DNA of 64,000 bases from Actinopolymorpha alba DSM 45243. Its GTDB lineage: Bacteria > Actinomycetota > Actinomycetes > Propionibacteriales > Actinopolymorphaceae. The DNA is taken from NCBI RefSeq assembly GCF_000373925.1, contig NZ_KB892768.1, positions 124,001 through 188,000 on the forward strand. The letters are read 5' to 3'. Below, one piece after another: positions 1 to 64,000 of the stretch. Both the position numbers and the translations under genes were made by a program. A model generated the notes under the pieces. That model ran no database searches. It was not told the DNA's origin and saw only the letters and a program-made list of their open reading frames with translations. Positions within the stretch are counted from its first letter, which is position 1. Each line of letters opens with the position of its first letter.

Positions 1-2
1 GG

Positions 3-443
3 GTCGATCTCAGCGACCTGTGGGGAGCCGCTGGTCGGCGTGCCACCGCCCGGCTCACCTCGGACCCGGGCCAGCTCGCTCCGCTGGTCACCGAGCGACT
101 CCAGCGAACTGATCTCGCTGTGCCTGACCGTCAGGTCGACCTCGCGGTACGCAGGCTCCAGAGAGGTGCTCCGCGGGTAGGTGCCGCGTTGGCCGACCTC
201 GCGGACCTCGACGTCAGCGAACGGCAGCTCCGGCGACGGTTCGCCGCCGCGGTCGGCTACGGCCCGGCGACCTTCCTGCGGGTCGCCCGCCTGGAACGGG
301 TCCGCCACCGGGCCCGGACCCGACCAGACGCCACGCTCGCTGACCTCGCGGCCGACACGGGCTACGCCGACCAGGCGCATCTCGCGCGCGACTGCCGAGA
401 GCTGGCCGGGGCGCCACCGAGCACGTTGTTGCGCGCTCGGTGA
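3..443 (+). CDS. AraC-family transcriptional regulator, C-terminal part (5' end outside window)
   Basis: The reading frame is open from the window edge, so the N-terminus is missing. The visible 146 residues end in an AraC-type double helix-turn-helix: a SERQLRRRF helix, then AVGYGPATFLRVARLERV, then a second HTH around LADLAADTGYADQAHLARDCRELAG. The upstream residues (VDLSDLWGAAGRR) resemble the N-terminal sensor region of actinobacterial regulators with a DUF6597-like domain, but this is inferred from a short piece. The protein should be a DNA-binding transcription factor; its ligand and targets cannot be seen here. It ends 60 bp before the convergent subtilase gene. Confidence 0.8.
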   Translation, partial: VDLSDLWGAAGRRATARLTSDPGQLAPLVTERLQRTDLAVPDRQVDLAVRRLQRGAPRVGAALADLADLDVSERQLRRRFAAAVGYGPATFLRVARLERVRHRARTRPDATLADLAADTGYADQAHLARDCRELAGAPPSTLLRAR

Positions 444-503
444 CGCCCCGGAGGGAGTACCACTGAAGCCGGACGGGTGCTGCGGACGTGGGTGCCGGCG
501 ACC

Positions 504-2057
504 CTACGGCCGGGTCATGCCGAAGGTGTAGCTGCCGCTACCTCTGTAGGAAACGATCCGCCAGCGGTAGGTACCGGAGGTCCCGGTGTAGGTCACGTCC
601 TCGTCGGGCGCGGTGCTGATGCCCTGCGCGACCGTGATCCAGAAGCTCCCGCTGAGCTTCTGGAGGTAGAGGTCGAAGTCGACGCCGCTCGGCCCGTCGA
701 GGCACCCGCGGAAGGTGCCACCTCCCGACGTGAACGACGTACCGTTCGGCTGGATGGCGACGGCGCCCGTGCCCGACAGCGAGCCGGTGTAGACCGATGG
801 CAACGCGGCGCATCCGGACGCCGGCGGCGGCTCCTGGCCACCGGCGCCGGTGTAGAGGAGGAGGTTCGGCGAACCCGAACCCGGGTTGCCCACGACCCCC
901 TGCGTGGCGTTGCCCACCAGAGCGTTCCGCACCGTGCTCGGTGACGCCGACGGGTTGCCCTGGAGATACAGCACCGCCGCGCCAGTCACGTGCGGCGTTG
1001 CCATCGACGTACCGCTGATCGTGTTCGTGGCGGTGTCACTGGTGTGCCAGGTGGACTGGATGCTCGAGCCGGGCGCGAAGATGTCAAGGCAGGTGCCGAT
1101 GTTGGAGAACGACGACCGCGCGTCGGTGGAGGTCGTGGATCCGACCGTGATGGCCGCGCCCACCCGCGCCGGGGAGTAGTTGCAGGCGTTCGCGCCCGAG
1201 TCGTTGCCGGCCGCGATGGCGTACGTCACGCCGTCGTTGATGGAGTTGACGACGGCGTTGTCCAGCGAGGTGGAGGCGCCGCCGCCGAGGCTCATGTTGG
1301 CCGCGGCGGGTTGACCGGCCGTGTGGTTGGACGTGACCCAGTCGATGCCCGCGATCACGCCGGCGGTGGTGCCGCTGCCGTTACAGTCGAGGACCCGCAC
1401 GCCGACGAGCCGGACGCCCTTCGCCACGCCGTATGTCGCGCTGCCGACGGTGCCAGCAACGTGCGTGCCGTGGCCGTTGCAGTCGTCGGCGGAGCCGCCG
1501 TCCACGGCGTCGAAGCCGCTGACCGCCCGACCGCCGAACTGCTGGTGGCTGTAGCGGATGCCGGTGTCGATGATGTAGGCCGTGATGCCCGCGCCGGTTG
1601 GGGTGTAGGTGTAGCTGTTGCTGAGCGGAAGGTTGCGCTGGTCGATCCGGTCGATCCCCCAGGTGGCCGGCGACTGCGTCGTGTTGATGCTGACCTTCTG
1701 GTCAGCCTCGATGTACTTGACGTCGGGGTTGGCGCGCATCTTGTCGAGTCCGCGCTGCGACAAGGTGGCGGCGAAGCCATGCAATGCGGCGGCGTACGTG
1801 CGCTGGACTCGCCCGCCGGCGACCTCCGCCTCGGTGCGCGCGGACCGCGCCATGACACTCGACACACCATCACGGAGCACAACGATGTAACGACCCTTGA
1901 GGGCGGTCGTCCGCTCCGCACCGATCAGTGGTGCGAGGGTCGTCGCGCCCGACGAGGTGGTCGGGGCGACCGCGCCCGCGACTCCCGCGAAACCGAACGT
2001 GGTGAGTAGAGCAGTGGTGACGACGGCGAACGGACGTCGCCAGACATGTGGTGCCAC
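504..2057 (-). CDS. Secreted S8 family serine peptidase (subtilase) with I9 propeptide
   Basis: Exported subtilisin-type protease of 517 residues. A signal peptide (WRRPFAVVTTALLTTFGFAG) ends near residue 30. An inhibitor-I9 propeptide spans about 54-123 (RYIVVLRDG to YIEADQKVSI). The peptidase domain runs from about 150 to 385 with the full triad: D164 in YIIDTGI, H196 in NGHGTHVAGT and S351 in SGTSMATPH, with oxyanion N285 in AAGND. A proline-rich linker leads to a C-terminal beta domain of about 110 residues, probably a prepeptidase-like or binding module. The GTG start at 2057 is chosen because AGGAGGGG lies 6 bases upstream and the signal peptide follows directly; the longer open frame upstream has no such support. 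It probably matures outside the cell to degrade protein. Confidence 0.93.
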   Translation of the reverse strand: MAPHVWRRPFAVVTTALLTTFGFAGVAGAVAPTTSSGATTLAPLIGAERTTALKGRYIVVLRDGVSSVMARSARTEAEVAGGRVQRTYAAALHGFAATLSQRGLDKMRANPDVKYIEADQKVSINTTQSPATWGIDRIDQRNLPLSNSYTYTPTGAGITAYIIDTGIRYSHQQFGGRAVSGFDAVDGGSADDCNGHGTHVAGTVGSATYGVAKGVRLVGVRVLDCNGSGTTAGVIAGIDWVTSNHTAGQPAAANMSLGGGASTSLDNAVVNSINDGVTYAIAAGNDSGANACNYSPARVGAAITVGSTTSTDARSSFSNIGTCLDIFAPGSSIQSTWHTSDTATNTISGTSMATPHVTGAAVLYLQGNPSASPSTVRNALVGNATQGVVGNPGSGSPNLLLYTGAGGQEPPPASGCAALPSVYTGSLSGTGAVAIQPNGTSFTSGGGTFRGCLDGPSGVDFDLYLQKLSGSFWITVAQGISTAPDEDVTYTGTSGTYRWRIVSYRGSGSYTFGMTRP

Positions 2058-2325
2058 TCGTACCCCTCCTTCGCGTGGGTGAACGCCCGTGAGGGGGTCT
2101 TCGGGAACGCCCGCAGCGGGTTTCGCCGCAACCAGAAATGCCAGCCGAAGGTGATGCCGCACTCTGCCGTCCCCGCCCCGAACCGCCCGGGCTGCCCTGA
2201 TATGTACGGCCGGGCTTCGGGAGTTGTCCAGAGGTTCGACCTGGATCAGGCATGAACGTGCCAGCCTGTGATGATTTATCCGGGTGGCATCCGCGCCTGC
2301 TATACCCACGCGCCCCGAGGACGTC
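2058..2325. other. Upstream region of the subtilase gene, no gene seen
   Basis: This non-coding stretch upstream of the leftward subtilase must hold its promoter. I see no convincing sigma-70 hexamers and no gene. It runs into a truncated copy of the start of the gene at 5025. Confidence 0.5.
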
Positions 2326-2397
2326 GTGCTGGCCACCAACGCCCGGATCCTGGAGCGCAGGCTGGCGGGGTTCCACCTCGATCACGACCTCGCTTAA
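2326..2397 (+). pseudogene. Truncated 5' remnant of the terpenoid-cyclase-fold gene (copy of the start of the gene at 5025)
   Basis: A 24-codon open stretch (GTG to TAA) encodes TNARILERRLAGFHLDHDL, nearly identical to residues 14-32 of the intact protein encoded at 5025. The nucleotide match covers 2335-2392 against 5064-5121: 58 bp with three mismatches, in the same orientation. Similarity stops abruptly on both sides. The remnant runs into the last codons of ilvC on the other strand. It looks like one side of a direct duplication bracketing the ilvC-ilvY pair, not an expressed gene. Confidence 0.8.
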
Positions 2398-3884
2398 CCG
2401 ACGAAGATGTCGACCGGTGGGCGCAGCCGGGCCAGCCGGGCCAGCACCTCGTGCACCGGATGGTCGAGGAACGCCTTGACCGGCTGGGCATCCGGCGTCC
2501 GCGACGGGTCGTCACTCCCGCCAGCCGCGGCCGGGTAGACGATCTGGTCGAGTACGGCCGCGAACCGCGGTCCCCACTTGCGGGCGCCGAGCCGCGCCGT
2601 GATGGAGCAGTTGTCGACCATGTAGGCCACGTCGCGTGCATGCATGTACGGCAGTAGCGAGTCGACCGCCTCGATCACGGACTCGTTGACGATCTCCGAC
2701 CATGGGTGGCCGCGCTCAACCAGTACGTCGATCTGGGCGGTCATCGCGGCGAGGAAGATACCGGCCGTGAAGGGATCCGCGGCCAGCTCGGCCGCTCCCC
2801 GCCGGGCCCGGACCGACCGCCCGGCCGCCCACATCGGCGAACCGCTGATCGGTGTGAGGGGCGACCTCGCCAGCCGGGCACCACTCAGGACGACGCTGCG
2901 GAGTTCGTTGCCTGAGTCGACCTCGTCATAGATCTCCACGATCAGCTCGCGGAACGACCGGTAGCTGGCGGCGTACGCGGTATCGAACTCGGCCCGGTCG
3001 GCAGTGGAGAATTGTTCGGGCACCGAGCGCAGGCCGGCCCGGGAGATGGCCGGAGCGAGTACGCCGGTGACCGTCTCACAGGACCGCTCGAACGCCCGCT
3101 CCGGCGAGTCGCCGGCGATCCGGCAACGCTGATAGAGACTCTCGACGATCCCGTGCACCGCACCGAGCAGGATCGCTCGTTCACCCACCAGGTCCGAGCG
3201 ATACTCGTTGTCGAGCGTGGTCTGGAACGTGTACGGCGAACCGATCGCTATCGACCAGGCGAGCGCCCGGTCAGTAGCGTGCCCGTCCCGGTCCTGGACC
3301 ACGGCGAAGCTCGCGTTGATACCCGCGCCGTTGACCTCGGCGCCTTGCAGGTAGAGCCGGCGTACCGAGTCGCCCATACCCTTCGGACACACGGCGATCA
3401 CGTCGACGCCCGGCGGTAGCTCGGCTCCGACGTTCGTGAGATGGCCGAGCAGGAAGCCGTGCGACAGGCCGAGTGTCGCACCCAGGCGAAGCCGGGCGAA
3501 GATCTCGGCGCACTGGGCGGCCTGCGCCGCGTCCGCCACCAGGCACAGCACCAGATCACTCTCGGCGGCAACGTCGAGCCAGTCGCCGAGCGTCCCGTCA
3601 CTGACCCTGAACCCCGCCGTCTCGGCGTCCGCCCGCGACGGCGATCCCGGCCGCAAGCCAACCTTGACGCGGATCGGCGCGCCAGCCAAGGAGTCCCGCA
3701 GGTTGCAGGCCTGCGCCCGACCCTGCGGGCCCCAGCCGAGGACACCGATCTGGCGAACGCCGGCCAATGCCTCGGGAAGCTTCGGAAACAGGTGGCGACC
3801 GCCGCGCACGATCGCTTCGGTCGTACCCGCCAGCTCGATCGTCTCGACATCGAAAACCCTGGAGGAGAAGGAGAAATCAGCCAT
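2394..3884 (-). CDS. ilvC: Ketol-acid reductoisomerase, long plant-type form
   Basis: Predicted to catalyse the NADPH- and Mg2+-dependent isomerisation/reduction of acetolactate or acetohydroxybutyrate in valine, leucine and isoleucine synthesis. At 496 residues it is the long (class II) form. The Rossmann motif GWGPQG is at 50-55. The metal ligands known from plant enzymes are present: D231 and E235 in SDLVGERAILLG, E401 and E405 in NESVIEAVDSL, and the active-site serine S427 in MVDNCSITARLG. Segments such as VCPKGMGDSVRRLYLQG and NGAGINASFAV read like plant plastid enzymes rather than the usual short actinobacterial form of about 340 residues. It is divergent from an IlvY-type regulator, the arrangement of ilvC/ilvY in enterobacteria. 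No other branched-chain synthesis gene lies nearby, so it may be a second, transferred copy. Confidence 0.92.
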   Translation of the reverse strand: MADFSFSSRVFDVETIELAGTTEAIVRGGRHLFPKLPEALAGVRQIGVLGWGPQGRAQACNLRDSLAGAPIRVKVGLRPGSPSRADAETAGFRVSDGTLGDWLDVAAESDLVLCLVADAAQAAQCAEIFARLRLGATLGLSHGFLLGHLTNVGAELPPGVDVIAVCPKGMGDSVRRLYLQGAEVNGAGINASFAVVQDRDGHATDRALAWSIAIGSPYTFQTTLDNEYRSDLVGERAILLGAVHGIVESLYQRCRIAGDSPERAFERSCETVTGVLAPAISRAGLRSVPEQFSTADRAEFDTAYAASYRSFRELIVEIYDEVDSGNELRSVVLSGARLARSPLTPISGSPMWAAGRSVRARRGAAELAADPFTAGIFLAAMTAQIDVLVERGHPWSEIVNESVIEAVDSLLPYMHARDVAYMVDNCSITARLGARKWGPRFAAVLDQIVYPAAAGGSDDPSRTPDAQPVKAFLDHPVHEVLARLARLRPPVDIFVG

Positions 3885-3911
3885 GGGAAGGTTCTAGGCC
3901 TGGCGCCCATG

Positions 3912-3926
3912 TTGCGACAAGCGCAA
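3912..3926. promoter_or_regulatory. Candidate IlvY/LysR operator in the ilvC-ilvY divergent promoter
   Basis: The interrupted palindrome TTGCG-N5-CGCAA lies in the 179-bp region between the divergent ilvC and ilvY genes. It contains the LysR-family T-N11-A signature (T3913, A3925). LysR regulators such as IlvY commonly bind such sites between themselves and the target gene. No experimental support; motif only. Confidence 0.45.
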
Positions 3927-4063
3927 TATGTGGAACGCTTCGTTTCATCTTCAGCAATGCGCGCGAGCTGCGGCCGCGGCGCCTCGCCGCATCTCGCCTA
4001 CGCAAGGGGTGCGGGAGAGCGGGCGCCGGCTCGGGATCCGCGCTGCCTTGAGAGAGGGACGCC

Positions 4064-4963
4064 ATGGACCGGTACCACGAGCTCCGGCTGTTCCTACATC
4101 TCACGGAGACCCTGAACTTCGGCCGGACCAGCACCGACTGCCATGTCAGCGCGGCCACCCTGACCCGCAGCATCCAGCGGCTGGAGGCGCAGGCGGGGCA
4201 GCGTCTGCTCGACCGCGGTCCGCGCGGCGTCGCCCTCACCGAACCCGGCCGGCGGTTCCGCGAGTACGCCCGGTCCGCGCTCCAACTCTGGGAGGACTAT
4301 CACCAGGGCTCCGGCGAACCGGCCGGGCTGTCCGGCCGGCTCAGCGTCTTCTCCTCGGTGACCGCCTGCCAGGCGCTGCTTCCCGACCTGCTGGCGGGGT
4401 TCCGGGCCGACCATCCGCAGGTTGAGCTCGACCTGCAAACCGGCGACGCCGCCGCGGCGATCGCCCGGCTGGCCGAAGGAGCAGTCGACCTCGCCGTCGC
4501 GGCCCTCCCCCGGCGCATCCCGGAACAGCTGCTCAGCAAGGAGGTGGCGAGGACGCCGTTGGTGTTCGTGGCGGCCGAGGGTGCGGCGTACCCTCCCGTG
4601 ACGGGCATGGCCGGCGCGGGCAATCCGCCGTCCTGGGCGGACGTACCCTTCGTGCTGCCGCGGCGCGGACTCGCCCGCGATGCCGTCAACCGGTGGTTGC
4701 GGAGTCAGCGACTGATCCCACGGATCGCGAGCGAGGTGGACGGACACGAGGCACTGCTGACCCTCGTCGCGCTGGGCTGCGGCGTCGGCATCGTTCCACG
4801 GCTCGTGCTCACCACCAGCGCGGTTCGCGACCGGGTTGTGGAGGTGCCGGCAGAACCCGCGTTAACCGGGTTCCGGATCGGCCTGTGCGTACGCCGGTCC
4901 GATCTCCGCCGGCCGCTGGTCTCCGCGCTGTGGTCATCGGTCCTTCCGGCGGGCCTGGTGTGA
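4064..4963 (+). CDS. ilvY: LysR-family regulator, IlvY-type
   Basis: Transcriptional activator expected to sense acetolactate/acetohydroxybutyrate and switch on the divergent ilvC. The 299 residues have the family length. The N-terminal winged HTH (about 1-60) has LFLHLTETLNFGRTS and SAATLTRSIQRLE, close to enterobacterial IlvY (FLHLAESRHFGRS, STLSRQIQRLE). The effector domain carries LSGRLSVFSSVTA, FRADHPQVELDLQTGDAA and VDGHEALLTLVALGCGVGIVP, also typical of IlvY. The ATG at 4064 follows a GAGAGGGACGCC ribosome site. Sequence similarity and gene order agree on the name. Confidence 0.88.
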   Translation: MDRYHELRLFLHLTETLNFGRTSTDCHVSAATLTRSIQRLEAQAGQRLLDRGPRGVALTEPGRRFREYARSALQLWEDYHQGSGEPAGLSGRLSVFSSVTACQALLPDLLAGFRADHPQVELDLQTGDAAAAIARLAEGAVDLAVAALPRRIPEQLLSKEVARTPLVFVAAEGAAYPPVTGMAGAGNPPSWADVPFVLPRRGLARDAVNRWLRSQRLIPRIASEVDGHEALLTLVALGCGVGIVPRLVLTTSAVRDRVVEVPAEPALTGFRIGLCVRRSDLRRPLVSALWSSVLPAGLV

Positions 4964-5024
4964 TGAGGCGAAGTGTCCGATCTGTTCAAGGCCCCGGCGC
5001 GGAACCGGCCAATACTCTCCAGGT

Positions 5025-5909
5025 ATGGCCATTGACGTCGAAGCAGCCCGCACGTTCATCCGCACCAACGCCCGGATCCTGGAGCGCAGGCTGGCGGAGT
5101 TCCACCTCGACCACGATCTCGGCGCAGGTGCCGCTGCGCTGGAGGGCCTGAACGCGTACCAGAACGCCGACGGCGGGTTCGGGCACGGGCTCGAGCCAGA
5201 TGTTCGCGCACCTGACAGCCAGCCGCTCTTCGTCGACTTCGCCACTGAACTGCTCGACGACCTGGTCTCCACGGCTCCGCGATTTCGCGCGGGCGCACGC
5301 GAACGGGCGGCCATGACCATCCCGTTCCTCCGATCGGTGACCAGCACGGCAGGCGGGCTTCCCATCGTGCTTCCCTCGATCACCGCCCATCCGCGAGCCG
5401 CGCACTGGGGCGACGCCAACTTCCCGGCGGGGCTGAACCCGACTGCGAGCATCGTCGGGCGGCTCCGGGCCTTCGGGATCGAGGACAGCTGGGTCGACGA
5501 GGCCGCGACGTTCTGTTGGACTCAGCTCGAGGCACCTGACAGCGTCACTGACGCTCACACCGCCCTCTGTGTCCTGCGGTTCCTCGAGACCGAGCCCGAC
5601 CGGGAGCGGGCCGAGCGGTCGTACGCCGCCATCGGCTCGCGGTTCGACGAACTCGGCTTGTTCCTGCCGATGCCCGGCGAGGGATACGGGCTCACGCCGT
5701 TGCATATCGCGCCCACGCCTGACAGCCCGCGCCGAGGATTCTTCAGCGACGCCGCCATCGCCGCCCACCTGGAGGCGCTCAAAGCCGCCCAGCAGCCCGA
5801 CGGCGGCTGGCCGATCTCGTGGGAGCCGCCGGGACCCGCCGCCGAGTTGGAGTGGCGGAGCATCGAGACCCTGCGTGTCCTGCGGGTGCTCACCGCGTAT
5901 GCCTCCTGA
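5025..5909 (+). CDS. Prenyltransferase/squalene-oxidase-repeat (terpenoid cyclase fold) hypothetical protein
   Basis: Conserved protein of 294 residues with alpha/alpha-toroid repeats of the terpenoid cyclase/protein prenyltransferase superfamily. An N-terminal QW-like motif reads YQNADGGFGHGLEPD (about 44-58) and a C-terminal one reads AAQQPDGGWPISWEPPG (about 250-266). It lacks the DxDD acid motif of class II terpene cyclases, so a cyclase activity cannot be claimed. A cytoplasmic role is likely because there is no signal peptide. The first 32 codons include the 58-bp segment duplicated at 2335-2392. Function unknown. Confidence 0.8.
   Translation: MAIDVEAARTFIRTNARILERRLAEFHLDHDLGAGAAALEGLNAYQNADGGFGHGLEPDVRAPDSQPLFVDFATELLDDLVSTAPRFRAGARERAAMTIPFLRSVTSTAGGLPIVLPSITAHPRAAHWGDANFPAGLNPTASIVGRLRAFGIEDSWVDEAATFCWTQLEAPDSVTDAHTALCVLRFLETEPDRERAERSYAAIGSRFDELGLFLPMPGEGYGLTPLHIAPTPDSPRRGFFSDAAIAAHLEALKAAQQPDGGWPISWEPPGPAAELEWRSIETLRVLRVLTAYAS
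5064..5121 (+). repeat. Right copy of the 58-bp direct repeat flanking ilvC-ilvY
   Basis: This segment lies within the 5' coding region of the gene at 5025. It matches 2335-2392 at 55 of 58 positions in the same orientation. The two copies are about 2.7 kb apart and bracket ilvC and ilvY. See the findings for the insertion hypothesis. Confidence 0.85.
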
Positions 5910-6053
5910 ACGCGTACTCCATCTGGCCACCATCGGGCATCCGCTCGCATCCCGGACCGCCGCTCGCCCAGGCTCTTACCGGCAGGTATGCAACCTCATA
6001 CCGGCACGGTAGGGGCCCCAGGCGGCCGAACGGCAAGCAAGGAGACGAGGACT

Positions 6054-7130
6054 GTGGCATTGCGGCTGATCCAGGTAGGGCTCGGCGGCTGGGGGCACGA
6101 CTGGGCCACCCACGTCATTCCCACGGTGCCGGTGATCGATCGGGTCGCCGTGGTCGACGCCGACCCCGCCACGCTGGCGAAGGCTCAGGAGAGCCTGGGG
6201 TTGCGCGACGACCAGTGCTTCTCCCAGTTGGGTGCGGCGCTGGACGCCGTGGACGCGGATGCGGTCCTGGTCACGGCGACCGTCGCCGCCCACATACCCC
6301 TCGCCGTCCAGGCGATCGAGTCCGGCAAGCACGTCCTGGTCGAGAAGCCGTTCGCGGCCACGGTCGCCGAGGCGCGCACGGTCGTCGAACTCGCCGAGCA
6401 ACGCGGACGCACGCTGATGGTCAGCCAGAACTACCGCCACTTCCCGGCCGCGCGCACCGCCGCCCGCCTCGTCGCCGAGCAGCTCCTCGGTCCGGTCGCC
6501 GCCGTCCGGGTGGACTTCCGTAAGTGGGCGAACGACGCGCCGGTCGGCGCCAACCGCCACTACCGCCTGGTCCACCCGCTGCTCTACGACATGGCGATCC
6601 ACCACTTCGACCTGATGCGCCTCGTGCTCGGACAGGAGCCGGTCCGCGTCTACACCCAGGTCACCGATCCGCCGTGGAGCAACTTCACGGACGAAGCCTC
6701 CGCGTTCCTGACGATCACCTTCGACCGCGGCGCCGTCGTGAGCTACCGCGGCAGCTGGGTGAGCCCGGGGACGCCGACAACCTGGTCGGGCGACTGGCAT
6801 CTGGAATGTGAGCGGGGCGAGATTTACTGGACGGGCCGCACCGGCGGCGCCGCCGTGACGGACGGCGAGACCCTGCGGGTACGCCGTCAACCCGCGCTCG
6901 CGTCCACCGGCGCGGGGCGAGCAGACCAGGCGCACACGGAGGATGCCGTCTCGCTGGCGGAGCTACCGTTCGTCGGGCGGGCCGGCGTCCTCGCGGAGTT
7001 CGCCCGCGCGGTCGCGGAGGGGGACGAGCCGGAGACGTCGGGGCGGCGCAACCTCGGCAGCCTGGCGCTCGCCGAGGCGGCCGCCCGTTCCGCCGTGTCT
7101 GGTCAGGTCGAGCCGGTCGAGTCTGCCTGA
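6054..7130 (+). CDS. Gfo/Idh/MocA-family oxidoreductase
   Basis: Predicted NAD(P)-dependent sugar or cyclitol dehydrogenase of 358 residues. The N-terminal Rossmann fold begins LIQVGLGGWGHDWATHV, with the family signature GKHVLVEKPFAATVAEA near residue 86 carrying the conserved EKP lysine. The C-terminal alpha/beta domain contains the HHFDLMRLVLG segment that often supplies the catalytic histidine. The GTG at 6054 is preferred over upstream starts because AGGAGACGAGG lies just before it. The gene ends one base before the convergent ferredoxin reductase gene. The substrate cannot be told from sequence. Confidence 0.9.
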   Translation: MALRLIQVGLGGWGHDWATHVIPTVPVIDRVAVVDADPATLAKAQESLGLRDDQCFSQLGAALDAVDADAVLVTATVAAHIPLAVQAIESGKHVLVEKPFAATVAEARTVVELAEQRGRTLMVSQNYRHFPAARTAARLVAEQLLGPVAAVRVDFRKWANDAPVGANRHYRLVHPLLYDMAIHHFDLMRLVLGQEPVRVYTQVTDPPWSNFTDEASAFLTITFDRGAVVSYRGSWVSPGTPTTWSGDWHLECERGEIYWTGRTGGAAVTDGETLRVRRQPALASTGAGRADQAHTEDAVSLAELPFVGRAGVLAEFARAVAEGDEPETSGRRNLGSLALAEAAARSAVSGQVEPVESA

Positions 7131-7131
7131 C

Positions 7132-8103
7132 TTACCCCGCGTCGCTGGAGTGCCCCGGGAAGACCTTCGCACCCGGCCTGATGATGGGCACGGCGTTGTT
7201 GACCGCCGTCGCCGCCTCTCCGAACCCGGTGGCGATCAGCTTCACCTTGCCGTCGTACGCCGCGATGTCGCCCGCGGCGAGGACCCGCGGAAGGTTGGTG
7301 CGCATCGCGGAGTCCACGACGATGTGGCGCGCCCGTTGTTCCAGGCCCCAGTGGGTCATGGGACCAAGATCGGCGTGGAAGCCGAGGGCGGCGACGATCG
7401 CCTGCACCTTCAGCGCCTCCCGCTCGTCCGTCGCGTTGTTGAAGATCTCGACGCCGTCGATCTGGCCGTCCCCGAAGACCCGCCCAACCTCCCACGGCGT
7501 CAGAAGCCGGACCTGGGAGGACCGCACCCGCTCGACGGTGTGCTCGTGCGCGCGGAAGCGGGTACGCCGATGGACGAGCGTCACCGAGCGGGCCAGCGGC
7601 TCCAGGCTCAACGCCCAGTCGAACGCGGAGTCCCCACCGCCGACGATCAGCACGTCGAGCCCGGCAAGCTCGTCCAGCTTGGGAACGAAGTAGCGAAGCC
7701 CCCGCCCCTCGTACTCCTCTCCCGCCGGGAGCTGCTTCGGGCTGAACGTTCCGATGCCGGCGGTGATGAGCACGGCCCGCGCAACGACGACGAGTCCGCG
7801 GTCTGTGGTGATCCGCACGTCCTCGTCCCCGTGCTCCAGCGTCTGCGCACCGTGGCCCAGGAGGTACAAGGGTGAGAACGGCGCGGCCTGCTTCACGAGC
7901 CTGTCAACCAGGTCCTGCCCCTTGATTTCGGGGAATCCGGCGACGTCGAAGATCAACTTCTCCGGGTACATCGCGGTCACCTGCCCGCCAGGCTCGGGCA
8001 ACGAGTCCATGACGGCTACCGAAAGACCTCGAAACCCGGCGTAGTAGGCGCCGAACAGTCCGGTGGGGCCCGCACCGATGATCAGCAGGTCCGTTTCGAT
8101 CAT
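7132..8103 (-). CDS. Ferredoxin/flavodoxin-NADP+ reductase, thioredoxin-reductase-like type
   Basis: Flavoprotein of 323 residues predicted to transfer electrons between NADPH and ferredoxin. The FAD site is IIGAGPTGLFGAYYAG (about 7-22) and the NADPH site is IVGGGDSAFDWAL (about 153-165); a second FAD contact is LAAGDIAAYDGKVKLI near 278-293. There is no CxxC redox pair, which separates it from thioredoxin reductase and matches the TrxR-like ferredoxin reductases of Firmicutes and Actinobacteria (YumC type). The ATG at 8103 is chosen by the GGAGGTGCGG site before it. The ferredoxin partner is not in the window. Confidence 0.88.
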   Translation of the reverse strand: MIETDLLIIGAGPTGLFGAYYAGFRGLSVAVMDSLPEPGGQVTAMYPEKLIFDVAGFPEIKGQDLVDRLVKQAAPFSPLYLLGHGAQTLEHGDEDVRITTDRGLVVVARAVLITAGIGTFSPKQLPAGEEYEGRGLRYFVPKLDELAGLDVLIVGGGDSAFDWALSLEPLARSVTLVHRRTRFRAHEHTVERVRSSQVRLLTPWEVGRVFGDGQIDGVEIFNNATDEREALKVQAIVAALGFHADLGPMTHWGLEQRARHIVVDSAMRTNLPRVLAAGDIAAYDGKVKLIATGFGEAATAVNNAVPIIRPGAKVFPGHSSDAG

Positions 8104-8276
8104 CCGCACCTCCGCGGCCCGAGTGCACCCCCTCCACAATGGAGTACGGTCACCGCACTCGGTGTCTCCTCATTCACGATACGTGGCAGGCAGGGCCGTG
8201 CGGCTCCCGACGCGCGCTGATTCGTGCCGGTCACGACAATCGTGCACCAGCTCGCCGCGCGGCGACGGATGGTGGA

Positions 8277-8930
8277 TCACTCTCCCGGACCGAGCGTGTC
8301 GCCCCAGGTGTTCCAGTAAGTGATCTCCTCGACCGGACGGCGCTTGGCTGGTCTGAAGTCCGTACCGATCGTGTAGGCGACCGGCAGCATCGCGGCCTGC
8401 GTCACCGAGTCCGGGATGCCGAGGAGTTCAGCTGCCTCCCGCTCGTAGGCCAGGTGGAACGTCGTCCACACCGAACCCAGGCCTCTGGAGCGCAGCGCCA
8501 ACTGGAAGCTCCACACCGCCGGATGGATCGAGCCGAAGAACGCCGCCGCGTGCCGCAGGTCGGTGATCCGTCCTTCGATGCAGGGGATCACCAGCACCGG
8601 AACCCGGTCGATGACGTCCATGAGGTAGCGGGCGGACTCCTGGACCCGCGCCTGCTGCGCGTTCGGCGACGCGGTCGCCCCCGCGGCTCGAAGGTACGCC
8701 TCGCCCCCGGCGCGGTACAGCTCCCCCAGCCTGGCGCGCTTGTCAGCGTCGAATACGACGACCCACCGCCAGCCCTGGCTGTTGCTGCCGGTCGGGGCCT
8801 GGGTGGCGAGGCGAAGGCAGTCGAGCAACACCTCACGCTCGACTGGACGCTCCAGGTCAAGGCGTTTGCGAACGGCCCGGGTCGTGGAGAGCAGGTGGTC
8901 GGTGACGGCGAGGTCGATCAGCTCAGTCAT
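8277..8930 (-). CDS. Nitroreductase-family FMN protein
   Basis: Cytoplasmic 217-residue protein with the nitroreductase fold. The FMN-binding start is STTRAVRKRLDLERPVE, then LRLATQAPTGSNSQGWRWVVV, and the C-terminal GLGSVWTTFHL and LLGIPDSV segments are family landmarks. It is predicted to reduce nitro or quinone compounds with NAD(P)H; the true substrate is unknown. No strong ribosome site precedes the ATG at 8930. It stands alone, with a 195-bp gap before uvrA. Confidence 0.85.
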   Translation of the reverse strand: MTELIDLAVTDHLLSTTRAVRKRLDLERPVEREVLLDCLRLATQAPTGSNSQGWRWVVVFDADKRARLGELYRAGGEAYLRAAGATASPNAQQARVQESARYLMDVIDRVPVLVIPCIEGRITDLRHAAAFFGSIHPAVWSFQLALRSRGLGSVWTTFHLAYEREAAELLGIPDSVTQAAMLPVAYTIGTDFRPAKRRPVEEITYWNTWGDTLGPGE

Positions 8931-9125
8931 GCCTCGACGCTACCCAGCCGCGGACCGGCCGGCTCGACCCAACGGCAACCCAGCCGAACGATCGGGGCTG
9001 GCGGGCGACGACCTCACAGCCAGAACTCTCACTGCCACAACGAGTGTGGGGTGCCGGTCAGATCGACCGGGACCCCCCCACACCAGCAAGTCGTACGAGC
9101 GCCGATGAGCGACCGAGTGGTTCCC

Positions 9126-12100
9126 TCAGGCGGACTTCCTCGTCGAGGCCTTCTTGGTGGCCTTCTTCGCGGGGCTGGCCTTCCTGGCCACGTTGGCTTT
9201 GCCCGCCGTGCCAGCCTTCCCATTGGCACCGGCTTTCGCTGCGGCGCTGGTCCCCCTCGTCGCGCTGGTCTTCCTGGCGGAGGTGGCCTTCTTCGTGCCG
9301 TTCTTGCCAGCGCTGTCCCCGGCCTTCGTGGCGCTCCTGCTTGCCTTCGCGGGCTTCTTGGCACCGCCAGACGTGGTCGTGGTGGTCCGGGCCGTGCCCG
9401 TGGTGACCCGGGCCGAGACCGCCCGCGCCGCGCGCTCGGCGTAGTCGGGAAGCACATGACGGAGGAAATCTCCTGTGTAGCTGCCCTCGTCGGCCGCGAC
9501 GTCTTCGGGGGTACCCTCCACGATGATCTTGCCGCCTCGGGTGCCGCCCTCCGGCCCCAGGTCGATGACCCAGTCGGCGGTCTTGATCACGTCGAGGTTG
9601 TGCTCGATGACGATGACCGTGTTGCCCTGGTCGACCAGGCGACCGAGCACTCCCAGGAGCTTGCGGATGTCTTCGAAGTGCAGGCCGGTTGTCGGCTCGT
9701 CGAGGACGTAGAGCGTGCGCCCGGTCGACCGCTTCTGCAACTCGGACGACAGCTTGACCCGCTGCGCCTCACCACCGGAGAGGGTCGGAGCGGGCTGTCC
9801 CATTCGTACGTATCCCAGTCCGACGTCGACGAGGGTACGCAGGTGACGGGAGATCGCCGGGATGGCCTCGAAGAACTCCAGCGCCTCCTCGATGGGCATG
9901 TCGAGGACTTCGGCGATGGTTTTGCTCTTGTAGTGAACCTCCAGCGTCTCGCGGTTGTACCGGGCACCGTGACAGACCTCGCACGGCACATAGACGTCGG
10001 GGAGGAAGTTCATCTCGATCTTGATCGTGCCGTCGCCGGAGCATGCTTCGCAGCGGCCACCCTTGACGTTGAACGAGAACCGTCCGGGCAGGTAGCCGCG
10101 GATCTTCGCCTCCGGCGTCTCGGCGAACAACCTGCGGATGTGGTCGAAGACGCCGGTGTAGGTGGCCGGGTTGGACCGTGGTGTGCGTCCGATCGGCGAC
10201 TGGTCGACATGGATGACCTTGTCGATGTGATCGGTCCCCGTGATCTTCTGGTGGTGTCCCGGAACGTCGCGCGCGCCATAGATCTGCTTGGCCAGCGCGG
10301 CGTAGAGGATGTCGTTGACCAGCGTGGACTTGCCGGAGCCGGACACACCCGTCACCGCGACGAAGCAGCCGAGCGGGAACGACACCGTGACGTCGCGCAG
10401 GTTGTGCTGCCAGGCCTTGTGCACGGTCACCTCGCGCCCGGGCGTCGGCGGTCGGCGTACATCGGGGATCGGGATCTGGCGCCGGCCCGAAAGGTAGGCG
10501 CCGGTCAGGGAGTCCGGATGGCGAAGCAGCGCGGCGAGCGGGCCGGCGTGCACCAACTGGCCGCCATGCTCGCCGGCGCCCGGGCCGATGTCGACGATCC
10601 AGTCGGCGGTCCGGATGGTGTCTTCGTCGTGTTCGACCACGATGAGGGTGTTGCCGAGGTCACGGAGCCGGACGAGCGTCTCGATCAGTCGATGGTTGTC
10701 GCGCTGGTGCAGGCCGATCGACGGCTCGTCGAGGACGTAGAGAACGCCGACGAGTCCCGAGCCGATCTGTGTCGCCAGCCGGATCCGCTGTGCCTCACCA
10801 CCGGACAGCGACCCTGAGGGACGGTCGAGCGTGAGGTAGTCGAGGCCGACGTCCAGCAGGAAGCGGAGGCGTTCGCCGATCTCCTTGACCACCCGTGCGG
10901 CGATCTGCTTCTCGCGGGGACTGAGCTCCAACTCGCGCAGGAACGCCGCGATCTCGCCGATCGGCAGCGCGCAGGCCTCCGCGATCGACTTCTCACCTAT
11001 CGTCACCGACAGCGACATCGGCTTGAGCCGCGCGCCTCGGCAACTCTGGCAGGGGACCTCCCGCATGTAGCCTTCGAACCGCTCCCGGCTCGAGTCGGAC
11101 TCAGCCTCGGAGTGGCGCCTGGTGACGTACGAAATGACGCCTTCGTACGTCGTGTAGTAGGACCGCTCGCGTCCATAGCGGTTGCGGTAGCGGACGTGGA
11201 CCTGATCGGCGTAGCCATGCAGGAGCGCCTTCCGGGCCTTCGCGGGCAGACGCTCGAACGCCATGTCGGTGCGGAAGCCGATCGTGGTCGCGAGCGCCTC
11301 GATGAGCCGGCCGAAGTAGTCGGAGACGTGGGCGCCCGCCCAGGGAGCGAGCGCGCCCTCGTCGAGGCTCTTGGTCGCGTCGGGCACCACCAGGTCGGGG
11401 TCGACCTCCATCCGGGTGCCGAGGCCGGTGCAGTCGGGGCACGCGCCGAAGGGCGAGTTGAACGAGAAGGACCGCGGCTCCAGCTCCTCGAACGACAGGT
11501 CGTCGTCAGGACAGTAGAGGTGCTCTGACCAGACCCGCTCACGCTGCGGATCCGTCTCCGGCAGGTCCACGAAGTCGAGCGTCACCAGCCCGCCACCCAG
11601 GTGAAGTGCGGTCTCGATGGAGTCGGTGAGTCGTCGCTTGGCTGAGCCCTTCACCGTGAGCCGGTCGACGACGACCTCGATGGTGTGCTTCTTCTGCTTG
11701 TCGAGCTTCGGGACGTCCTCGAGCGCGTGGACCGCGCCGTCGACCCGCACCCGGGAGTAGCCCTGGGTGGTGAGCTGCCGGAACAGGTCGGAGTATTCGC
11801 CCTTGCGCCCGCGCACCAACGGCGCCAGGACCTGGAACCTGGTCCCCTCCTCGAGCTCCAGCATCCGGTCGACGATCTGCTGCGGCGTCTGCCGGCTGAT
11901 CGGGCGGCCACACTGGGGGCAGTGGGGATGACCGATGCGCGCGTAGAGCAGCCGGAGGTAGTCGTAGACCTCGGTGATGGTGCCCACCGTGGAGCGGGGG
12001 TTGCGCGAGGTGGACTTCTGGTCGATCGAGACAGCTGGCGAGAGGCCCTCGATGAAGTCGACGTCAGGCTTGTCCATCTGCCCGAGGAACTGCCGAGCGT

Positions 12101-12281
12101 ACGCCGACAGCGACTCCACGTAGCGGCGCTGGCCTTCGGCGAAGATCGTGTCGAACGCGAGGCTCGACTTCCCCGAGCCCGACAGGCCGGTGAACACGAT
12201 GAGCGCGTCGCGCGGCAACTCAAGAGAGATGTCCTTGAGGTTGTGCTCGCGAGCGCCTCGAATGATGAGCTGGTCAGCCAC
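9126..12281 (-). CDS. uvrA: Excinuclease ABC subunit A with a basic lysine/alanine-rich C-terminal tail
   Basis: Damage-recognition ATPase of nucleotide excision repair, partner of UvrB. Both ABC ATPase halves are complete: Walker [10 protein letters not shown] near 31 and GVSGSGKST near 650, signatures [12 protein letters not shown] and [11 protein letters not shown], and zinc fingers CPQC and [11 protein letters not shown] with CEVC. The core should end near residue 945 after [19 protein letters not shown]. About 100 further residues are almost only Lys, Ala, Ser, Thr, Gly and Arg ([34 protein letters not shown]), like histone H1 tails. The 1051-residue length exceeds the usual 940-970. The GTG start at 12281 agrees with the [17 protein letters not shown] start of the family. 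No LexA-type operator was seen upstream. Confidence 0.97.
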
Positions 12282-12513
12282 GGCGGCGGTTCCGTCCTCG
12301 GCAACGGTGGTTGTTTGGCGGTTCGTTCTTTGGCTATATGTGCTGGTCAGTGCGGTGTGGTCGAGCTGTTCGGAAGGTCGGGTCTCGGCTTGTCAGACGT
12401 GGGTACGACACGGCTTGGCCATGCTAACGGGGCCCACCGACAAGCCTGCCCGACGCGGATCCGCGAGGCGCCGGCGCCATCGAGCGGGCATCCGATCCGG
12501 GCGCTCCCGATCG

Positions 12514-12903
12514 TCAGGACTCCTGGAACCATCCCGGGGGAAACTGCCGCTCCATCTCCAGGGCCAGGCGCTGGAGAAGGGAGCTCCGGCTCTCGCCGGT
12601 CGCCTCGCCGAGCCAGCGCAGGAGCACCTCGTCGATACCGAGGTGGATCCAGCCCTCCGCGGAGCGCCAGCCGGTGAGCTCAGCCATCGCGTCCTGGAGC
12701 GCTTTGGCTTCGTCCGGCGTCACCTCGACTTCGATGGACACATGCGGTGCCGGGTTGACCTCCGCGAGGACCTCGAACCGCTCCTCGATCGACCGGTCCT
12801 TCTCCCCCAACACCGTCAGCGTCCTGATCCAGCGGTGGATGATCTCGCGAGTCGGATCTTCCGGGGGTGTCGGATCTTCCGGGGGTGTCTGTGCGCTGTT
12901 CAC
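12514..12903 (-). CDS. Conserved hypothetical acidic protein with N-terminal PPEDPT repeat
   Basis: Unrecognised protein of 129 residues. The start at GTG 12903 is chosen because GAGAGG lies just upstream and the open frame before it has no ribosome site. The N-terminus carries a perfect 18-bp tandem duplication (12851-12868 and 12869-12886) giving [12 protein letters not shown]. The rest is charged and compact, with [39 protein letters not shown] and [18 protein letters not shown]. No signal peptide or membrane segment. It lies upstream of uvrA on the same strand, 232 bp away, and is divergent from the sugar dehydrogenase at 13146. Confidence 0.6.
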
Positions 12904-13145
12904 GTTGACCGACCCTCTCGATTGGTGTGAATGAACCTGAGCTGTCTGTGGCGGGGAGTAACCCAGAGTCTTCCGGGTCCGTCCAATCCGGCCAGAACCG
13001 GCCGACTTTCCCACATCCGGGTTGGACGTACGCCGGTGGATGCCCGAAAGAATGGACTCGATTCCACACCGGGATCGTGCCGAACCCCACCGGCTCCGAG
13101 AAGACATCCAGACCGACACACCGCATCACCAAAGAATGGGTATCA

Positions 13146-14147
13146 ATGATCCGTCTTGCCATGCTCAGCTTCTGGCACGTCCACGCGGGCGACTACGCCC
13201 GCCAGGCCCAGCAGCATCCAGGTACCCAGATCGTGGCGGCCTGGGACGAGGATCCAGACCGCGGCCGGGTCGAGGCCGACAAGCTGGGCGTCCCCTTCCA
13301 CGAGAATCTTGACGAACTCCTCGCGCGCCCGGATGTGGACGGCGTGATCGTCGACACGCCCACCAACATCCACCCCGAGGTCATGGTCGCGGCCGCCCGT
13401 GCGGGCAAGCACATCTTCACCGAGAAGGTTCTCGCCCTCACCGTCCGGGAGTGCAACGAGATCCTGGCCGAGGTCGAGAAGTCCGGCGTCGCGCTCACGT
13501 TGTCCCTCCCCCGGTTGTACGACGGCTACACCGTGGCGATCCAGGACGTCCTCGCCTCCGGGGCGCTCGGCGAGATCACGCTCGTCCGTACCCGCCTCTC
13601 GCACGGTGGGTCGGTCGGTGAGGGATGGCTTCCCGAGCACTTCTACAACGCCGAGCAGTGTGGTGGCGGCGCCCTGGTCGACCTCGGCTGCCACCCGATG
13701 TACCTCGCCCGGCTCTTCTTCGGCGGGCTTCCGGAGTCTGTGAGCGCGAGCTACGGCCACGTGACCGGCCGCGCGGTCGAGGACAACGCCGTCGCGGTCC
13801 TGCGCTACCCCGGCGGGGGTCTCGCCGTGGTCGAGGCGGGGTTCGTCAACACCTACTCGCCGTTCACGATCGAGGTGCACGGCACCCTCGGCAGCCTGCT
13901 CTACGGCACTCCCGAGGGCACGCTGCTCGTCCGCAGCCCCGCGCACGAAGGCGGCGAGCGCTGGGTCGAGCTTCCGCTGGCCGAACGCAAGCCGATGGCG
14001 TTCGAGCAGTGGGTCACCCACATCCAGAACGGCACGAGGGCCCACGAGAACGTCGAGATCGGCCTCGACCTCACCCGCCTGATGGAGGCGGCCAACCACT
14101 CCGTCGCCATCGACGCGCCGGTGCGGATCGACAGCATCAGCGCCTGA
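13146..14147 (+). CDS. Gfo/Idh/MocA-family oxidoreductase (first of a tandem pair)
   Basis: NAD(P)-dependent dehydrogenase fold of 333 residues. The Rossmann region starts MIRLAMLSFWHVHAGDYAR, followed by DTPTNIHPEVMVAAARAGKHIFTEKVLALT with the family lysine (here EKV rather than the usual EKP). The catalytic-domain motif GGGALVDLGCHPMYLARLFFG carries the conserved His. The Rossmann glycine motif is degenerate (LSFWHVHA), which some family members show. The ATG at 13146 has only a weak AAAGAATGG site before it. It is followed 170 bp later by a second dehydrogenase of the same family, suggesting a shared sugar pathway. Confidence 0.88.
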   Translation: MIRLAMLSFWHVHAGDYARQAQQHPGTQIVAAWDEDPDRGRVEADKLGVPFHENLDELLARPDVDGVIVDTPTNIHPEVMVAAARAGKHIFTEKVLALTVRECNEILAEVEKSGVALTLSLPRLYDGYTVAIQDVLASGALGEITLVRTRLSHGGSVGEGWLPEHFYNAEQCGGGALVDLGCHPMYLARLFFGGLPESVSASYGHVTGRAVEDNAVAVLRYPGGGLAVVEAGFVNTYSPFTIEVHGTLGSLLYGTPEGTLLVRSPAHEGGERWVELPLAERKPMAFEQWVTHIQNGTRAHENVEIGLDLTRLMEAANHSVAIDAPVRIDSISA

Positions 14148-14316
14148 CCAGCACCATCGTTCCCAGCCCGCACGGACAACGGCAGCGCCGCCGGTCCAGT
14201 CGTGGGCCAGCCGCCGGACAGGGCGCACACCCACCGGCGGTTCGGTCCATATTCACCGCGCGGGGGTCACCCCCACTGTGCGTCAACCAGCAGTTGCATC
14301 GAGGAGGATCTCCCAT

Positions 14317-15312
14317 ATGACCGTGAACGTCGGGCTCATCGGCTGCGGCGGTATCTCGAACCCGCACCTCCGTGGCTACCTCGACATCCCCGACCAGGCC
14401 AAGGTGACCGCGGTCGCCGACGTGGTCGAGGCGAACGCGCGGACCCGCGCCGAGCAGGTGGGCGGCGCGAAGATCTTCTCTGACTACCGCGACCTGATCG
14501 CCTCAGGCGGTGTCGACGCCGTCGACATCTGCCTGCCGCACCACCTGCACGCCGACGCCATCATCGCCGCGGCGGAGGCCGGCAAGCACATCCTGTGCGA
14601 GAAGCCGCTGTGCATCACGACCGAGGAAGCGGAAAAGATCACCAAGGTCGTACAAGACAACGGCGTCACGTTGATGTGCGCCCACAACCAGCTGTTCATG
14701 CCACCGGTCGCCAAGGCCCGCGAACTCATCCAGAGCGGTGCGCTGGGCAAGGTCTTCGAGTTGCGGACGACCGACAGCTTCTTCAACCGCGGCCTGAACT
14801 CCGACATGGGCTGGCGGGGCAACCTGGAGACCGCGGGCGGTGGCGAGCTCATCGACACCGGCTACCACCCGACGTACCTCCTGCTGCACCTCGCCACCGC
14901 CGAACCCGCCGAGGTCGTGGCGATGACCAGCCGGCACCGCCTGCCGATGGAGGGTGAGGACTCCGCGCAGGTGCTCGTGCGGTTCGCCGACGGCAGTGTC
15001 GGCACGATCGTGACGAGCTGGGCGTACGTCCCGTCGTCCAACACCGAGAAGTTCTCCGTCGTCGCCGAGAAGGGCACGCTCTGGAGTGACGGGCGTACCC
15101 TCCACCACCGCACGGTCGAAGGTGTGCTCACCACGACGGAGTTCCCGGAGGTCGACGCGTTCTCCGCGGAGATCGCCGACTTCATCGGCTGCGTCACCGA
15201 GGGCCGCCGCCCGATCAACACCGAGGTGGAGGGCGTCCACGTCCTCAAGGTGATTCTCGGCGCCTACGCGTCGGTCAGGGAGAAGCGAATCATCACGCTC
15301 GCCGACCTGTAG
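14317..15312 (+). CDS. Gfo/Idh/MocA-family oxidoreductase (second of a tandem pair)
   Basis: A second dehydrogenase of the family, 331 residues, with the canonical motifs: NVGLIGCGGISNPHLRGYL (Rossmann glycines), DAVDICLPHHLHADAII, then AGKHILCEKPLCIT with the EKP lysine, and GGGELIDTGYHPTYLLLHL for the catalytic His region. A strong GAGGAGGA site precedes the ATG at 14317. It probably oxidises a sugar or sugar acid together with the protein from 13146. The specific substrate is not evident. A bidirectional terminator follows. Confidence 0.92.
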   Translation: MTVNVGLIGCGGISNPHLRGYLDIPDQAKVTAVADVVEANARTRAEQVGGAKIFSDYRDLIASGGVDAVDICLPHHLHADAIIAAAEAGKHILCEKPLCITTEEAEKITKVVQDNGVTLMCAHNQLFMPPVAKARELIQSGALGKVFELRTTDSFFNRGLNSDMGWRGNLETAGGGELIDTGYHPTYLLLHLATAEPAEVVAMTSRHRLPMEGEDSAQVLVRFADGSVGTIVTSWAYVPSSNTEKFSVVAEKGTLWSDGRTLHHRTVEGVLTTTEFPEVDAFSAEIADFIGCVTEGRRPINTEVEGVHVLKVILGAYASVREKRIITLADL

Positions 15313-15386
15313 CCGTCACGGACAACCCACAACCACAGTGGTGGGGGTGGGCACGACGGGGCGAAGCCCGAGCGGGGCCGGAATCA

Positions 15387-15429
15387 CGAAGTGCCCTTGC
15401 CGCGAAGCCGTCGCGGCAAGGGCACTTCG
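15387..15429. terminator. Bidirectional terminator hairpin between convergent genes
   Basis: A perfect 18-bp inverted repeat (15387-15404 and 15412-15429, CGAAGTGCCCTTGCCGCG and its complement) with a 7-base loop sits exactly between the stop of the dehydrogenase and the stop of the acetyltransferase. There is no U-tract, as is usual in high-GC actinobacteria. Confidence 0.8.
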
Positions 15430-18114
15430 CTACAGGCGGGTGAGGCGGCGGGCGTACCAGTCGGTGCGGGCGCGCGGCTCGACGGGAACGACCTGCACCC
15501 GCGCACCCAGCACCGTCACGCCGGTCGGGCCCGCGAGCACCGGAACCAACTCGGCGGACAGCACCTCCGGGATGTCGTAGGCCAGCCGGGCCACCCGGTG
15601 CAGAAGATCCTCCAACGCCGCCACCTCCGCGTGCTCCCCGCCGCGGTGCCCGAACAGCAACGGTGCGGCCCGCACCTCCCGCACCATTTCGGCGGCGTCG
15701 ACGTCGGTGAGCGGCGGGATGCGGTACGACAGGTCGCCGAGCAGGTCGGTCGCCACACCGGCCACCCCGAACGACACGATCGGCCCGAACATCTCGTCCT
15801 CGGCACAACCGACGACCACCGGCACGCCGGGCGCCGCCATCTTCTGGACGACGAACCCCGCCTGCGCCGCGTCCCCGATCGTGTCGGACATCGTGGCCCA
15901 GGCATCACGCATCTCGGCCTCGGTGTCGATGTTGCGCCACACGTCGGCGAGGTCGGGGCGCTGCCGGTGGTGGGGCGCGGTCGCCTTCAGGACGACGTTC
16001 CATCCCAGGCGTTCGGCGGTCGCCACCGCCTCCGCGGCCGAGTCGACGGGGTACGCCGGCAGGAGGTTGATGCCGTAGCAGCCGAGGAGTTCGTCGAGCC
16101 GCTCCCCTTCGACGTCCGTACCCTCGGGATGCTCTGTCAGGACGGCGTTGACGATCGCCCTGGCCCGATCATCACCGACGTCCTCGAGCACCGGGATCCG
16201 GCCATGCGGCCGGGCACGCCATTCGGCGTACGCCGTCACCTTGGCGAGCGCCCGCACACCCGCCTGCGGCGAGGCGTATGACGGGACCGATCCGCGCACC
16301 GCCACGCCCTGCTCGTCGTACCGTCGCAGGGGTTCGGGTACGCCATGGCTGCCGAGGAAGGTCACGACGATCGGCTTGGCGCTCTCCCCCGCGACCCGGG
16401 CGATCCGCGCGGCGACGTCAGCGCCGTCGACGTCGACCGGTGAGACGTACACCGCGATCACCGAGTCGACGCTCTCGTCGGCCACCACGTCGGTGAGCGC
16501 CCGCTCGAAGTCGTCGGCGGTCGCGTCGGGCCGGAGCGCGGCGGGCTGGCGGACGACCGTGAGGCCAGCCTCGGCGACCGCGTCCGCCGCGAGCATGCCG
16601 AGCGAGTCGGAGTTGCCGACGATCGCGACGTCCGAGCCGGCGGGCAGCGGTTGGTACGCCAGCACCTGTGCGACGTCCAGCATCTCCTCCAGCGTGTCCA
16701 CCAGGATGACCCCCGCCTGGCGGAACATCGCGTCGACCGCGGCTTGGGGTACGGAGGTGCGATGCACCGTGTGGCCGAGCGGGACGCCCTGGGTGAACCT
16801 GCCCGAGCGGACGGCGACCACGGGCTTGGTCAGAGCGAGCCGGCGGGCCACCCGGCTGAACTTCCGCGGGTTTCCGATCGACTCGAGGTACAGCAGGATC
16901 ACCTCAGTGGCGGGATCCTCACCCCAGTACTGCATCAGGTCGTTGCCGGACACGTCGGCCCGGTTGCCCGCGGACACGAACGTCGACAGGCCGAGCCCGC
17001 GTTGGGCAACCGTCTCCAGGATCACGCTGCCAAGCTCGCCCGACTGGCAGAAGAAGCCGACCCGCCCCCGGGCGGGCACCACCCGCGCCAGGGACGCGTT
17101 GAGGGAGATCTCGGGGCGGGTGTTGATGACACCGAGCGCGCTCGGACCGATCACCCGCAGGCCGTGCGCCCGGGCCAGCCGCGCAAGCTGGCGTTGACGG
17201 TCACGGCCCTCCCGTCCGGTCTCGGCGAACCCACTCGACACGACGATGAGCCCGTTGACCCCCTTGGCCGCACAGGCGACCACCACGTCGCGCACCGAAT
17301 CGGCTGGCACCGCGACGACGGCAAGGTCGATCTCCCCGGGGATGTCGAGCACGCTCGCGTACGCCGGCACACCAGCGACCGCCCGCGCCGTTGGGTTCAC
17401 GGCGTACACCGGTCCGGTGAATCCGCCCAGCACGAGGTTGCGGACCAGGGCCTGGCCCACCTTGTCCTTGGAGCGGCTCGCACCCACGACGGCCACCGAG
17501 CTCGGCGTGAGCAGGCGTTCGACCGACCGCGCCTCCGCGCGGTGCTCGCGTGCGGCCATCACCTCCAGGCTCATCGCGGTCGGCTCGATCTCGAGTTCGA
17601 ACTCCAGAACGCCGTCCTCCACGACGCCGGCGACCTGGTAGCCCGCCTCCTTGAAGACCCCCGCCATCCGGAGGTTGTCGGGCAGCACCTCCGCGCGGAA
17701 CTTCTCGATGCCGTTCTCGCGCGCAGCCTGCGCCAGGTGTTCGAGCAGCACGCTGCCCACTCCGCGCCCCTGGTCGGCGTCCTGCACGAGGAACGCGGCC
17801 TCGGCCTCCCGGGGGCCGGTCCGGTCGTAGCGCCCGACGGCGATCATCTCGTCGCCGACAGTGAGGATGAACGCCACCCGGTCGCGGTGGTCAACCTGGG
17901 TGAAACGCCGCACGTCCTGCTCGGACAGCCGGGGGTACGGCGCGAAGAAGCGGTAGTACTTCGACTCGTCGGAGACCCGGGAGTAGAACGCGACCAGGCG
18001 TTCGGCGTCGTCGGGCCGGATCGGACGTAACACGGCGGTACCGCCGTCGCGGAGTACGACGTCGGCCTCCCAATGCGCCGGGTCGGGCAACTGCGGCGGG
18101 TCCGTCACAGGCAC
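15430..18114 (-). CDS. GNAT / ADP-forming acyl-CoA synthetase fusion, protein lysine acetyltransferase (Pat type II)
   Basis: About 894 residues with a reversed Pat architecture. An N-terminal GNAT domain (about 15-165) has the acetyl-CoA loop DADQGRGVGSVLLEHL. A CoA-binding domain follows (SVAVVGASRSKDKVGQALVRNLV), then succinyl-CoA-ligase-like and ATP-grasp domains (NLLPAYPVDSAAEAVATAERLG, GWNVVLKA). The acid-thiol ligase part of such proteins is usually catalytically inactive and senses acetyl-CoA or ligand. Streptomyces PatA has this GNAT-first order. Its likely role is N-lysine acetylation that tunes acetyl-CoA synthetase and central metabolism. The start is uncertain: GTG codons lie at 18135, 18114 and 18108, none with a clear ribosome site; 18114 is my choice because homologous sequence starts soon after. 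Confidence 0.85.
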   Translation of the reverse strand: MPVTDPPQLPDPAHWEADVVLRDGGTAVLRPIRPDDAERLVAFYSRVSDESKYYRFFAPYPRLSEQDVRRFTQVDHRDRVAFILTVGDEMIAVGRYDRTGPREAEAAFLVQDADQGRGVGSVLLEHLAQAARENGIEKFRAEVLPDNLRMAGVFKEAGYQVAGVVEDGVLEFELEIEPTAMSLEVMAAREHRAEARSVERLLTPSSVAVVGASRSKDKVGQALVRNLVLGGFTGPVYAVNPTARAVAGVPAYASVLDIPGEIDLAVVAVPADSVRDVVVACAAKGVNGLIVVSSGFAETGREGRDRQRQLARLARAHGLRVIGPSALGVINTRPEISLNASLARVVPARGRVGFFCQSGELGSVILETVAQRGLGLSTFVSAGNRADVSGNDLMQYWGEDPATEVILLYLESIGNPRKFSRVARRLALTKPVVAVRSGRFTQGVPLGHTVHRTSVPQAAVDAMFRQAGVILVDTLEEMLDVAQVLAYQPLPAGSDVAIVGNSDSLGMLAADAVAEAGLTVVRQPAALRPDATADDFERALTDVVADESVDSVIAVYVSPVDVDGADVAARIARVAGESAKPIVVTFLGSHGVPEPLRRYDEQGVAVRGSVPSYASPQAGVRALAKVTAYAEWRARPHGRIPVLEDVGDDRARAIVNAVLTEHPEGTDVEGERLDELLGCYGINLLPAYPVDSAAEAVATAERLGWNVVLKATAPHHRQRPDLADVWRNIDTEAEMRDAWATMSDTIGDAAQAGFVVQKMAAPGVPVVVGCAEDEMFGPIVSFGVAGVATDLLGDLSYRIPPLTDVDAAEMVREVRAAPLLFGHRGGEHAEVAALEDLLHRVARLAYDIPEVLSAELVPVLAGPTGVTVLGARVQVVPVEPRARTDWYARRLTRL

Positions 18115-18557
18115 GAATCTAGCCGCGCGGCGCACGCGATCGGGAGGCGGAAGTAGGCGAGTTCCGCGCCGCCCGGCGGAGTTCGCGGGTTGAGCGCCTC
18201 CAGGTCCTTGTTACCGGACAGGCCCAGCCACGTCCCGACGCGCAGCTCGTCCAGGTCGCGGCGCCGGCTCGTACATATGGGGCCGGGTGGCCGAAACCGC
18301 ATGACAGCCGCCCTAGCTGACCCCAAATGATCACGTATACGTGGTCATTGCCTGCCTCACATGGTGTCGGTGCCATGTGAAGCAGGTACGCGCCACGTAT
18401 ACGTGATCATTTGGAGCCGCCGCGCGGCCTGAGGACGCCGCGCTCGAACGCCCTCGCCACGGCCGCCGCCGGTCGCTGACCCACGGCCGCGACTCCGTTA
18501 TCTCAGCGACGTCCGCTACACCAGGGACGTCCGCTACCCCTGCGACTCCGCAACCAA
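18115..18557. other. Intergenic region holding a long composite palindrome
   Basis: No convincing gene lies here; a short leftward open frame at 18105-18326 has no ribosome site and no recognisable domain. The segment holds the 92-bp inverted repeat described separately and the promoter region of the acetyltransferase gene. Confidence 0.5.
18323..18414. repeat. Composite inverted repeat containing the TGATCACGTATACGTGATCA-type palindrome
   Basis: The outer arms 18323-18344 and 18393-18414 are perfect 22-bp complements and contain the core ATGATCACGTATACGTGG. Inner arms 18351-18364 and 18373-18386 pair over 14 bp with one mismatch around an 8-base loop. The left outer arm also lies within a near-perfect 24-bp palindrome (18326-18349, one mismatch). 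The same core recurs as a perfect palindrome at 63111-63134. It looks like a dispersed extragenic palindromic element or a miniature mobile element. Confidence 0.75.
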
Positions 18558-18589
18558 GGTTGACAAACAGGGCCGTGTCAACCTATGTT
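18558..18589 (+). promoter_or_regulatory. Promoter with overlapping operator for the small HTH gene
   Basis: TTGACA (18560-18565) and TATGTT (18584-18589) are separated by 18 bases, a good sigma-70 type promoter. GGTTGACA (18558-18565) and TGTCAACC (18576-18583) form an 8-bp inverted repeat covering the spacer, a likely repressor site. The predicted transcript start coincides with the GTG at 18597, implying a leaderless mRNA and probable autoregulation by the encoded HTH protein. Confidence 0.55.
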
Positions 18590-18596
18590 GACGTGG

Positions 18597-18824
18597 GTGA
18601 ACACGCTCGTTGACACCATCCGCGCCGAGGACCCGCTCACGGCCCTCGCCGACATCGCCGCACTCCGGACCGACCTCGAGCGGGAGACCGTCGTCCAGGT
18701 CCGTCGCGCGCGCCACCAGGGCTGTTCCTGGGAGGTGATCGCCGCCGCGCTCGGGGTGAGCCGGCAGGCGGTGCACAAGAAGTACGCCGGGCGCGGCGGC
18801 CTGCTCGGTCGCCGGCGCACCTGA
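18597..18824 (+). CDS. Small helix-turn-helix DNA-binding protein
   Basis: 75-residue protein; the last 40 residues form a clear HTH: QVRRARHQGCSWEVIAAALGVSRQAVHKKYAGRGG, a Sigma70-r4 / AsnC-like helix pair followed by a basic tail (RRRT). The N-terminus TLVDTIRAEDPLTALADIAALRTDLERE is likely an alpha-helical dimer region. No ribosome site lies before either possible start (ATG 18585 or GTG 18597). GTG 18597 lies about 7 bases after the -10 box, fitting leaderless translation. It probably represses its own promoter. Followed by a small Arg/Pro-rich open frame. Confidence 0.75.
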   Translation: MNTLVDTIRAEDPLTALADIAALRTDLERETVVQVRRARHQGCSWEVIAAALGVSRQAVHKKYAGRGGLLGRRRT

Positions 18825-18871
18825 ACCGCCGTACCCCACGAAAGCCGTACCCCACGAATGGAGTCAGACCG

Positions 18872-19123
18872 ATGCCCCCACGTCCCCGCCGCCGTTCCAG
18901 CTCCACGGGACCGAAGCCACGCGGGTTCGGTTTCCTGTTCTCGCGACGCCGGCGGCGAGGGCTCCGGCTCCCGCCATCCGGAGGACCCGGCGGTCCGGGC
19001 GAGCCGCCTGACGGCCCACCCGACGGCGGCGTACGCGAGCCTCGGCGCCCCAAACCTGGTCCACCTGCTATGGCCGCCGAAGCCGACGAGCCGCGCGAGC
19101 CGCTCCCCGCCGCCCGCGACTGA
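18872..19123 (+). CDS. Hypothetical arginine/proline-rich small protein
   Basis: 83 residues, rich in Pro, Arg and Gly (MPPRPRRRSSSTGPKPRGF, then RRRRRG and PSGGPGGPGEPPDGPP), likely disordered. A GGAG lies 9 bases before the ATG and the gene follows the HTH gene by 47 bp on the same strand, which supports expression as a pair. Composition of this kind also arises by chance in high-GC DNA, so it may not be a real gene. No function is proposed. Confidence 0.35.
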   Translation: MPPRPRRRSSSTGPKPRGFGFLFSRRRRRGLRLPPSGGPGGPGEPPDGPPDGGVREPRRPKPGPPAMAAEADEPREPLPAARD

Positions 19124-19258
19124 CCCGGCTGGCAATCTGGCCTGCGACGGTGCTTATCTCGCATAGCGAGCAACTCTCGGCCCAGATCAAGATCTTTTCT
19201 TGAGTCAACCGCAAGGCAGGCGGGTTGTCTCATGGACCGGACGGCGTGGGGCCTGGTT

Positions 19259-19326
19259 CATGATCAACTTGCGGAAATCGCCCACCGCTCGCGCAGAGCG
19301 TGGGCGATTTCCGCAAGTTGATCATG
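19259..19326. repeat. Long perfect inverted repeat (27-bp arms)
   Basis: Arms 19259-19285 and 19300-19326 are exact complements over 27 bp (beginning CATGATCAACTTGCGG), with a 14-base loop that itself contains GCTC/GAGC pairing. The arms end in TGATCA. The length and perfection exceed an ordinary terminator and suggest a dispersed palindromic element; only one copy is in this window. Confidence 0.75.
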
Positions 19327-19488
19327 GTGCGGTCTCCGTCTCGTTTCGCTCAGATCCAGCGGCCTTTCGCGCGGCATGTCGGCACCATGCAAAGGCGAAT
19401 TGAGCGTCCTTTGTGGCGAGATGCCGCATGAGGTAGCGCCCCGTCTCAACTGGCGTACACCCGACCGTCTGAGAAACCCGAGCGCAAG

Positions 19489-19574
19489 CCCGAGTTGTCA
19501 TAGCCCGATTTGTCATAGCCCGATTTGTCATAGCTTTTTCGGCTAAGAGACCGAGAAACCTATGACAACTCGGC
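19489..19574. repeat. Three tandem 15-bp units plus closing inverted repeat
   Basis: CCCGAKTTGTCATAG-like units occupy 19489-19503, 19504-19518 and 19519-19533; the last two are identical and the first differs by one base. CTATGACAACTCG at 19560-19572 is the complement of CGAGTTGTCATAG in the first unit, so the whole folds into a large hairpin. The right end (19549-19574) recurs inverted at 28736-28761 with three mismatches over 26 bp. Confidence 0.7.
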
Positions 19575-19613
19575 GAAAGAGCCGCGGTCTCGTGGCGCGA
19601 CAAACCGCCCGCG

Positions 19614-20900
19614 TCAGGCGTTGTCTGGTTCGGCCGCCGGCTCCGAAGACCGTTCCCGCGCAGGCTCCGGCACGGGCGCCCGCGGCGCCGCGGTCCGCGC
19701 AGCCGCGGTCTGTGCCGCCGCGGTCCGCGCCGCTGCTGCCGCGCGCCGCCGGCGGACGAGTATGTGCGCCACGGGTTCGGCGAGCCGGGCGGCCAGCGGC
19801 CCGATCACCGCGAGGGCCAGCACGTAGGCGGCGGTCGTCGGAGCGAGGACCTTGGTGACTCCTCCGGCCGTGGCAAGACCGGCGATCACGATGGAGAACT
19901 CCCCGCGCGCGATCAACGCCGCACCGGCCCGCACCCGGCCTGGCGTACCCACACCGTCGCGGGCTGCGGCGAACCAGCCCGTCACGAACTTCGTCGCGAC
20001 ACCGACCAGGACGAGCCCGATCGCCGGCAGGATGACGGGAGGCAGCGCACCCGGATCGGTGGAGAGCCCGAAGAACACGAAGAACATCGCCGCGAAGAGA
20101 TCCCGCAACGGCTCCAACAGCCGCCGGACGTTTTCGGCCACCTCGCCTGACAGCGCGATCCCGAGGAGGAACGCACCGACCGCGGCCGACACGTGCACAC
20201 TCTCAGCGAACCCCGCGACGAGCAGCGCGAGGCCGAGGATCCGCAGCAGCAGGATCTCCTGGTTGGCCGTGAACACGAACCTGCTCACGTGCCGGCCGTA
20301 CCGCAGGGCGATCAGCAACACCAGCGCGAGGATCGCGATCGCCACCAGCACCGACGACATCGCGCTCCACGGACCGGAGGCGGCGAGGACGGCGGTCAGG
20401 ACCGGAAGGAACACCGCCATGGCCAGGTCCTCGAGCACCAGGACCCCGAGGATGCTCGGCGTCTCCCGGTTACCCAGCCGGCGCAGGTCGGTCAGGACCT
20501 TCGCCACGATCCCCGACGAGCTGACCGCGGTGACGCCGAACATCGCGATGGCGGCGACCGGGCCCCAGCCCATCAGCAGGGCGAGGGCCGCGCCCGGCAC
20601 GCCGTTGAGGACAACGTCCAGTACGCCGACCGGCGCCTGGCGCCGCAGGGTTCCGACGAGTTCACCGGCGGAGTACTCCAGCCCCAGCAGGAGGAGCAGC
20701 AGGACCACGCCGACCTCGCCGCCGGTCTGGATGAACTCCTGCGGTGCCGCGAGCGGGAGCAACCCGCCGGAACCGAACGCGAGACCCGCCACGAGGTAGA
20801 GCGGGATGGGCGAGATCCCGACCTTTCCGGCCAGCCGGCCCACCACGCTCAGACCGAAGATGACGGCGCCCAGCTCGATGAGCAGTGTCGCGAGATGCAC
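19614..20900 (-). CDS. khtU: Potassium/proton antiporter membrane subunit, CPA2 family (KhtU-like)
   Basis: Inner-membrane cation:proton antiporter of 428 residues with about 12 hydrophobic segments from residue 1 to 385 (IELGAVIFGLSVVGRLAG, VGVVLLLLLLGLEYS, GVLVLEDLAMAVFLPVLTAV, AAMFFVFFGLS and others). The QEFIQTGGEVGVVLLLLLLG and FGVTAVSSSGIVAKVLTDL segments are typical of the Kef/Kht branch. The C-terminal 45 residues form an Ala/Arg/Pro/Glu-rich cytosolic tail rather than the RCK domain of KefC. The regulatory domain is supplied by the separate gene just upstream (7-bp gap). Predicted to expel K+ in exchange for protons. Confidence 0.88.
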   Translation of the reverse strand: MHLATLLIELGAVIFGLSVVGRLAGKVGISPIPLYLVAGLAFGSGGLLPLAAPQEFIQTGGEVGVVLLLLLLGLEYSAGELVGTLRRQAPVGVLDVVLNGVPGAALALLMGWGPVAAIAMFGVTAVSSSGIVAKVLTDLRRLGNRETPSILGVLVLEDLAMAVFLPVLTAVLAASGPWSAMSSVLVAIAILALVLLIALRYGRHVSRFVFTANQEILLLRILGLALLVAGFAESVHVSAAVGAFLLGIALSGEVAENVRRLLEPLRDLFAAMFFVFFGLSTDPGALPPVILPAIGLVLVGVATKFVTGWFAAARDGVGTPGRVRAGAALIARGEFSIVIAGLATAGGVTKVLAPTTAAYVLALAVIGPLAARLAEPVAHILVRRRRAAAAARTAAAQTAAARTAAPRAPVPEPARERSSEPAAEPDNA

Positions 20901-20907
20901 CCGCCCC

Positions 20908-21390
20908 TCAGCCTTCCGCGAGGATCTGTGCGACCTGGCGGACCGCCTCGGGGGTGCCGACCACGATCACCTTGTCACCGGCTTCGAAGGTGAAGTCGGG
21001 ACGCGGCGAGGGATGCACCTCATCACCACGGATGACAGCGACGATCGACGCGCCGGTACGAGTGCGGACCTGCGCGTCTCCGAGCGTGCGTCGGGCGTAC
21101 GGCGAACTCGCGGCGAGCCGGATGCCCTCCGTCGCCAGTCCCTCGACCTGTTCGCGCAGCCTCGCGAACCGCTCGACGATCCGGGGAGCGCCCAGCAACT
21201 CCGCCACCACCTCGGCCTCGGCCGCGCTGAGATCGATCACCGCCCGGCACGCGTCGGGGTCATCCGAGTCATAGACGAACACCTGACGCTCACCACCGCG
21301 TTGCGAGACGACTCCGATGCGTTGCCCCTCCGCGGTGAGGAAGTCGTGCCGTAGGCCCACGCCCGGAAGGCGTGTCTCCTCCACCTCCAT
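20908..21390 (-). CDS. khtT: Antiporter regulatory subunit with TrkA_C domain (KhtT-like)
   Basis: 160-residue cytosolic protein. The N-terminus MEVEETRLPGVGLRHDFLT matches the KhtT opening (LPGIG). The C-terminal TrkA_C/RCK_C domain (about 83-160) has RRTLGDAQVRTRTGASIVAVIRGDE and FEAGDKVIVVGTPEAVRQV. In Bacillus subtilis KhtT controls KhtU and its RCK_C domain binds a nucleotide ligand; the same role is inferred here. It is transcribed just before khtU, fitting a two-gene operon. It begins close to the terminator of the leftward solute-binding operon. Confidence 0.85.
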   Translation of the reverse strand: MEVEETRLPGVGLRHDFLTAEGQRIGVVSQRGGERQVFVYDSDDPDACRAVIDLSAAEAEVVAELLGAPRIVERFARLREQVEGLATEGIRLAASSPYARRTLGDAQVRTRTGASIVAVIRGDEVHPSPRPDFTFEAGDKVIVVGTPEAVRQVAQILAEG

Positions 21391-21468
21391 GCTTCCTCCT
21401 TCTCGACGACCGACCCTACGGCCCCGCCGAGGACGCGGGAAGCCGGGGATCAGAAGCGGGGATCACGA

Positions 21469-21498
21469 GTGGGCCCGACCGGGTCTGGTCGGGCCCAC
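21469..21498. terminator. Terminator after the GH4/solute-binding operon
   Basis: A perfect 12-bp inverted repeat GTGGGCCCGACC (21469-21480) and its complement (21487-21498) has a 6-base loop and lies 30 bp past the stop of the solute-binding protein gene. Two short tandem copies of TGAAGGTCGGTCACACGG follow at 21500-21535 and overlap that stop. Confidence 0.7.
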
Positions 21499-21528
21499 GG
21501 TGAAGGTCGGTCACACGGTGAAGGTCGG

Positions 21529-23145
21529 TCACACGGAGCCGGGTTGGCGTTCCGGTGTCGCGATGTCCGCCGGGCTGAGCCCTGCCTCCGAGAGGATGCT
21601 GGCGAAGTTCTTCTCGACGTACTGCTGGAGCTGGACGGCGTAGTCGTCTGGCTTGATCTTGCGCTGGAGCACGGTGATGAAGAGGTTCCTGAGGGCGTCG
21701 GTGGACCGGCCACCGGCGCCGTTGACCCAGAAGCCGCCGTACGCCGGGCCGGTGATGCCCTTGGGCTCCACCCGGGAGATCCGGTCCTGGATGTCCTTCG
21801 GATAGTCGATGCCGCTGATCATCGACGGACCCTGCGGCGTCAGCTCCTTCGCCTCGCCCTGCCCGCGGACAAAGGCGGAGTAGCCGGCCCGGGAGATCCA
21901 GAACATCACGAAGTCCATGACCATCTCGGTGCGCCCGACGCCCTTGTCGACAACGCTGAGATACTCACCGCCCGTGCTTTCTGGTGAACGGACGCCGGCC
22001 TGCACCCTGGACCCGCTCATGGGCGGGAACTCCATGACGTCCCATTCGAAGGCACGGACGGTTCCCTGCTCGATGTCGAGCCGGCGCAGGCGGTCTGCCG
22101 ATATTCCCTGAAGGTCCTTGGGAAGCCGGGTCAGCGTCCACGAACCGTCGACGAGGATCGCCGCCCGTTGCTGCAGGAACGGGGTGTACTGGTCGCTGCG
22201 GACGAAGAAGTCGCTGGTCGAGAACTCCGGGAAGACCCTGGAGAAGTTACCGATGATGTCCGCGACTCTCGGGGTGTCGAACCGGAGAGCTCTGTCCTTC
22301 AGGCCGGCGTAGAAACGTTGCGGACTGAAGGTGTACGTGGCGTGCAGGCGGGGGTTGTTGGGGTCATAGGTGAAGTCCCCGTCGGTCTCAGGGCTCCAGT
22401 TCCAGTCGCCGGGCCTGGCTCGGACGGAATTAACCCAGGACGTGTGGTACTGGTCGAAATAGATCGAGGCGAACCAACCGGGTATCACGTAGTCGAAGTT
22501 CGTCGAGATCGGAATATGACCGGCCGCCTTGAGCTTGCGGGAAACATCGACGAGGGCGCTCCAGTCGGCCGGCGGATCGACACCGACCTTCGCGAAGACG
22601 TCCTTGTTGTAGTACCAATAAAGCCGGACCGCGTCGGTGCCGATGAGCGTTCTGTCGCCCCGCGGGTCGAGGTCGCGGAAGAGCCCGAACGCGTAGTCCT
22701 TCTCCCATGCCTGGCCGGTGTACGGATTGGTCTGGGCGCGATATTCGTCAAAATTGACGTACCTACGAAAGATCGGTCCGTAATTACCCGAAACGATGTC
22801 GGGACCGATCCGGTTGTCACCCAATTGCGTCCCGAGCCAACTCGCGTAGGCCTTGGTGTCGGGATAGTCCTTCGTCTCCCAGACGATCTCGACGTCCGGC
22901 TGGTGCCGGCGATAGGCCGCGGCAAGCTCCTGCTGCGCCTGGCGAGGAGGGTTCTCCAGCGTGGCGACAACAATCCGGCCGCGATACCTCCGCGTTCCGT
23001 CGTTGACCCGGGGCACGGTCGGCTTGTCGTCGAGGTTCTCACCGTCGTCACCACTACACGCGGCGAGTGCGGCGGCGAGCGAGGGAGCCGTGATCCCGAG
23101 GGCGAGTGAACGCGTGAGAAATGTTCGCCGGCTCCAGCCAGACAT
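21529..23145 (-). CDS. Extracellular sugar-type solute-binding lipoprotein (Tat signal)
   Basis: 538-residue ABC-importer binding protein of the SBP family 1 fold. The signal is SRRTFLTRSLALGITAPSLAAALAAC: twin arginine plus lipobox cysteine near residue 30, so export by Tat and lipid anchoring are expected. The mature part has the carbohydrate-binding landmarks RIVVATLENPPRQAQQELAAAYRR, IVWETKDY and AVRLYWYYNKDVFAKVGVDPPADW. It is larger than the usual 420-460. The ATG at 23145 follows AGGGAGGG. It lies downstream of another binding protein and a GH4 glycosidase on the same strand, yet no permease or ATPase is adjacent. A sugar or glycoside ligand is likely. Confidence 0.87.
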   Translation of the reverse strand: MSGWSRRTFLTRSLALGITAPSLAAALAACSGDDGENLDDKPTVPRVNDGTRRYRGRIVVATLENPPRQAQQELAAAYRRHQPDVEIVWETKDYPDTKAYASWLGTQLGDNRIGPDIVSGNYGPIFRRYVNFDEYRAQTNPYTGQAWEKDYAFGLFRDLDPRGDRTLIGTDAVRLYWYYNKDVFAKVGVDPPADWSALVDVSRKLKAAGHIPISTNFDYVIPGWFASIYFDQYHTSWVNSVRARPGDWNWSPETDGDFTYDPNNPRLHATYTFSPQRFYAGLKDRALRFDTPRVADIIGNFSRVFPEFSTSDFFVRSDQYTPFLQQRAAILVDGSWTLTRLPKDLQGISADRLRRLDIEQGTVRAFEWDVMEFPPMSGSRVQAGVRSPESTGGEYLSVVDKGVGRTEMVMDFVMFWISRAGYSAFVRGQGEAKELTPQGPSMISGIDYPKDIQDRISRVEPKGITGPAYGGFWVNGAGGRSTDALRNLFITVLQRKIKPDDYAVQLQQYVEKNFASILSEAGLSPADIATPERQPGSV

Positions 23146-23248
23146 CGGCAGCCCTCCCTGACAGTCCGCGACAAACAGTACCCGGACCGCCACGAGCCCG
23201 TGACGAGACGTAGGGAACGGACCGCCAGGCCGAGCTTCTGTCAGGCCC

Positions 23249-25399
23249 TCACACCGGGTGCTCCTCAGGGTTGGACCAGAAGTAGGTCTCCGGGTCGTAC
23301 ACCGCCGGCGAGGGAAGGATCCAGGTGTTGACCCAACCACCGAGGGCGAGGTTCTCCCGCTGGGGTACGTTGCCGAGGCCCTCGCGCGCGAGCACCACCT
23401 GCGGATAGTTCGCCACCACCCCGAGGAAGAACGGCCCGTCCTCGATGTGGACCTTGAAGATCTCCCAGAGCAGCTTGATGCGTTCCATCTCGTCGACCGC
23501 GACCCGGGCCCGCGCGTACAGCTTCCACAGCCGGTCGATCGGGTCGCCCTTGTCGGGCAGGAGCCACGGCGGCTGGCGTTTCCACGGATCGACCTTCTCC
23601 TGCGCCTTCAGCTTCGACGGGTCGCCCGTCTGCAGGATGAACGCCTGGCCGTGCAGCGGCGCCCAGTGCTCAGGCTGCACCGGGATCACCCAACCGGGAT
23701 AGACCAGCGGTTGGTTGTCACCGACCTCCCACGCCGTGGTGGTCATGAGCCGGCCCTGCGACCAGAGGTCGCTGAACGCGTCGGGAGCGACCGGGTTGAT
23801 CCGGGTCGTGATGCCGATGGCCTCCCAGTCCCGCTTGAGATACGTGCATTTCTGGATGTGTTCGTTGCTGGTGTCCGCTGGATAGTCCAGGCTGAGCGCG
23901 AGCGGGGACCCGTCGGGCAACTCCCGCTTGCCGTCGCCGTTCCTGTCGACCACGCCGAGTTCGTCAAGGAGGGCTTTCGCCCGCTCCGGGTCGTACCCCA
24001 GATAGGCGTCGCGCCACTGCTCGAAGAGCCGCTGCCCCTGCTCGTTGACCTGGAACGTCACCCCCTTGGGGCTCAGCGTTCCGGTCGTGATCTCGCCGGT
24101 GTTGAAATAGATCGCCTTGCGGGCGTCCTTGCGGTCGAAGGCATGCGAGAGCGCCTGGCGGAATCTCTTGTCCCGGATGAGTTCACGGAGTCCGGCATCG
24201 GGATAGTCGTAGTTGAAGAACGTGATCGAACCCGTGCCTGACCCGGAGTCCCACAACCACAGGCGTACGCCCGTGCGCTTCTCGGCCTGCTTCAGACCGG
24301 AGATGTCGGCCAGCGTGAGTGGCACATGCGCGCCGTGCACGTAGTCGACCTTGCCCTCGGTGAGTTGCAGCCGGCGGACCTGGGCATCGCGCACGGCGTT
24401 GATCCGGATCTCGTCGAGGTACGGCAGTTGGTCGCCATGCCTGGTCACCGCATAGTAGAAGGGATTGCGTTCGAGCCGGACGCTTCGCCCCTCGGCGTAC
24501 GCCTTGAGCCGCCAGCCCGCCATCGTCGGACAGTCCGGGTTTGCTGTCCAGTCGGACTTGCGGTCGTGTTCTTCGTACCACGACCTCTTGGTGACCTTCT
24601 TGTTGTAGCGAGGGTGGAACTGCCGAAGGTAGTGACGCGGAACCATCCAGCGCGGGCCGACCCCGGCGTTCACCCAGGCCGCGATCCGGTCGGGTGTAGC
24701 CGGTGCCGGCGCGTCGAAGGTGAGGACGAGCGTGTGGTCGTCGGGGGCGGTGACCGTGGCCACCGTGTCGCGCCCTGAGCGCACGTCATCGGGTGGGACT
24801 TCTGGATGCACCTCGTCCAGGACCATGTCCTCCCACCAGTACATGATGTCGGCGGTCGTCCACGAGTGGCCGTCAGACCATCGCAACCCCTTGCGGAAGC
24901 GGAAGGTCCACACGGACGCGTCCGCGTTGGACTCCCAACTCTCGGCGAGTCCCGGACCGACGTCACGACCGTCGTTCAAGAAGCGCAGGAGAGAATGGCC
25001 GTAGCAGTACTCCTTGATGGCGGCACTGGTGGTGCTGTCCATGATCATGAGTAGCTGGCCGCCGTACGTGCCACGCCTGACCCACTCATGGGGTACGACG
25101 TACGGGTGCTCCGGAAGGCGTTCAGCGAGGGGTGGCAGCTCGCCACGCTTCACCATCGCCGTCAGCGCGGGCGCCTCGCGCAACGTCTTCGGGACCGGCA
25201 ACGGCTTGGTCGCCGATCCCTTGCCGGTGGTCACATCCGGCGAGGCCTTGCCGTCCGGCTGGGCGGATCCCTTTGATTCGTTGGGGGCGCAGGCGCCCAG
25301 GGTCACCGTCGCGACAGCGAGAGCCGAACCATACAAGAAGGTCCGGCGGCTCGCCCCGACGGTTTCCAACCTTCCGGTGACTTCACTACCCTCTCCCAT
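23249..25399 (-). CDS. ABC transporter substrate-binding lipoprotein, SBP family 5 (peptide/oligosaccharide type)
   Basis: 716-residue binding protein. The N-terminus GASRRTFLYGSALAVATVTLGAC is a Tat signal ending in a lipobox cysteine near 37. The family 5 (DppA/OppA-like) core shows VGPGLAESWESNADASVWTFRFRKGLRWSDG and FRQALSHAFDRKDAR. A DRNGDGKREL segment resembles an EF-hand calcium loop, as seen in some sugar-binding homologs. At 716 residues it is longer than typical OppA (about 550). In carbohydrate loci this family often binds oligosaccharides. The ATG at 25399 follows GGGAGAGGAAG. It is in an apparent operon with the GH4 gene (42-bp gap). Confidence 0.88.
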   Translation of the reverse strand: MGEGSEVTGRLETVGASRRTFLYGSALAVATVTLGACAPNESKGSAQPDGKASPDVTTGKGSATKPLPVPKTLREAPALTAMVKRGELPPLAERLPEHPYVVPHEWVRRGTYGGQLLMIMDSTTSAAIKEYCYGHSLLRFLNDGRDVGPGLAESWESNADASVWTFRFRKGLRWSDGHSWTTADIMYWWEDMVLDEVHPEVPPDDVRSGRDTVATVTAPDDHTLVLTFDAPAPATPDRIAAWVNAGVGPRWMVPRHYLRQFHPRYNKKVTKRSWYEEHDRKSDWTANPDCPTMAGWRLKAYAEGRSVRLERNPFYYAVTRHGDQLPYLDEIRINAVRDAQVRRLQLTEGKVDYVHGAHVPLTLADISGLKQAEKRTGVRLWLWDSGSGTGSITFFNYDYPDAGLRELIRDKRFRQALSHAFDRKDARKAIYFNTGEITTGTLSPKGVTFQVNEQGQRLFEQWRDAYLGYDPERAKALLDELGVVDRNGDGKRELPDGSPLALSLDYPADTSNEHIQKCTYLKRDWEAIGITTRINPVAPDAFSDLWSQGRLMTTTAWEVGDNQPLVYPGWVIPVQPEHWAPLHGQAFILQTGDPSKLKAQEKVDPWKRQPPWLLPDKGDPIDRLWKLYARARVAVDEMERIKLLWEIFKVHIEDGPFFLGVVANYPQVVLAREGLGNVPQRENLALGGWVNTWILPSPAVYDPETYFWSNPEEHPV

Positions 25400-25441
25400 C
25401 GACTTCCTCTCCCATCGGTGAAGGCCCTTCGCACCTTGATG

Positions 25442-26827
25442 TCACAGGACCGCGGGCGCCGACGCGCCCTGCACGAGTTCCTCCGGCAGGAGCTTCGCGT
25501 GCGCCTCGATGAGGTCGTCCACCATCGAACGAATCTCAGCGAGCGTGAGGAGCGCTCCGGTCAGCGGGTCGAGCATCACCGCGTGATAGACGTGCTCGCG
25601 ATTCCCCGTCAATGCGGCCTTGACGGCGAGTTCCTGGACGTTGATGTTCGTCCGGTTCACCGCCGCGCACTGGGGTGGCAGGTCGCCGATCACGCTGGGC
25701 TGGACGCCGTTGCTGTCCACCAGGCACGGCACCTCGACGCAACATCCCGTTGGCAGGTTCGTGATCAGGTTCTGGTTCTCGACATTTCCGTAGATCACGC
25801 TCGGAACTCCCGTCTCCATCGCGTTGACGATGACGGCGCCGTACTCCACCGACGGAGCGAGCTCTGCCTTCAACCTGTCCAGGAGCGTCGCGGTCTGCCC
25901 GTCCTCGTCGTGGGCCGCGCAGATCTCGTAGTAGTCCCAGCGCCGCGGGATGAAGTCGTTCACCATCTCCGCCGTCTTGCGGAAGTACGGAAGGTATTCG
26001 GACGCATGGTGGCTCGACTCGGTGTGGAAGTACCCGAACGCGTCCATGATCGACGTACGCACGCGTTCGACCCCGCCTTCGTAGATGGACGCACCGCGAT
26101 CCGCGTGGCTGTGGTCGCCGCGGTCGTCGGCGAGGCCCGCTCCGTCCCGCCAGCGAAGGTGGCGCTCACCCATCACCTGGCGCAGGCGCGGATACAGGTC
26201 GTCGTGGCCGTGGCGGAAGTCGAGGAACCACGACTGGTGGTTGATGCCGGCGGCGCGGTAGCTCACCTCGCCGTACGGCACACCGAGTTCACGGGCGAGC
26301 ATCCGCGACGTTCCCTGCACGCTGTGGCAGAGTCCGACCGTCTTGACACCCTGGCTGGTGAGGAACCCCGTGGCCATCGCCATCGGGTTGGCGTAGTTGA
26401 TGACCTGAGCGTCCGGGCAGAGTGCGTGGATGTCGCTAGCGATCCCGCGATATGCCGGCACCGAACGCAGGAACCGGAACACCCCTCCGGGCCCGACCGT
26501 GTCGCCCACCGGCTGGTCGATCCCATACCTGCGTGGGATCTCGACGTCCTGCCGGTACGCGTCGATCCCGCCGACCTGGAAGGTGATCACGACGTAGTCG
26601 GCGCCGGCCAGCGCCGCCCGGCGGTCCGTCGTGGAATCGACCCGCGCCGGCAGCCCATGGTGGGCGACGAGTTCGCGGGCGGCCGAGGCGGTGCGTTCCA
26701 GGCGTTCCGCGTTGATGTCCATCAACGCCAACGTGGAGTCCTGAAGCGCGGGGAAACTCAGCAGGTCGCCGATCAACCGCAGCGGAAACACGTAACCGCC
26801 GGCACCGATAATCGCGATCTTGGGCAT
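25442..26827 (-). CDS. GH4-family glycosidase, alpha-galactosidase/glucosidase type
   Basis: NAD+- and Mn2+-dependent glycoside hydrolase of 461 residues. The dinucleotide site is IAIIGAGGYVFPLRLIGDLL (about 4-23). The metal ligands of the family appear in GLCHSVQGTSR (Cys and His) and AAGINHQSWFLDF (GINH). The closest family reading is the MelA/AglA alpha-galactosidase or alpha-glucosidase group; phospho-beta-glucosidases differ in these motifs. The ATG at 26827 is chosen because AAGGAG lies at proper distance; the in-frame GTG at 26833 is too close. It heads the leftward operon and is divergent from an AraC regulator, so the regulator probably controls it. Confidence 0.9.
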   Translation of the reverse strand: MPKIAIIGAGGYVFPLRLIGDLLSFPALQDSTLALMDINAERLERTASAARELVAHHGLPARVDSTTDRRAALAGADYVVITFQVGGIDAYRQDVEIPRRYGIDQPVGDTVGPGGVFRFLRSVPAYRGIASDIHALCPDAQVINYANPMAMATGFLTSQGVKTVGLCHSVQGTSRMLARELGVPYGEVSYRAAGINHQSWFLDFRHGHDDLYPRLRQVMGERHLRWRDGAGLADDRGDHSHADRGASIYEGGVERVRTSIMDAFGYFHTESSHHASEYLPYFRKTAEMVNDFIPRRWDYYEICAAHDEDGQTATLLDRLKAELAPSVEYGAVIVNAMETGVPSVIYGNVENQNLITNLPTGCCVEVPCLVDSNGVQPSVIGDLPPQCAAVNRTNINVQELAVKAALTGNREHVYHAVMLDPLTGALLTLAEIRSMVDDLIEAHAKLLPEELVQGASAPAVL

Positions 26828-26963
26828 AGCCACTCCTTGCGCAGACGTACGGGTGTGGAGGACGCACGGGTCTTGGAGATGTGAGATACGCGGTAGCCAG
26901 ATGCGGCCATCCGGTCTCGCGTTGTTTCAACCGTATGAACTGAAAGACCTAGAATCCCTCCGC

Positions 26964-27902
26964 ATGGGTAGGGCGAAGTTCCGGGAGACTAAGGTCGGCA
27001 CGCGAAGCCACGCGGAGCAGAGCCTCGTGGAGCACGGCTCCGTCGGGCAGAGCCAGGTTGAGGTGCATCCGTCAGAGCTGAAGTGCTGGCAGGGCAACGG
27101 TTACGCCATGAGGGGCGCCCACCGGCACGACGACATCGAGGTCAACCTGGTCGACCGGGCGCCGCTGAAGTACATGTTCGGAGGTACGCCCGTCGAAGTG
27201 CGTCCTGGACATGTCGGCCTCTTCTGGGCGGCCATGCCGCACCGCCTCATCGACTGCCCGGAAAACTGGAACTCCTACGTCTGTTGGCTCCACATTCCGC
27301 TCGGCACCATCCTGAACTGGGGACTCCCCGAAACCGTCGTTTCTCATCTGCTTCGAGGCCGGCCAATCCTTTGTGCCACCGGCGAGTCCAACCGCATTGA
27401 GCCGGCGGATTTCGGCCACTGGTCACGCGACCTGGCGAGCGGGTCAGACGAGCTGCGACAGGTGGCGCTGCTGGAGATCCAGGCGAGAATCCGCCGCCTC
27501 ATCCACGGGGCCGGCCTCACCACCCGCCTTTCGTACGAATGGACCGCGACCGACGACGGCGTACGCCACGCGACCGCGATGGCCCAGTTCGCCGCGACCC
27601 ACTTTCGCGAGCCCATCACCGCCACTGACGTGGCATCCTCCGCACACCTGCACCCCAACTACGCGATGACGCTCTTCCATCAGGTGTTGGGCACCACGAT
27701 CGGCGCCTACCTGACGCAGTGCCGGGTCGCGGAGGCGCAGCGGCTGCTCATCACCACACATGCCACGACGAGCGAGATCGCAGCCGCGGCCGGCTTTGGT
27801 TCGCAGAGCGCCTTCTACGCGACCTTCACCCGGATCTGTGGACAGCCGCCCGGCGCCTACCGCCGCGCGCACCACCACGTCGCCACCACCAACCCAACGT
27901 GA
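26964..27902 (+). CDS. AraC-family transcriptional regulator, probable activator of the GH4 operon
   Basis: 312-residue MelR-like regulator. The N-terminal half (about 40-180) is a cupin sensor (GNGYAMRGAHRHDDIEVN, VRPGHVGLFWAAMPHRLI). The last 100 residues are the AraC double HTH: ITATDVASSAHLHPNYAMTLFHQVLGTTIGAYL then ATTSEIAAAAGFGSQSAFYATFTRICGQPPGAYRR. It sits divergent from the GH4 gene with a 136-bp shared promoter region that holds an imperfect TTTCA/TGAAA inverted repeat at 26925-26945, a possible binding site. MelR regulates alpha-galactoside use in enterobacteria, which fits the neighbour. The ATG at 26964 has no strong ribosome site. Confidence 0.87.
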   Translation: MGRAKFRETKVGTRSHAEQSLVEHGSVGQSQVEVHPSELKCWQGNGYAMRGAHRHDDIEVNLVDRAPLKYMFGGTPVEVRPGHVGLFWAAMPHRLIDCPENWNSYVCWLHIPLGTILNWGLPETVVSHLLRGRPILCATGESNRIEPADFGHWSRDLASGSDELRQVALLEIQARIRRLIHGAGLTTRLSYEWTATDDGVRHATAMAQFAATHFREPITATDVASSAHLHPNYAMTLFHQVLGTTIGAYLTQCRVAEAQRLLITTHATTSEIAAAAGFGSQSAFYATFTRICGQPPGAYRRAHHHVATTNPT

Positions 27903-27966
27903 GCGGCCAGGTCCGCCGCGCGTACCCCCGTCGCCGCACGCGGGCGGCGTTCGACCAGCATCCGGC

Positions 27967-28710
27967 TCACCCACTCCCCTGCCCGACGACCAGCAGCACC
28001 TCCGACCCCACCGGCTGGTACCCCGCGGCGAGCACCGCGCGTACGGACGCGGCATTCCCGGGCGCGACCTGCGCCCACACCCCGCGGGCATCCGCCGGCA
28101 GCAGCTGCCGGGCGGACCGGGCCAGCAGACGACCGAGCCCACGGCCGCGATGGGACGGGTCGACCTCGAAGGCGGCCTCCCATCGTCCGGCCAGACCGCG
28201 GCCGAGGATCAGGACGCCACCCTCGACGGTCCAGACCCGGACGCCGGCGCGGTAGCGGTGAGCACGGCGTACGCGTGGATGGTCGACGTCGGTCACCTCC
28301 GCCAGATCCAGCTGCGGCTCGCCCGCGGCTTTCGGAGCGAACGCCGCGATGTCGAGCGAGCCCACCCGGCGGCCGAGTCGTGCGGCCAGCGCGGAGAGGA
28401 ACGGCGGACCGAGCGGCGCCGAGAGGTCATCAGCCGGGAGTTGGGCGTGCACCCATCCGGGCTCCACGTCCGCCACCACGACCGTATGCGCGGTGAACGC
28501 CACGACGGCGGCCTGCTGGGCCGATGGCTGCGGAACGACGCGGAGCGCACCGTCGGCCGGTGGCATCTCCCCACGCTCGATTCCGGCCAGGACATCCGCG
28601 AGGCCGCCGGGTTCGCTGGAAGGCCCGACTGTGTTGGAAGGCCCGACGTTGGATGGCCCGGCGGTGCTGGTGGACCCTGCCGGAACTGGGACGGGAGGCG
28701 TGGCGTGCAT
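27967..28710 (-). CDS. GNAT-family N-acetyltransferase
   Basis: 247 residues. The N-terminal ~45 residues are Pro/Ser/Thr-rich with a TVGPSN-like repeat and look disordered. The GNAT domain occupies the C-terminal half: AGRWEAAFEVDPSHRGRGLGRLLARSARQLLP gives the acetyl-CoA loop (RGRGLG), followed by VAPGNAASVRAVLAAGYQPVGSEVLLV. The substrate is unknown. The ATG at 28710 is preceded by GGAAGGATGGACGG. A much longer open frame continues upstream but is antisense to parC and is not coding. Confidence 0.75.
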   Translation of the reverse strand: MHATPPVPVPAGSTSTAGPSNVGPSNTVGPSSEPGGLADVLAGIERGEMPPADGALRVVPQPSAQQAAVVAFTAHTVVVADVEPGWVHAQLPADDLSAPLGPPFLSALAARLGRRVGSLDIAAFAPKAAGEPQLDLAEVTDVDHPRVRRAHRYRAGVRVWTVEGGVLILGRGLAGRWEAAFEVDPSHRGRGLGRLLARSARQLLPADARGVWAQVAPGNAASVRAVLAAGYQPVGSEVLLVVGQGSG

Positions 28711-28735
28711 CCGTCCATCCTTCCGCCCTGGGCTT

Positions 28736-28761
28736 GCCGGGTTGTCATAGGTATCTCGGCC
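28736..28761. repeat. Inverted copy of the TTGTCATAGGT element
   Basis: This 26-bp segment is the reverse complement of 19549-19574 with three mismatches (shared core GTTGTCATAGGT then TCTCGG). It sits in the short gap between the GNAT gene and the membrane protein gene. It supports a dispersed repeat family, although only two copies are in the window. Confidence 0.6.
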
Positions 28762-28815
28762 AAGACAGTCGCCGCCCTCGTCATCGGGAGCACGGCCGGT
28801 GGAGCGGGTACCCCG

Positions 28816-29112
28816 TTGCCCGTGGTCGTGGCCGGTGGCCTGGTGGCGCTGGTGTTTCTCGGGCTGGCGTTCGGGGTCTGGACCGGACGCGAAGTCCCGC
28901 GCTGGATCCTCACCCGGATCGGGATCGGCTTCAGCGCGGTTCTCATGATGGGCGGCGTCATCAACCTCGCGGTCGCGAATGCCCTCGACGTCTCGAACAC
29001 GGTCCGGCTGCTCGGCGTACTCAATCTCGTCTCGGCAGCCCTCCTCCTCGCCGGCGGTCTTATGCTCCTCGCGCCGAGTGTCCGGGCATGGTGCGGCGGT
29101 AAGAACCTCTAG
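28816..29112 (+). CDS. Small three-helix membrane protein, hypothetical
   Basis: About 98 residues with three hydrophobic helices: VVVAGGLVALVFLGLAFGVW, IGIGFSAVLMMGGVINLAV and LLGVLNLVSAALLLAGGLMLL, ending in a short basic tail (RAWCGGKNL). No recognised family. The start is uncertain: no ATG is available, and TTG 28816 with GGAGCGG 11 bases upstream or GTG 28822 are the best options. The gene lies 135 bp before parC on the same strand. Confidence 0.45.
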   Translation: MPVVVAGGLVALVFLGLAFGVWTGREVPRWILTRIGIGFSAVLMMGGVINLAVANALDVSNTVRLLGVLNLVSAALLLAGGLMLLAPSVRAWCGGKNL

Positions 29113-29247
29113 CGAGCCCGCGTCTCCGGCGCCGCACCGGCCGCCCCTGCGAGTCGCTGTGTGGCAGTGTCGGCGGGGGATGCCAGTATGCAGTGGAAAA
29201 CCCAAGACGCCGGTTTGACCGCACGTACCCAAGGAGTGCACGACCGT

Positions 29248-31695
29248 ATGCCCCGCCGTAAGAGCACGATGGAGCCTCCCGAGGACTTCGAGGAGCAGAT
29301 CCAGGACATCGACGTCGGCGACGAGATGCGGACCAGCTTCCTCGAGTACGCCTACTCGGTGATCTACACGCGGGCGCTGCCTGACGCTCGCGACGGGCTC
29401 AAGCCGGTCCAGCGCCGGATTCTCTACACCATGTCCGACATGGGGCTGCGCCCCGACCGCGCCCATGTCAAGAGCGCCCGGGTCGTCGGTGAGGTGATGG
29501 GTAAGCTCCACCCCCACGGCGACACCGCGATCTATGACGCGCTTGTCCGGATGGCGCAGCCCTGGGCGATGCGCGTGCCACTCATCGACGGGCACGGCAA
29601 CTTCGGTTCGCAGGACGATGGTCCGGCCGCGATGCGTTACACCGAGTGCCGGATGGCCGCCCCGGCGATGGCCATGACGGCCTCCCTCGACGAGGACGTC
29701 GTCGACTGGAAGCCCAACTACGACAGCCGCGAGACCGAGCCACAGGTCCTTCCCGCGGCGTTCCCCAACCTGCTCGTCAACGGCGCGACCGGCATCGCCG
29801 TCGGCATGGCGACCAACATGGCGCCGCACAACCTCATCGAGGTGGTCCAGGCACTGCGCCACATGATCAAGAAGCCGTCGGCGAGCCTCGACGACCTGAT
29901 GATGTACATCCCCGGACCCGACCTGCCCACCGGCGGCAAGATCGTCGGGCTGTCCGGCATCCGCGACGCGTACGAGTCCGGTCGCGGTTCCTTCAAGATG
30001 CGGGCGACCGCGCGGATCGAGAACGTCACCCCACGCCGCAAGGGCATCGTAGTCACCGAGCTGCCCTACAACGTCGGTCCCGAGCGGGTCATCGAGCGCA
30101 TCAAGCAGCTGGTGCAAAACAAGAAGCTCCAGGGCATTGCCGACCTGAAGGACCTCACCGACCGCCAGAAGGGCCTGCAGCTGGTCATCGAGGTCAAGAA
30201 CGGCTTCCACCCCGAGGCGATCCTCGAGCAGCTCTACAAGCTCACGCCGATGGAGGAGTCGTTCAACATCAACAACGTCGCCCTCGTCGACGGGCAGCCG
30301 CGCACCTTGGGACTCAAGGAGCTGCTCGAGGTCTACCTCGACCACCGCTACGACGTCACGACCCGGCGCACGAGGTTCCGCCTCACCAAGGCGTCCGACC
30401 GCCTGCACCTCGTCGACGGCCTCCTGATCGCGATCATCGACATCGACGAGGTGATCCAGATCGTCCGGGGCAGCGACGACGCCACCGCCGCCAAGGAACG
30501 GCTGATCGCCGTGTTCGACCTCTCCGAGGTGCAGGCACAGTACATCCTTGACATGCAGCTGCGCCGGCTCACGAAGTTCTCCCGCATCGAGCTGGAGAAG
30601 GAGAAGTCCGAGCTGGAGAAGGAGATCGGCGACCTCACGGCGATTCTGGAGGACGAGCGCCTGCTCAAGCGGCTGGTCTCCGGTGAGCTTGCCGAGGTCG
30701 CCAAGTCGTACGGCACCGAACGCCGCACCGTCCTCCTCGAGTCGTCGGGCCAGTCCGTGACGAGTGCCGTGCCCCTCGAGGTCGCCGACGACCCGTGCTG
30801 GGTGTTGCTCTCCTCCACCGGGCTGCTCGCCCGCACCACGGGAGCCGACCCGCTGCCCACCGACGGCGGGCGCGCGAAGCACGACGTCATCGTCTCGGCG
30901 GTCCGCGGCACCGCCCGTGGCCAGATCGCCGTGGTGACAAACGCCGGCCGGCTCATCCGGCTGGGCGTGCTCGACCTCCCGGCGCTCCCGCCGACGGCCA
31001 ACGCGCCCAACCTGCAGGGCGGCGCGCCCGTCAGCGAGTTTTTGTCACTCGAGTCGGGTGAGCGCGTCCTGTGCCTGACGACCCTCGATCCCGACTCCCC
31101 CGGCCTCGCGCTCGGCACCGCGACCGGCGTGGTCAAGCGGGTCCAGCCCGATCACCTCAGCAACCGCGACAGCTGGGAGGTCATCACCCTCAAGGACGGC
31201 GACGAGGTGGTCGGTGCCGCTGAGCTGCGCACCGCGGACGAAGACCTGGTCTTCGTCTCCAATGACGCCCAGCTGCTGCGGTTCGCGGCGTCGGCCGTGC
31301 GCCCGCAGGGTCGCACCGCCGGCGGCATGGCCGGGATCCGGCTCGCTCCTAAGACCCGCGCGATCTTCTTCGGCGCGGTGCCCCCCGGCCGGGACGGCTC
31401 GGTGGTGACCGTCGCAGGGTCACTGTCCGCCCTGCCGGGCACCGACGCCGGCACCGTGAAGGTCACGCCGTACGCCGAATACCCCGCCAAGGGCCGGGGC
31501 ACCGGTGGGGTCCGCTGCCATCGATTCCTCAAGGGTGAGGAGTCGCTCCTGCTCGCCTGGGTCGGGCTTGCCCCGGCGCGCGCGGCCTCCGCGACCGGCG
31601 CCGCCGTCAACCTTCCCGAGCCGACCGGCAAGCGGGATGGTTCCGGCGTGCTGGCCAGCAAGCCGATCGACGCGGTCGGCGGGTCCCCAGCCTGA
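29248..31695 (+). CDS. parC: DNA topoisomerase IV subunit A
   Basis: 815-residue type IIA topoisomerase breakage-reunion subunit. The N-terminal [31 protein letters not shown] is the family signature. The catalytic tyrosine is Y131 in [10 protein letters not shown]. The C-terminal beta-pinwheel (about 500-800) shows degenerate blades and lacks a GyrA box (QRRGGKG), which points to ParC rather than GyrA. The ATG at 29248 has AAGGAG 11 bases upstream. Its partner subunit is encoded leftward at 34493. The enzyme decatenates replicated chromosomes. The last base overlaps the lipoprotein gene start (TGATG), suggesting coupled translation. Confidence 0.94.
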
Positions 31696-32471
31696 TGCGA
31701 CGAGCACCTGCCCGCCGATCAGCGTCGTACGCACGCCCGTCACCAGGCGTTCGCGCCCGGGCACGAGCAGCCCGCCTGCCACGGCCGGCGCCCGCGCCCG
31801 TCGTCCTCGGCGTCGTGGCGCTGGTCGTCGCAGGCCTGCTCACCGCCTGCTCCGGCGCCACCCCTGACGACCCGGGTGCTGTGCTGGCCCGCGCCAAGCA
31901 GACCCTCGACGCGACCACGACGGTGCGGTTCGCCGTCAGCAGCGCGGGCCTGCCCAACTCGGGTGCCGTCCTCGTCAGCGGCGACGGCGTGGCGAAGCGA
32001 CCGGCGTCCTTCTCTGGGCAGTTCCGGGTCGCCACCGGCGGGGTCGCCATGACCCTGAAGGTGATCTCGGTCGACGGGACTCTCTACGCCCAGGTGCCGT
32101 TCACCAGCACGTACGCCGCGACCAAGCCAGAAACCCTCGGCGTACCCGACCCGGCCACCCTCCTCGATCCCGAGCGCGGCGTGTCCTCGTTGCTCACCGG
32201 CGCGACGGAGGTCCGCAGCGCGGGCAAGTCCCGGTCCGGCCGTGAGGTCGTCGAGGAGGTCACCGCCCGGCTCCCCGGCAAGGTCGTCCGCAGGCTGCTC
32301 GCTGTCGCCGACCAGTCCGCGACGTTCGAGACCCGGTTCTTCGTCGCCGACGACAAGGAGCTGCGCAAGGCAACGTTCCGCGGACCCTTCTACGGCAAGG
32401 ACACCCAGACCACCTACACCGTGGTCCTCGACAGGTACGACGAGCCCGCCACGATCACCCGACCCGGATGA
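31695..32471 (+). CDS. lprG: LprG-type triacylglyceride-carrier lipoprotein
   Basis: 258-residue lipoprotein of the LppX_LprAFG family. A basic N-terminus (RRSASYARPSPGVRARARAARLP) precedes the signal core VVLGVVALVVAGLLTAC, with the lipobox cysteine near 52. The mature beta/alpha fold has TTTVRFAVSSAGLPNSG and FSGQFRVATGGVAMTLKVISVDGTLYAQVPF, landmarks of the lipid-binding family. In mycobacteria LprG works with the MFS protein P55 (Rv1410c) to move triacylglycerides and glycolipids; the same pair is here, with a 4-bp overlap to the MFS gene. The start overlaps the parC stop (TGATG). Confidence 0.85.
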   Translation: MRRAPARRSASYARPSPGVRARARAARLPRPAPAPVVLGVVALVVAGLLTACSGATPDDPGAVLARAKQTLDATTTVRFAVSSAGLPNSGAVLVSGDGVAKRPASFSGQFRVATGGVAMTLKVISVDGTLYAQVPFTSTYAATKPETLGVPDPATLLDPERGVSSLLTGATEVRSAGKSRSGREVVEEVTARLPGKVVRRLLAVADQSATFETRFFVADDKELRKATFRGPFYGKDTQTTYTVVLDRYDEPATITRPG

Positions 32472-34327
32472 CCCGCCCAACACCGATGTCCGGCGCCGGA
32501 TCGCGCTCCCACCTGGTGCTCGCCTGCGTCGGCATCCTCCTCGCGGCCGCCGACACCTATGTCGTGGTGCTCGCCCTGCCCGAAATCATGGTCGGCGTCG
32601 GCCTCGACGTGAACGAACTCCAGCGCGCCACCCCCGTGATCTCGGGCTTCCTTCTCGGGTACGTCGCGATGCTGCCGCTGATCGGCCGGCTGTCCGACCT
32701 CTTCGGCCGGACGCCCGTCCTCGTCGCGTCGCTTGCGCTCTTCGCCCTCGGCTCCCTCCTCACGGCCGCGTCGTACGACCTGACTGTCGTCGTCGCGGGT
32801 CGCTTCCTTCAGGGAGTCGGAGGCGGCGGGCTGGTTCCCGCCACGCTCGCGCTGGTCGCCGACCTGTGGCCGCCCGAACGCCGCGGGCTGCCGCTCGGCG
32901 TCGTCGGCGCCGTTCAGGAACTCGGGAGCGTGCTCGGTCCGCTCTATGGCGCGCTCGTCCTCGCGTTCGCGGACTGGCGGGCGATCTTCTGGATCAACCT
33001 CGCCGGCGGGTTGCTGCTCGCGCTCGGGCTCCTACTTCGCCGCGCAAGCCGCCCCGAGTCCCTGACCAACGCCGAGCCCGCGGCCAACCCAGAGGCCGCA
33101 GCCAACCCAGAATCCGCGGCCAACCCCGAGTCCAGAGCCCGCCCGACCGGTCGATCACGACCGGTCGCGGCCGCCTCGATGCGGGACGTGCCAGGCCTCC
33201 TCCTCGGCGTCCTCACGCTCCTCGGCCTGACCCTCACCCTCGCTCCGCCCGAGCGGCTCGCGACCGACGTGACGCTCGGTCTCGCGTTCGTGCCGTTCAG
33301 CGGAAACTCCAGACTCGCTACGCCGATCGCGGTGGCAACCCTCCTGCTGGCGGCGTCGTTCGTCCTCCGCGAACTCACCGCGGCCCGGCCGATCGTCGAC
33401 CTACGCCGCCTGCCCTCCGTTGTCGCGGCGGCCGATTTCCCCGGTGCCGCGTTCCTCGGCCTCGCCCTCGGCGGCGTGGTGTTGGCGTTCGCCGTCGCCG
33501 ACCCCGCCGTCGAGGTGCTCTCCCCTGCCGGGCCGTGGCTACTCGCGGGATCCGTCGTGTGTACTGGTGCGTTCGTCGTACGCCAGCGACTGACGGCCAA
33601 CCCGGTGATCCCCCGCGGGGTGCTGACCGCGGCCCCGGCGTGGGGTGCCCTGGGCGTCAACTTCTTCGTCGGTGCCGCCCTCATCGCGGCGCTCGTCGAC
33701 GTACCCGTCTTCGCCCGCGCGACCAGCTACCCCGATTCGCAGTTCGGTGCGGCGCTGGTGCTCCTGCGTTTCCTCGCCGCGCTACCGATCGGGGCGATGG
33801 TCGGTGGTTGGCTCACTCGACGGATACCCGCTGGCCCGCTCACGGCAGCCGCGATGGCACTCAGCTCAGTGGCGTTCGTCAGTATGGCCACCTGGCCCCA
33901 AGGTGCCCTTGACGGGCCGGGAAGCGACCTTGCCCTGGTGGCAGGTGGGTTCGGCTTCGGGCTGGCGATCGCTCCTGTCAACGCCGCCTTGCTGGCCGCC
34001 ACCCCGGACAGCTCACACGGTGTGGCGAGTGGCCTCCTGGTCGTCGCGCGAATGGTCGGCATGCTGGTCGGCCTGTCCGCGCTGACGGCGATCGGCCTGC
34101 GACGGTTCTTCGGCCAGCAGGCAGACCTTCCGCCGCCGGAGAAACTCTGTCCTGACAACCCCGGCCAATGTCCGGCGTACGTCGACGCCCTCAAGGATGC
34201 CGCGCTCACGCAGCTACACACGATCTTCGCCGGCGCCGCCGTCTGCGCGGCGGTCGCGGGCGTGATCGCGCTGCTCACTCTGCGGCGGTCCGCGCCTGCC
34301 CGCCGAGTCGCTGGACCAGCCAGTTGA
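32468..34327 (+). CDS. MFS exporter, P55/Rv1410c-like
   Basis: 619-residue major facilitator of the 14-helix DHA2-type. The signature loop reads GRLSDLFGRTPVLV between helices 2 and 3, with GRFLQGVGGGGLVPATLALVADLWPPERRG after helix 4. Between the sixth helix and the next segment (about 200-230) the protein carries imperfect repeats of NPEAAANPESAANPES, an Ala/Pro/Glu-rich insert. Its partner LprG is encoded immediately upstream with ATGA overlap. Mycobacterial P55 needs LprG for lipid transport and drug tolerance; the same function is inferred. Confidence 0.85.
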   Translation: MTRPTPMSGAGSRSHLVLACVGILLAAADTYVVVLALPEIMVGVGLDVNELQRATPVISGFLLGYVAMLPLIGRLSDLFGRTPVLVASLALFALGSLLTAASYDLTVVVAGRFLQGVGGGGLVPATLALVADLWPPERRGLPLGVVGAVQELGSVLGPLYGALVLAFADWRAIFWINLAGGLLLALGLLLRRASRPESLTNAEPAANPEAAANPESAANPESRARPTGRSRPVAAASMRDVPGLLLGVLTLLGLTLTLAPPERLATDVTLGLAFVPFSGNSRLATPIAVATLLLAASFVLRELTAARPIVDLRRLPSVVAAADFPGAAFLGLALGGVVLAFAVADPAVEVLSPAGPWLLAGSVVCTGAFVVRQRLTANPVIPRGVLTAAPAWGALGVNFFVGAALIAALVDVPVFARATSYPDSQFGAALVLLRFLAALPIGAMVGGWLTRRIPAGPLTAAAMALSSVAFVSMATWPQGALDGPGSDLALVAGGFGFGLAIAPVNAALLAATPDSSHGVASGLLVVARMVGMLVGLSALTAIGLRRFFGQQADLPPPEKLCPDNPGQCPAYVDALKDAALTQLHTIFAGAAVCAAVAGVIALLTLRRSAPARRVAGPAS

Positions 34328-34478
34328 CCAGCCACAACACCAGGCCGATGGCGAGCAGGACACCCGCGATCCTGTGCTGCCGCGAATCCCGTCTCGACAG
34401 CGGCGTCGCCAGGTAGCCCGCCAACGTGTCGAGCAGCCCGAAGGCCGTCGCGAAGAACGCCACCAGCATGTAGATCAC
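34275..34478 (-). CDS. Small membrane protein, hypothetical
   Basis: 67 residues with two hydrophobic stretches (MLVAFFATAFGLLDTLAGYLA and IAGVLLAIGLVLWLVNWLVQRLG). The GTG start lies 14 bp after the parE stop on the same strand, so it may be translated from the parE transcript. Its last 53 bp overlap the 3' end of the P55-like gene on the opposite strand. No family recognised. Confidence 0.5.
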   Translation of the reverse strand: MIYMLVAFFATAFGLLDTLAGYLATPLSRRDSRQHRIAGVLLAIGLVLWLVNWLVQRLGGQARTAAE

Positions 34479-34492
34479 GCCGGTGATTGAGC

Positions 34493-36574
34493 TCAGGCGT
34501 CGATGCGCGACTCGTCCAGCTCGTAGGCGCTCGCGACGAGGAACTCCTTACGGGGCGCGACCTCGTTACCCATCAGCAGGTCGAAGACCCGGTCGGCTTC
34601 CTCGGCTGCCGAGGCGTTGATCCGGCGCAGGGTGCGGTGCCGGGGCTCCATCGTCGTCTCGGCAAGCTGGTCGGCGTCCATCTCCCCCAGCCCCTTGTAG
34701 CGCTGCGGGGGCACCTTCCAGCGCACGCCCCGCTTTTCGAGCTGGACGCAGGTGCGTTGGTACTCCGCGTCGGAGTACGTATAGATGTACTTGTCCTGGC
34801 CCTTCTTGGGGTTGACGAGCTCGATGCGGTGCAACGGCGGCACCGCCGTGTAGACCCGGCCGGCTTCGACAAGTGGCCGCATGTAGCGCCAGAACAACGT
34901 CGTGAGCAGGCACCGGATGTGGGCACCGTCGGAGTCGGCGTCCGCCATGAAGATGATCTTGCCGTAGCGGGCGGCGTCGAGGTCGAACGTCCGGCCCGAG
35001 CCAGCACCCACGACCTGGATGATCGCGGCGCACTCGGCGTTCTTGAGCATGTCGGAGACCGAGGCCTTCTGGACGTTGAGGATCTTGCCCCGGATCGGCA
35101 GCAACGCCTGGAACTCCGAGTTGCGGGCGAGCTTCGCGGTGCCCAGCGCCGAGTCCCCCTCGACGATGAACAGCTCACTGCGCTCACCGTCAGAGGAACG
35201 ACAGTCGGCGAGCTTCGACGGCAGCGCGGAGGATTCGAGCGCGTTCTTACGGCGCTGGGCGTCGCGGTGCTGGCGGGCGGCCACTCTGGCCCGAGCCGCC
35301 GACACGACCTTTTCCAGGACGGCCCTGGCCTGCTGCTTCTCGCCGCGCTTGGTGGAGGTCAGGAACGCCTTGAGCTCCTTCTGCACGACGTTCGCCACGA
35401 TGCGCGAGGCCGCGGGAGTGCCGAGTATCTCCTTGGTCTGGCCCTCGAACTGTGGCTCGGCCTGCCGGACCGTCACCACCGCCGTGAGGCCTTCGAGGAT
35501 GTCGTCCTTGGTGACGTCGGCCTCGTTGGCGCGCAGCAGACGGGACCCCTTGAGCGCGTCGTTGAACGTCCGGGCGAGCGCCCGCTCGAACCCCTGGACG
35601 TGCGTGCCGCCCTTCGTCGTCGCGATGACGTTGACGAACGAACGGATCTCGGATTCGTACCCTGTCCCCCAGCGGACCGCGACGTCAACACTGAGGTCCC
35701 GCTCGACGTCACGCGGCGTGAGGTGGCCCTGGTCGTCCAGCACCGGAACGGTCTCGGTGAAGTGTCCGCCGCCCTCCAACCGGACGACGTCGGTTACCGG
35801 CTGGTCGGAGGCGAGGAACTCGCAGTATTCCGCGATCCCGCCGTCGTGCCGGAAACGCTCCTCCTTGTGCTCCGCCTCGCGCTCGTCGCGCGCGATCACC
35901 TCGATGCCGGGCACCAGGAACGACGTCTGACGGGCGCGGGTGACCAACTCGTCGAAGACGAAGACGGCGTCCTTGGTGAAGATCTGGCGGTCGGGCCAGA
36001 ACCTCTGGCGGGTGCCTGTCACGCCCTTCTTGACCCGGCCGACCTTGTTAATGCCGGAGGCCTTCGCGAATCCGGCCGTCGGGCTGGCCCCGTCGAAGGC
36101 GCCCGGCACGCCTCGCCGGAAACTCATGGCCCAGGTGGCGGGTGAGCGGTCGACCTCGACGTCGAACCGGGCAGACAGCGCGTTGACCACGGAGGCGCCC
36201 ACACCGTGTAGACCGCCGGACGCCGTGTAGGAGACCCCACCGAACTTGCCGCCGGCGTGCAACCGGGTGAAGACCAGCTCAACACCGGACAGTTTGGTGC
36301 GGGGCTCGATGTCGACGGGGATGCCGCGGCCGTTGTCGCGCACCTCGGCGGAGCCGTCGGCATGCAGGATCACCTCGATCAGCGTGCACACACCGGCCAG
36401 CGCCTCGTCGACCGCGTTGTCGATCAGCTCCCACAGGCAGTGCATGAGGCCGCGGGTGTCGGTCGACCCGATGTACATTCCCGGACGCTTGCGCACCGCC
36501 TCCAGGCCCTCGAGCACGGTGAGGTGCCGAGCGGTGTAGCCGGAGTGGTCGAGGTCCGCGGGCCGCGTCGACAA
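34493..36574 (-). CDS. parE: DNA topoisomerase IV subunit B
   Basis: 693-residue ATPase subunit. The GHKL ATP site shows ELIDNAVDEALAG, DNGRGIPVDIEP and TASGGLHGVGASVVNALS. The TOPRIM domain has EGDSALGTAKLARN and MADADSDGAHIRCLL. The C-terminal PPQRYKGLGEMDADQLAETTM motif is universal in GyrB/ParE. The TTG at 36574 is chosen because GGAGAGGAG precedes it and the family N-terminus follows directly; upstream sequence is not conserved. It is convergent toward the parC-lprG-P55 block and shares a promoter region with the DUF7455 gene, an order found near the primary sigma factor in actinobacteria. Confidence 0.95.
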   Translation of the reverse strand: MSTRPADLDHSGYTARHLTVLEGLEAVRKRPGMYIGSTDTRGLMHCLWELIDNAVDEALAGVCTLIEVILHADGSAEVRDNGRGIPVDIEPRTKLSGVELVFTRLHAGGKFGGVSYTASGGLHGVGASVVNALSARFDVEVDRSPATWAMSFRRGVPGAFDGASPTAGFAKASGINKVGRVKKGVTGTRQRFWPDRQIFTKDAVFVFDELVTRARQTSFLVPGIEVIARDEREAEHKEERFRHDGGIAEYCEFLASDQPVTDVVRLEGGGHFTETVPVLDDQGHLTPRDVERDLSVDVAVRWGTGYESEIRSFVNVIATTKGGTHVQGFERALARTFNDALKGSRLLRANEADVTKDDILEGLTAVVTVRQAEPQFEGQTKEILGTPAASRIVANVVQKELKAFLTSTKRGEKQQARAVLEKVVSAARARVAARQHRDAQRRKNALESSALPSKLADCRSSDGERSELFIVEGDSALGTAKLARNSEFQALLPIRGKILNVQKASVSDMLKNAECAAIIQVVGAGSGRTFDLDAARYGKIIFMADADSDGAHIRCLLTTLFWRYMRPLVEAGRVYTAVPPLHRIELVNPKKGQDKYIYTYSDAEYQRTCVQLEKRGVRWKVPPQRYKGLGEMDADQLAETTMEPRHRTLRRINASAAEEADRVFDLLMGNEVAPRKEFLVASAYELDESRIDA

Positions 36575-36938
36575 GACGGCTCCTCTCCGTGGTTGTTTCG
36601 TTCCAATTCGTAAGCAGAGCTCCAGGAATGTGGATCTCTGCCAGGCTGGCGCACTCAGGCTACCCACGCCCGCCGACAGGTGAGTACGCACACGCCGCCC
36701 GGTATTCTGGACCGTGACGTTGACCACACTCACGAGGGTCCAACCTCACACTTCGGACGGCCGGAGGTCCCTTCTTCGAGGCGGTCTGGTCGGGTATCGG
36801 AAACCTGCCGCGGACCTCAGGCGTCATGAAGGGTGAAGTATCGGACGGCACTCCGCACGGATAGCGTCTGGGCGGGAAGAGCCAGCACCTGGTTTGATGT
36901 TGGGAGTTGGAGACCCCGACGATCGGAGAGAAGATCAC
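36575..36938. other. 364-bp divergent promoter region of parE and the DUF7455 gene
   Basis: No open frame with a plausible ribosome site is present. The region must contain outward promoters for both genes. A GTTGACC near 36718 could be a -35 element, but no matched -10 is clear. Confidence 0.5.
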
Positions 36939-37145
36939 GTGACTGCTGCAGTTGCCACACCGCTCTCGGCCGCGGACCGCTGCGACCGCTGTGGAGCCCA
37001 GGCGTATGTCCGGGTGTCCCTGTCGTCCGGCGGTGAGCTGCTGTTCTGCGCCCATCACGGTCGCGAGCATTCAGACAAGCTCCGTGAGGTAGCGATCGAC
37101 ATCCACGACGAGACCAACCGACTCGGGGTGGACACCTCCAGCTGA
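36939..37145 (+). CDS. DUF7455 small zinc-ribbon-like protein
   Basis: 68-residue protein with RCDRCGAQAYVRVSLSSGG then LLFCAHHGREH, a CxxC plus CxxH metal site. The protein is found next to the housekeeping sigma factor and parE in many actinobacteria; the order here is the same. Its function is unknown; a zinc-stabilised fold is likely. GTG 36939 follows GGAGAG. A strong hairpin with a T-run terminates it. Confidence 0.85.
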   Translation: MTAAVATPLSAADRCDRCGAQAYVRVSLSSGGELLFCAHHGREHSDKLREVAIDIHDETNRLGVDTSS

Positions 37146-37209
37146 CATGAGCTGCGGGTGCTGCGTCCCCATGGCGTATCCACCTGAGGCACTTCATAAG
37201 GGCGGATGT

Positions 37210-37245
37210 GCCGGCCATCGACGATGATGGCCGGCCCTTCTGTTT
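37210..37245 (+). terminator. Intrinsic terminator of the DUF7455 gene
   Basis: A perfect 10-bp stem GCCGGCCATC (37210-37219) with its complement (37226-37235), a 6-base loop, and CCTTCTGTTTT directly downstream. It is one of the few terminators here with a real T-run. It can also stop transcription leaving the leftward sigma gene. Confidence 0.8.
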
Positions 37246-37289
37246 TCCGCCCGACTCGCCCCCACTCTGGTCCCCACCGCGTGACGCTC

Positions 37290-38450
37290 CTATTCCAGAA
37301 AGTCGCGCAGCACCTGCGACCGGCTGGGGTGGCGCAGCTTGCTCATCGTCTTGGACTCGATCTGCCGGATCCGCTCCCGCGTCACGCCGTACACCTTGCC
37401 GATCTCGTCCAGAGTCTTCGGCTGCCCGTCACTAAGGCCGTAGCGCAGTGACACGACGCCGGCCTCGCGTTCACTGAGAGTGTCGAGTACGGAGTAGACC
37501 TGCTCCTGGAGGATCCTGAAGGCCACCGCCTCCGCCGGGACGATCGCCTCGGAGTCCTCGATCAGATCACCGAACTCGGAGTCGCCCTCGTCACCCAGCG
37601 GGGTGTGCAGGGAGATCGGCTCGCGGCCGTACTTCTGGACCTCGATGACCTTCTCCGGGGTCATGTCGAGCTCCTTGGCCATCTCCTCCGGCGTCGGCTC
37701 GCGGCCCAGGTCCTGCAACATCTGCCGCTGGACGCGGGCGAGCTTGTTGATGACCTCGACCATGTGCACCGGGATGCGGATCGTGCGGGCCTGGTCAGCC
37801 ATCGCCCGCGTGATCGCCTGCCGGATCCACCACGTCGCGTACGTCGAGAACTTGTACCCCTTGGTGTAGTCGAACTTCTCCACCGCCCGGATCAGACCGA
37901 GGTTGCCCTCCTGGATCAGGTCGAGGAACCCCATCCCGCGGCCGGTGTAGCGCTTGGCGAGCGAGACCACCAGCCGGAGGTTCGCCTCGAGCAGGTGGTT
38001 CTTGGCCTTCCGGCCGTCCTCGGCGATCCACTCCAGCTCGGCCCTGATGCCGTCGGGCGCACCGTCGTTGCCGCCCGCGTCTGAGACCCCTTCGGCCAGC
38101 TTCTCCTCGGCGAACAGTCCCGCCTCGATCCGCTTGGCCAGCTCCACCTCCTGGACGGCGTTGAGCAGCGCGACCTTGCCGATCTGCTTGAGGTAGTCCT
38201 TGACCGGGTCAGCGGTGGCGCCGGCCACGAGCACCTGCTGCTCCGGCTCGTCGGTGTCGTCACCCTCCGACAGCACGAATCCCTCGTCCTCAGCGTCGAG
38301 GTCACTCTCGGCACCCGGTGTCTCGCCAGCCGTCGCCGTGCCAGCCGTCGCGGCGCCTGCTGTCCCGGTCTCCGGTGGGTCGGTCTCGGCTGCGTCGGCC
38401 TCCGGCGCGTCGGCAGAGACTGGGGTCTGGCCGGTGCGTTTGGTGTCCAC
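37290..38450 (-). CDS. Sigma-70 factor, shortened near-copy of the primary sigma factor
   Basis: 386-residue sigma factor. Regions 1.2, 2, 3 and 4 are complete: [74 protein letters not shown] and [19 protein letters not shown]. The promoter-recognising helices match those of the neighbouring larger sigma factor nearly residue for residue. It lacks region 1.1 and the long lysine-rich linker; its N-terminus is instead a Thr/Ala/Glu-rich stretch. Long blocks, such as about 100 bp around 37311-37410 and 38731-38830, look identical in DNA. It is probably a group 2 paralog from recent tandem duplication. GTG 38450 follows AAGGGG. A hairpin separates it from the upstream copy. Confidence 0.93.
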
Positions 38451-38581
38451 ATGTGCCCCTTCGAGTCATGCCGGCCCGTCCTGCCGGCCTCGGCGAACAA
38501 GCAGCCCCAACAGCTGGTCGTCAGCGAGCAAGCCGATTCTGAGCACGGACACACACGCATCGTGGCGCCCGTCTAACAGAG

Positions 38582-38610
38582 AACCCCGTACTCCGCAGGA
38601 GTACGGGGTT
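38582..38610. terminator. Hairpin between the two tandem sigma genes
   Basis: A perfect 13-bp inverted repeat AACCCCGTACTCC (38582-38594) and its complement (38598-38610) with a 3-base loop. It lies in the 259-bp spacer between the two sigma genes, after another hairpin. It may act as a second terminator or a leader structure of the downstream sigma gene. Confidence 0.6.
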
Positions 38611-38671
38611 ATGGGCTGTCTCAGGAGGCTTCTGAAATTATAGCCGCTCCCAGCCAGCACCAAGATCGTTT

Positions 38672-38704
38672 CGGGCCCACGGCGATCACCTCGCCGTGGG
38701 CCCG
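38672..38704 (-). terminator. Terminator of the primary sigma gene
   Basis: A perfect 14-bp inverted repeat CGGGCCCACGGCGA (38672-38685) and its complement (38691-38704), 5-base loop, begins 6 bp past the stop of the leftward sigma gene. Position and strength fit a terminator, so the two sigma genes may be separately transcribed. Confidence 0.75.
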
Positions 38705-38709
38705 ACCCG

Positions 38710-40299
38710 TCAGTCGAGATAGTCGCGGAGCACCTGCGACCGGCTGGGGTGGCGCAGCTTGCTCATCGTCTTGGACTCGATCTGCCGGATCCGCTCCCGC
38801 GTCACGCCGTACACCTTGCCGATCTCGTCTAAAGTCTTCGGCTGGCCGTCGGTGAGCCCGAAGCGCATGGAGACCACGCCCGCCTCGCGCTCCGACAGCG
38901 TGTCGAGGACCGCGTGCAGCTGCTCCTGCAACAGAGTGAACGACACCGCATCAGCCGGGACGATCGCCTCGGAGTCCTCGATCAGGTCGCCGAACTCGGA
39001 GTCGCCATCCTCACCGAGCGGGGTGTGCAGGGAGATCGGCTCGCGGCCGTACTTCTGGACCTCGATGACCTTCTCCGGGGTCATGTCGAGTTCCTTGGCC
39101 AGCTCCTCCGGCGTGGGCTCGCGACCGAGGTCCTGCAGCATCTGCCGCTGGACGCGGGCGAGCTTGTTGATGACTTCGACCATGTGCACCGGGATGCGGA
39201 TCGTGCGGGCCTGGTCGGCCATCGCGCGGGTGATCGCCTGCCGGATCCACCAGGTGGCGTACGTCGAGAACTTGTAGCCCTTGGTGTAGTCGAACTTCTC
39301 CACCGCCCGGATCAGACCGAGGTTGCCCTCCTGGATCAGGTCGAGGAAGAGCATGCCGCGGCCGGTGTAGCGCTTGGCCAGCGAGACCACCAGCCGGAGG
39401 TTCGCCTCGAGCAGGTGGTTCTTGGCCCTCCGGCCGTCCTCGGCGATCCACTCCAGCTCGGTGAGCATCTCCACCGGCGGCGGCTCGGTCTCGCCGGCGA
39501 GCTTCTCCTCGGCGAACAGACCTGCCTCGATCCGCTTGGCCAGCTCCACCTCCTGCTCGGCGTTGAGCAGAGGAACCTTGCCGATCTGCTTGAGGTAGTC
39601 CTTGACCGGGTCAGCGGTGGCACCGGCCGCCAGGACCTGCTGCTCGGGCTCGTCGGTGTCGTCACCCTCCGAGAGCACGAAACCTTCGTCCTCGAGCTCG
39701 GCCTCGAGTGCGACATCGATCTCGCCGCCCTCGGGATCCGTGCTGGCCTCGGAATCGTCCGCGCCCTTCTTAGCCACCGCCTTCTTGGCTTTGGTGGTGT
39801 TGGCGGCGGCCTTCTTGGCGACCTTGCTGGTTGTTACCTTCTTGGGCGCGCTCTTGACCGCGCCCGACTCCTCCACCGGGTCGGCGACCTCCACCGGCGT
39901 GTCAGCGGTGAGACCTGCGGCGTCGCCGTTGGCGGCGGCCAGGGCCGGCGCCACCTTCGCCGGATCAGCGGCGTCTTTGACGGTCTGCGCGTTGGGGGCG
40001 GAACTCGTGCGCTTGGCCGGAGCGGTCGCACGCTGGGTGACGGCCGCGGCGCGCCTCGACGCGGCGGCCGCAACCCGCTTGCGGGTTGTCTGGGTTGTGG
40101 AGTCGACCGACACGGTCACACCTTCCTCACCGAGGTACCGCAGCAGGTTGACCCACTGGGTCTTGTCGATCCCGACTTCCTCGCACGCGCCACGCACCTC
40201 CTCCGCGGTGACGTGCCCCCGCTGACGTCCCTGCGCGACGAGGCGCTGGACTTCCGGGCTTTCAAGGAGTTGGGCATTCCGGGACGTGCGGGACGACAC
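38710..40299 (-). CDS. rpoD: Primary RNA polymerase sigma factor (HrdB/SigA type)
   Basis: 529-residue housekeeping sigma factor. Region 1.1 lies near the N-terminus (about 15-75, [28 protein letters not shown]). A Lys/Ala-rich low-complexity linker follows ([20 protein letters not shown]), then regions 1.2 to 4 with [41 protein letters not shown] and [21 protein letters not shown]. The GTG at 40299 is chosen by GAGAGGAGGG just before it. Next to it lies a shortened copy of itself and the HhH-GPD repair gene, the usual actinobacterial neighbour. It should direct transcription of most genes in the cell. Confidence 0.95.
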
Positions 40300-40505
40300 G
40301 ACCCTCCTCTCGTCGTACCTGTGGTGAGAGTGACCGGGACACCGGGCCTTATGCAAGAGAGCATTCTGGCACGTCCCGGCGCAGATGCACGCGCGGCACC
40401 TGCTTGGGGGCGGTCAGGAAGACGTCGCGGCACGAGTGCGCCTCACGATCGGGCCCGGTTGACTCGATGTCCCAGCATACGTCGGCCTCCAAGTGACGCT
40501 CCTTT

Positions 40506-41078
40506 TCAGCGCCCAGCCTTCGCGGCACGCTTCTGCTCCTGCTTGTATGCCCGCACCTTGGCGAGCGAATCCGCGTCGATCACATCAGCCACCGACCGGA
40601 AGACACCGACCTCGCCGTACCCACCTGTCACCCGCGACCAACCCTCGGGACGTACGCCGAACTGCTTGCCCAGGAGCGCAAGGAAGATCGTCGCCTTGAC
40701 CGTGCCATACCCAGGCAGGGCCTTGAGTCGGCGCAGGAGTTCGTCGGCGGTCGCGACGTCAGACCAGATACGGGCGGCATCCCCGTCGTACTCATCAAGG
40801 ACGTACTGCGCCAGCGTCTGGATCCGGCCGGCCATCGCGCCGGGGTAACGATGAACGGCGGGCGGCCCGGTGCAGAGTTTGGCGAACGCGTCCGGGTCGT
40901 AGGCCGCGACGACGGCGGGGTCGAGAGGACCCCCGAGCCGCTCGACGATGACGTAGGGGCCAAGGAAGGCCCGCTCCATCGGGAACTGCTGGTCCAGCAA
41001 CATCGCGGTCAGCAAGGAGAAGGGGTGGTTCTCCAACTCGACGTCGGCCGCGGCGTTGCCGGTGATGCTGATGGCCAT
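40506..41078 (-). CDS. HhH-GPD-type base-excision DNA repair protein
   Basis: 190-residue protein with the helix-hairpin-helix DNA glycosylase fold. The HhH region is LKALPGYGTVKATIFLALLGKQFGV (about 120-145). The N-terminus ISITGNAAADVELENHPFSLLTAMLLDQQFPMERAF is typical of this actinobacterial family. A glycosylase-type catalytic Asp is not clear, so the activity is unproven. It is usually encoded beside the primary sigma factor, as here. ATG 41078 follows GAGGATT. Confidence 0.85.
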   Translation of the reverse strand: MAISITGNAAADVELENHPFSLLTAMLLDQQFPMERAFLGPYVIVERLGGPLDPAVVAAYDPDAFAKLCTGPPAVHRYPGAMAGRIQTLAQYVLDEYDGDAARIWSDVATADELLRRLKALPGYGTVKATIFLALLGKQFGVRPEGWSRVTGGYGEVGVFRSVADVIDADSLAKVRAYKQEQKRAAKAGR

Positions 41079-41146
41079 GGGTCAATCCTCGCTGGTCTCC
41101 TAGGGAAGTCCCAAATCGGACACTCTGCTACCGCGGTCGGGCGTTT

Positions 41147-41533
41147 TCAGGACGACTCCGCCTTCACCGCGAGAACGGGGCAGGGCGCGTCGAGAAGGAC
41201 CCGCTGGGCGTTACTGCCAAGAATGAGTTTTCCGACCGGCGAACGCCTGCGTAGTCCGATCACGATGAAGTCGGCCCGCACCTCGTCGGCGACCGCGATG
41301 AGGTCCTCGGCGGGTTCGAGCCCGTGCGCGCGTTCCCGAACCTCATGCGTGAGATCCTCGCCGGCCAGCTCGCCAAGGACGGCACCCAGAGCCTCGTCTG
41401 CCGCCGGCTCCGACGGGCTCTGCAGGTTGACCACGACGAGCCTGGCTCTTCGCAGCTTCGCCTCGTCGACCGCTCGGCGCAGGGCCGCCTGCCCCTCGGG
41501 CTTGTCGACGTAACCGACGACAATCGCCGTCAT
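41147..41533 (-). CDS. Universal stress protein (UspA family)
   Basis: 128-residue USP fold. The start MTAIVVGYVDKPEGQAALRRAVDEAKLRRARLVVVN is the beta1-alpha1 region. The ATP-type loop appears as VIGLRRRSPVGKLILGSNAQRVLLDAPCPVLAVK, matching G-2x-G-9x-G(S/T), so ATP binding is likely. RBS GGGAGGTGC precedes the ATG at 41533. It is transcribed leftward next to the HhH gene. The ligand and stress role are not specific. Confidence 0.9.
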   Translation of the reverse strand: MTAIVVGYVDKPEGQAALRRAVDEAKLRRARLVVVNLQSPSEPAADEALGAVLGELAGEDLTHEVRERAHGLEPAEDLIAVADEVRADFIVIGLRRRSPVGKLILGSNAQRVLLDAPCPVLAVKAESS

Positions 41534-41649
41534 CAGCGCACCTCCCGCAGACCGGGTTAGCTATAGCGGATCCAAGGCCCGGACGCTACTACAGGTACAC
41601 CTGTGGATGGCGAACGCCGACGATCTCCCGGTCGCGGCAGAGTGCGGGC

Positions 41650-42195
41650 ATGCCCGCCACCCACAGATCGTCACCGCCAGCGTCGACTCATGCGGAGCTC
41701 GCCAACCTGTTCGCCGTCGCGGTCTGGAGGCTGCGCCGCCGCACCCGCCGGCGGCTGTTCGCGGCGACCGCCCACGTCATTCTCCTCCGTGCGGACGGCG
41801 CGCCCACGCGGCCGCCATCTGACGACCTTCTCGCGACCACCACCATGCGGCCGGACCATGCCCTGCGAGTCGACCTGGCGGTCGGCGCGCTCGACCGCGA
41901 GCTCGCGTCCGCCAGGCCGGTGAAGGAAGCGTCTGGCGGGCCGGTGAAGGAAGCGTCTGGCGAGGGTGGCAGCCACTTCGCTGCCACCCTCGCAGCACTA
42001 CTGGTGGTGCGCCCCGGGCCGATGGAGCCGTCCGACGAGGACTTCGGGTGGTGGCGTGCATGGCTCGTCGCCTGCGACATCGTCGGTGTAAGTGCCGGCC
42101 CGGCCTACATCGCCACCCGGATCGGGTGGTTCGACCTCAACGGACCGGGCCACGTGATCGTGCCCCGTCTGCGAGCGCGGCGTAACGGTTTGTGA
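41650..42195 (+). CDS. Hypothetical protein with internal tandem repeat
   Basis: 181 residues with no recognised domain. The N-terminal third has a basic helix WRLRRRTRRRLFAATAHVILL. The middle carries a perfect 24-bp tandem duplication (41915-41938 and 41939-41962) giving PVKEASGG then PVKEASGE. The C-terminal half is Trp-rich (EDFGWWRAWLVACDIVGVSAGPAYIATRIGWF). No ribosome site near the ATG at 41650; a later start is possible. It is convergent with the WhiB gene (41-bp gap). Confidence 0.5.
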   Translation: MPATHRSSPPASTHAELANLFAVAVWRLRRRTRRRLFAATAHVILLRADGAPTRPPSDDLLATTTMRPDHALRVDLAVGALDRELASARPVKEASGGPVKEASGEGGSHFAATLAALLVVRPGPMEPSDEDFGWWRAWLVACDIVGVSAGPAYIATRIGWFDLNGPGHVIVPRLRARRNGL

Positions 42196-42236
42196 CCACG
42201 CCACGGGCCGGGCTGCGGGCATCCGCGGAGGAGCGC

Positions 42237-42548
42237 CTACGCGGCCGGAGAAGCTACCCGGGATCGGCGCTGCGCCAGCCGGCTCGCCTCTGTCGTCCCG
42301 CCCCACACGCCGTAGGTCTCCGGAAGGCTCGTCGCATGCTTCTGGCACTGATCGCGTACTGGGCAGCGGGCACAGATCGCGAGGGCATAGCGCTCGCGAT
42401 CGGTACGCTCGGGCGGTTTCTCCCCCTCTGGGCCGTAGAAAAGGTCCGACGGCTCACTGCGGCAGGCCGCGTGCTCCTGCCAATCCCAGGAACACCCGAC
42501 CATCAACGGACGTCGACCCCCGCGGCCGACGGAGCGCTGGTTGGACAT
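42237..42548 (-). CDS. WhiB-family iron-sulfur transcription regulator
   Basis: 103-residue Wbl protein. The four Fe-S cysteines are C19, C29, C60 and C69 (CSWDWQEHAACR then CARCPVRDQC), with the family turn GVWGGTTE and the basic C-terminus (QRRSR). WhiB proteins bind a 4Fe-4S cluster and work with the primary sigma factor on DNA. The subtype is not assigned. An AGAGAGGGGGCG site precedes the ATG at 42548. Confidence 0.93.
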   Translation of the reverse strand: MSNQRSVGRGGRRPLMVGCSWDWQEHAACRSEPSDLFYGPEGEKPPERTDRERYALAICARCPVRDQCQKHATSLPETYGVWGGTTEASRLAQRRSRVASPAA

Positions 42549-42714
42549 GATCGCCCCCTCTCTGCGGCTTCAGACGCTTTACGCGAGATGACGGTTGCCT
42601 CGGACATGATCAAACTGCGCGGACATGGGTGAATTGCGTTCGGTCGCTCGGCCACGAAACACGAACGGAGACGAGCCCAACCGAACCCGTCGGCAACAGG
42701 ACGTCAACCGAGGA

Positions 42715-44193
42715 TCATTCGACCGGCCAGGTATGGACCGGAGCGTTGGTCGACATGTTCTCGACGTAACGGGACATCATGGCCCGTAGCGTTTCCAGCC
42801 GGGACATTCCTCCGCGGTCGTACAGCCGGTGGAACACCGCTGCCTGCCACTCGGCGCCATTCTGTCCAGACAGGCATCGTTGCTCGATCACGCCGAGAAG
42901 CCGGTCGCGTTGTGTGGCGTCGACTCCCCAGATGTCAAGCCCCTCCTGAGCAAGTGGCAGCAACTTGCGCACCATGAGTTCGGGCACGCCGAGCATTCCG
43001 GACGCCGGCCAGTACTGCTGGGCGCGCAGCCCGAACCGCGCACCACGGAAGAAGTTCTCGGCCGCGGCGTCGAACGACAGCTGTGCCCACACCGGGCGGT
43101 CGTCGTCAGCGAGTCGACGGACGAGCCCGACGAAGAACGCGGCGTTGGCAAGGGTGTCAACGACCGTGGGTCCGGCCGGCAGAACGCGGTTCTCGATCCG
43201 CAGATGTGGGCTGTCGTCCACCACGTCATAGACGGGACGATTCCAGCGGTAGATCGTGCCGTTGTGCAGGCGTAGCTCGGAGAGACCGGGAGTGACGTCG
43301 TGGGCGAGGAGGTCCATGGGATCCTCGTCGTCGCATACCGGAAGCAGGGGTGGGAAGTAGCGAACGTTTTCGGTGAACAGATCGCCCACTGATTCGATCC
43401 AGCGTTCTCCGAACCACACCCGTGGCCGGACCCCCTGCTCCTTGAGCTCGAGACTGCGGGTGTCGATCGCCTGCTCAAAGAGCTTGGTGCGGGTTTCGCG
43501 CCAGAGTTCCTTACCGAGGAAGAACGGCGAGTTGGCGCAGACCGCGACCTGAGGGCCGGCGATCGCCTGTGCGGCGTTCCAGTAAGCGGGGAAGGCTTCT
43601 TGGCTCAGCTGGAGATGAACCTGGGTGCTCGTGCAGGCTGACTCGGGCGCCACCGAGTCGGTCGTGATCGCAAGGGTCTCCTCCCCCTCGATCATGATCT
43701 GGATGTCCTCGCCGCGAGCGAGGATGATCTGGTCGTTGAGAAGTCGGTAACGGGTCCTGGCCGAGAGTGCGTCGAACGTCATGTGCGCGGTCGTCACTGT
43801 CGGGAGGATGCCGACCATCGCCAGGCGGACGCCGTACCTTCTCGCCGTCGCATCGGCTGCGTCGATGCGTGCCCGCAGGTCGTCCTCGAATTCCTTGAAC
43901 GCACTGCCCTCAAGGCGGCGTGGCGCGACATTTACCTCGATGTTGTATTGCGCCAGCTCGGTCTGAAATGCGGGGTCACCCAGGTCATGGAGGAGTTCGG
44001 AGTTGCGCAACGCCGGATCGGCCTTGTGGTCAACGAGGTTGAACTCGATTTCGAAGCCGACAAAGGGTTGACCGACGTCGAACCTACCCTCCTCGAGCAT
44101 CTGGGCGTGTGCCTGTAGGCAGCGACGAAGCTTCTGCCTGAAGCGGGTGCGATCTTCGGGGGTGAAAGTCCGGCGCTCGATGTCCTGACCCAT
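42715..44193 (-). CDS. GCS2-family glutamate-cysteine ligase-like protein
   Basis: 492-residue ATP-dependent carboxylate-amine ligase of the GCS2 type. VGFEIEFNLVD (about 46-56) has the metal-binding acids, TSTQVHLQLSQEAFPAYWNAAQAIAGPQVAV and ANSPFFLGKELWRETRT are substrate and ATP site blocks, and HLRIENRVLPAGPTVVDTLANAAFF is a further family block. It could make gamma-glutamylcysteine, as EgtA does in ergothioneine synthesis, but no egt neighbours are visible, so the name is withheld. ATG 44193 follows GGGAGGAGCGGAG. Confidence 0.85.
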   Translation of the reverse strand: MGQDIERRTFTPEDRTRFRQKLRRCLQAHAQMLEEGRFDVGQPFVGFEIEFNLVDHKADPALRNSELLHDLGDPAFQTELAQYNIEVNVAPRRLEGSAFKEFEDDLRARIDAADATARRYGVRLAMVGILPTVTTAHMTFDALSARTRYRLLNDQIILARGEDIQIMIEGEETLAITTDSVAPESACTSTQVHLQLSQEAFPAYWNAAQAIAGPQVAVCANSPFFLGKELWRETRTKLFEQAIDTRSLELKEQGVRPRVWFGERWIESVGDLFTENVRYFPPLLPVCDDEDPMDLLAHDVTPGLSELRLHNGTIYRWNRPVYDVVDDSPHLRIENRVLPAGPTVVDTLANAAFFVGLVRRLADDDRPVWAQLSFDAAAENFFRGARFGLRAQQYWPASGMLGVPELMVRKLLPLAQEGLDIWGVDATQRDRLLGVIEQRCLSGQNGAEWQAAVFHRLYDRGGMSRLETLRAMMSRYVENMSTNAPVHTWPVE

Positions 44194-44291
44194 CTCCGCT
44201 CCTCCCCAGGAGGCTTGTTGGAGCGTCGCATTGTGACCGGCCACCCGCCAAGGGGGCTGCGGTCACTGTGTTGCCAGAATTCGTCAGAGCT

Positions 44292-44373
44292 GAGAGGTCG
44301 CGCAAATAGTGGCGCGGCCAACGTGGATGCCAGGCGACGCGCAGCCCGCGACCTCCCTCTTTGCGCGACCTCT
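44292..44373. repeat. Inverted repeat upstream of the GCS2-family gene
   Basis: AGAGGTCGCGCAAA (44292-44305) and its exact complement TTTGCGCGACCTCT (44360-44373) are 14-bp arms separated by 54 bp. They lie in the spacer between the DUF4192 gene and the leftward ligase gene, where the ligase promoter should be. It could be two operator half-sites or the ends of a miniature element. Confidence 0.55.
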
Positions 44374-44416
44374 AACCCGGATGGGGAGGAGGGAAACGAA
44401 AGGTACGTCACACCTG

Positions 44417-45475
44417 TCATCCGGGGTCCTCGTCCGTGCCCTCCGGCCAGGCCGTCGGGGGGACGGCCTGGACCAGGAGTTGGCCGATCAGCTGGGCCAT
44501 TGAGTAGGAAGGGTCGCTGGCGTATGCGCGCTCCAATGCGCAGCGGGCAAGCGAACCATGGCCCCGCAGCCACGCGGCGAAGGCCAACAGTGCCGCGGGT
44601 GCGACGACGTACGGCTCGACAGATCGGCGCAGAACCTCCGTCCACAACGTCACATCGAGAGGCGCCGACTCCCGCGTCATCCGGCTCCAGATCTCGTCGC
44701 GCACGCGGATGCTGGAGACCAGCACCGACGCACGCGCCACCTCCTCATCGCTGAGGTGTCCTGGGCCGGATGCGCAGGCCCGCAGAAGGGTGTCGACGCA
44801 CGCGCGGCCCATCTCCACCAGCGATTCGGTGTGACCGCACGCCGAGCTGGCATCGTCATCGTGGTCATCCTCGACCACCATCGCCAGGTCAGCCAGCTCG
44901 GCCTCGACCTTCCTCGTCGCCTTCCGGGCCGCGACCAATGCGCGTCCGCGCACAGGATCGAGAGAACGGCGTAGATCCTCCTCGCCTGCCAGTGCGACCT
45001 CCCCCTCGAAGACAGACATCGCGGTGACCGGGTGCTCCTCAAGGTCGTAAGGAGTTCCGGAGCGCGGGCAGCATTCTGGATCGCCGCACGCGTCGGACCA
45101 CCAGCGCTTGCCGTTGGCGATCAGCCTGTCGAGGACCGCGATATCTGCGGCGGCCAGGGCTTCTGCCGCGGCACGAAGTGCCGGGCTTGCCTCTGCCTGT
45201 CTTGGCGCATAGGCCACCAGGATGGCGCCGACCGCTCCATGGCCGCAGAACACCCGCATGAGATAGTCGGCGAGGGCTTCGCAGCTGTCGGGGTCGTCCG
45301 GCGGGTCCGGGAGATCCACCCGCAGGGTGAACATGATCCGACCGTCATCACCGAATGCCAGTGCCACAAGGCTTTCGTGCGGGTGGTAGCCCACGAGGTA
45401 GGGAATCTTGGCCAGGATCTCATCCGGCGTCCGCAGGGTCATGACCGGCTTGCCCGGGCTGATTGATGCGTTCAT
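44417..45475 (-). CDS. DUF4192 domain protein
   Basis: 352-residue actinobacterial protein. The N-terminus VMTLRTPDEILAKIPYLVGYHPHESLVALAFGDDGRIMFTLRVDLP is the DUF4192 signature; VTAMSVFEGEVALAGEEDLRRSL and PAALLAFAAWLRGHGSLARCALERAYASDPSYSMAQLI continue the family pattern. No catalytic motif is known and no function assigned. ATG 45475 is chosen since homologs start near TLRTPDE. It is divergent from the polymerase gene. Confidence 0.85.
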   Translation of the reverse strand: MNASISPGKPVMTLRTPDEILAKIPYLVGYHPHESLVALAFGDDGRIMFTLRVDLPDPPDDPDSCEALADYLMRVFCGHGAVGAILVAYAPRQAEASPALRAAAEALAAADIAVLDRLIANGKRWWSDACGDPECCPRSGTPYDLEEHPVTAMSVFEGEVALAGEEDLRRSLDPVRGRALVAARKATRKVEAELADLAMVVEDDHDDDASSACGHTESLVEMGRACVDTLLRACASGPGHLSDEEVARASVLVSSIRVRDEIWSRMTRESAPLDVTLWTEVLRRSVEPYVVAPAALLAFAAWLRGHGSLARCALERAYASDPSYSMAQLIGQLLVQAVPPTAWPEGTDEDPG

Positions 45476-45613
45476 GCGTTCGAGCCTGGCAGCGCCGGCG
45501 GAGCGGAAACGGGCGGCGAGTGGGTCTGTGGACAAGAACGCCGATCCCCTGTCTGTGGACGAATACGTGGCAGCGCTCCCCGGGTTGTCGGGGCACGTTG
45601 CGAAGATGTCCGT

Positions 45614-46978
45614 GTGCGGAGCAAGCCGAGCATCCTTCATCTGGATCTGGATGCGTTCTTCGCCGCCGTGGAGCAGCGCGACAAGCCCTCCCTGCGCGGT
45701 AAGCCCGTCATCGTGGGCGGGTTGGGGCCGCGGGGCGTCGTGTCGACAGCGTCGTACGAAGCGCGGGCGTTCGGGGTTCGTTCGGCCATGCGGATGGCGG
45801 AGGCCCGCGCCCGTTGCCCGCACGCGGCCTATCTCTCGGGGCGCTTCGCGGCCTACCGGATGACGAGTCGCGCGGTGATGGCCGCGCTGCGCGAACTCTC
45901 GCCGTTGGTGGAGCCGGTGTCGTTCGACGAGGCGTACGTCGATCTCGCCGCCGGCGACCTCGGTGACCTCTCCACTACCACCGCCGTCGAGCACATCGCG
46001 GACGCGATCAGGGCGCGTACGTTCGAGGTCAGCGGCGGGCTGACGGCCTCTGTCGGCGCCGGGACGTCCAAGCTCATCGCCAAGATCGCGAGCGACCTAC
46101 GGAAGCCGGACGGTCGACTGGTGGTAGCGGCTGGCACCGAAGCGGAGTTCCTGCATCCGATGCCGGTCTCCCGGATCCCTGGCGTGGGTCCGGCAACCGG
46201 GGACCGGCTGCGGCGGATCGGCGTCCACACCGTCGGCGAACTCGCCCGGGTCGGTGTGAGCGAACTCGTGGCAGCACTCGGCCAGGCTCACGGTCAGGCC
46301 CTCGCGCGGCTGGCCCAAGCAGAGGACGACCGGCCGGTCGTCGCCGAACGAGAGTCGAAGTCGATCAGCGTCGAGGACACCTTCGACCACGACATCGCCG
46401 ACCCGCGCCTGCTGCAAATGATCGTGGACCGGCTCGCGTCCCGGGTCTGCGAGCGTCTGGCGCGCGAACGCCTTTCCGGGCGCACGGTCACCGTCAAGAT
46501 CAGGTTGTTCGACTTCTCGACCCACACCCGCTCGACGACTCTGGCCGGCCCGACCGACGACGTCCGCGTCGTGACCCGGCTCGCCCGCCAACTCCTGACT
46601 GACGTGGACACCTCTGCCGGCGCTCGGCTCCTCGGGGTGGGGGTGTCTGGCCTGGCGGACTGGGTGCAGGACGACCTCTTCACGTCCGTGGTCGACGACG
46701 CCGACAACGATGCCGGGGCCCCTGGTGAACTCGCGATCGGCGGCACTCCCGAAAACCTCGTGAGTGGTACGCCTGATGCCGCGCCGCGGCTCTGGTCGCC
46801 GGGCGCCGACGTGGTCCACACGACGTACGGCCAGGGATGGGTGTGGGGCGCTGGCCGGGGCCGCGTCACCGTCCGCTTCGAAACCTCCAGCAGTGGACCC
46901 GGCCCGGTCCGCACCTTCGCCGGCGACGATCCCGACCTCGCTGCCTACACGCCCCTGACGTGGAAAGACCCTTCCTGA
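45614..46978 (+). CDS. dinB: DNA polymerase IV (Y-family translesion polymerase)
   Basis: 454-residue lesion-bypass polymerase. The catalytic acids lie in ILHLDLDAFFAAVEQ (DxD near 9-11) and SFDEAYVDL (near 101-109). The little-finger domain includes SISVEDTFDHDI and RTVTVKIRLFDFSTHTRSTTL. A beta-clamp motif QDDLF is at about 353-357. The extra 60 residues (TTYGQGWVWGAGRGRVTVRFETS) are an actinobacterial C-terminal extension. The GTG at 45614 opens the domain directly. No LexA-like box was seen upstream. Confidence 0.93.
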   Translation: MRSKPSILHLDLDAFFAAVEQRDKPSLRGKPVIVGGLGPRGVVSTASYEARAFGVRSAMRMAEARARCPHAAYLSGRFAAYRMTSRAVMAALRELSPLVEPVSFDEAYVDLAAGDLGDLSTTTAVEHIADAIRARTFEVSGGLTASVGAGTSKLIAKIASDLRKPDGRLVVAAGTEAEFLHPMPVSRIPGVGPATGDRLRRIGVHTVGELARVGVSELVAALGQAHGQALARLAQAEDDRPVVAERESKSISVEDTFDHDIADPRLLQMIVDRLASRVCERLARERLSGRTVTVKIRLFDFSTHTRSTTLAGPTDDVRVVTRLARQLLTDVDTSAGARLLGVGVSGLADWVQDDLFTSVVDDADNDAGAPGELAIGGTPENLVSGTPDAAPRLWSPGADVVHTTYGQGWVWGAGRGRVTVRFETSSSGPGPVRTFAGDDPDLAAYTPLTWKDPS

Positions 46979-47032
46979 GCAGCGATTGGCAACGGCTCTC
47001 CCCCGCGCCCGGAACGGCTGGCTTCCAGCACA

Positions 47033-47068
47033 AAGGCCTCGGTCGCGCCTGAGCGCGTCCGAGGCCTT
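47033..47068. terminator. Bidirectional terminator after dinB
   Basis: Arms AAGGCCTCGG (47033-47042) and its complement (47059-47068) pair over 10 bp and the 16-base loop contains further CGCG pairing. It lies between the dinB stop and the stop of the convergent PKD-domain gene. Confidence 0.65.
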
Positions 47069-47101
47069 GTGCCATGAAGGACCTCAGTCTCATCAACGGC
47101 C

Positions 47102-48013
47102 TCAGCGGGTGAGGACGTCCGACTTCTCCAGCACCGTCACCGGCGTTGTCTGGGTGCCTGGCTGGGTGAAGGTGCCGGGAAGGTCCACCCGGCCCGCGCC
47201 AGCGTCGTACCAACCGCTGTAGGTGACGTCCACCCTGACGGTGTATGACCCGGCGCTCGAGTAGACGTGGTTGACGTCGAAGTTCGGGTACGGTCCGCCC
47301 GGCTTCGTCGTGGTCGAACTGCCGCCGTCGCCCCAGTGCCAGGTGTAGGAGACGGGAGTGGCATGGACAGTCACGCTGCCGCCCGGGCCGACCTGGATGA
47401 CCTGAGCCTCGGTGAGGCCGGTGTAGAAGATCGTCTCGAAGTCGATGAGCGTCCGGCCATTACCCGGATTGACCTCGGCGCTCGCCGCTGGAAGGCCGTA
47501 TGCCTCCACCCAGCTCAGCACCTGTTCCGGGGTGATCACGACCTGGTCCGCGTCGTCCGGGCCTCGACACTCGCTGGCCTGGCTCTCCCAGTTGCCGGCG
47601 GGCACCCATGCCGAGCCGTTCCAACGTTCGAGGCGGGTGTAGACGTAGTAACGGAGGTCACCGTCAGTCGGGCACGACGAAACCGCCATCCCACACAGGT
47701 TGCCAGGGTCGTTCGGCGGCGGACCGTTGCCCATGCAGGAGGGCGTGATGTATTCGTCCGTCCTGGTGTCGCCGGGCTGCGGACCTCCCGGACCGGGTTT
47801 GTCAGGCCCAGGGCCAGGGTTGTCAGGCCCCGGGTCACCGTCACCGTTGCAGAGCCCCCAGCGGCAGTCCTCCGCGTGCGCGGTGCCGGTGAAGGTGTTG
47901 GTCCAACTCCCCTCAGTGCCGACGCCGACCAAGCCGAGCGCCAGCACGCCCAGCACGACGCCGACCCGTAGCAGATGACTCAGGACTCGTTGCGGAGTTC
48001 GGTGACGACCCAT
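47102..48013 (-). CDS. Secreted PKD-domain-like protein
   Basis: 303-residue exported protein. A signal peptide (LSHLLRVGVVLGVLALGLVGVG) ends near 33. A Pro/Gly/Asp-rich spacer (DPGPDNPGPGPDKPGPGG) leads to a globular part that ends in a PKD-like domain: SYTWHWGDGG then FDVNHVYSSAGSYTVRVDVTYSGWY, with the WxWGDG motif. PKD domains are usually extracellular binding modules. The ATG at 48013 follows AGGGAGAACG and overlaps the end of the upstream lipoprotein gene by 34 bp, so the two are probably co-expressed. Confidence 0.82.
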   Translation of the reverse strand: MGRHRTPQRVLSHLLRVGVVLGVLALGLVGVGTEGSWTNTFTGTAHAEDCRWGLCNGDGDPGPDNPGPGPDKPGPGGPQPGDTRTDEYITPSCMGNGPPPNDPGNLCGMAVSSCPTDGDLRYYVYTRLERWNGSAWVPAGNWESQASECRGPDDADQVVITPEQVLSWVEAYGLPAASAEVNPGNGRTLIDFETIFYTGLTEAQVIQVGPGGSVTVHATPVSYTWHWGDGGSSTTTKPGGPYPNFDVNHVYSSAGSYTVRVDVTYSGWYDAGAGRVDLPGTFTQPGTQTTPVTVLEKSDVLTR

Positions 48014-48531
48014 CGTTCTCCCTGACTTGCGACCGTGATCCGTAGCACGATCTTTCCGTCGTTCCGCGGTGTTGGCTTGGCACCAGAGGATGGGACCAGC
48101 TCGTAGGGCTTCGTATTGAGCAGGACTGTGAAGGCGGGCGGCTTCGTGTCGGTGACCGGCTCCAGCGCACTGATCTGGAGCTGGTGATTGCCCTTGTAAC
48201 TCCCGCCGCGGGCGTAGATCTGTGCGATCGAATCCGCGATCGTCTTGCACCCTTGGCACTCCTCCGAACTCGCGGAGCGGAGTGCCGAGACATCGCCTGT
48301 GCCCTGGGCTTGGTTGATCAGGTCAACATACCGGCGTACGGCCCGGGCCTGCGGCGACTCACTCGCGGGCGACGACGTGCGAGTGGGCGTAGGTGACGGA
48401 GACGCGCTGGCCGAGGTGCTCTCGGTTGGCCCGTCGTCAACCGGGGTGGGCTCGGGAGATCCACCAGTGCAGCCGGAAGCCGCGGCGGAGAATAGTGCGA
48501 GGAGAGCCGTAGCCCCCACGAACCGCCGCAT
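47980..48531 (-). CDS. DUF6318-like lipoprotein
   Basis: 183-residue lipoprotein. The signal MRRFVGATALLALFSAAASGC has a lipobox cysteine near 21. A Ser/Pro/Thr-rich spacer (TESTSASASPSPTPTRTSSP) follows. The folded part has QARAVRRYVDLINQAQGTGDVSALRSAS and EECQGCKTIADSIAQIYARGG, which agree with the DUF6318 family of actinobacterial lipoproteins. No function known. ATG 48531 has better spacing to GGGGGAG than the in-frame ATG at 48537. It precedes and overlaps the PKD-domain gene. Confidence 0.8.
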   Translation of the reverse strand: MRRFVGATALLALFSAAASGCTGGSPEPTPVDDGPTESTSASASPSPTPTRTSSPASESPQARAVRRYVDLINQAQGTGDVSALRSASSEECQGCKTIADSIAQIYARGGSYKGNHQLQISALEPVTDTKPPAFTVLLNTKPYELVPSSGAKPTPRNDGKIVLRITVASQGERWVVTELRNES

Positions 48532-48721
48532 GCGCATTCTCCCCCATTTCGCTCGAAAACCCGGCGAAGCCGCGCCATAGATTACCAGCAGTAATGTCCT
48601 TCGCTCTTCCTCCTCGCACATAAGATCGACAGCTACTTTATGTAGGCATGGCTTCGCATATCGCTGCCGTACATGTAACCCGGAAACGGCATCCGTGCCG
48701 GGCGGTGCGCGTGCCGGCGGG

Positions 48722-49246
48722 TCAACCTCTCCAGAGCACTTCCGTCGACACCGCGCTGGAGACAACCCTGATCGCGGTGAGCTCACCGGCCTGGTCGCTA
48801 CAGACCGCCGCCGCGCCGTCGAGCACGTGGTCGAAGCTGAAGCCGGTGAACCACTCAGCCGGCGCACCCGAGAGGCTGTTCACCCGCGCGGCCCGCGCGA
48901 GGAAGTGATCACGGAGGTAGCTGAGCCAGGACGCGCTCTCAGCCGGCGGGATGCCGTTGCCGCCCGCCAGGTCATGTGACGGCACCAGGGCGCGGCCGCC
49001 GTGACCGGGCGTCCACGGGCAGTGCAGGCCGGGCTGGCCCTCCGCCGGGAGGGAGTATTCGCTCAGATCGAGCTTGGGATCGAGGCATTCGGCGATGGGA
49101 TTGTCGGGAACGGCGTACGGCCCGCCGGGCCTTCGCCATCGGCGCGACTCCGCGAACGCCGTGAGGTATTCAAACTCGGCGCGACGAAGCGGCGGATCGA
49201 TCCGGACATAACCAACCAGGCGAAACCTCTCGACGGGTTCCTCCAC
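48722..49246 (-). CDS. Conserved hypothetical protein
   Basis: 174 residues, no recognised domain, no signal or membrane segment. Visible features are a hydrophobic start (ERFRLVGYVRIDPPLRR), AVPDNPIAECLDPKLDLSEYSL, CPWTPGHGG and a C-terminal LTAIRVVSSAVSTEVLWRG. GTG 49246 is chosen because GGGAGGG lies 9 bases upstream. It sits alone between the lipoprotein gene and a rightward hypothetical gene. Confidence 0.55.
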   Translation of the reverse strand: MEEPVERFRLVGYVRIDPPLRRAEFEYLTAFAESRRWRRPGGPYAVPDNPIAECLDPKLDLSEYSLPAEGQPGLHCPWTPGHGGRALVPSHDLAGGNGIPPAESASWLSYLRDHFLARAARVNSLSGAPAEWFTGFSFDHVLDGAAAVCSDQAGELTAIRVVSSAVSTEVLWRG

Positions 49247-49464
49247 GGCAGACACCCTCCCAGGTAGCGAGGAGCGCAAAGCTCAACGGACGAGGAGATC
49301 GCGGGCACGGACCGGGTGGTTGGTCAGATACGAGAAGGCGCCGGCCGACGGCCACGCATGGCAGGATGCCCGACCGGAAGCACCCTGCGCTTCCGGTCAT
49401 CCACAGCCAGCTACCTGTGGAAAACTTCCGTCACCGTACGCCGCCGAGCGGGCACCCTGATCCA

Positions 49465-49917
49465 GTGACCACGCCACTCCACCCTGTCGCCCACGGTGAC
49501 TCGGCGACCCTGCTGCGCCGGATCAGCCGCCATGTGCCGTTCAGTTCCGACCGCGTCATCCTTGCCCTTATCCGACTCTCCCGCGGCTACGTCGATCGGG
49601 CCGCCTGGCTGGACGTACCACTCGCCGGGTCCGACGGCCCGCCCGACGATCGGCAGGCGCGCGCCCGGGTCGACGCCGCGCTCTCCTCGATCACCCCGAA
49701 GCAACGCCAGAGCCCTCCCTCCCACGCCGTCGCACTGGTCCGGTGCCGACGGGGCCGGGTCGTGTGGTTGCCCTCCGACGACGTGTGGCTTTCCGCCCTG
49801 GCGAGCGAGACTGCCCGGCACAGGCTCCCTGTCGCCGAGGTCTTCCTCGTGACCGAACACGGGTGGCGCGGCTACTCCAGCACCAAAGCCGGATCAGCGC
49901 CCGCGCTGGCCGCGTGA
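49465..49917 (+). CDS. Hypothetical protein
   Basis: 150 residues, no recognised family. LLRRISRHVPFSSDRVILALIRLSRGYVDRAAW opens a helical part, and VALVRCRRGRVVWLPSDDVW and RLPVAEVFLVTEHGWRGYSS are likely beta-rich. The GTG at 49465 is preferred over upstream starts because codon usage turns typical there, but no ribosome site supports it. The next gene is acylphosphatase, 75 bp later. Confidence 0.5.
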   Translation: MTTPLHPVAHGDSATLLRRISRHVPFSSDRVILALIRLSRGYVDRAAWLDVPLAGSDGPPDDRQARARVDAALSSITPKQRQSPPSHAVALVRCRRGRVVWLPSDDVWLSALASETARHRLPVAEVFLVTEHGWRGYSSTKAGSAPALAA

Positions 49918-49991
49918 CAGACACCGCCGTACGACGTCTCCGTGCCAGGCGCGGGTTCGAACCTCCCTCCTGGATGGGCAAGCTGGGGCAC

Positions 49992-50273
49992 ATGACCACC
50001 TCGCTCACCCGGACACACGTCACGATTCACGGCATGGTTCAGGGCGTCTTCTTCCGGGACACCTGCCGCCGGATGGCGGAGCGGCTCGGCGTCGCCGGAT
50101 GGGTACGCAACCGACCCGACGGCAGCGTCGAGGCGGTGTTCGAAGGCGGTGCGGGACCGGTCGAGGCAATCGTCGACTGGTGCCGGAACGGCCCGCCCCT
50201 CGCCCGCGTGGTGCGGGTCGACCGGAGCACCGAGCGACCCGAGGGCCTCACGGCCTTCGAGATCCGGCGGTGA
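49992..50273 (+). CDS. acyP: Acylphosphatase
   Basis: 93-residue enzyme that hydrolyses acyl phosphates. [44 protein letters not shown] carries the signature: the catalytic Arg in VQGVFFR and Asn in [12 protein letters not shown]. Length is normal for the family. ATG 49992 has a GGGG stretch before it and is preferred to the ATG at 49974. It is followed by mprA. Confidence 0.92.
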
Positions 50274-50363
50274 CGCCGAGCACCACCCCAGCGACGTCGA
50301 CCCCGCGTGGATGACGCCGCAGGTCAGAGCCCCACCCACGGCGGGCGGTCAGCATGCCGTAGC

Positions 50364-50380
50364 GCTCAGCGTTCCTTCAG
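50364..50380 (+). promoter_or_regulatory. Candidate MprA box upstream of mprA
   Basis: GCTCAG (50364-50369) and CTTCAG (50375-50380) form a loose direct repeat with an 11-bp period, 24 bp before the mprA start. The same period and core are found upstream of pepD at 52590-52608. MprA of mycobacteria binds two 8-bp direct repeats spaced by 3 bp, so autoregulation is plausible. Confidence 0.4.
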
Positions 50381-50403
50381 GTCGGCACGGCACACTGGCA
50401 CTC

Positions 50404-51084
50404 GTGCGCATCCTTGTCGTAGACGATGACCAGGGAGTCAGGGACTCCCTCCGTCGTTCGCTCGTCTTCAACGGTTACGAGGTCGACCTCGCCGAGAACG
50501 GCGAACAGGCCCTCCGCAGCGTCGCAGCCCAAAGCCCGGACGCGGTCGTGCTCGACGTCATGATGCCCCGTCTGGATGGCATCGCCACCTGCCGGGCGCT
50601 CCGGGCGACTGGTAACGATGTGCCCATTCTGGTGCTGACCGCCCGGGACGCCGTGGCAGACCGGGTGTCCGGCCTGGACGCGGGCGCGGACGACTACCTG
50701 TCCAAGCCGTTCGCGCTGGAGGAGCTACTCGCCAGACTCCGAGCACTGCTCCGCCGGGCAACCCCTGGCGCTGACGGTGCGCAGCTGTCCTACGCCGACC
50801 TCAGCCTGGATCCGGGCACCCGGGATGTACGCCGGGGCGGGCGCTCGATCAGCCTGACCCGTACCGAATTCGCCCTCCTCGAACTCTTCCTCCGCCATCC
50901 TCGACAGGTTCTGGAGCGTTCGCAGATCCTGGAGGAGGTGTGGGGCTTCGACTTCCCGACCTCGGCCAACTCGCTCGAGGTCTACGTCGGCTACCTTCGC
51001 CGTAAGACAGAAGGTAACGGCGAACCCCGGCTGATCCACACGGTCCGCGGCGTCGGGTACGTCCTCCGAGAAACACCACCGTGA
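50404..51084 (+). CDS. mprA: MprA-like two-component response regulator
   Basis: 226-residue OmpR-type regulator. Receiver domain: acidic pocket DDD near 7-9, phospho-acceptor D in [12 protein letters not shown], conserved Lys in [23 protein letters not shown]. Effector domain: winged HTH with [15 protein letters not shown] and GYVLRE end. The GTG at 50404 opens directly with the receiver fold and has no ribosome site, so it may be leaderless. mprB and pepD follow with tight spacing, matching mycobacterial mprAB-pepD, which handles envelope stress. Confidence 0.9.
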
Positions 51085-52523
51085 GCCAACCCATCCAGTC
51101 CCCCCGGCGCTGGCCGCCTCGTAACCTCAGCCTGCGGTCCCGCGTCGGCCTGGTCGCCGCGCTCGGCGTGGGGATGATCGTCGTCCTCGTCTCGATCGCC
51201 GCGTACGTCACGGTTCGGAGCTCCCTGCTCAGCCAGGTCGACGCGAACCTCCTCGACCGTGCGCGGGCCGTCACTTCCTCTCCTGTCGACCAGGAGGCGC
51301 TCTCGCAGGTTCCGCCGCAGTTCCTCGGCGCCGCGGACATCCGGATCGCGTTGCTCACCGCCGACCAGCGGATCATCACCGCCAAGGACCAGAGCGGCGC
51401 GTACCAGAACCCTCCGGTCGGCCAGCCGGAGCTGAACGTCGCCAGCGGCGCAGCTCCCCAGAGCGTGCGCACCGCCACCAGCAGCGACGGACAGACGTAC
51501 CGCGTCGTCGCCGTCCCGGCCGCCCGGGCCCCGGGTATCGCCCTCGTCCTCGGGCAGCCGACCGCCGCCACCGACCTGCTCCTGAAACGCCTCGGGCTGG
51601 TGCTTCTCCTGGTCGGAGGTGCCGGCATCGCGGTGGCCGCGTGGGCCGGGGTAGGGATCGCACGCACCGGGCTTCGGCCGGTCCAGCGGCTGACGTCGGC
51701 GACCGAACACGTCGCGCGGACCGGCGACCTGCGCCCGATTCCCGTGCAGGGCAACGACGAGTTGGCCCGCCTCACCCATTCGTTCAACGCGATGCTCTCG
51801 GCGCTCGCCGAGGCGCGGGCACGAGAACGCCGGCTGATCGCCGACGCGGGACACGAGCTCCGCACGCCACTCACCAGCCTGCGCACCAACCTCGACCTGC
51901 TCGCGCAGAGCGAGGGACGCCCAGGCCTCGCGCCGGCGGAGCGCCAGGCCCTGCTCCAGGACGTGCGGGCCCAGGTTGGAGAACTCTCCGCCCTGGTGGG
52001 CGACCTGGTCGAGCTCTCCCGGGAGGACCCGCCCTCGACCGCGCACGCGCCAGTCGACCTCGCCGACATCGTGACGCACGCCGTCGAGCGGGTACGCCGG
52101 CGGGCGCCGGGACTCCGGTTCGCGGTCGACGCCCAACCATGGACCGTGTTCGGTGACGCGCAGGCCTTGGAACGCGCGGTCACGAACCTCCTCGACAACG
52201 CCGGGAAGTGGAGCCCTCCACAGGGAACGGTGACGGTCAATCTCCGCCACGGCGTCCTCACCGTCGCCGACCAGGGGCCGGGTATCGCCGAGGCGGACCT
52301 GCCGCACGTCTTCGAGCGCTTCTATCGTTCCGCCGAGGCGCGCACCATGCCCGGCTCGGGTCTTGGCCTCTCGATCGTGAAGCAGGCCGCCGACCGGCAC
52401 GGCGGAACCATCAGCGCCGGCCGCGCCCTTGGCGGGGGTGCGCTCCTGACGCTCAGGCTGCCCGGCGTACCCACGCCGATGCGCCCGGGCGCACCGTCCG
52501 CCGGCCGCGGCTCGGTCAGGTAG
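51081..52523 (+). CDS. mprB: MprB-like sensor histidine kinase
   Basis: 480-residue membrane sensor kinase. Two membrane spans (about 21-45, [21 protein letters not shown], and 170-190, [21 protein letters not shown]) flank a 125-residue extracytoplasmic sensor. A HAMP linker leads to the phospho-acceptor His in [20 protein letters not shown], and the HATPase domain has [11 protein letters not shown] (N box), [20 protein letters not shown] and [12 protein letters not shown]. The GTG at 51081 overlaps the mprA stop by 4 bp. Expected to phosphorylate MprA in response to envelope stress. Confidence 0.9.
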
Positions 52524-52589
52524 TCCCGGACCCCTGCGGCTTCCGTTACCTTCACCGAAGTCCGGTTTCTTCGACGCCTCTGGGGTAGC

Positions 52590-52608
52590 TCTCAGTTTGA
52601 TCTCAGCA
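52590..52608 (+). promoter_or_regulatory. Candidate MprA box upstream of pepD
   Basis: TCTCAGTT (52590-52597) and TCTCAGCA (52601-52608) are two 8-bp direct repeats separated by exactly 3 bp (TGA), the reported architecture of the mycobacterial MprA box. It lies 21 bp upstream of the pepD start, after the mprB stop. Strong candidate for MprA control of pepD. Confidence 0.6.
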
Positions 52609-52629
52609 ACCGGGACGAATCTTGGCGTT

Positions 52630-54069
52630 ATGAGCGAGACGACTCCACAACCCGACCAGCCGCCGCGCCGTCCGGAAGAGCGCCCCACCGCCTCGACCGC
52701 GGGGCCTGGGCCTTCCTTCGAGCCGCCCGCAGGGCAGCCTGGTGGGCAGCCTGGTGGGCAGCCTGGTGGGCAGTACGCCTCCGAGGAGACGCGCGCTCTC
52801 CCGCCGTTCAGCCCCTATCCGTACGGCCAGCAACCGCCCGCATGGTCGCCCTCCCCACCGCCCGCGCCGGCCAAGCCCAAGCCGCGAGCCCGGCGGGGTG
52901 CGGCGGCGCTGGTGGCGGTGGCGGTCGCGGCTGGTCTGGTTGGCGGAGGGACTGGTACGGCCGCGACCTACTTCCTGACCCGCGACCAGCAGCCCGCGTC
53001 CACGGCCACTGCCCTGGACCAGGCGCCGCCGAAGTCACAGAACGCCTCGAGCGCACCGGCGGGCAGCGTCCAGCAGGTCGCCAACCGGTTGCTCCCCAGC
53101 GTCGTATCCATCACGATCGCGACGTCTCAGGGCAACGGGAACGGCAGCGGGATCGTCCTCAGCGCCGACGGCCTGATCCTCACCAACAACCACGTCGCCG
53201 CGCCCGCTTCGCAGGGTGGTCGACTCAGCGTGACGTTCAGCGACGGCAAGACAGCACGCGCCGAGATCGTGGGGCTCGACCCGACCACCGACCTCGCCGT
53301 CATCCGGGCACGGAACGTCTCAGGGCTGACTCCCGCCCGGCTCGGTAGCTCCGGCGATCTCTCGGTCGGACAGAACGTCGTGGCGATCGGCTCGCCCCTG
53401 GGGCTCTCGGGCACCGTCACGTCGGGCATCGTGAGTGCGCTCAACCGGCCGGTCCGCACTGGCGACTCCTCCTCCGGGGACCAGAGCAACACCGTCATCG
53501 ACGCCATCCAGACCGACGCGGCGATCAATCCGGGTAACTCCGGTGGCGCGCTGGTCAACATGGCGGGCGAGGTGGTCGGCATCAACAGCGCCATCGCCAC
53601 GCTCGGTAGTTCGATGGGCGGCCAGTCGGGTTCGATCGGTGTGGGATTCGCCATCCCGATCGACGAGGCCCGCCCGATCGCGCAGGAACTCATCAGGAAC
53701 GGCAAGGCCGAACACGCCCAGCTTGGCGTCTCAGTCTCGCCGGCCACCTCCTCTGGCGGCACGGCTGACGGCGCCAAGATCCAGGCCGTCACGCCGGGCG
53801 GAGCTGCCGACAGGGCCGGTCTGAAGGCGGGTGACGTCGTCACCAAGGTCGACAAGCGCCAGGTGACCGACGCGGACTCGCTCATCGCCGCCGTGCGCTC
53901 CAACCGGCCGGGCACCAAGGTCACGCTGACTTACGTACGAAACGGCAAGACCGAGACCGTCACGGCGACACTCGGCAGCGACGGCGGAAAGAGCCAGCAG
54001 CCGCAGCAGCAGAACCCGCAGCAAGAGGAGCAGGACTCCAACCCTCTGCCCTTCCCCTGGCCGCGCTGA
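52630..54069 (+). CDS. pepD: HtrA/DegP-type membrane-anchored serine protease (PepD)
   Basis: 479-residue trypsin-like quality-control protease. A Pro/Gln-rich cytosolic part has four 12-bp repeats (from 52732, PGGQPGGQPGGQ), then a single span (GAAALVAVAVAAGLVGGGTGTAATYF, about 93-118). The S1C domain carries H in LTNNHVAAPA, D in DPTTDLAVI and S in AINPGNSGGALVN. A PDZ domain (about 350-440) follows, with DGAKIQAVTPGGAADRAGLKAGDVVTKVD. The Gln-rich tail ends the protein. Its position after mprAB and the box at 52590 fit envelope-stress proteolysis as in mycobacteria. Confidence 0.92.
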   Translation: MSETTPQPDQPPRRPEERPTASTAGPGPSFEPPAGQPGGQPGGQPGGQYASEETRALPPFSPYPYGQQPPAWSPSPPPAPAKPKPRARRGAAALVAVAVAAGLVGGGTGTAATYFLTRDQQPASTATALDQAPPKSQNASSAPAGSVQQVANRLLPSVVSITIATSQGNGNGSGIVLSADGLILTNNHVAAPASQGGRLSVTFSDGKTARAEIVGLDPTTDLAVIRARNVSGLTPARLGSSGDLSVGQNVVAIGSPLGLSGTVTSGIVSALNRPVRTGDSSSGDQSNTVIDAIQTDAAINPGNSGGALVNMAGEVVGINSAIATLGSSMGGQSGSIGVGFAIPIDEARPIAQELIRNGKAEHAQLGVSVSPATSSGGTADGAKIQAVTPGGAADRAGLKAGDVVTKVDKRQVTDADSLIAAVRSNRPGTKVTLTYVRNGKTETVTATLGSDGGKSQQPQQQNPQQEEQDSNPLPFPWPR

Positions 54070-54073
54070 GAAA

Positions 54074-54104
54074 TCCGCCGGGATCCCGGTGCTCCCCCGG
54101 CGGA
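54074..54104. terminator. Possible terminator between pepD and pyrD
   Basis: TCCGCCGGG (54074-54082) pairs with its complement (54096-54104) over 9 bp, 13-base loop, between the convergent stops of pepD and pyrD. Moderate strength. Confidence 0.5.
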
Positions 54105-54125
54105 GATCTCTCGAGCAGGCCCCGC

Positions 54126-55226
<1,101 letters not shown>

Positions 55227-55267
55227 CGCCGTCCAGGCATGTCGGTGGTCGCCTGGAGAATGCTTTC

Positions 55268-56803
55268 ATGCTGTTCGCTGACCTCGCGCGCGCCTCCACC
55301 GCGATCTCGAGCACGCGCTCGCGCCTGGAGAAGGTGCGCCACATCGCCGTCTGCCTGCGCGCCGCCGATCCAGACGAGGTTGGTCTCGTGGTCTCCTACC
55401 TCGCCGGTGAGCTGCGGCAACGCCGCACTGGTGTCGGATACGCCGCGCTGCGGGACCTGCCGGCTCCGGCGACCACGCCCAGCCTCGGCGTCAGTGAGGT
55501 CGACGCCGCCTTCGCGGAGATCGCCGAGGTCGCGGGTGCCGGATCGCAAGCCCGCCGCCAGCAGCTGCTCACCGATCTCTGGGCGCGGGCGACGGACGAC
55601 GAGCAGCGGTTGCTGGCCGGCCTCGTCACCGGCGAGCTCCGGCAGGGCGCGCTCGACGGTGTCATGCTCGACGCGGTGATCAGGGCCAGCGAGCTACCCG
55701 CCGTCGACATCCGGCGGGCGGTCATGGTGGCTGGCGCGGTCCCACCGGTAGCGACCGCCGCCGTCGCCGCCGGTGGCGACCCGAGCGTTCTCGACGCGTT
55801 CCGGCTCGAGGTCGGCCGACCGTTGCGGCCCATGCTCGCCTCCCCCGCACCCGACGTCGCCGAGGCGCTCACCAAGCTCGGTGGGCCGGCGAGGTGGGAG
55901 TGGAAGCTCGACGGCATCCGGGTTCAGGTGCACCGCGCCGGCGACACCGTACGCGTCTTCACCCGCACGCTTGACGAGGTCACCGACCGGCTGCCCGAGG
56001 TGGTCGAGGCCGTCCGCGCCCTGCCGGTCACGTCCGTCGTCCTCGACGGCGAGGTGATCGCCCTGGATGACGCCGAGCGGCCGCGCCCGTTCCAGGTCAC
56101 GGCCAGCCGGGTCGGCTCCCGTATCGACGTTGAGCGCCTGCGGGCCGCGACGCCGGTCCGGGCGTTCTTCTTCGACGTTCTCCACCGCGACGGCACCGAC
56201 CTGATCGGCCAACCCGGTGCTGACCGCTGGAGCGTGCTCGAAGACCTGCTGCCCGAGACGCTCCGGGTTCCCCGACTCGTCACCGATGACGTCGCGCGGG
56301 CCGAGGCGTTCTTCGCCGAGACCGTGCGCCGCGGGCACGAAGGACTGGTCGCCAAGTCGCCGGACGCACCCTACGACGCCGGCCGCCGGGGTTCGGCCTG
56401 GATCAAGGTCAAGCCGCGGCACACCCTGGACCTGGTCGTGCTGGCGGTCGAGTGGGGCCACGGCCGCCGCACCGGCCTGCTGTCCAATCTTCACCTGGGT
56501 GCGCGTGACCCCGACACGGGTGAGTTCGTCATGCTCGGCAAGACCTTCAAGGGGCTGACCGACGAGCTCCTGCGCTGGCAGACCGAGCGGCTGCTGGAGC
56601 TGGAGACCGACCGTGACCGCTGGACCGTCTATGTCCGACCCGAGCTGGTGGTGGAGATCGCCTTCGACGGCGTACAAACATCCAGTAAGTACCCCGGCGG
56701 CATGGCTCTGCGCTTCGCCCGGGTCCTGCGGTATCGCCCTGACAAAAAGGCCGAAGACGCCGACACCGTGGCGAGCGTCCGCGAGATTCACGAACGCACC
56801 TGA
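55268..56803 (+). CDS. ATP-dependent DNA ligase
   Basis: 511-residue ligase of the LigB type, distinct from the NAD-dependent replicative enzyme. An N-terminal DNA-binding domain (about 1-175) precedes the nucleotidyltransferase: motif I EWKLDGIRVQVHR with the adenylated Lys near 212, motif III ATPVRAFFFDVLHRDG, motif IV HEGLVAKSPDAPYDAGRRG, motif V SAWIKVKPRHTLDLVV. A C-terminal OB fold ends the protein. It seals nicks, probably in repair. No Ku or other partner is adjacent. Confidence 0.94.
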   Translation: MLFADLARASTAISSTRSRLEKVRHIAVCLRAADPDEVGLVVSYLAGELRQRRTGVGYAALRDLPAPATTPSLGVSEVDAAFAEIAEVAGAGSQARRQQLLTDLWARATDDEQRLLAGLVTGELRQGALDGVMLDAVIRASELPAVDIRRAVMVAGAVPPVATAAVAAGGDPSVLDAFRLEVGRPLRPMLASPAPDVAEALTKLGGPARWEWKLDGIRVQVHRAGDTVRVFTRTLDEVTDRLPEVVEAVRALPVTSVVLDGEVIALDDAERPRPFQVTASRVGSRIDVERLRAATPVRAFFFDVLHRDGTDLIGQPGADRWSVLEDLLPETLRVPRLVTDDVARAEAFFAETVRRGHEGLVAKSPDAPYDAGRRGSAWIKVKPRHTLDLVVLAVEWGHGRRTGLLSNLHLGARDPDTGEFVMLGKTFKGLTDELLRWQTERLLELETDRDRWTVYVRPELVVEIAFDGVQTSSKYPGGMALRFARVLRYRPDKKAEDADTVASVREIHERT

Positions 56804-56970
56804 CCTACCGGGGAGGGGACCCGGGCGACGCCGGCCGCGGGCGCGACGGCACACGCTGCCAGGCTGGCCAAAGAACGCAAGCTGGCCGGGGAGAGAACGC
56901 AAGATGGCACACATGAACCCCGGCGCATCGGGAATTCGGCCACGGGCTCGAGACGTTGAGCTGGGTGAAC

Positions 56971-56995
56971 GGATCTCGGGGGTTCTACGAGATCC
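56971..56995 (+). promoter_or_regulatory. Hairpin just upstream of the third sigma gene
   Basis: GGATCTCG (56971-56978) and CGAGATCC (56988-56995) form an 8-bp inverted repeat with a 9-base loop, ending 13 bp before the GGGAGGAG ribosome site of the sigma gene. It could be an operator or a leader hairpin that affects translation. Confidence 0.4.
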
Positions 56996-57020
56996 GCCTG
57001 CCTAGCCGGGAGGAGCCACA

Positions 57021-57983
57021 TTGCCAGTGCGCCGTCGCCATGCAGATGACCTCGTCGAAGACCGCGACCTCGTTGGTCGCTACCTCGACGAGATCTCGCG
57101 TACGCCGTTGCTCGACGCGGCGCAGGAAGTCGAGCTTGCCAAGGCTATCGAGGCCGGTCAACTCGCGGAACAACTGCTCGACCACAACCGTACCGGCGCT
57201 CTCGGACGTGTGCCAGCGGAGGCGACTCCTGAAGAGCTGGCCTGGGTGGCTGACGAAGGTCGCCGGGCGAAGCGGCACTTCCTCGAGGCGAACCTCCGCC
57301 TCGTGGTGTCGATCGCTCGCCGTTACGGGCGATCCGGACTCCCCCTCCTCGACCTGGTGCAAGAGGGCAATACCGGCCTGATCCGGGCAATTGAGAAGTT
57401 CGACTACACCAAGGGCTACAAGTTCTCGACGTACGCCACGTGGTGGATCCGGCAGGCCATCACCCGGGGTATCGCCCAGCAGGCACGGGTGGTCCGGCTT
57501 CCCGTCCACGTCGTGGAGGACCTGAACGCCCTCGGCGCCGCCCGCCGGGCTCTCGAACGCGAGCTCGGCCGCGAACCCGAGAACGCCGAGCTGGCCAACC
57601 AGCTGGGTGTTCCGGAGCAGCGCGTGGAGGAGCTGGTCAGCTGGGGCCGCGACCACGTGTCGCTGGACGTCACGGTCGACGATGACGGCGAGACCTCGCT
57701 CGGCGACCTCGTGGCCCGCGACGTGATGCCAGGTCCCGACGAGACGGTGGTCGCCGCGGAGTCGAGTTCCCGACTTGCCGCACTGATCGAGACCCTCGAC
57801 GAGCGTTCGGCCGAGATCGTGCGGCTGCGGTACGGCCTCGACGACGGCCGCCCGTGGAAGCTTGCGGAGATCGCCGACCGGTTCGGCCTGTCACGCGAAC
57901 GCGTGCGCCAACTCGAACGCGACGCCCTCCACCGGCTGCGCAAGATCGCCGAACCCGACCTGGTGGGTCCGAACGCGGCCTAA
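57021..57983 (+). CDS. Sigma-70 family factor, group 2 (SigB/HrdD-like)
   Basis: 320-residue sigma factor. A short region 1.2 (LVGRYLDEISRTPLLDAAQEVELAKAIEAG) is followed by region 2 ([66 protein letters not shown]), region 3 and region 4 (LDERSAEIVRLRYGLDDGRPWKLAEIADRFGLSRERVRQLERDALHRLR). There is no region 1.1. It differs clearly from the tandem pair at 37-40 kb and is probably an alternative housekeeping-like sigma used in stationary phase. TTG 57021 follows GGGAGGAG at good spacing. Confidence 0.92.
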   Translation: MPVRRRHADDLVEDRDLVGRYLDEISRTPLLDAAQEVELAKAIEAGQLAEQLLDHNRTGALGRVPAEATPEELAWVADEGRRAKRHFLEANLRLVVSIARRYGRSGLPLLDLVQEGNTGLIRAIEKFDYTKGYKFSTYATWWIRQAITRGIAQQARVVRLPVHVVEDLNALGAARRALERELGREPENAELANQLGVPEQRVEELVSWGRDHVSLDVTVDDDGETSLGDLVARDVMPGPDETVVAAESSSRLAALIETLDERSAEIVRLRYGLDDGRPWKLAEIADRFGLSRERVRQLERDALHRLRKIAEPDLVGPNAA

Positions 57984-58139
57984 CAGCTCAGCGACACCGA
58001 GGCGCCCTGGTCCACGCCCGTTGCGGACCGGGGCGCCTGGTGTTCTGGCTCAGCACCCGGGCGGCCGTGCGTCCTTGGGGGAGCCCCGCGCTACGGTGGG
58101 TCCCCGTATCTACGTTGAGTTATGAGTAAGGGAGTGTCG

Positions 58140-59306
58140 ATGGACACGGCGGAAGCACAGCCGGGTCCGGACGCGAGCTTCACCAGCACGCCATGGGAGC
58201 TCGGCCGGGTCGTCGGACGAGGACCGTCACACGATCCGCTTGCCGCGCTTCGCGCACCGGAAGACCCGCCGTTCGACGTCTTCCTGTCTGGAACGGTCTT
58301 CCTCGACATCATTTTCACCGGCCTTGGCGTACCCCCGTCGAGTGGCACCGAGATCTTCACCGAAGGCATGGGCTGCTCCCCCGGCGGTGTCGCCAACCTC
58401 GCGATCGCGTTGTCCCGGCTCGGTCTGCGCACATCCCTGGCCGCGGCGTTCGGCACCGACGTTTACGGCGACTTCTGCTGGCGGACCCTCGCCGAGCAGG
58501 AAGGCGTCGACCTCTCCATATCCCGGAAGTTCCCGCAGTGGCATTCGCCGGTCACGGTGTCCCTGGCGTACAACTCCGACCGCAGCCTGATCACGCACGC
58601 GCACGAGCCTCCGTTGCCGGCCGACGACATGATCAAGAGTCAGGGCCTGCCAGGCACCCGCGCGTGCTTCGTCGACCTGGCTCCGGAGATGGACGACTGG
58701 ACGCGGCAGGCCGCCGCCAGCGGTGCCCGGATCTTCGCCGACGTGGGCTGGGACCCGACGGAGCAGTGGTCCTCCGAGCTTCTCGACCGGCTGAGCTCCT
58801 GCTATGCGTTCATGCCGAACACGCCGGAGGCGCTCGGCTACACCCGCACCGACACTCCCGAGTCGGCGCTGGCCAAGCTCGGCGACCTGGTGCCGGTCGC
58901 CGTGGTCACCCGTGGCAGCAAGGGTGCGCTCGCGGTCGACAACGAGACGGGTGAGTACGCCGACGTCCCGGCCCTTCCGGTCGAGGCGCTCGACCCGACC
59001 GGCGCGGGTGATGTCTTCGCGGCTGGTTTCGTGAGTTCGACCCTGGCTGGCTGGCCGTTGCTGCACCGGCTGCGGTTCGCCAACCTGTGCGCGGCGCTGT
59101 CGGTCCAGCACTTCGGGGGTTCGCTCTCGGCGCCGGGCTGGGCCGACATCGCCGCCTGGTGGCAGGTCGCCAAGCGGGTACCCGGGCTCGGTGACGTCGC
59201 CAAGGAGTACGCCTTCCTCGACGACCTGGTCCCGCAGTACCCCGTGGGCGCGGTGCGCCGAGCGACAGCGACGATCGGCTTCCAGACCGACGGCATCGAG
59301 CCCTGA
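58140..59306 (+). CDS. PfkB-family carbohydrate kinase
   Basis: 388-residue sugar kinase of the ribokinase family. PfkB motif 1 is GMGCSPGGVANLAIALSRLGLRTSLAAAFG (about 76-105) and motif 2 is DPTGAGDVFAAGFVSS (about 285-300) with the catalytic Asp in TGAGD. The N-terminal 45 residues are an extra extension. The sugar is unknown (ribose, fructose and tagatose kinases share the fold). AAGGGAG lies five bases before the ATG at 58140, which is preferred over 58122. Confidence 0.9.
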   Translation: MDTAEAQPGPDASFTSTPWELGRVVGRGPSHDPLAALRAPEDPPFDVFLSGTVFLDIIFTGLGVPPSSGTEIFTEGMGCSPGGVANLAIALSRLGLRTSLAAAFGTDVYGDFCWRTLAEQEGVDLSISRKFPQWHSPVTVSLAYNSDRSLITHAHEPPLPADDMIKSQGLPGTRACFVDLAPEMDDWTRQAAASGARIFADVGWDPTEQWSSELLDRLSSCYAFMPNTPEALGYTRTDTPESALAKLGDLVPVAVVTRGSKGALAVDNETGEYADVPALPVEALDPTGAGDVFAAGFVSSTLAGWPLLHRLRFANLCAALSVQHFGGSLSAPGWADIAAWWQVAKRVPGLGDVAKEYAFLDDLVPQYPVGAVRRATATIGFQTDGIEP

Positions 59307-59312
59307 CCCGCG

Positions 59313-59349
59313 CTGGCGTCCGCTCCCCAAACGCGGGAGCGGACGCCAG
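59313..59349. terminator. Bidirectional terminator between convergent genes
   Basis: A perfect 15-bp inverted repeat CTGGCGTCCGCTCCC (59313-59327) and its complement (59335-59349), 7-base loop, separates the sugar kinase and the lamin-tail gene stops. Confidence 0.8.
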
Positions 59350-59358
59350 AGTGAGCCG

Positions 59359-59808
59359 TCAGCAGTTCTTGTAACCCGACCCGGTGCTCGTCCAGGCGCA
59401 GGTGTCGGCGGTCGTACCCGAAGCCGTCTTCAGCGTCGCCGTGTCCCCGCTGTTGTTCCAGATGTAGGCCCGCGAACCCCAGTACCTGTGCGTCGAGGAG
59501 TTCGTTCCGGTGCCCGTGTGCAACGTCACCGAGGCACCGCTGTTGAGCGTGAACGTGCCGAAGGTGTAGACGTGCCGTTGTGCGTCCCGAACGGTCCAGC
59601 CCCTGAGGCTGACCGCGCGGGACCCGACGTTCTTGAGGACAACCCACTCGGCGTTGAGACTCGCGTTGCTGCCGGTGTCGCTGCCTGGTGAGTCGTACTG
59701 GATCCGACCGAACTGAATGCTGCTCGCCGCTTCGGCACGGCCACCGAACAGCGTTGTTGCCACACACAGAGCCGCCACGCAGGCAGCAAGGTACGACCTC
59801 ACGGTCAT
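59359..59808 (-). CDS. Secreted lamin-tail-domain protein
   Basis: 149-residue exported protein. The signal peptide is SYLAACVAALCVATTLFGGRAEA (cleavage near 27). The rest is a lamin-tail (Ig-like beta) domain: ASLNAEWVVLKNVGSRAVSLRGWTVRDAQRHVYTFGTFTLNSGASVTLHTG then YWGSRAYIWNNSGDTATLKT. Such domains occur on secreted nucleases and hydrolases; here it stands alone. ATG 59808 follows GGGGGGACACC. Role unknown, perhaps binding. Confidence 0.87.
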   Translation of the reverse strand: MTVRSYLAACVAALCVATTLFGGRAEAASSIQFGRIQYDSPGSDTGSNASLNAEWVVLKNVGSRAVSLRGWTVRDAQRHVYTFGTFTLNSGASVTLHTGTGTNSSTHRYWGSRAYIWNNSGDTATLKTASGTTADTCAWTSTGSGYKNC

Positions 59809-60174
59809 TGGTGTCCCCCCAGTGGACAACGGACGCGCATCACGTCGCGTCAGTCAACAAGAAGCTCACGACCCGCGGATGCGGGACGCGAGCCTCGGCA
59901 GGCACGTCCTGAGATCTGGATCAGGTAGTGCCAACCGGTGCGCCGATACTAGTGGCCGTGATCAACCCGCGCGGGCCTTTCGGCGTAAGAGATCACGCAA
60001 CCGGGGGGCGCGGACAGCGAGCGGCTGTCAGCCCATCCGATGCGTTCACGAGAAGGCGTTCCTGGGGGACGCATCGGGGATGCGGTGACCATCAACACAG
60101 CGGGTGGCCATCAACACAGCAGAGGCCAACGCCGCCGGGCGTTGACCTCTGCGCAGCCGGAATGGTCCCGCGCC
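59809..60174. other. 366-bp intergenic region with a short tandem repeat
   Basis: No gene is evident. CCATCAACACAGC occurs at 60089-60101 and 60108-60120 (19-bp period) immediately before the terminator at 60121. The lamin-tail gene promoter must lie in the left part. Confidence 0.5.
60121..60150 (-). terminator. Terminator of the 51-residue membrane peptide gene
   Basis: AGAGGCCAACGCC (60121-60133) pairs with GGCGTTGACCTCT (60138-60150) over 13 positions with one mismatch and a 4-base loop. It lies 24 bp past the leftward stop at 60175. Confidence 0.65.
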
Positions 60175-60330
60175 TCAGCCTCCGGAGTTGCGCTTGATCC
60201 ATCCCCAGGCGCTGGTGGCCAGGAACAACACCAACGCGATGATCCCGAGCCACAAAAGTCCCTTGAAAAGAAAGCCGATGACAGTGAGCGCCAGCCAGAC
60301 GATGGCGATCACCAACAGGATCTGAAGCAT
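60175..60330 (-). CDS. Small hydrophobic membrane protein (51 residues)
   Basis: An ATG-to-TGA frame encodes MLQILLVIAIVWLALTVIGF, then FKGLLWLGIIALVLFLATSA and a WGWIKRNSGG end: two membrane helices with a short basic tail. The ribosome site AAAGGAGGTGA is a near-perfect Shine-Dalgarno five bases before the ATG, and a terminator follows, so this is a real gene despite its size. Similar short hydrophobic proteins are common in actinobacteria. Function unknown. Confidence 0.85.
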   Translation of the reverse strand: MLQILLVIAIVWLALTVIGFLFKGLLWLGIIALVLFLATSAWGWIKRNSGG

Positions 60331-60461
60331 GGTCACCTCCTTTGACCACTGTACGCCAGGGACCGGTTCGGATCTTTCAGGAAAAGACCTGAGTCGACCC
60401 CTGGATTACCCTGGTGCCGAGCGCCCGGACGCCGGGGCGCAGTGCGCGGGGCAGGCCCAGC

Positions 60462-61271
60462 TCAGAAGGCAGGGAGTACCGCCTGCTGGAACTTTTCCTC
60501 GATGAATGTCCTGACCTGCGGGGAACGCAGGAGTTCGGCCAGCATCGTGACCCGCGAGTCGGCGCGATCACCCGCCCGCACCAGCAGGCCGTCGGCGTAC
60601 GGACTGCCGATCGCGGCCTCCAGGCTGAGCGCGTCGCCACGCGGCCGCAGGCCCGCCTGGGTGGCCGTGCCGGGCGCCATGACCGCGAGGGTTGCCCGGG
60701 GGTAGGCCTTCACAAGGTCCGTGGGCGCCAGCATGGTGACCCTCAGGTGGTGCGGGTTGCTGGTGATGTCCCGCACGGTCGCGGCGTCGCCCGCTCCCTC
60801 CCGCACGCTCAGAACCTTCTCCGCGGCGAGGAGCTGGAGGGCGCGTCCGGACGCACCCGGCGTGTCAGGTAGGACGATCTCGCCGCCGGACGGCAGCTCG
60901 CGAACTGCCTTGACCTTCGCGGAGTACAAACCCAACGGCTCGACGTGGACCGGCGCCAGGAACGCGAGATCGGGACTTGGGCCGTCCTTCGTGCCTGCTC
61001 CTCCGGACGAACGCACGAAGGCGACGTCGAGCGACTTCTCGCGCAGCGCGCTCCGCGCCGCCGCGGGGTCGGCGAACTCCACCACCTCGAGGTTGAGGCG
61101 CACGGCAGGTGCCAAGGACTCCTTGACGTAGGTCAGAATCTGGCGGTCAGGCCCCGGACTCACCCCGACCCGGAGCGTCTCCTCGGTGAGGACGGAGAAG
61201 CTGATGCCGCAGCCAGCACTGACGATTACGTACACGCCAGCCACGAAGGCCACAAGAAGCCTGCGCATCAT
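60462..61271 (-). CDS. MetQ/NlpA-family substrate-binding lipoprotein
   Basis: 269-residue binding protein of a methionine-type ABC importer. The signal is MMRRLLVAFVAGVYVIVSAGC with a lipobox cysteine near 21. The core begins LRVGVSPGPDRQILTYVKESLAP and ends RVTMLAELLRSPQVRTFIEEKF, as in MetQ. It diverges in the ligand region (LDVAFVRSSGGAGTKD), so the ligand may not be methionine. ATG 61271 follows GGAGGGAGC. It is the last gene of a metN-metI-metQ order. Confidence 0.85.
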   Translation of the reverse strand: MMRRLLVAFVAGVYVIVSAGCGISFSVLTEETLRVGVSPGPDRQILTYVKESLAPAVRLNLEVVEFADPAAARSALREKSLDVAFVRSSGGAGTKDGPSPDLAFLAPVHVEPLGLYSAKVKAVRELPSGGEIVLPDTPGASGRALQLLAAEKVLSVREGAGDAATVRDITSNPHHLRVTMLAPTDLVKAYPRATLAVMAPGTATQAGLRPRGDALSLEAAIGSPYADGLLVRAGDRADSRVTMLAELLRSPQVRTFIEEKFQQAVLPAF

Positions 61272-61301
61272 CGAGCTCCCTCCTGGACCTGGCACACCAC
61301 G

Positions 61302-61964
61302 TCAACGTCGGTGATCAAGGCGTCGTGCCAGGCTGTCACCCACCAGCTTCACCCCTTGGGTGAGCACGAGGAAGATGCCGACGATGGCTGCCATGACATC
61401 GGTCTCGAAGTGTTTGTAGCCGTACGTCATGGCCATCGCGCCAAGGCCACTGCCGTCGAGAACCCCCACGATCGCGCTGTAGCCGATGAGGACGACCACC
61501 GTGAGCGCGAGCCCGGAGACCATGCGGGGTAGTCCCTCCCGGAGCAACGCCGTCACGAGCACGTGGTGGGTGCGGGCACCCATCGCGAACGCCGCCTCGA
61601 CGACACCGCGGTCGACGCTGCGCAGGCTCGCCCGGACCCGCTCGGCGAAGAACGGAACGGCCCCCAGCGTGAGGGGTACGACGGCGGCGCCGGTGCCGGT
61701 CGGCGTACCCACGATCGCCCGGGTCAACGGGATCGCGGCGATGAGCAGGACGACGAACGGGATCGACCGGCCTACTGCGACGAGCCCGGCCACCAACTGG
61801 TGGAGTCCGCGTACGGCGACGAGTCCGTCCCTGCCGGTCATCGCGACGAGGACGCCCAGCGGAAGTCCGATCACGACGGTGAAGAGGGTGGCCATGAAGA
61901 CCATGGCGAGCGTGGCGCCGGTCGCCTCCGCCAGTTCCGGCAGCACCGCCTGCCAGTGGCTCAT
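61302..61964 (-). CDS. MetI-type ABC transporter permease
   Basis: 220-residue permease with five to six membrane segments (TLAMVFMATLFTVVIGLPLGVLVAM, SIPFVVLLIAAIPLTRAIVG, GLALTVVVLIGYSAIVGVLD, AAIVGIFLVLTQGVKLVGDSLAR). The coupling EAA-like loop is FAMGARTHHVLVTALLREGLPRM. Its sequence looks intact. It overlaps the ATPase gene by 4 bp (ATGA) and precedes the binding-protein gene by 30 bp. Confidence 0.88.
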   Translation of the reverse strand: MSHWQAVLPELAEATGATLAMVFMATLFTVVIGLPLGVLVAMTGRDGLVAVRGLHQLVAGLVAVGRSIPFVVLLIAAIPLTRAIVGTPTGTGAAVVPLTLGAVPFFAERVRASLRSVDRGVVEAAFAMGARTHHVLVTALLREGLPRMVSGLALTVVVLIGYSAIVGVLDGSGLGAMAMTYGYKHFETDVMAAIVGIFLVLTQGVKLVGDSLARRLDHRR

Positions 61965-62941
61965 ATGTACACCTTCGGTGTGAGGTTGAGGTCAGCGAAC
62001 CTGAGCAAAGCTCGTTGGCAGTCCTCCCCCGGTCCGGTGAGTTCGACACGCAACCGGCCGATGGGCTGACCGCAGATCGTCTCCAGCGATGCGACCACCA
62101 CGCTGATGTCGACGCCGAACGCCCGGCCCGTCTCGGTGAGGACCGGGCCGACGTCGCCGAGGACCGTCAGGTCAGCCAGGAGGCGGCCCGAACTCGGCTC
62201 CGCCTCCGGCAGCATCGGCACCAGCCTGTCCACGAGTTTCGACCCCGGCTGCCGGAGCAGATCGGGCAGGTGTCCGTGGTCGGTAACCCGGCCTTCCTCG
62301 ACCAGGGCCACGCCGTCGCAGGTCGCCTTGATGAGGTCGTAGTCCTGGGTGACCCACACGACGGTGACATCGAACCGCGCGGTCAGCTCACCCACCAGGG
62401 AAAGCATCGCCCTCCGGGCCGCCGGCTCGAGCGTCGCGGTCGACTCCTCGCTCAGCAGGACCCGCGGGCGGGAGACGAAGGCGCGGGCGATCCCGACCCG
62501 ACACCGCTCCTCGTCGGAAAGCTCGGCGGGGTACCTCTCCGCCTGCTCGGCCAGCCCCACCAGGTCGAGCATCTCGTCCACCCGCAGGTCACGGTCGCGC
62601 TGGCGGACGCCGGCGAACTCCAACGGCAGGGCGACGTTGCGGGCGACCGTGCGCTGGGCGAACAGGTCGACCTGCTCCACGAGCATGCCGATGCCGTGTC
62701 GAGCCCGGCGTAACTGCTGGCGTCCCATCGCGGTGAGGTCGTCCCCGGCCACCCACACGGTGCCTTCGTCGGGGCGCACGAGCAGGTTGACGCAGCGCAG
62801 GAGCGCCCTTGCCGTACAAGGATCATCGGCGACGATGCCGAAGGTCTCTCCGGCATCGACGAAGAGGTCCACACCGTCGAGCACCACGACGTCGCCATCG
62901 GGACGCCGATAGCTCTTACGGATGTCGTCCAACTCGATCAC
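61961..62941 (-). CDS. MetN-like ABC subunit with degenerate nucleotide-binding motifs
   Basis: 326-residue homolog of the methionine importer ATPase, full length and with the C-terminal NIL-type ligand domain (about 225-326). Framework segments are MetN-like (LLRCVNLLVRPDEG, RNVALPLEFAGVRQRD, MLDLVGLAEQAERYPAEL), yet nearly all ATPase motifs have changed. Walker A GxSGAGKST is ADDPCTARA (38-46), with no Lys. The Q-loop Gln is E89. The signature LSGGQ is LSDEE (141-145). Walker B VLLCDE is VLLSEE (161-166). The switch His (ITHE) is Gln in VTQD (199). The open frame is uninterrupted. ATP hydrolysis by this protein is doubtful. The start is uncertain: GTG 62941 begins the conserved domain; upstream in-frame TTG 63031 is possible. 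Confidence 0.82.
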   Translation of the reverse strand: MIELDDIRKSYRRPDGDVVVLDGVDLFVDAGETFGIVADDPCTARALLRCVNLLVRPDEGTVWVAGDDLTAMGRQQLRRARHGIGMLVEQVDLFAQRTVARNVALPLEFAGVRQRDRDLRVDEMLDLVGLAEQAERYPAELSDEERCRVGIARAFVSRPRVLLSEESTATLEPAARRAMLSLVGELTARFDVTVVWVTQDYDLIKATCDGVALVEEGRVTDHGHLPDLLRQPGSKLVDRLVPMLPEAEPSSGRLLADLTVLGDVGPVLTETGRAFGVDISVVVASLETICGQPIGRLRVELTGPGEDCQRALLRFADLNLTPKVYI

Positions 62942-63110
62942 AGGGCTTGGCTTTCCAGACGCATGGCTCGTGGAAGGCACCGCGGCCGGGCCCGATAAAG
63001 CCGCCCGGCTCAAGATCACGCGCGTAGTCAACCAGCCCGGTTCGAGTCAGCTCACACCAGGGTGTGAGGTGGGGGCGGGCCCGGACGGGCGAAGCCCGTG
63101 AGGCTCGCTT

Positions 63111-63134
63111 AATGATCACGTATACGTGATCATT
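63111..63134. repeat. Perfect 24-bp palindrome, TGATCACGTATACGTGATCA core
   Basis: The 20-bp core TGATCACGTATACGTGATCA is perfect and extends to 24 bp. Its arms match those in the composite repeat at 18323-18414. It sits in the non-coding region between the ABC operon start and the aldo/keto reductase stop, near two small hairpins (63051-63068 and 63085-63099). Confidence 0.7.
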
Positions 63135-63179
63135 CAGGCTGGGCTGGATCCACACCGTCAGCTGGCGGGACGGGGTTGC

Positions 63180-64000
63180 TCAGTCAGTGGCGGGACGCTG
63201 GCTGGAACGCGCCCAGAGGTTGATGCCGGCCTCGACGGCGTGCCCGTCGATCTCCGCCAGCTCCTCCGCACTGAAGTCGAGCCGGTCGAGCGCCGCGACA
63301 TTGTCCTCGAGTTGCGCCACGCTGCTCGCGCCGATGAGAACGGACGTCATCTGGGGGTGCCGGAGCGCCCAGGCCAGAGCCATCTGGGCCAGGGACTGCC
63401 CACGGCGGGCCGCGATCTGGTTCAGTGCCCGGATGTGCGTGAGGTTCTTCTCGGAGAGCTGGTCGGGCGAGAGCGACTTGCCCTGCGTCGCGCGGGACCC
63501 ATCCGGAACACCCTGGAGGTACTTGTCGGTGAGCATGCCCTGCGCCAGCGGCGAGAACGCGATGCACCCGATGCCCTCGTCCTCGAGGGCATCCAGCAGT
63601 GCCTCCTCGATCCAGCGGTTGAGCATGGAGTAGGACGGCTGGTGGATGAGCAGCGGTGTGCCCATCTCGGCGAGGATGGCCGCGGCCTGCCGGGTGTGCT
63701 CCGGCGAGTAGGACGAGATACCCGCGTACAACGCCTTCCCCTGACGGACAGCCGTGTCGAGGGCACCCATGGTCTCCTCGAGCGGGGTGTCGGGGTCGTA
63801 CCTGTGGGAGTAGAAGATGTCGACGTACTCCAGGCCCATCCGGGAGAGGCTCTGGTCGAGGCTGCTGAGGACGTACTTGCGCGAACCCCACTCGCCGTAG
63901 GGACCGGGCCACATCAGGTAGCCGGCCTTCGTCGAGATGACGAGCTCGTCGCGGTAGGGCGCGAGGTCCTGCCGGAACAGCTTGCCGAAGTTGAGCTCCG
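63180..64000 (-). CDS. Aldo/keto reductase, YghZ/Gpr type (5' end outside window)
   Basis: The frame is open to the window edge; about 273 residues of the C-terminal part are visible, so the N-terminus is missing. ELNFGKLFRQDLAPYRDELVISTKAGYLMWPGPYGEWGSRKY and LDQSLSRMGLEYVDIFYSHRYDPDTPLEETMGALDTAVRQGKALYAGISSYSPEHT read like E. coli YghZ, an L-glyceraldehyde-3-phosphate reductase. The lysine of the AKR tetrad is in STKAGY and the histidine in FYSHR. NADPH-dependent carbonyl reduction is expected. Substrate unconfirmed. Confidence 0.9.
   Translation of the reverse strand, partial: ELNFGKLFRQDLAPYRDELVISTKAGYLMWPGPYGEWGSRKYVLSSLDQSLSRMGLEYVDIFYSHRYDPDTPLEETMGALDTAVRQGKALYAGISSYSPEHTRQAAAILAEMGTPLLIHQPSYSMLNRWIEEALLDALEDEGIGCIAFSPLAQGMLTDKYLQGVPDGSRATQGKSLSPDQLSEKNLTHIRALNQIAARRGQSLAQMALAWALRHPQMTSVLIGASSVAQLEDNVAALDRLDFSAEELAEIDGHAVEAGINLWARSSQRPATD

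Follow-up and report, generated by a model that had tools for sequence, protein, structure and literature searches.

A MetNIQ-type operon in Actinopolymorpha alba with lost nucleotide and ligand motifs: a probable membrane complex retained without ATP use

ABC nucleotide domains are usually read as motors, and degenerate nucleotide sites are known mainly beside a second, working site. Some ABC proteins, among them SUR1 and the BceAB-type sensing transporters, have turned regulator, and these keep at least one ATP site. In heterodimeric or fused ABC exporters, including TM287/288, TmrAB, and CFTR, degeneracy of one nucleotide site is well known, and the second, canonical site remains and powers the cycle (PMC7756269). 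The operon described here lies in a 64,000-nucleotide stretch of DNA (the window) from the ∼8-Mb genome (GC content, ∼68%) of Actinopolymorpha alba DSM 45243, and its closest described counterpart is the E. coli MetNI-Q system (3dhw, 3tui, and 6cvl; TIGR02314, MetI, and MetQ). It shares with that system the gene order N-I-Q, the ATGA overlap between the first two genes, the combination of a nucleotide-binding domain (NBD) with a NIL domain, the predicted fold, and a lipoprotein with a predicted MetQ fold, whereas the Walker A, Q-loop, signature, Walker B Asp, D-loop, H-switch, and MetQ ligand motifs have all been lost from the window operon. If function is retained, the loss of its conserved nucleotide motifs would also liken it to TM287/288, TmrAB, and CFTR; unlike in those exporters, both halves of the site are lost from the operon's only NBD, so that a homodimer would be left with no functional site. 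A partial literature search, using few terms, found no direct precedent for a binding-protein-dependent importer whose sole NBD lacks the whole site and is nevertheless under selection.

Eight genomes of the family were compared at this locus, namely, the window genome, five others of the same genus, G006 from another genus, and G007 from a third genus. The operon genes are all on the minus strand. The MetN-like gene, metN' (61961..62941), starts with GTG and encodes a 326-residue product; an alternative TTG at 63031, which would add 30 residues, may be the true start. A 5' extension in frame with metN' and beginning TTG ACT ACG CG (MTTR...) is common to the window (62942-63031) and G007 (L008 5024-5099) and was not seen in G006; it may mark where translation truly begins or be a leader that the two have in common. 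The best NCBIfam match of the product (MetN') was TIGR02314 with 214 bits, which is below the curated cutoff of 499.7 bits, but since the intact G006 ortholog (351 bits) also falls below it, this cutoff has no discriminating power here. The C-terminal NIL domain (61964..62185) is retained (PF09383, 40 bits; cutoff, 24), and no other NIL-domain protein was found by a search of the window genome. In a PDB search, the MetN chains 3tui and 3dhw were matched, with 3tui being the best, and the AlphaFold model of MetN' (pLDDT, 87) aligned best with 3tui_D (Z, 33.8; root mean square deviation, 1.6 Å over 243 residues), predicting a nucleotide-domain fold close to that of MetN. Family, domain, and structure searches thus concur with the MetN framework and NIL-type C terminus claimed in the initial annotation.

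Every substitution that the initial annotation had claimed for this protein was found in its place when the sequence and codon table were examined. The Walker A equivalent reads ADDPCTARA (62804..62830), where the intact ortholog has GESGAGKST and the consensus is GxSGAGKST; the Q-loop position carries Glu for Gln (62675..62677); the signature equivalent is LSDEE instead of LSGGQ (62507..62521); Walker B ends in EE instead of DE (62444..62449), with the catalytic Glu (E166) kept; and the H-switch position carries Gln for His (62345..62347). In addition, the D-loop reads ATLE for SALD. Only 4 of the 22 motif residues (L141, S142, E166, and L171) are identical to those of the intact ortholog. 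Among columns invariant in intact relatives, MetN' keeps 4/20 in the motifs versus 75/111 elsewhere (Fisher P = 1e-4), and the motif loss is therefore specific and beyond chance. A scripted check found the Walker A Lys and the Walker B DE to be canonical in all 29 class-level MetN relatives and in 80 ABC loci. With the window sequence as the seed, no further motif-less MetN occurred among the best matches listed (29 class-level relatives and 80 genome-contig loci), leaving two such sequences in total, those of the window and G007. MetN' thus lacks the full set of motifs by which a MetN methionine ATPase is recognized (Walker A, Q-loop, LSGGQ, Walker B DE, D-loop, and H-switch), and we infer that both ATP binding and hydrolysis have probably been lost.

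The remainder of the operon follows the MetNIQ-type order, with a PF00528 permease and a PF03180 lipoprotein adjoining metN' and no second NBD gene within the operon. The permease gene metI' (61302..61964; best matches, PF00528 and PRK10782) overlaps metN' by ATGA, an overlap kept in both the window and G007, and its product retains much of the permease sequence together with an EAA-type coupling loop (VVEAAFAMGARTHHVLVTALLREG; 61536..61607), which, at 18/24 residues identical to those of G007, is the best conserved stretch of the permease. The lipoprotein gene metQ' (60462..61295; PF03180, 159 bits) encodes an NlpA/MetQ-family protein that keeps the lipobox Cys and the predicted MetQ fold. 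However, the motifs by which a methionine-binding MetQ is recognized (FQHxPYL, NDxxN, and the Asn of NGN) are missing from MetQ', with VRSSGGA in place of FQHVPYL, DTPGA in place of NDATN, and APG in place of NGN. By our own placement in the family alignment, the Asn lost from NGN would correspond to E. coli MetQ N229, of which the N229A change moves the L-Met affinity from 6.6 nM to 300 μM (PMC12357092). MetQ' is the only NlpA-family protein found in the window genome. Hence, the view that the permease and binding-protein genes are both intact holds for the EAA-type loop of the permease and does not hold for MetQ', which is without FQHVPYL, NDATN, and NGN. Given the motif losses in MetN' and MetQ', the operon has neither its motor site nor its ligand site left, and since the proteins lack the motifs that define MetN and MetQ, methionine importer is the wrong annotation for it.

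The locus could be followed across the family by means of two anchors present in all eight genomes, an aldo/keto reductase gene (AKR; 63180..64000, minus strand, running off the window) and a PfkB-family kinase gene (58122..59306, plus strand). In this slot, G006 carries an intact metN-metI-metQ, and G007 carries open reading frames of metN' and metI' and no metQ. The G007 MetN' motifs read GEPADGPRT (Walker A), P (Q-loop), LTAEE, QE, GGLS, and Q. Among the six sampled genus members, of which the window genome is one, five lack metNIQ between the anchors and show no remnants of it there; the operon has thus been lost from these five genomes without a visible trace, and a MetN'-MetI' complex would be dispensable at the clade level. 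A gene for a lamin-tail-domain protein is still in the slot in four of the five operon-free same-genus genomes (L143-L147), and in G006, the reductase gene is separated from the intact metN by a gene read by eye as encoding a CPBP/CAAX-protease-like membrane protein (L007 4094-4895). Trees pair the window with G007 for MetN (FastTree support, 0.998, or 0.989 with motif blocks masked) and for MetI (0.993), and a rooted marker tree agrees with moderate support. Motif loss is therefore common to two genera. Shared residues (GGQ to xEE and H to Q) were considered as proof of a single loss, but of the 13 core motif sites changed in both sequences, only 3 have the same residue, which is not decisive, and thus losses before and after the window/G007 split were both modeled. 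Intact Walker motifs in relatives had been proposed as a mark of decay, and on this point the outcome is mixed, with G006 intact and G007 equally motif-less.

In the interval between metN' and AKR, a perfect 24-bp palindrome (AATGATCACGTATACGTGATCATT) was observed at 63111-63134, with a further occurrence at 18326-18410. About 198 copies within 3 mismatches are present in the window genome and about 140 copies of a variant in G006, and none were found in the six other family genomes. Nine paired sites that were examined each comprise two copies 62 bp apart around an inner hairpin, seemingly covarying, while single copies often have further complementary flanks. By sequence, the palindrome is a putative REP- or terminator-like repeat family; being one of about 198 genome copies, the copy at 63111 was ruled out as an operator hinting at the function of the operon. 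An Rfam scan of 58000-64000 gave no match, and the sole match of a plasmid search was one distant chromosome-sized record.

The gradation seen at this single locus, running from an intact operon to none, is also consistent with slow loss, and several observations fit an operon that is simply decaying: metQ' is its fastest part (omega of about 0.25 in the window), metQ is deleted in G007, and the operon is missing from five genus members. Under this explanation, transport is gone, the motifs and ligand site are worn, the frames are unbroken by chance, and deletion is next, as in the sister species. We regard it as unlikely, although deserving of serious weight, because codon-level analyses of metN' and metI' run against it.

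A codon model with free branch lengths on six MetN sequences was abandoned, as dS was saturated and branch-wise omega was not identifiable; for this reason, the two flanking genes, AKR and PfkB, were used to fix the times and supplied neutral branch lengths for codon models on the three orthologs. With synonymous sites near saturation, so that the values rest on this calibration, the omega of MetN was 0.073 for the window, 0.122 for G007, and 0.086 for the branch of the intact G006 together with the stem, and that of MetI was about 0.05 (0.049 to 0.050), 0.188, and 0.089, respectively, showing partial relaxation of metI' in G007. Under fixed assumptions, MetQ' had an omega of about 0.25 on the window branch, making it the least constrained part. 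Setting omega to 1 for MetN' costs about 210 to 260 log likelihood (lnL) units. These values are far below 1, rather than near the value of 1 that had been proposed as a sign of a decaying gene.

Since the omega branches start at the window/G007 split, a loss before the split means that the entire motif-less period was constrained. If the loss instead followed the split, the wear of the window motifs requires that 1.75 or more neutral substitutions per codon have accumulated since the loss, and neutral drift of the remaining window MetN' over at least that distance is rejected by 110 lnL units; in the same late-loss test for G007, where constraint is weaker, it is rejected by 17 to 63 units. 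The models thus reject neutral drift of both metN' and metI' in the window lineage; in the case of metN', they do so whether the loss predates or postdates the split from G007. One model variant, combining very recent loss with neutral decay, was only 4 to 6 lnL units worse, but it requires the motif changes to have occurred before the split, which contradicts recent loss. In neutral simulations at 1.5 substitutions per nucleotide, ∼6 stops were expected in metN (P of none, 0.0005), and none are seen; GC3 is 0.87, with a normal codon structure. MetN' and MetI' are therefore under purifying selection. The initial annotation's statement that this is not a simple decaying gene is upheld, by codon-level selection and by a motif-less ortholog in an open frame in another genus rather than by intact neighbors, from which it had been argued.

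Where the constraint sits is equally informative. In ABC importers, the helical segment between the Q-loop and the signature and the EAA loop form the two sides of the NBD-permease contact. The helical (structurally diverse) segment (62525..62665) is the best conserved part of MetN', with 36/47 residues identical to those of G007 and 36/47 to those of G006. Between the window and G007, identity was 36/47 in this segment, 15/40 in the motif blocks (P = 4e-4 against the segment), and 89/166 in the rest of the NBD (P = 0.005), while in an intact pair (G006 and a relative from another family), it was 29/47 in the segment, 37/40 in the motif blocks, and 83/165 in the rest. The pattern is thus inverted, the motif blocks being the best kept in the intact pair and the worst kept between the window and G007. 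By analogy with known importers, the helical segment of MetN' would be expected to dock on the permease, and from their sequences, MetN' and MetI' probably still form a complex.

The location of constraint bears on two further explanations. In one, the complex still imports a substrate, either by using a different ATPase or by means of an atypical nucleotide site; MetN' might, for example, pair with an intact ATPase encoded at a distant locus. Such import could draw on at least 150 ABC domains above the Pfam cutoff in the genome and on the catalytic Glu kept in MetN'. Nevertheless, in such a heterodimer, one composite site would contain the MetN' Walker A, with no Lys and no Gly loop, and the other would contain LSDEE, so that both would be damaged; the MetQ' ligand site is also gone, and no further NIL protein was found in the genome. 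Borrowing would also relax the docking segment of MetN', yet this segment is its best kept part. Because both composite sites are damaged and the docking segment is constrained, the suggestion that the permease borrows another ATPase is not favored, and we consider continued import very improbable. It is equally hard to credit, and in our estimate highly unlikely, that MetN' has shifted to a soluble regulatory role through its NIL domain, without the permease. The C-terminal end of the NIL domain is indeed well conserved between the window and G007 (23/35), but metI' is strongly constrained (omega of about 0.05 in the window), the coupling loop is its best kept part, and the ATGA coupling is kept.

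Taken together, the data make it somewhat probable that a MetN'-MetI' membrane complex has been retained without ATP use, as a nonhydrolyzing scaffold that would most likely be a sensor or gate and not a pump. This pseudo-ATPase scaffold is the simplest fit to the motif loss, the constraint, and the location of the constraint, and the regulatory pseudo-ATPase listed among the options of the initial annotation is a possible reading close to it. An ancestral MetNIQ importer, still present in G006, would have ceased to import methionine in the lineage that comprises the window species and G007; MetN would have lost ATP binding and hydrolysis, and the MetQ methionine pocket would have been lost in the window lineage, with metQ deleted in that of G007. 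Purifying selection would then have preserved MetN' and MetI' as a membrane complex; MetN' would still carry its NIL domain, and its nucleotide domain may serve as a nonhydrolyzing scaffold docked on the coupling loop of the permease. The complex could be a ligand-responsive membrane sensor, a passive gate, or a controller of another protein, with a role as a sensor or gate being the most likely. In using a transporter-like complex to sense or gate, the proposed system would resemble SUR1 and the BceAB-type systems, although these keep at least one ATP site, and no partner channel or kinase has been identified for the window operon. Confidence in a retained function is moderate, considering that five of six genus members are without the operon, that G007 is without metQ, and that metI' of G007 is partly relaxed.

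Automatic naming would label this operon a methionine transporter even though the motor site and the ligand pocket are absent, which is a warning to annotators. Our broader proposal is tentative: in one actinobacterial family, a binding-protein-dependent ABC importer may have turned into a stable ATP-free membrane complex, consisting of a MetN' pseudo-enzyme scaffold with a NIL sensor and selected across at least two genera. If true, an NBD of the homodimeric importer type, devoid of a nucleotide site and evolving as slowly as its intact ortholog, would mean that docking and sensing surfaces are by themselves reason enough for the cassette to be retained. Moreover, this transition is testable, since the locus carries an intact operon in one genome, motif-less versions in two, and no operon in five.
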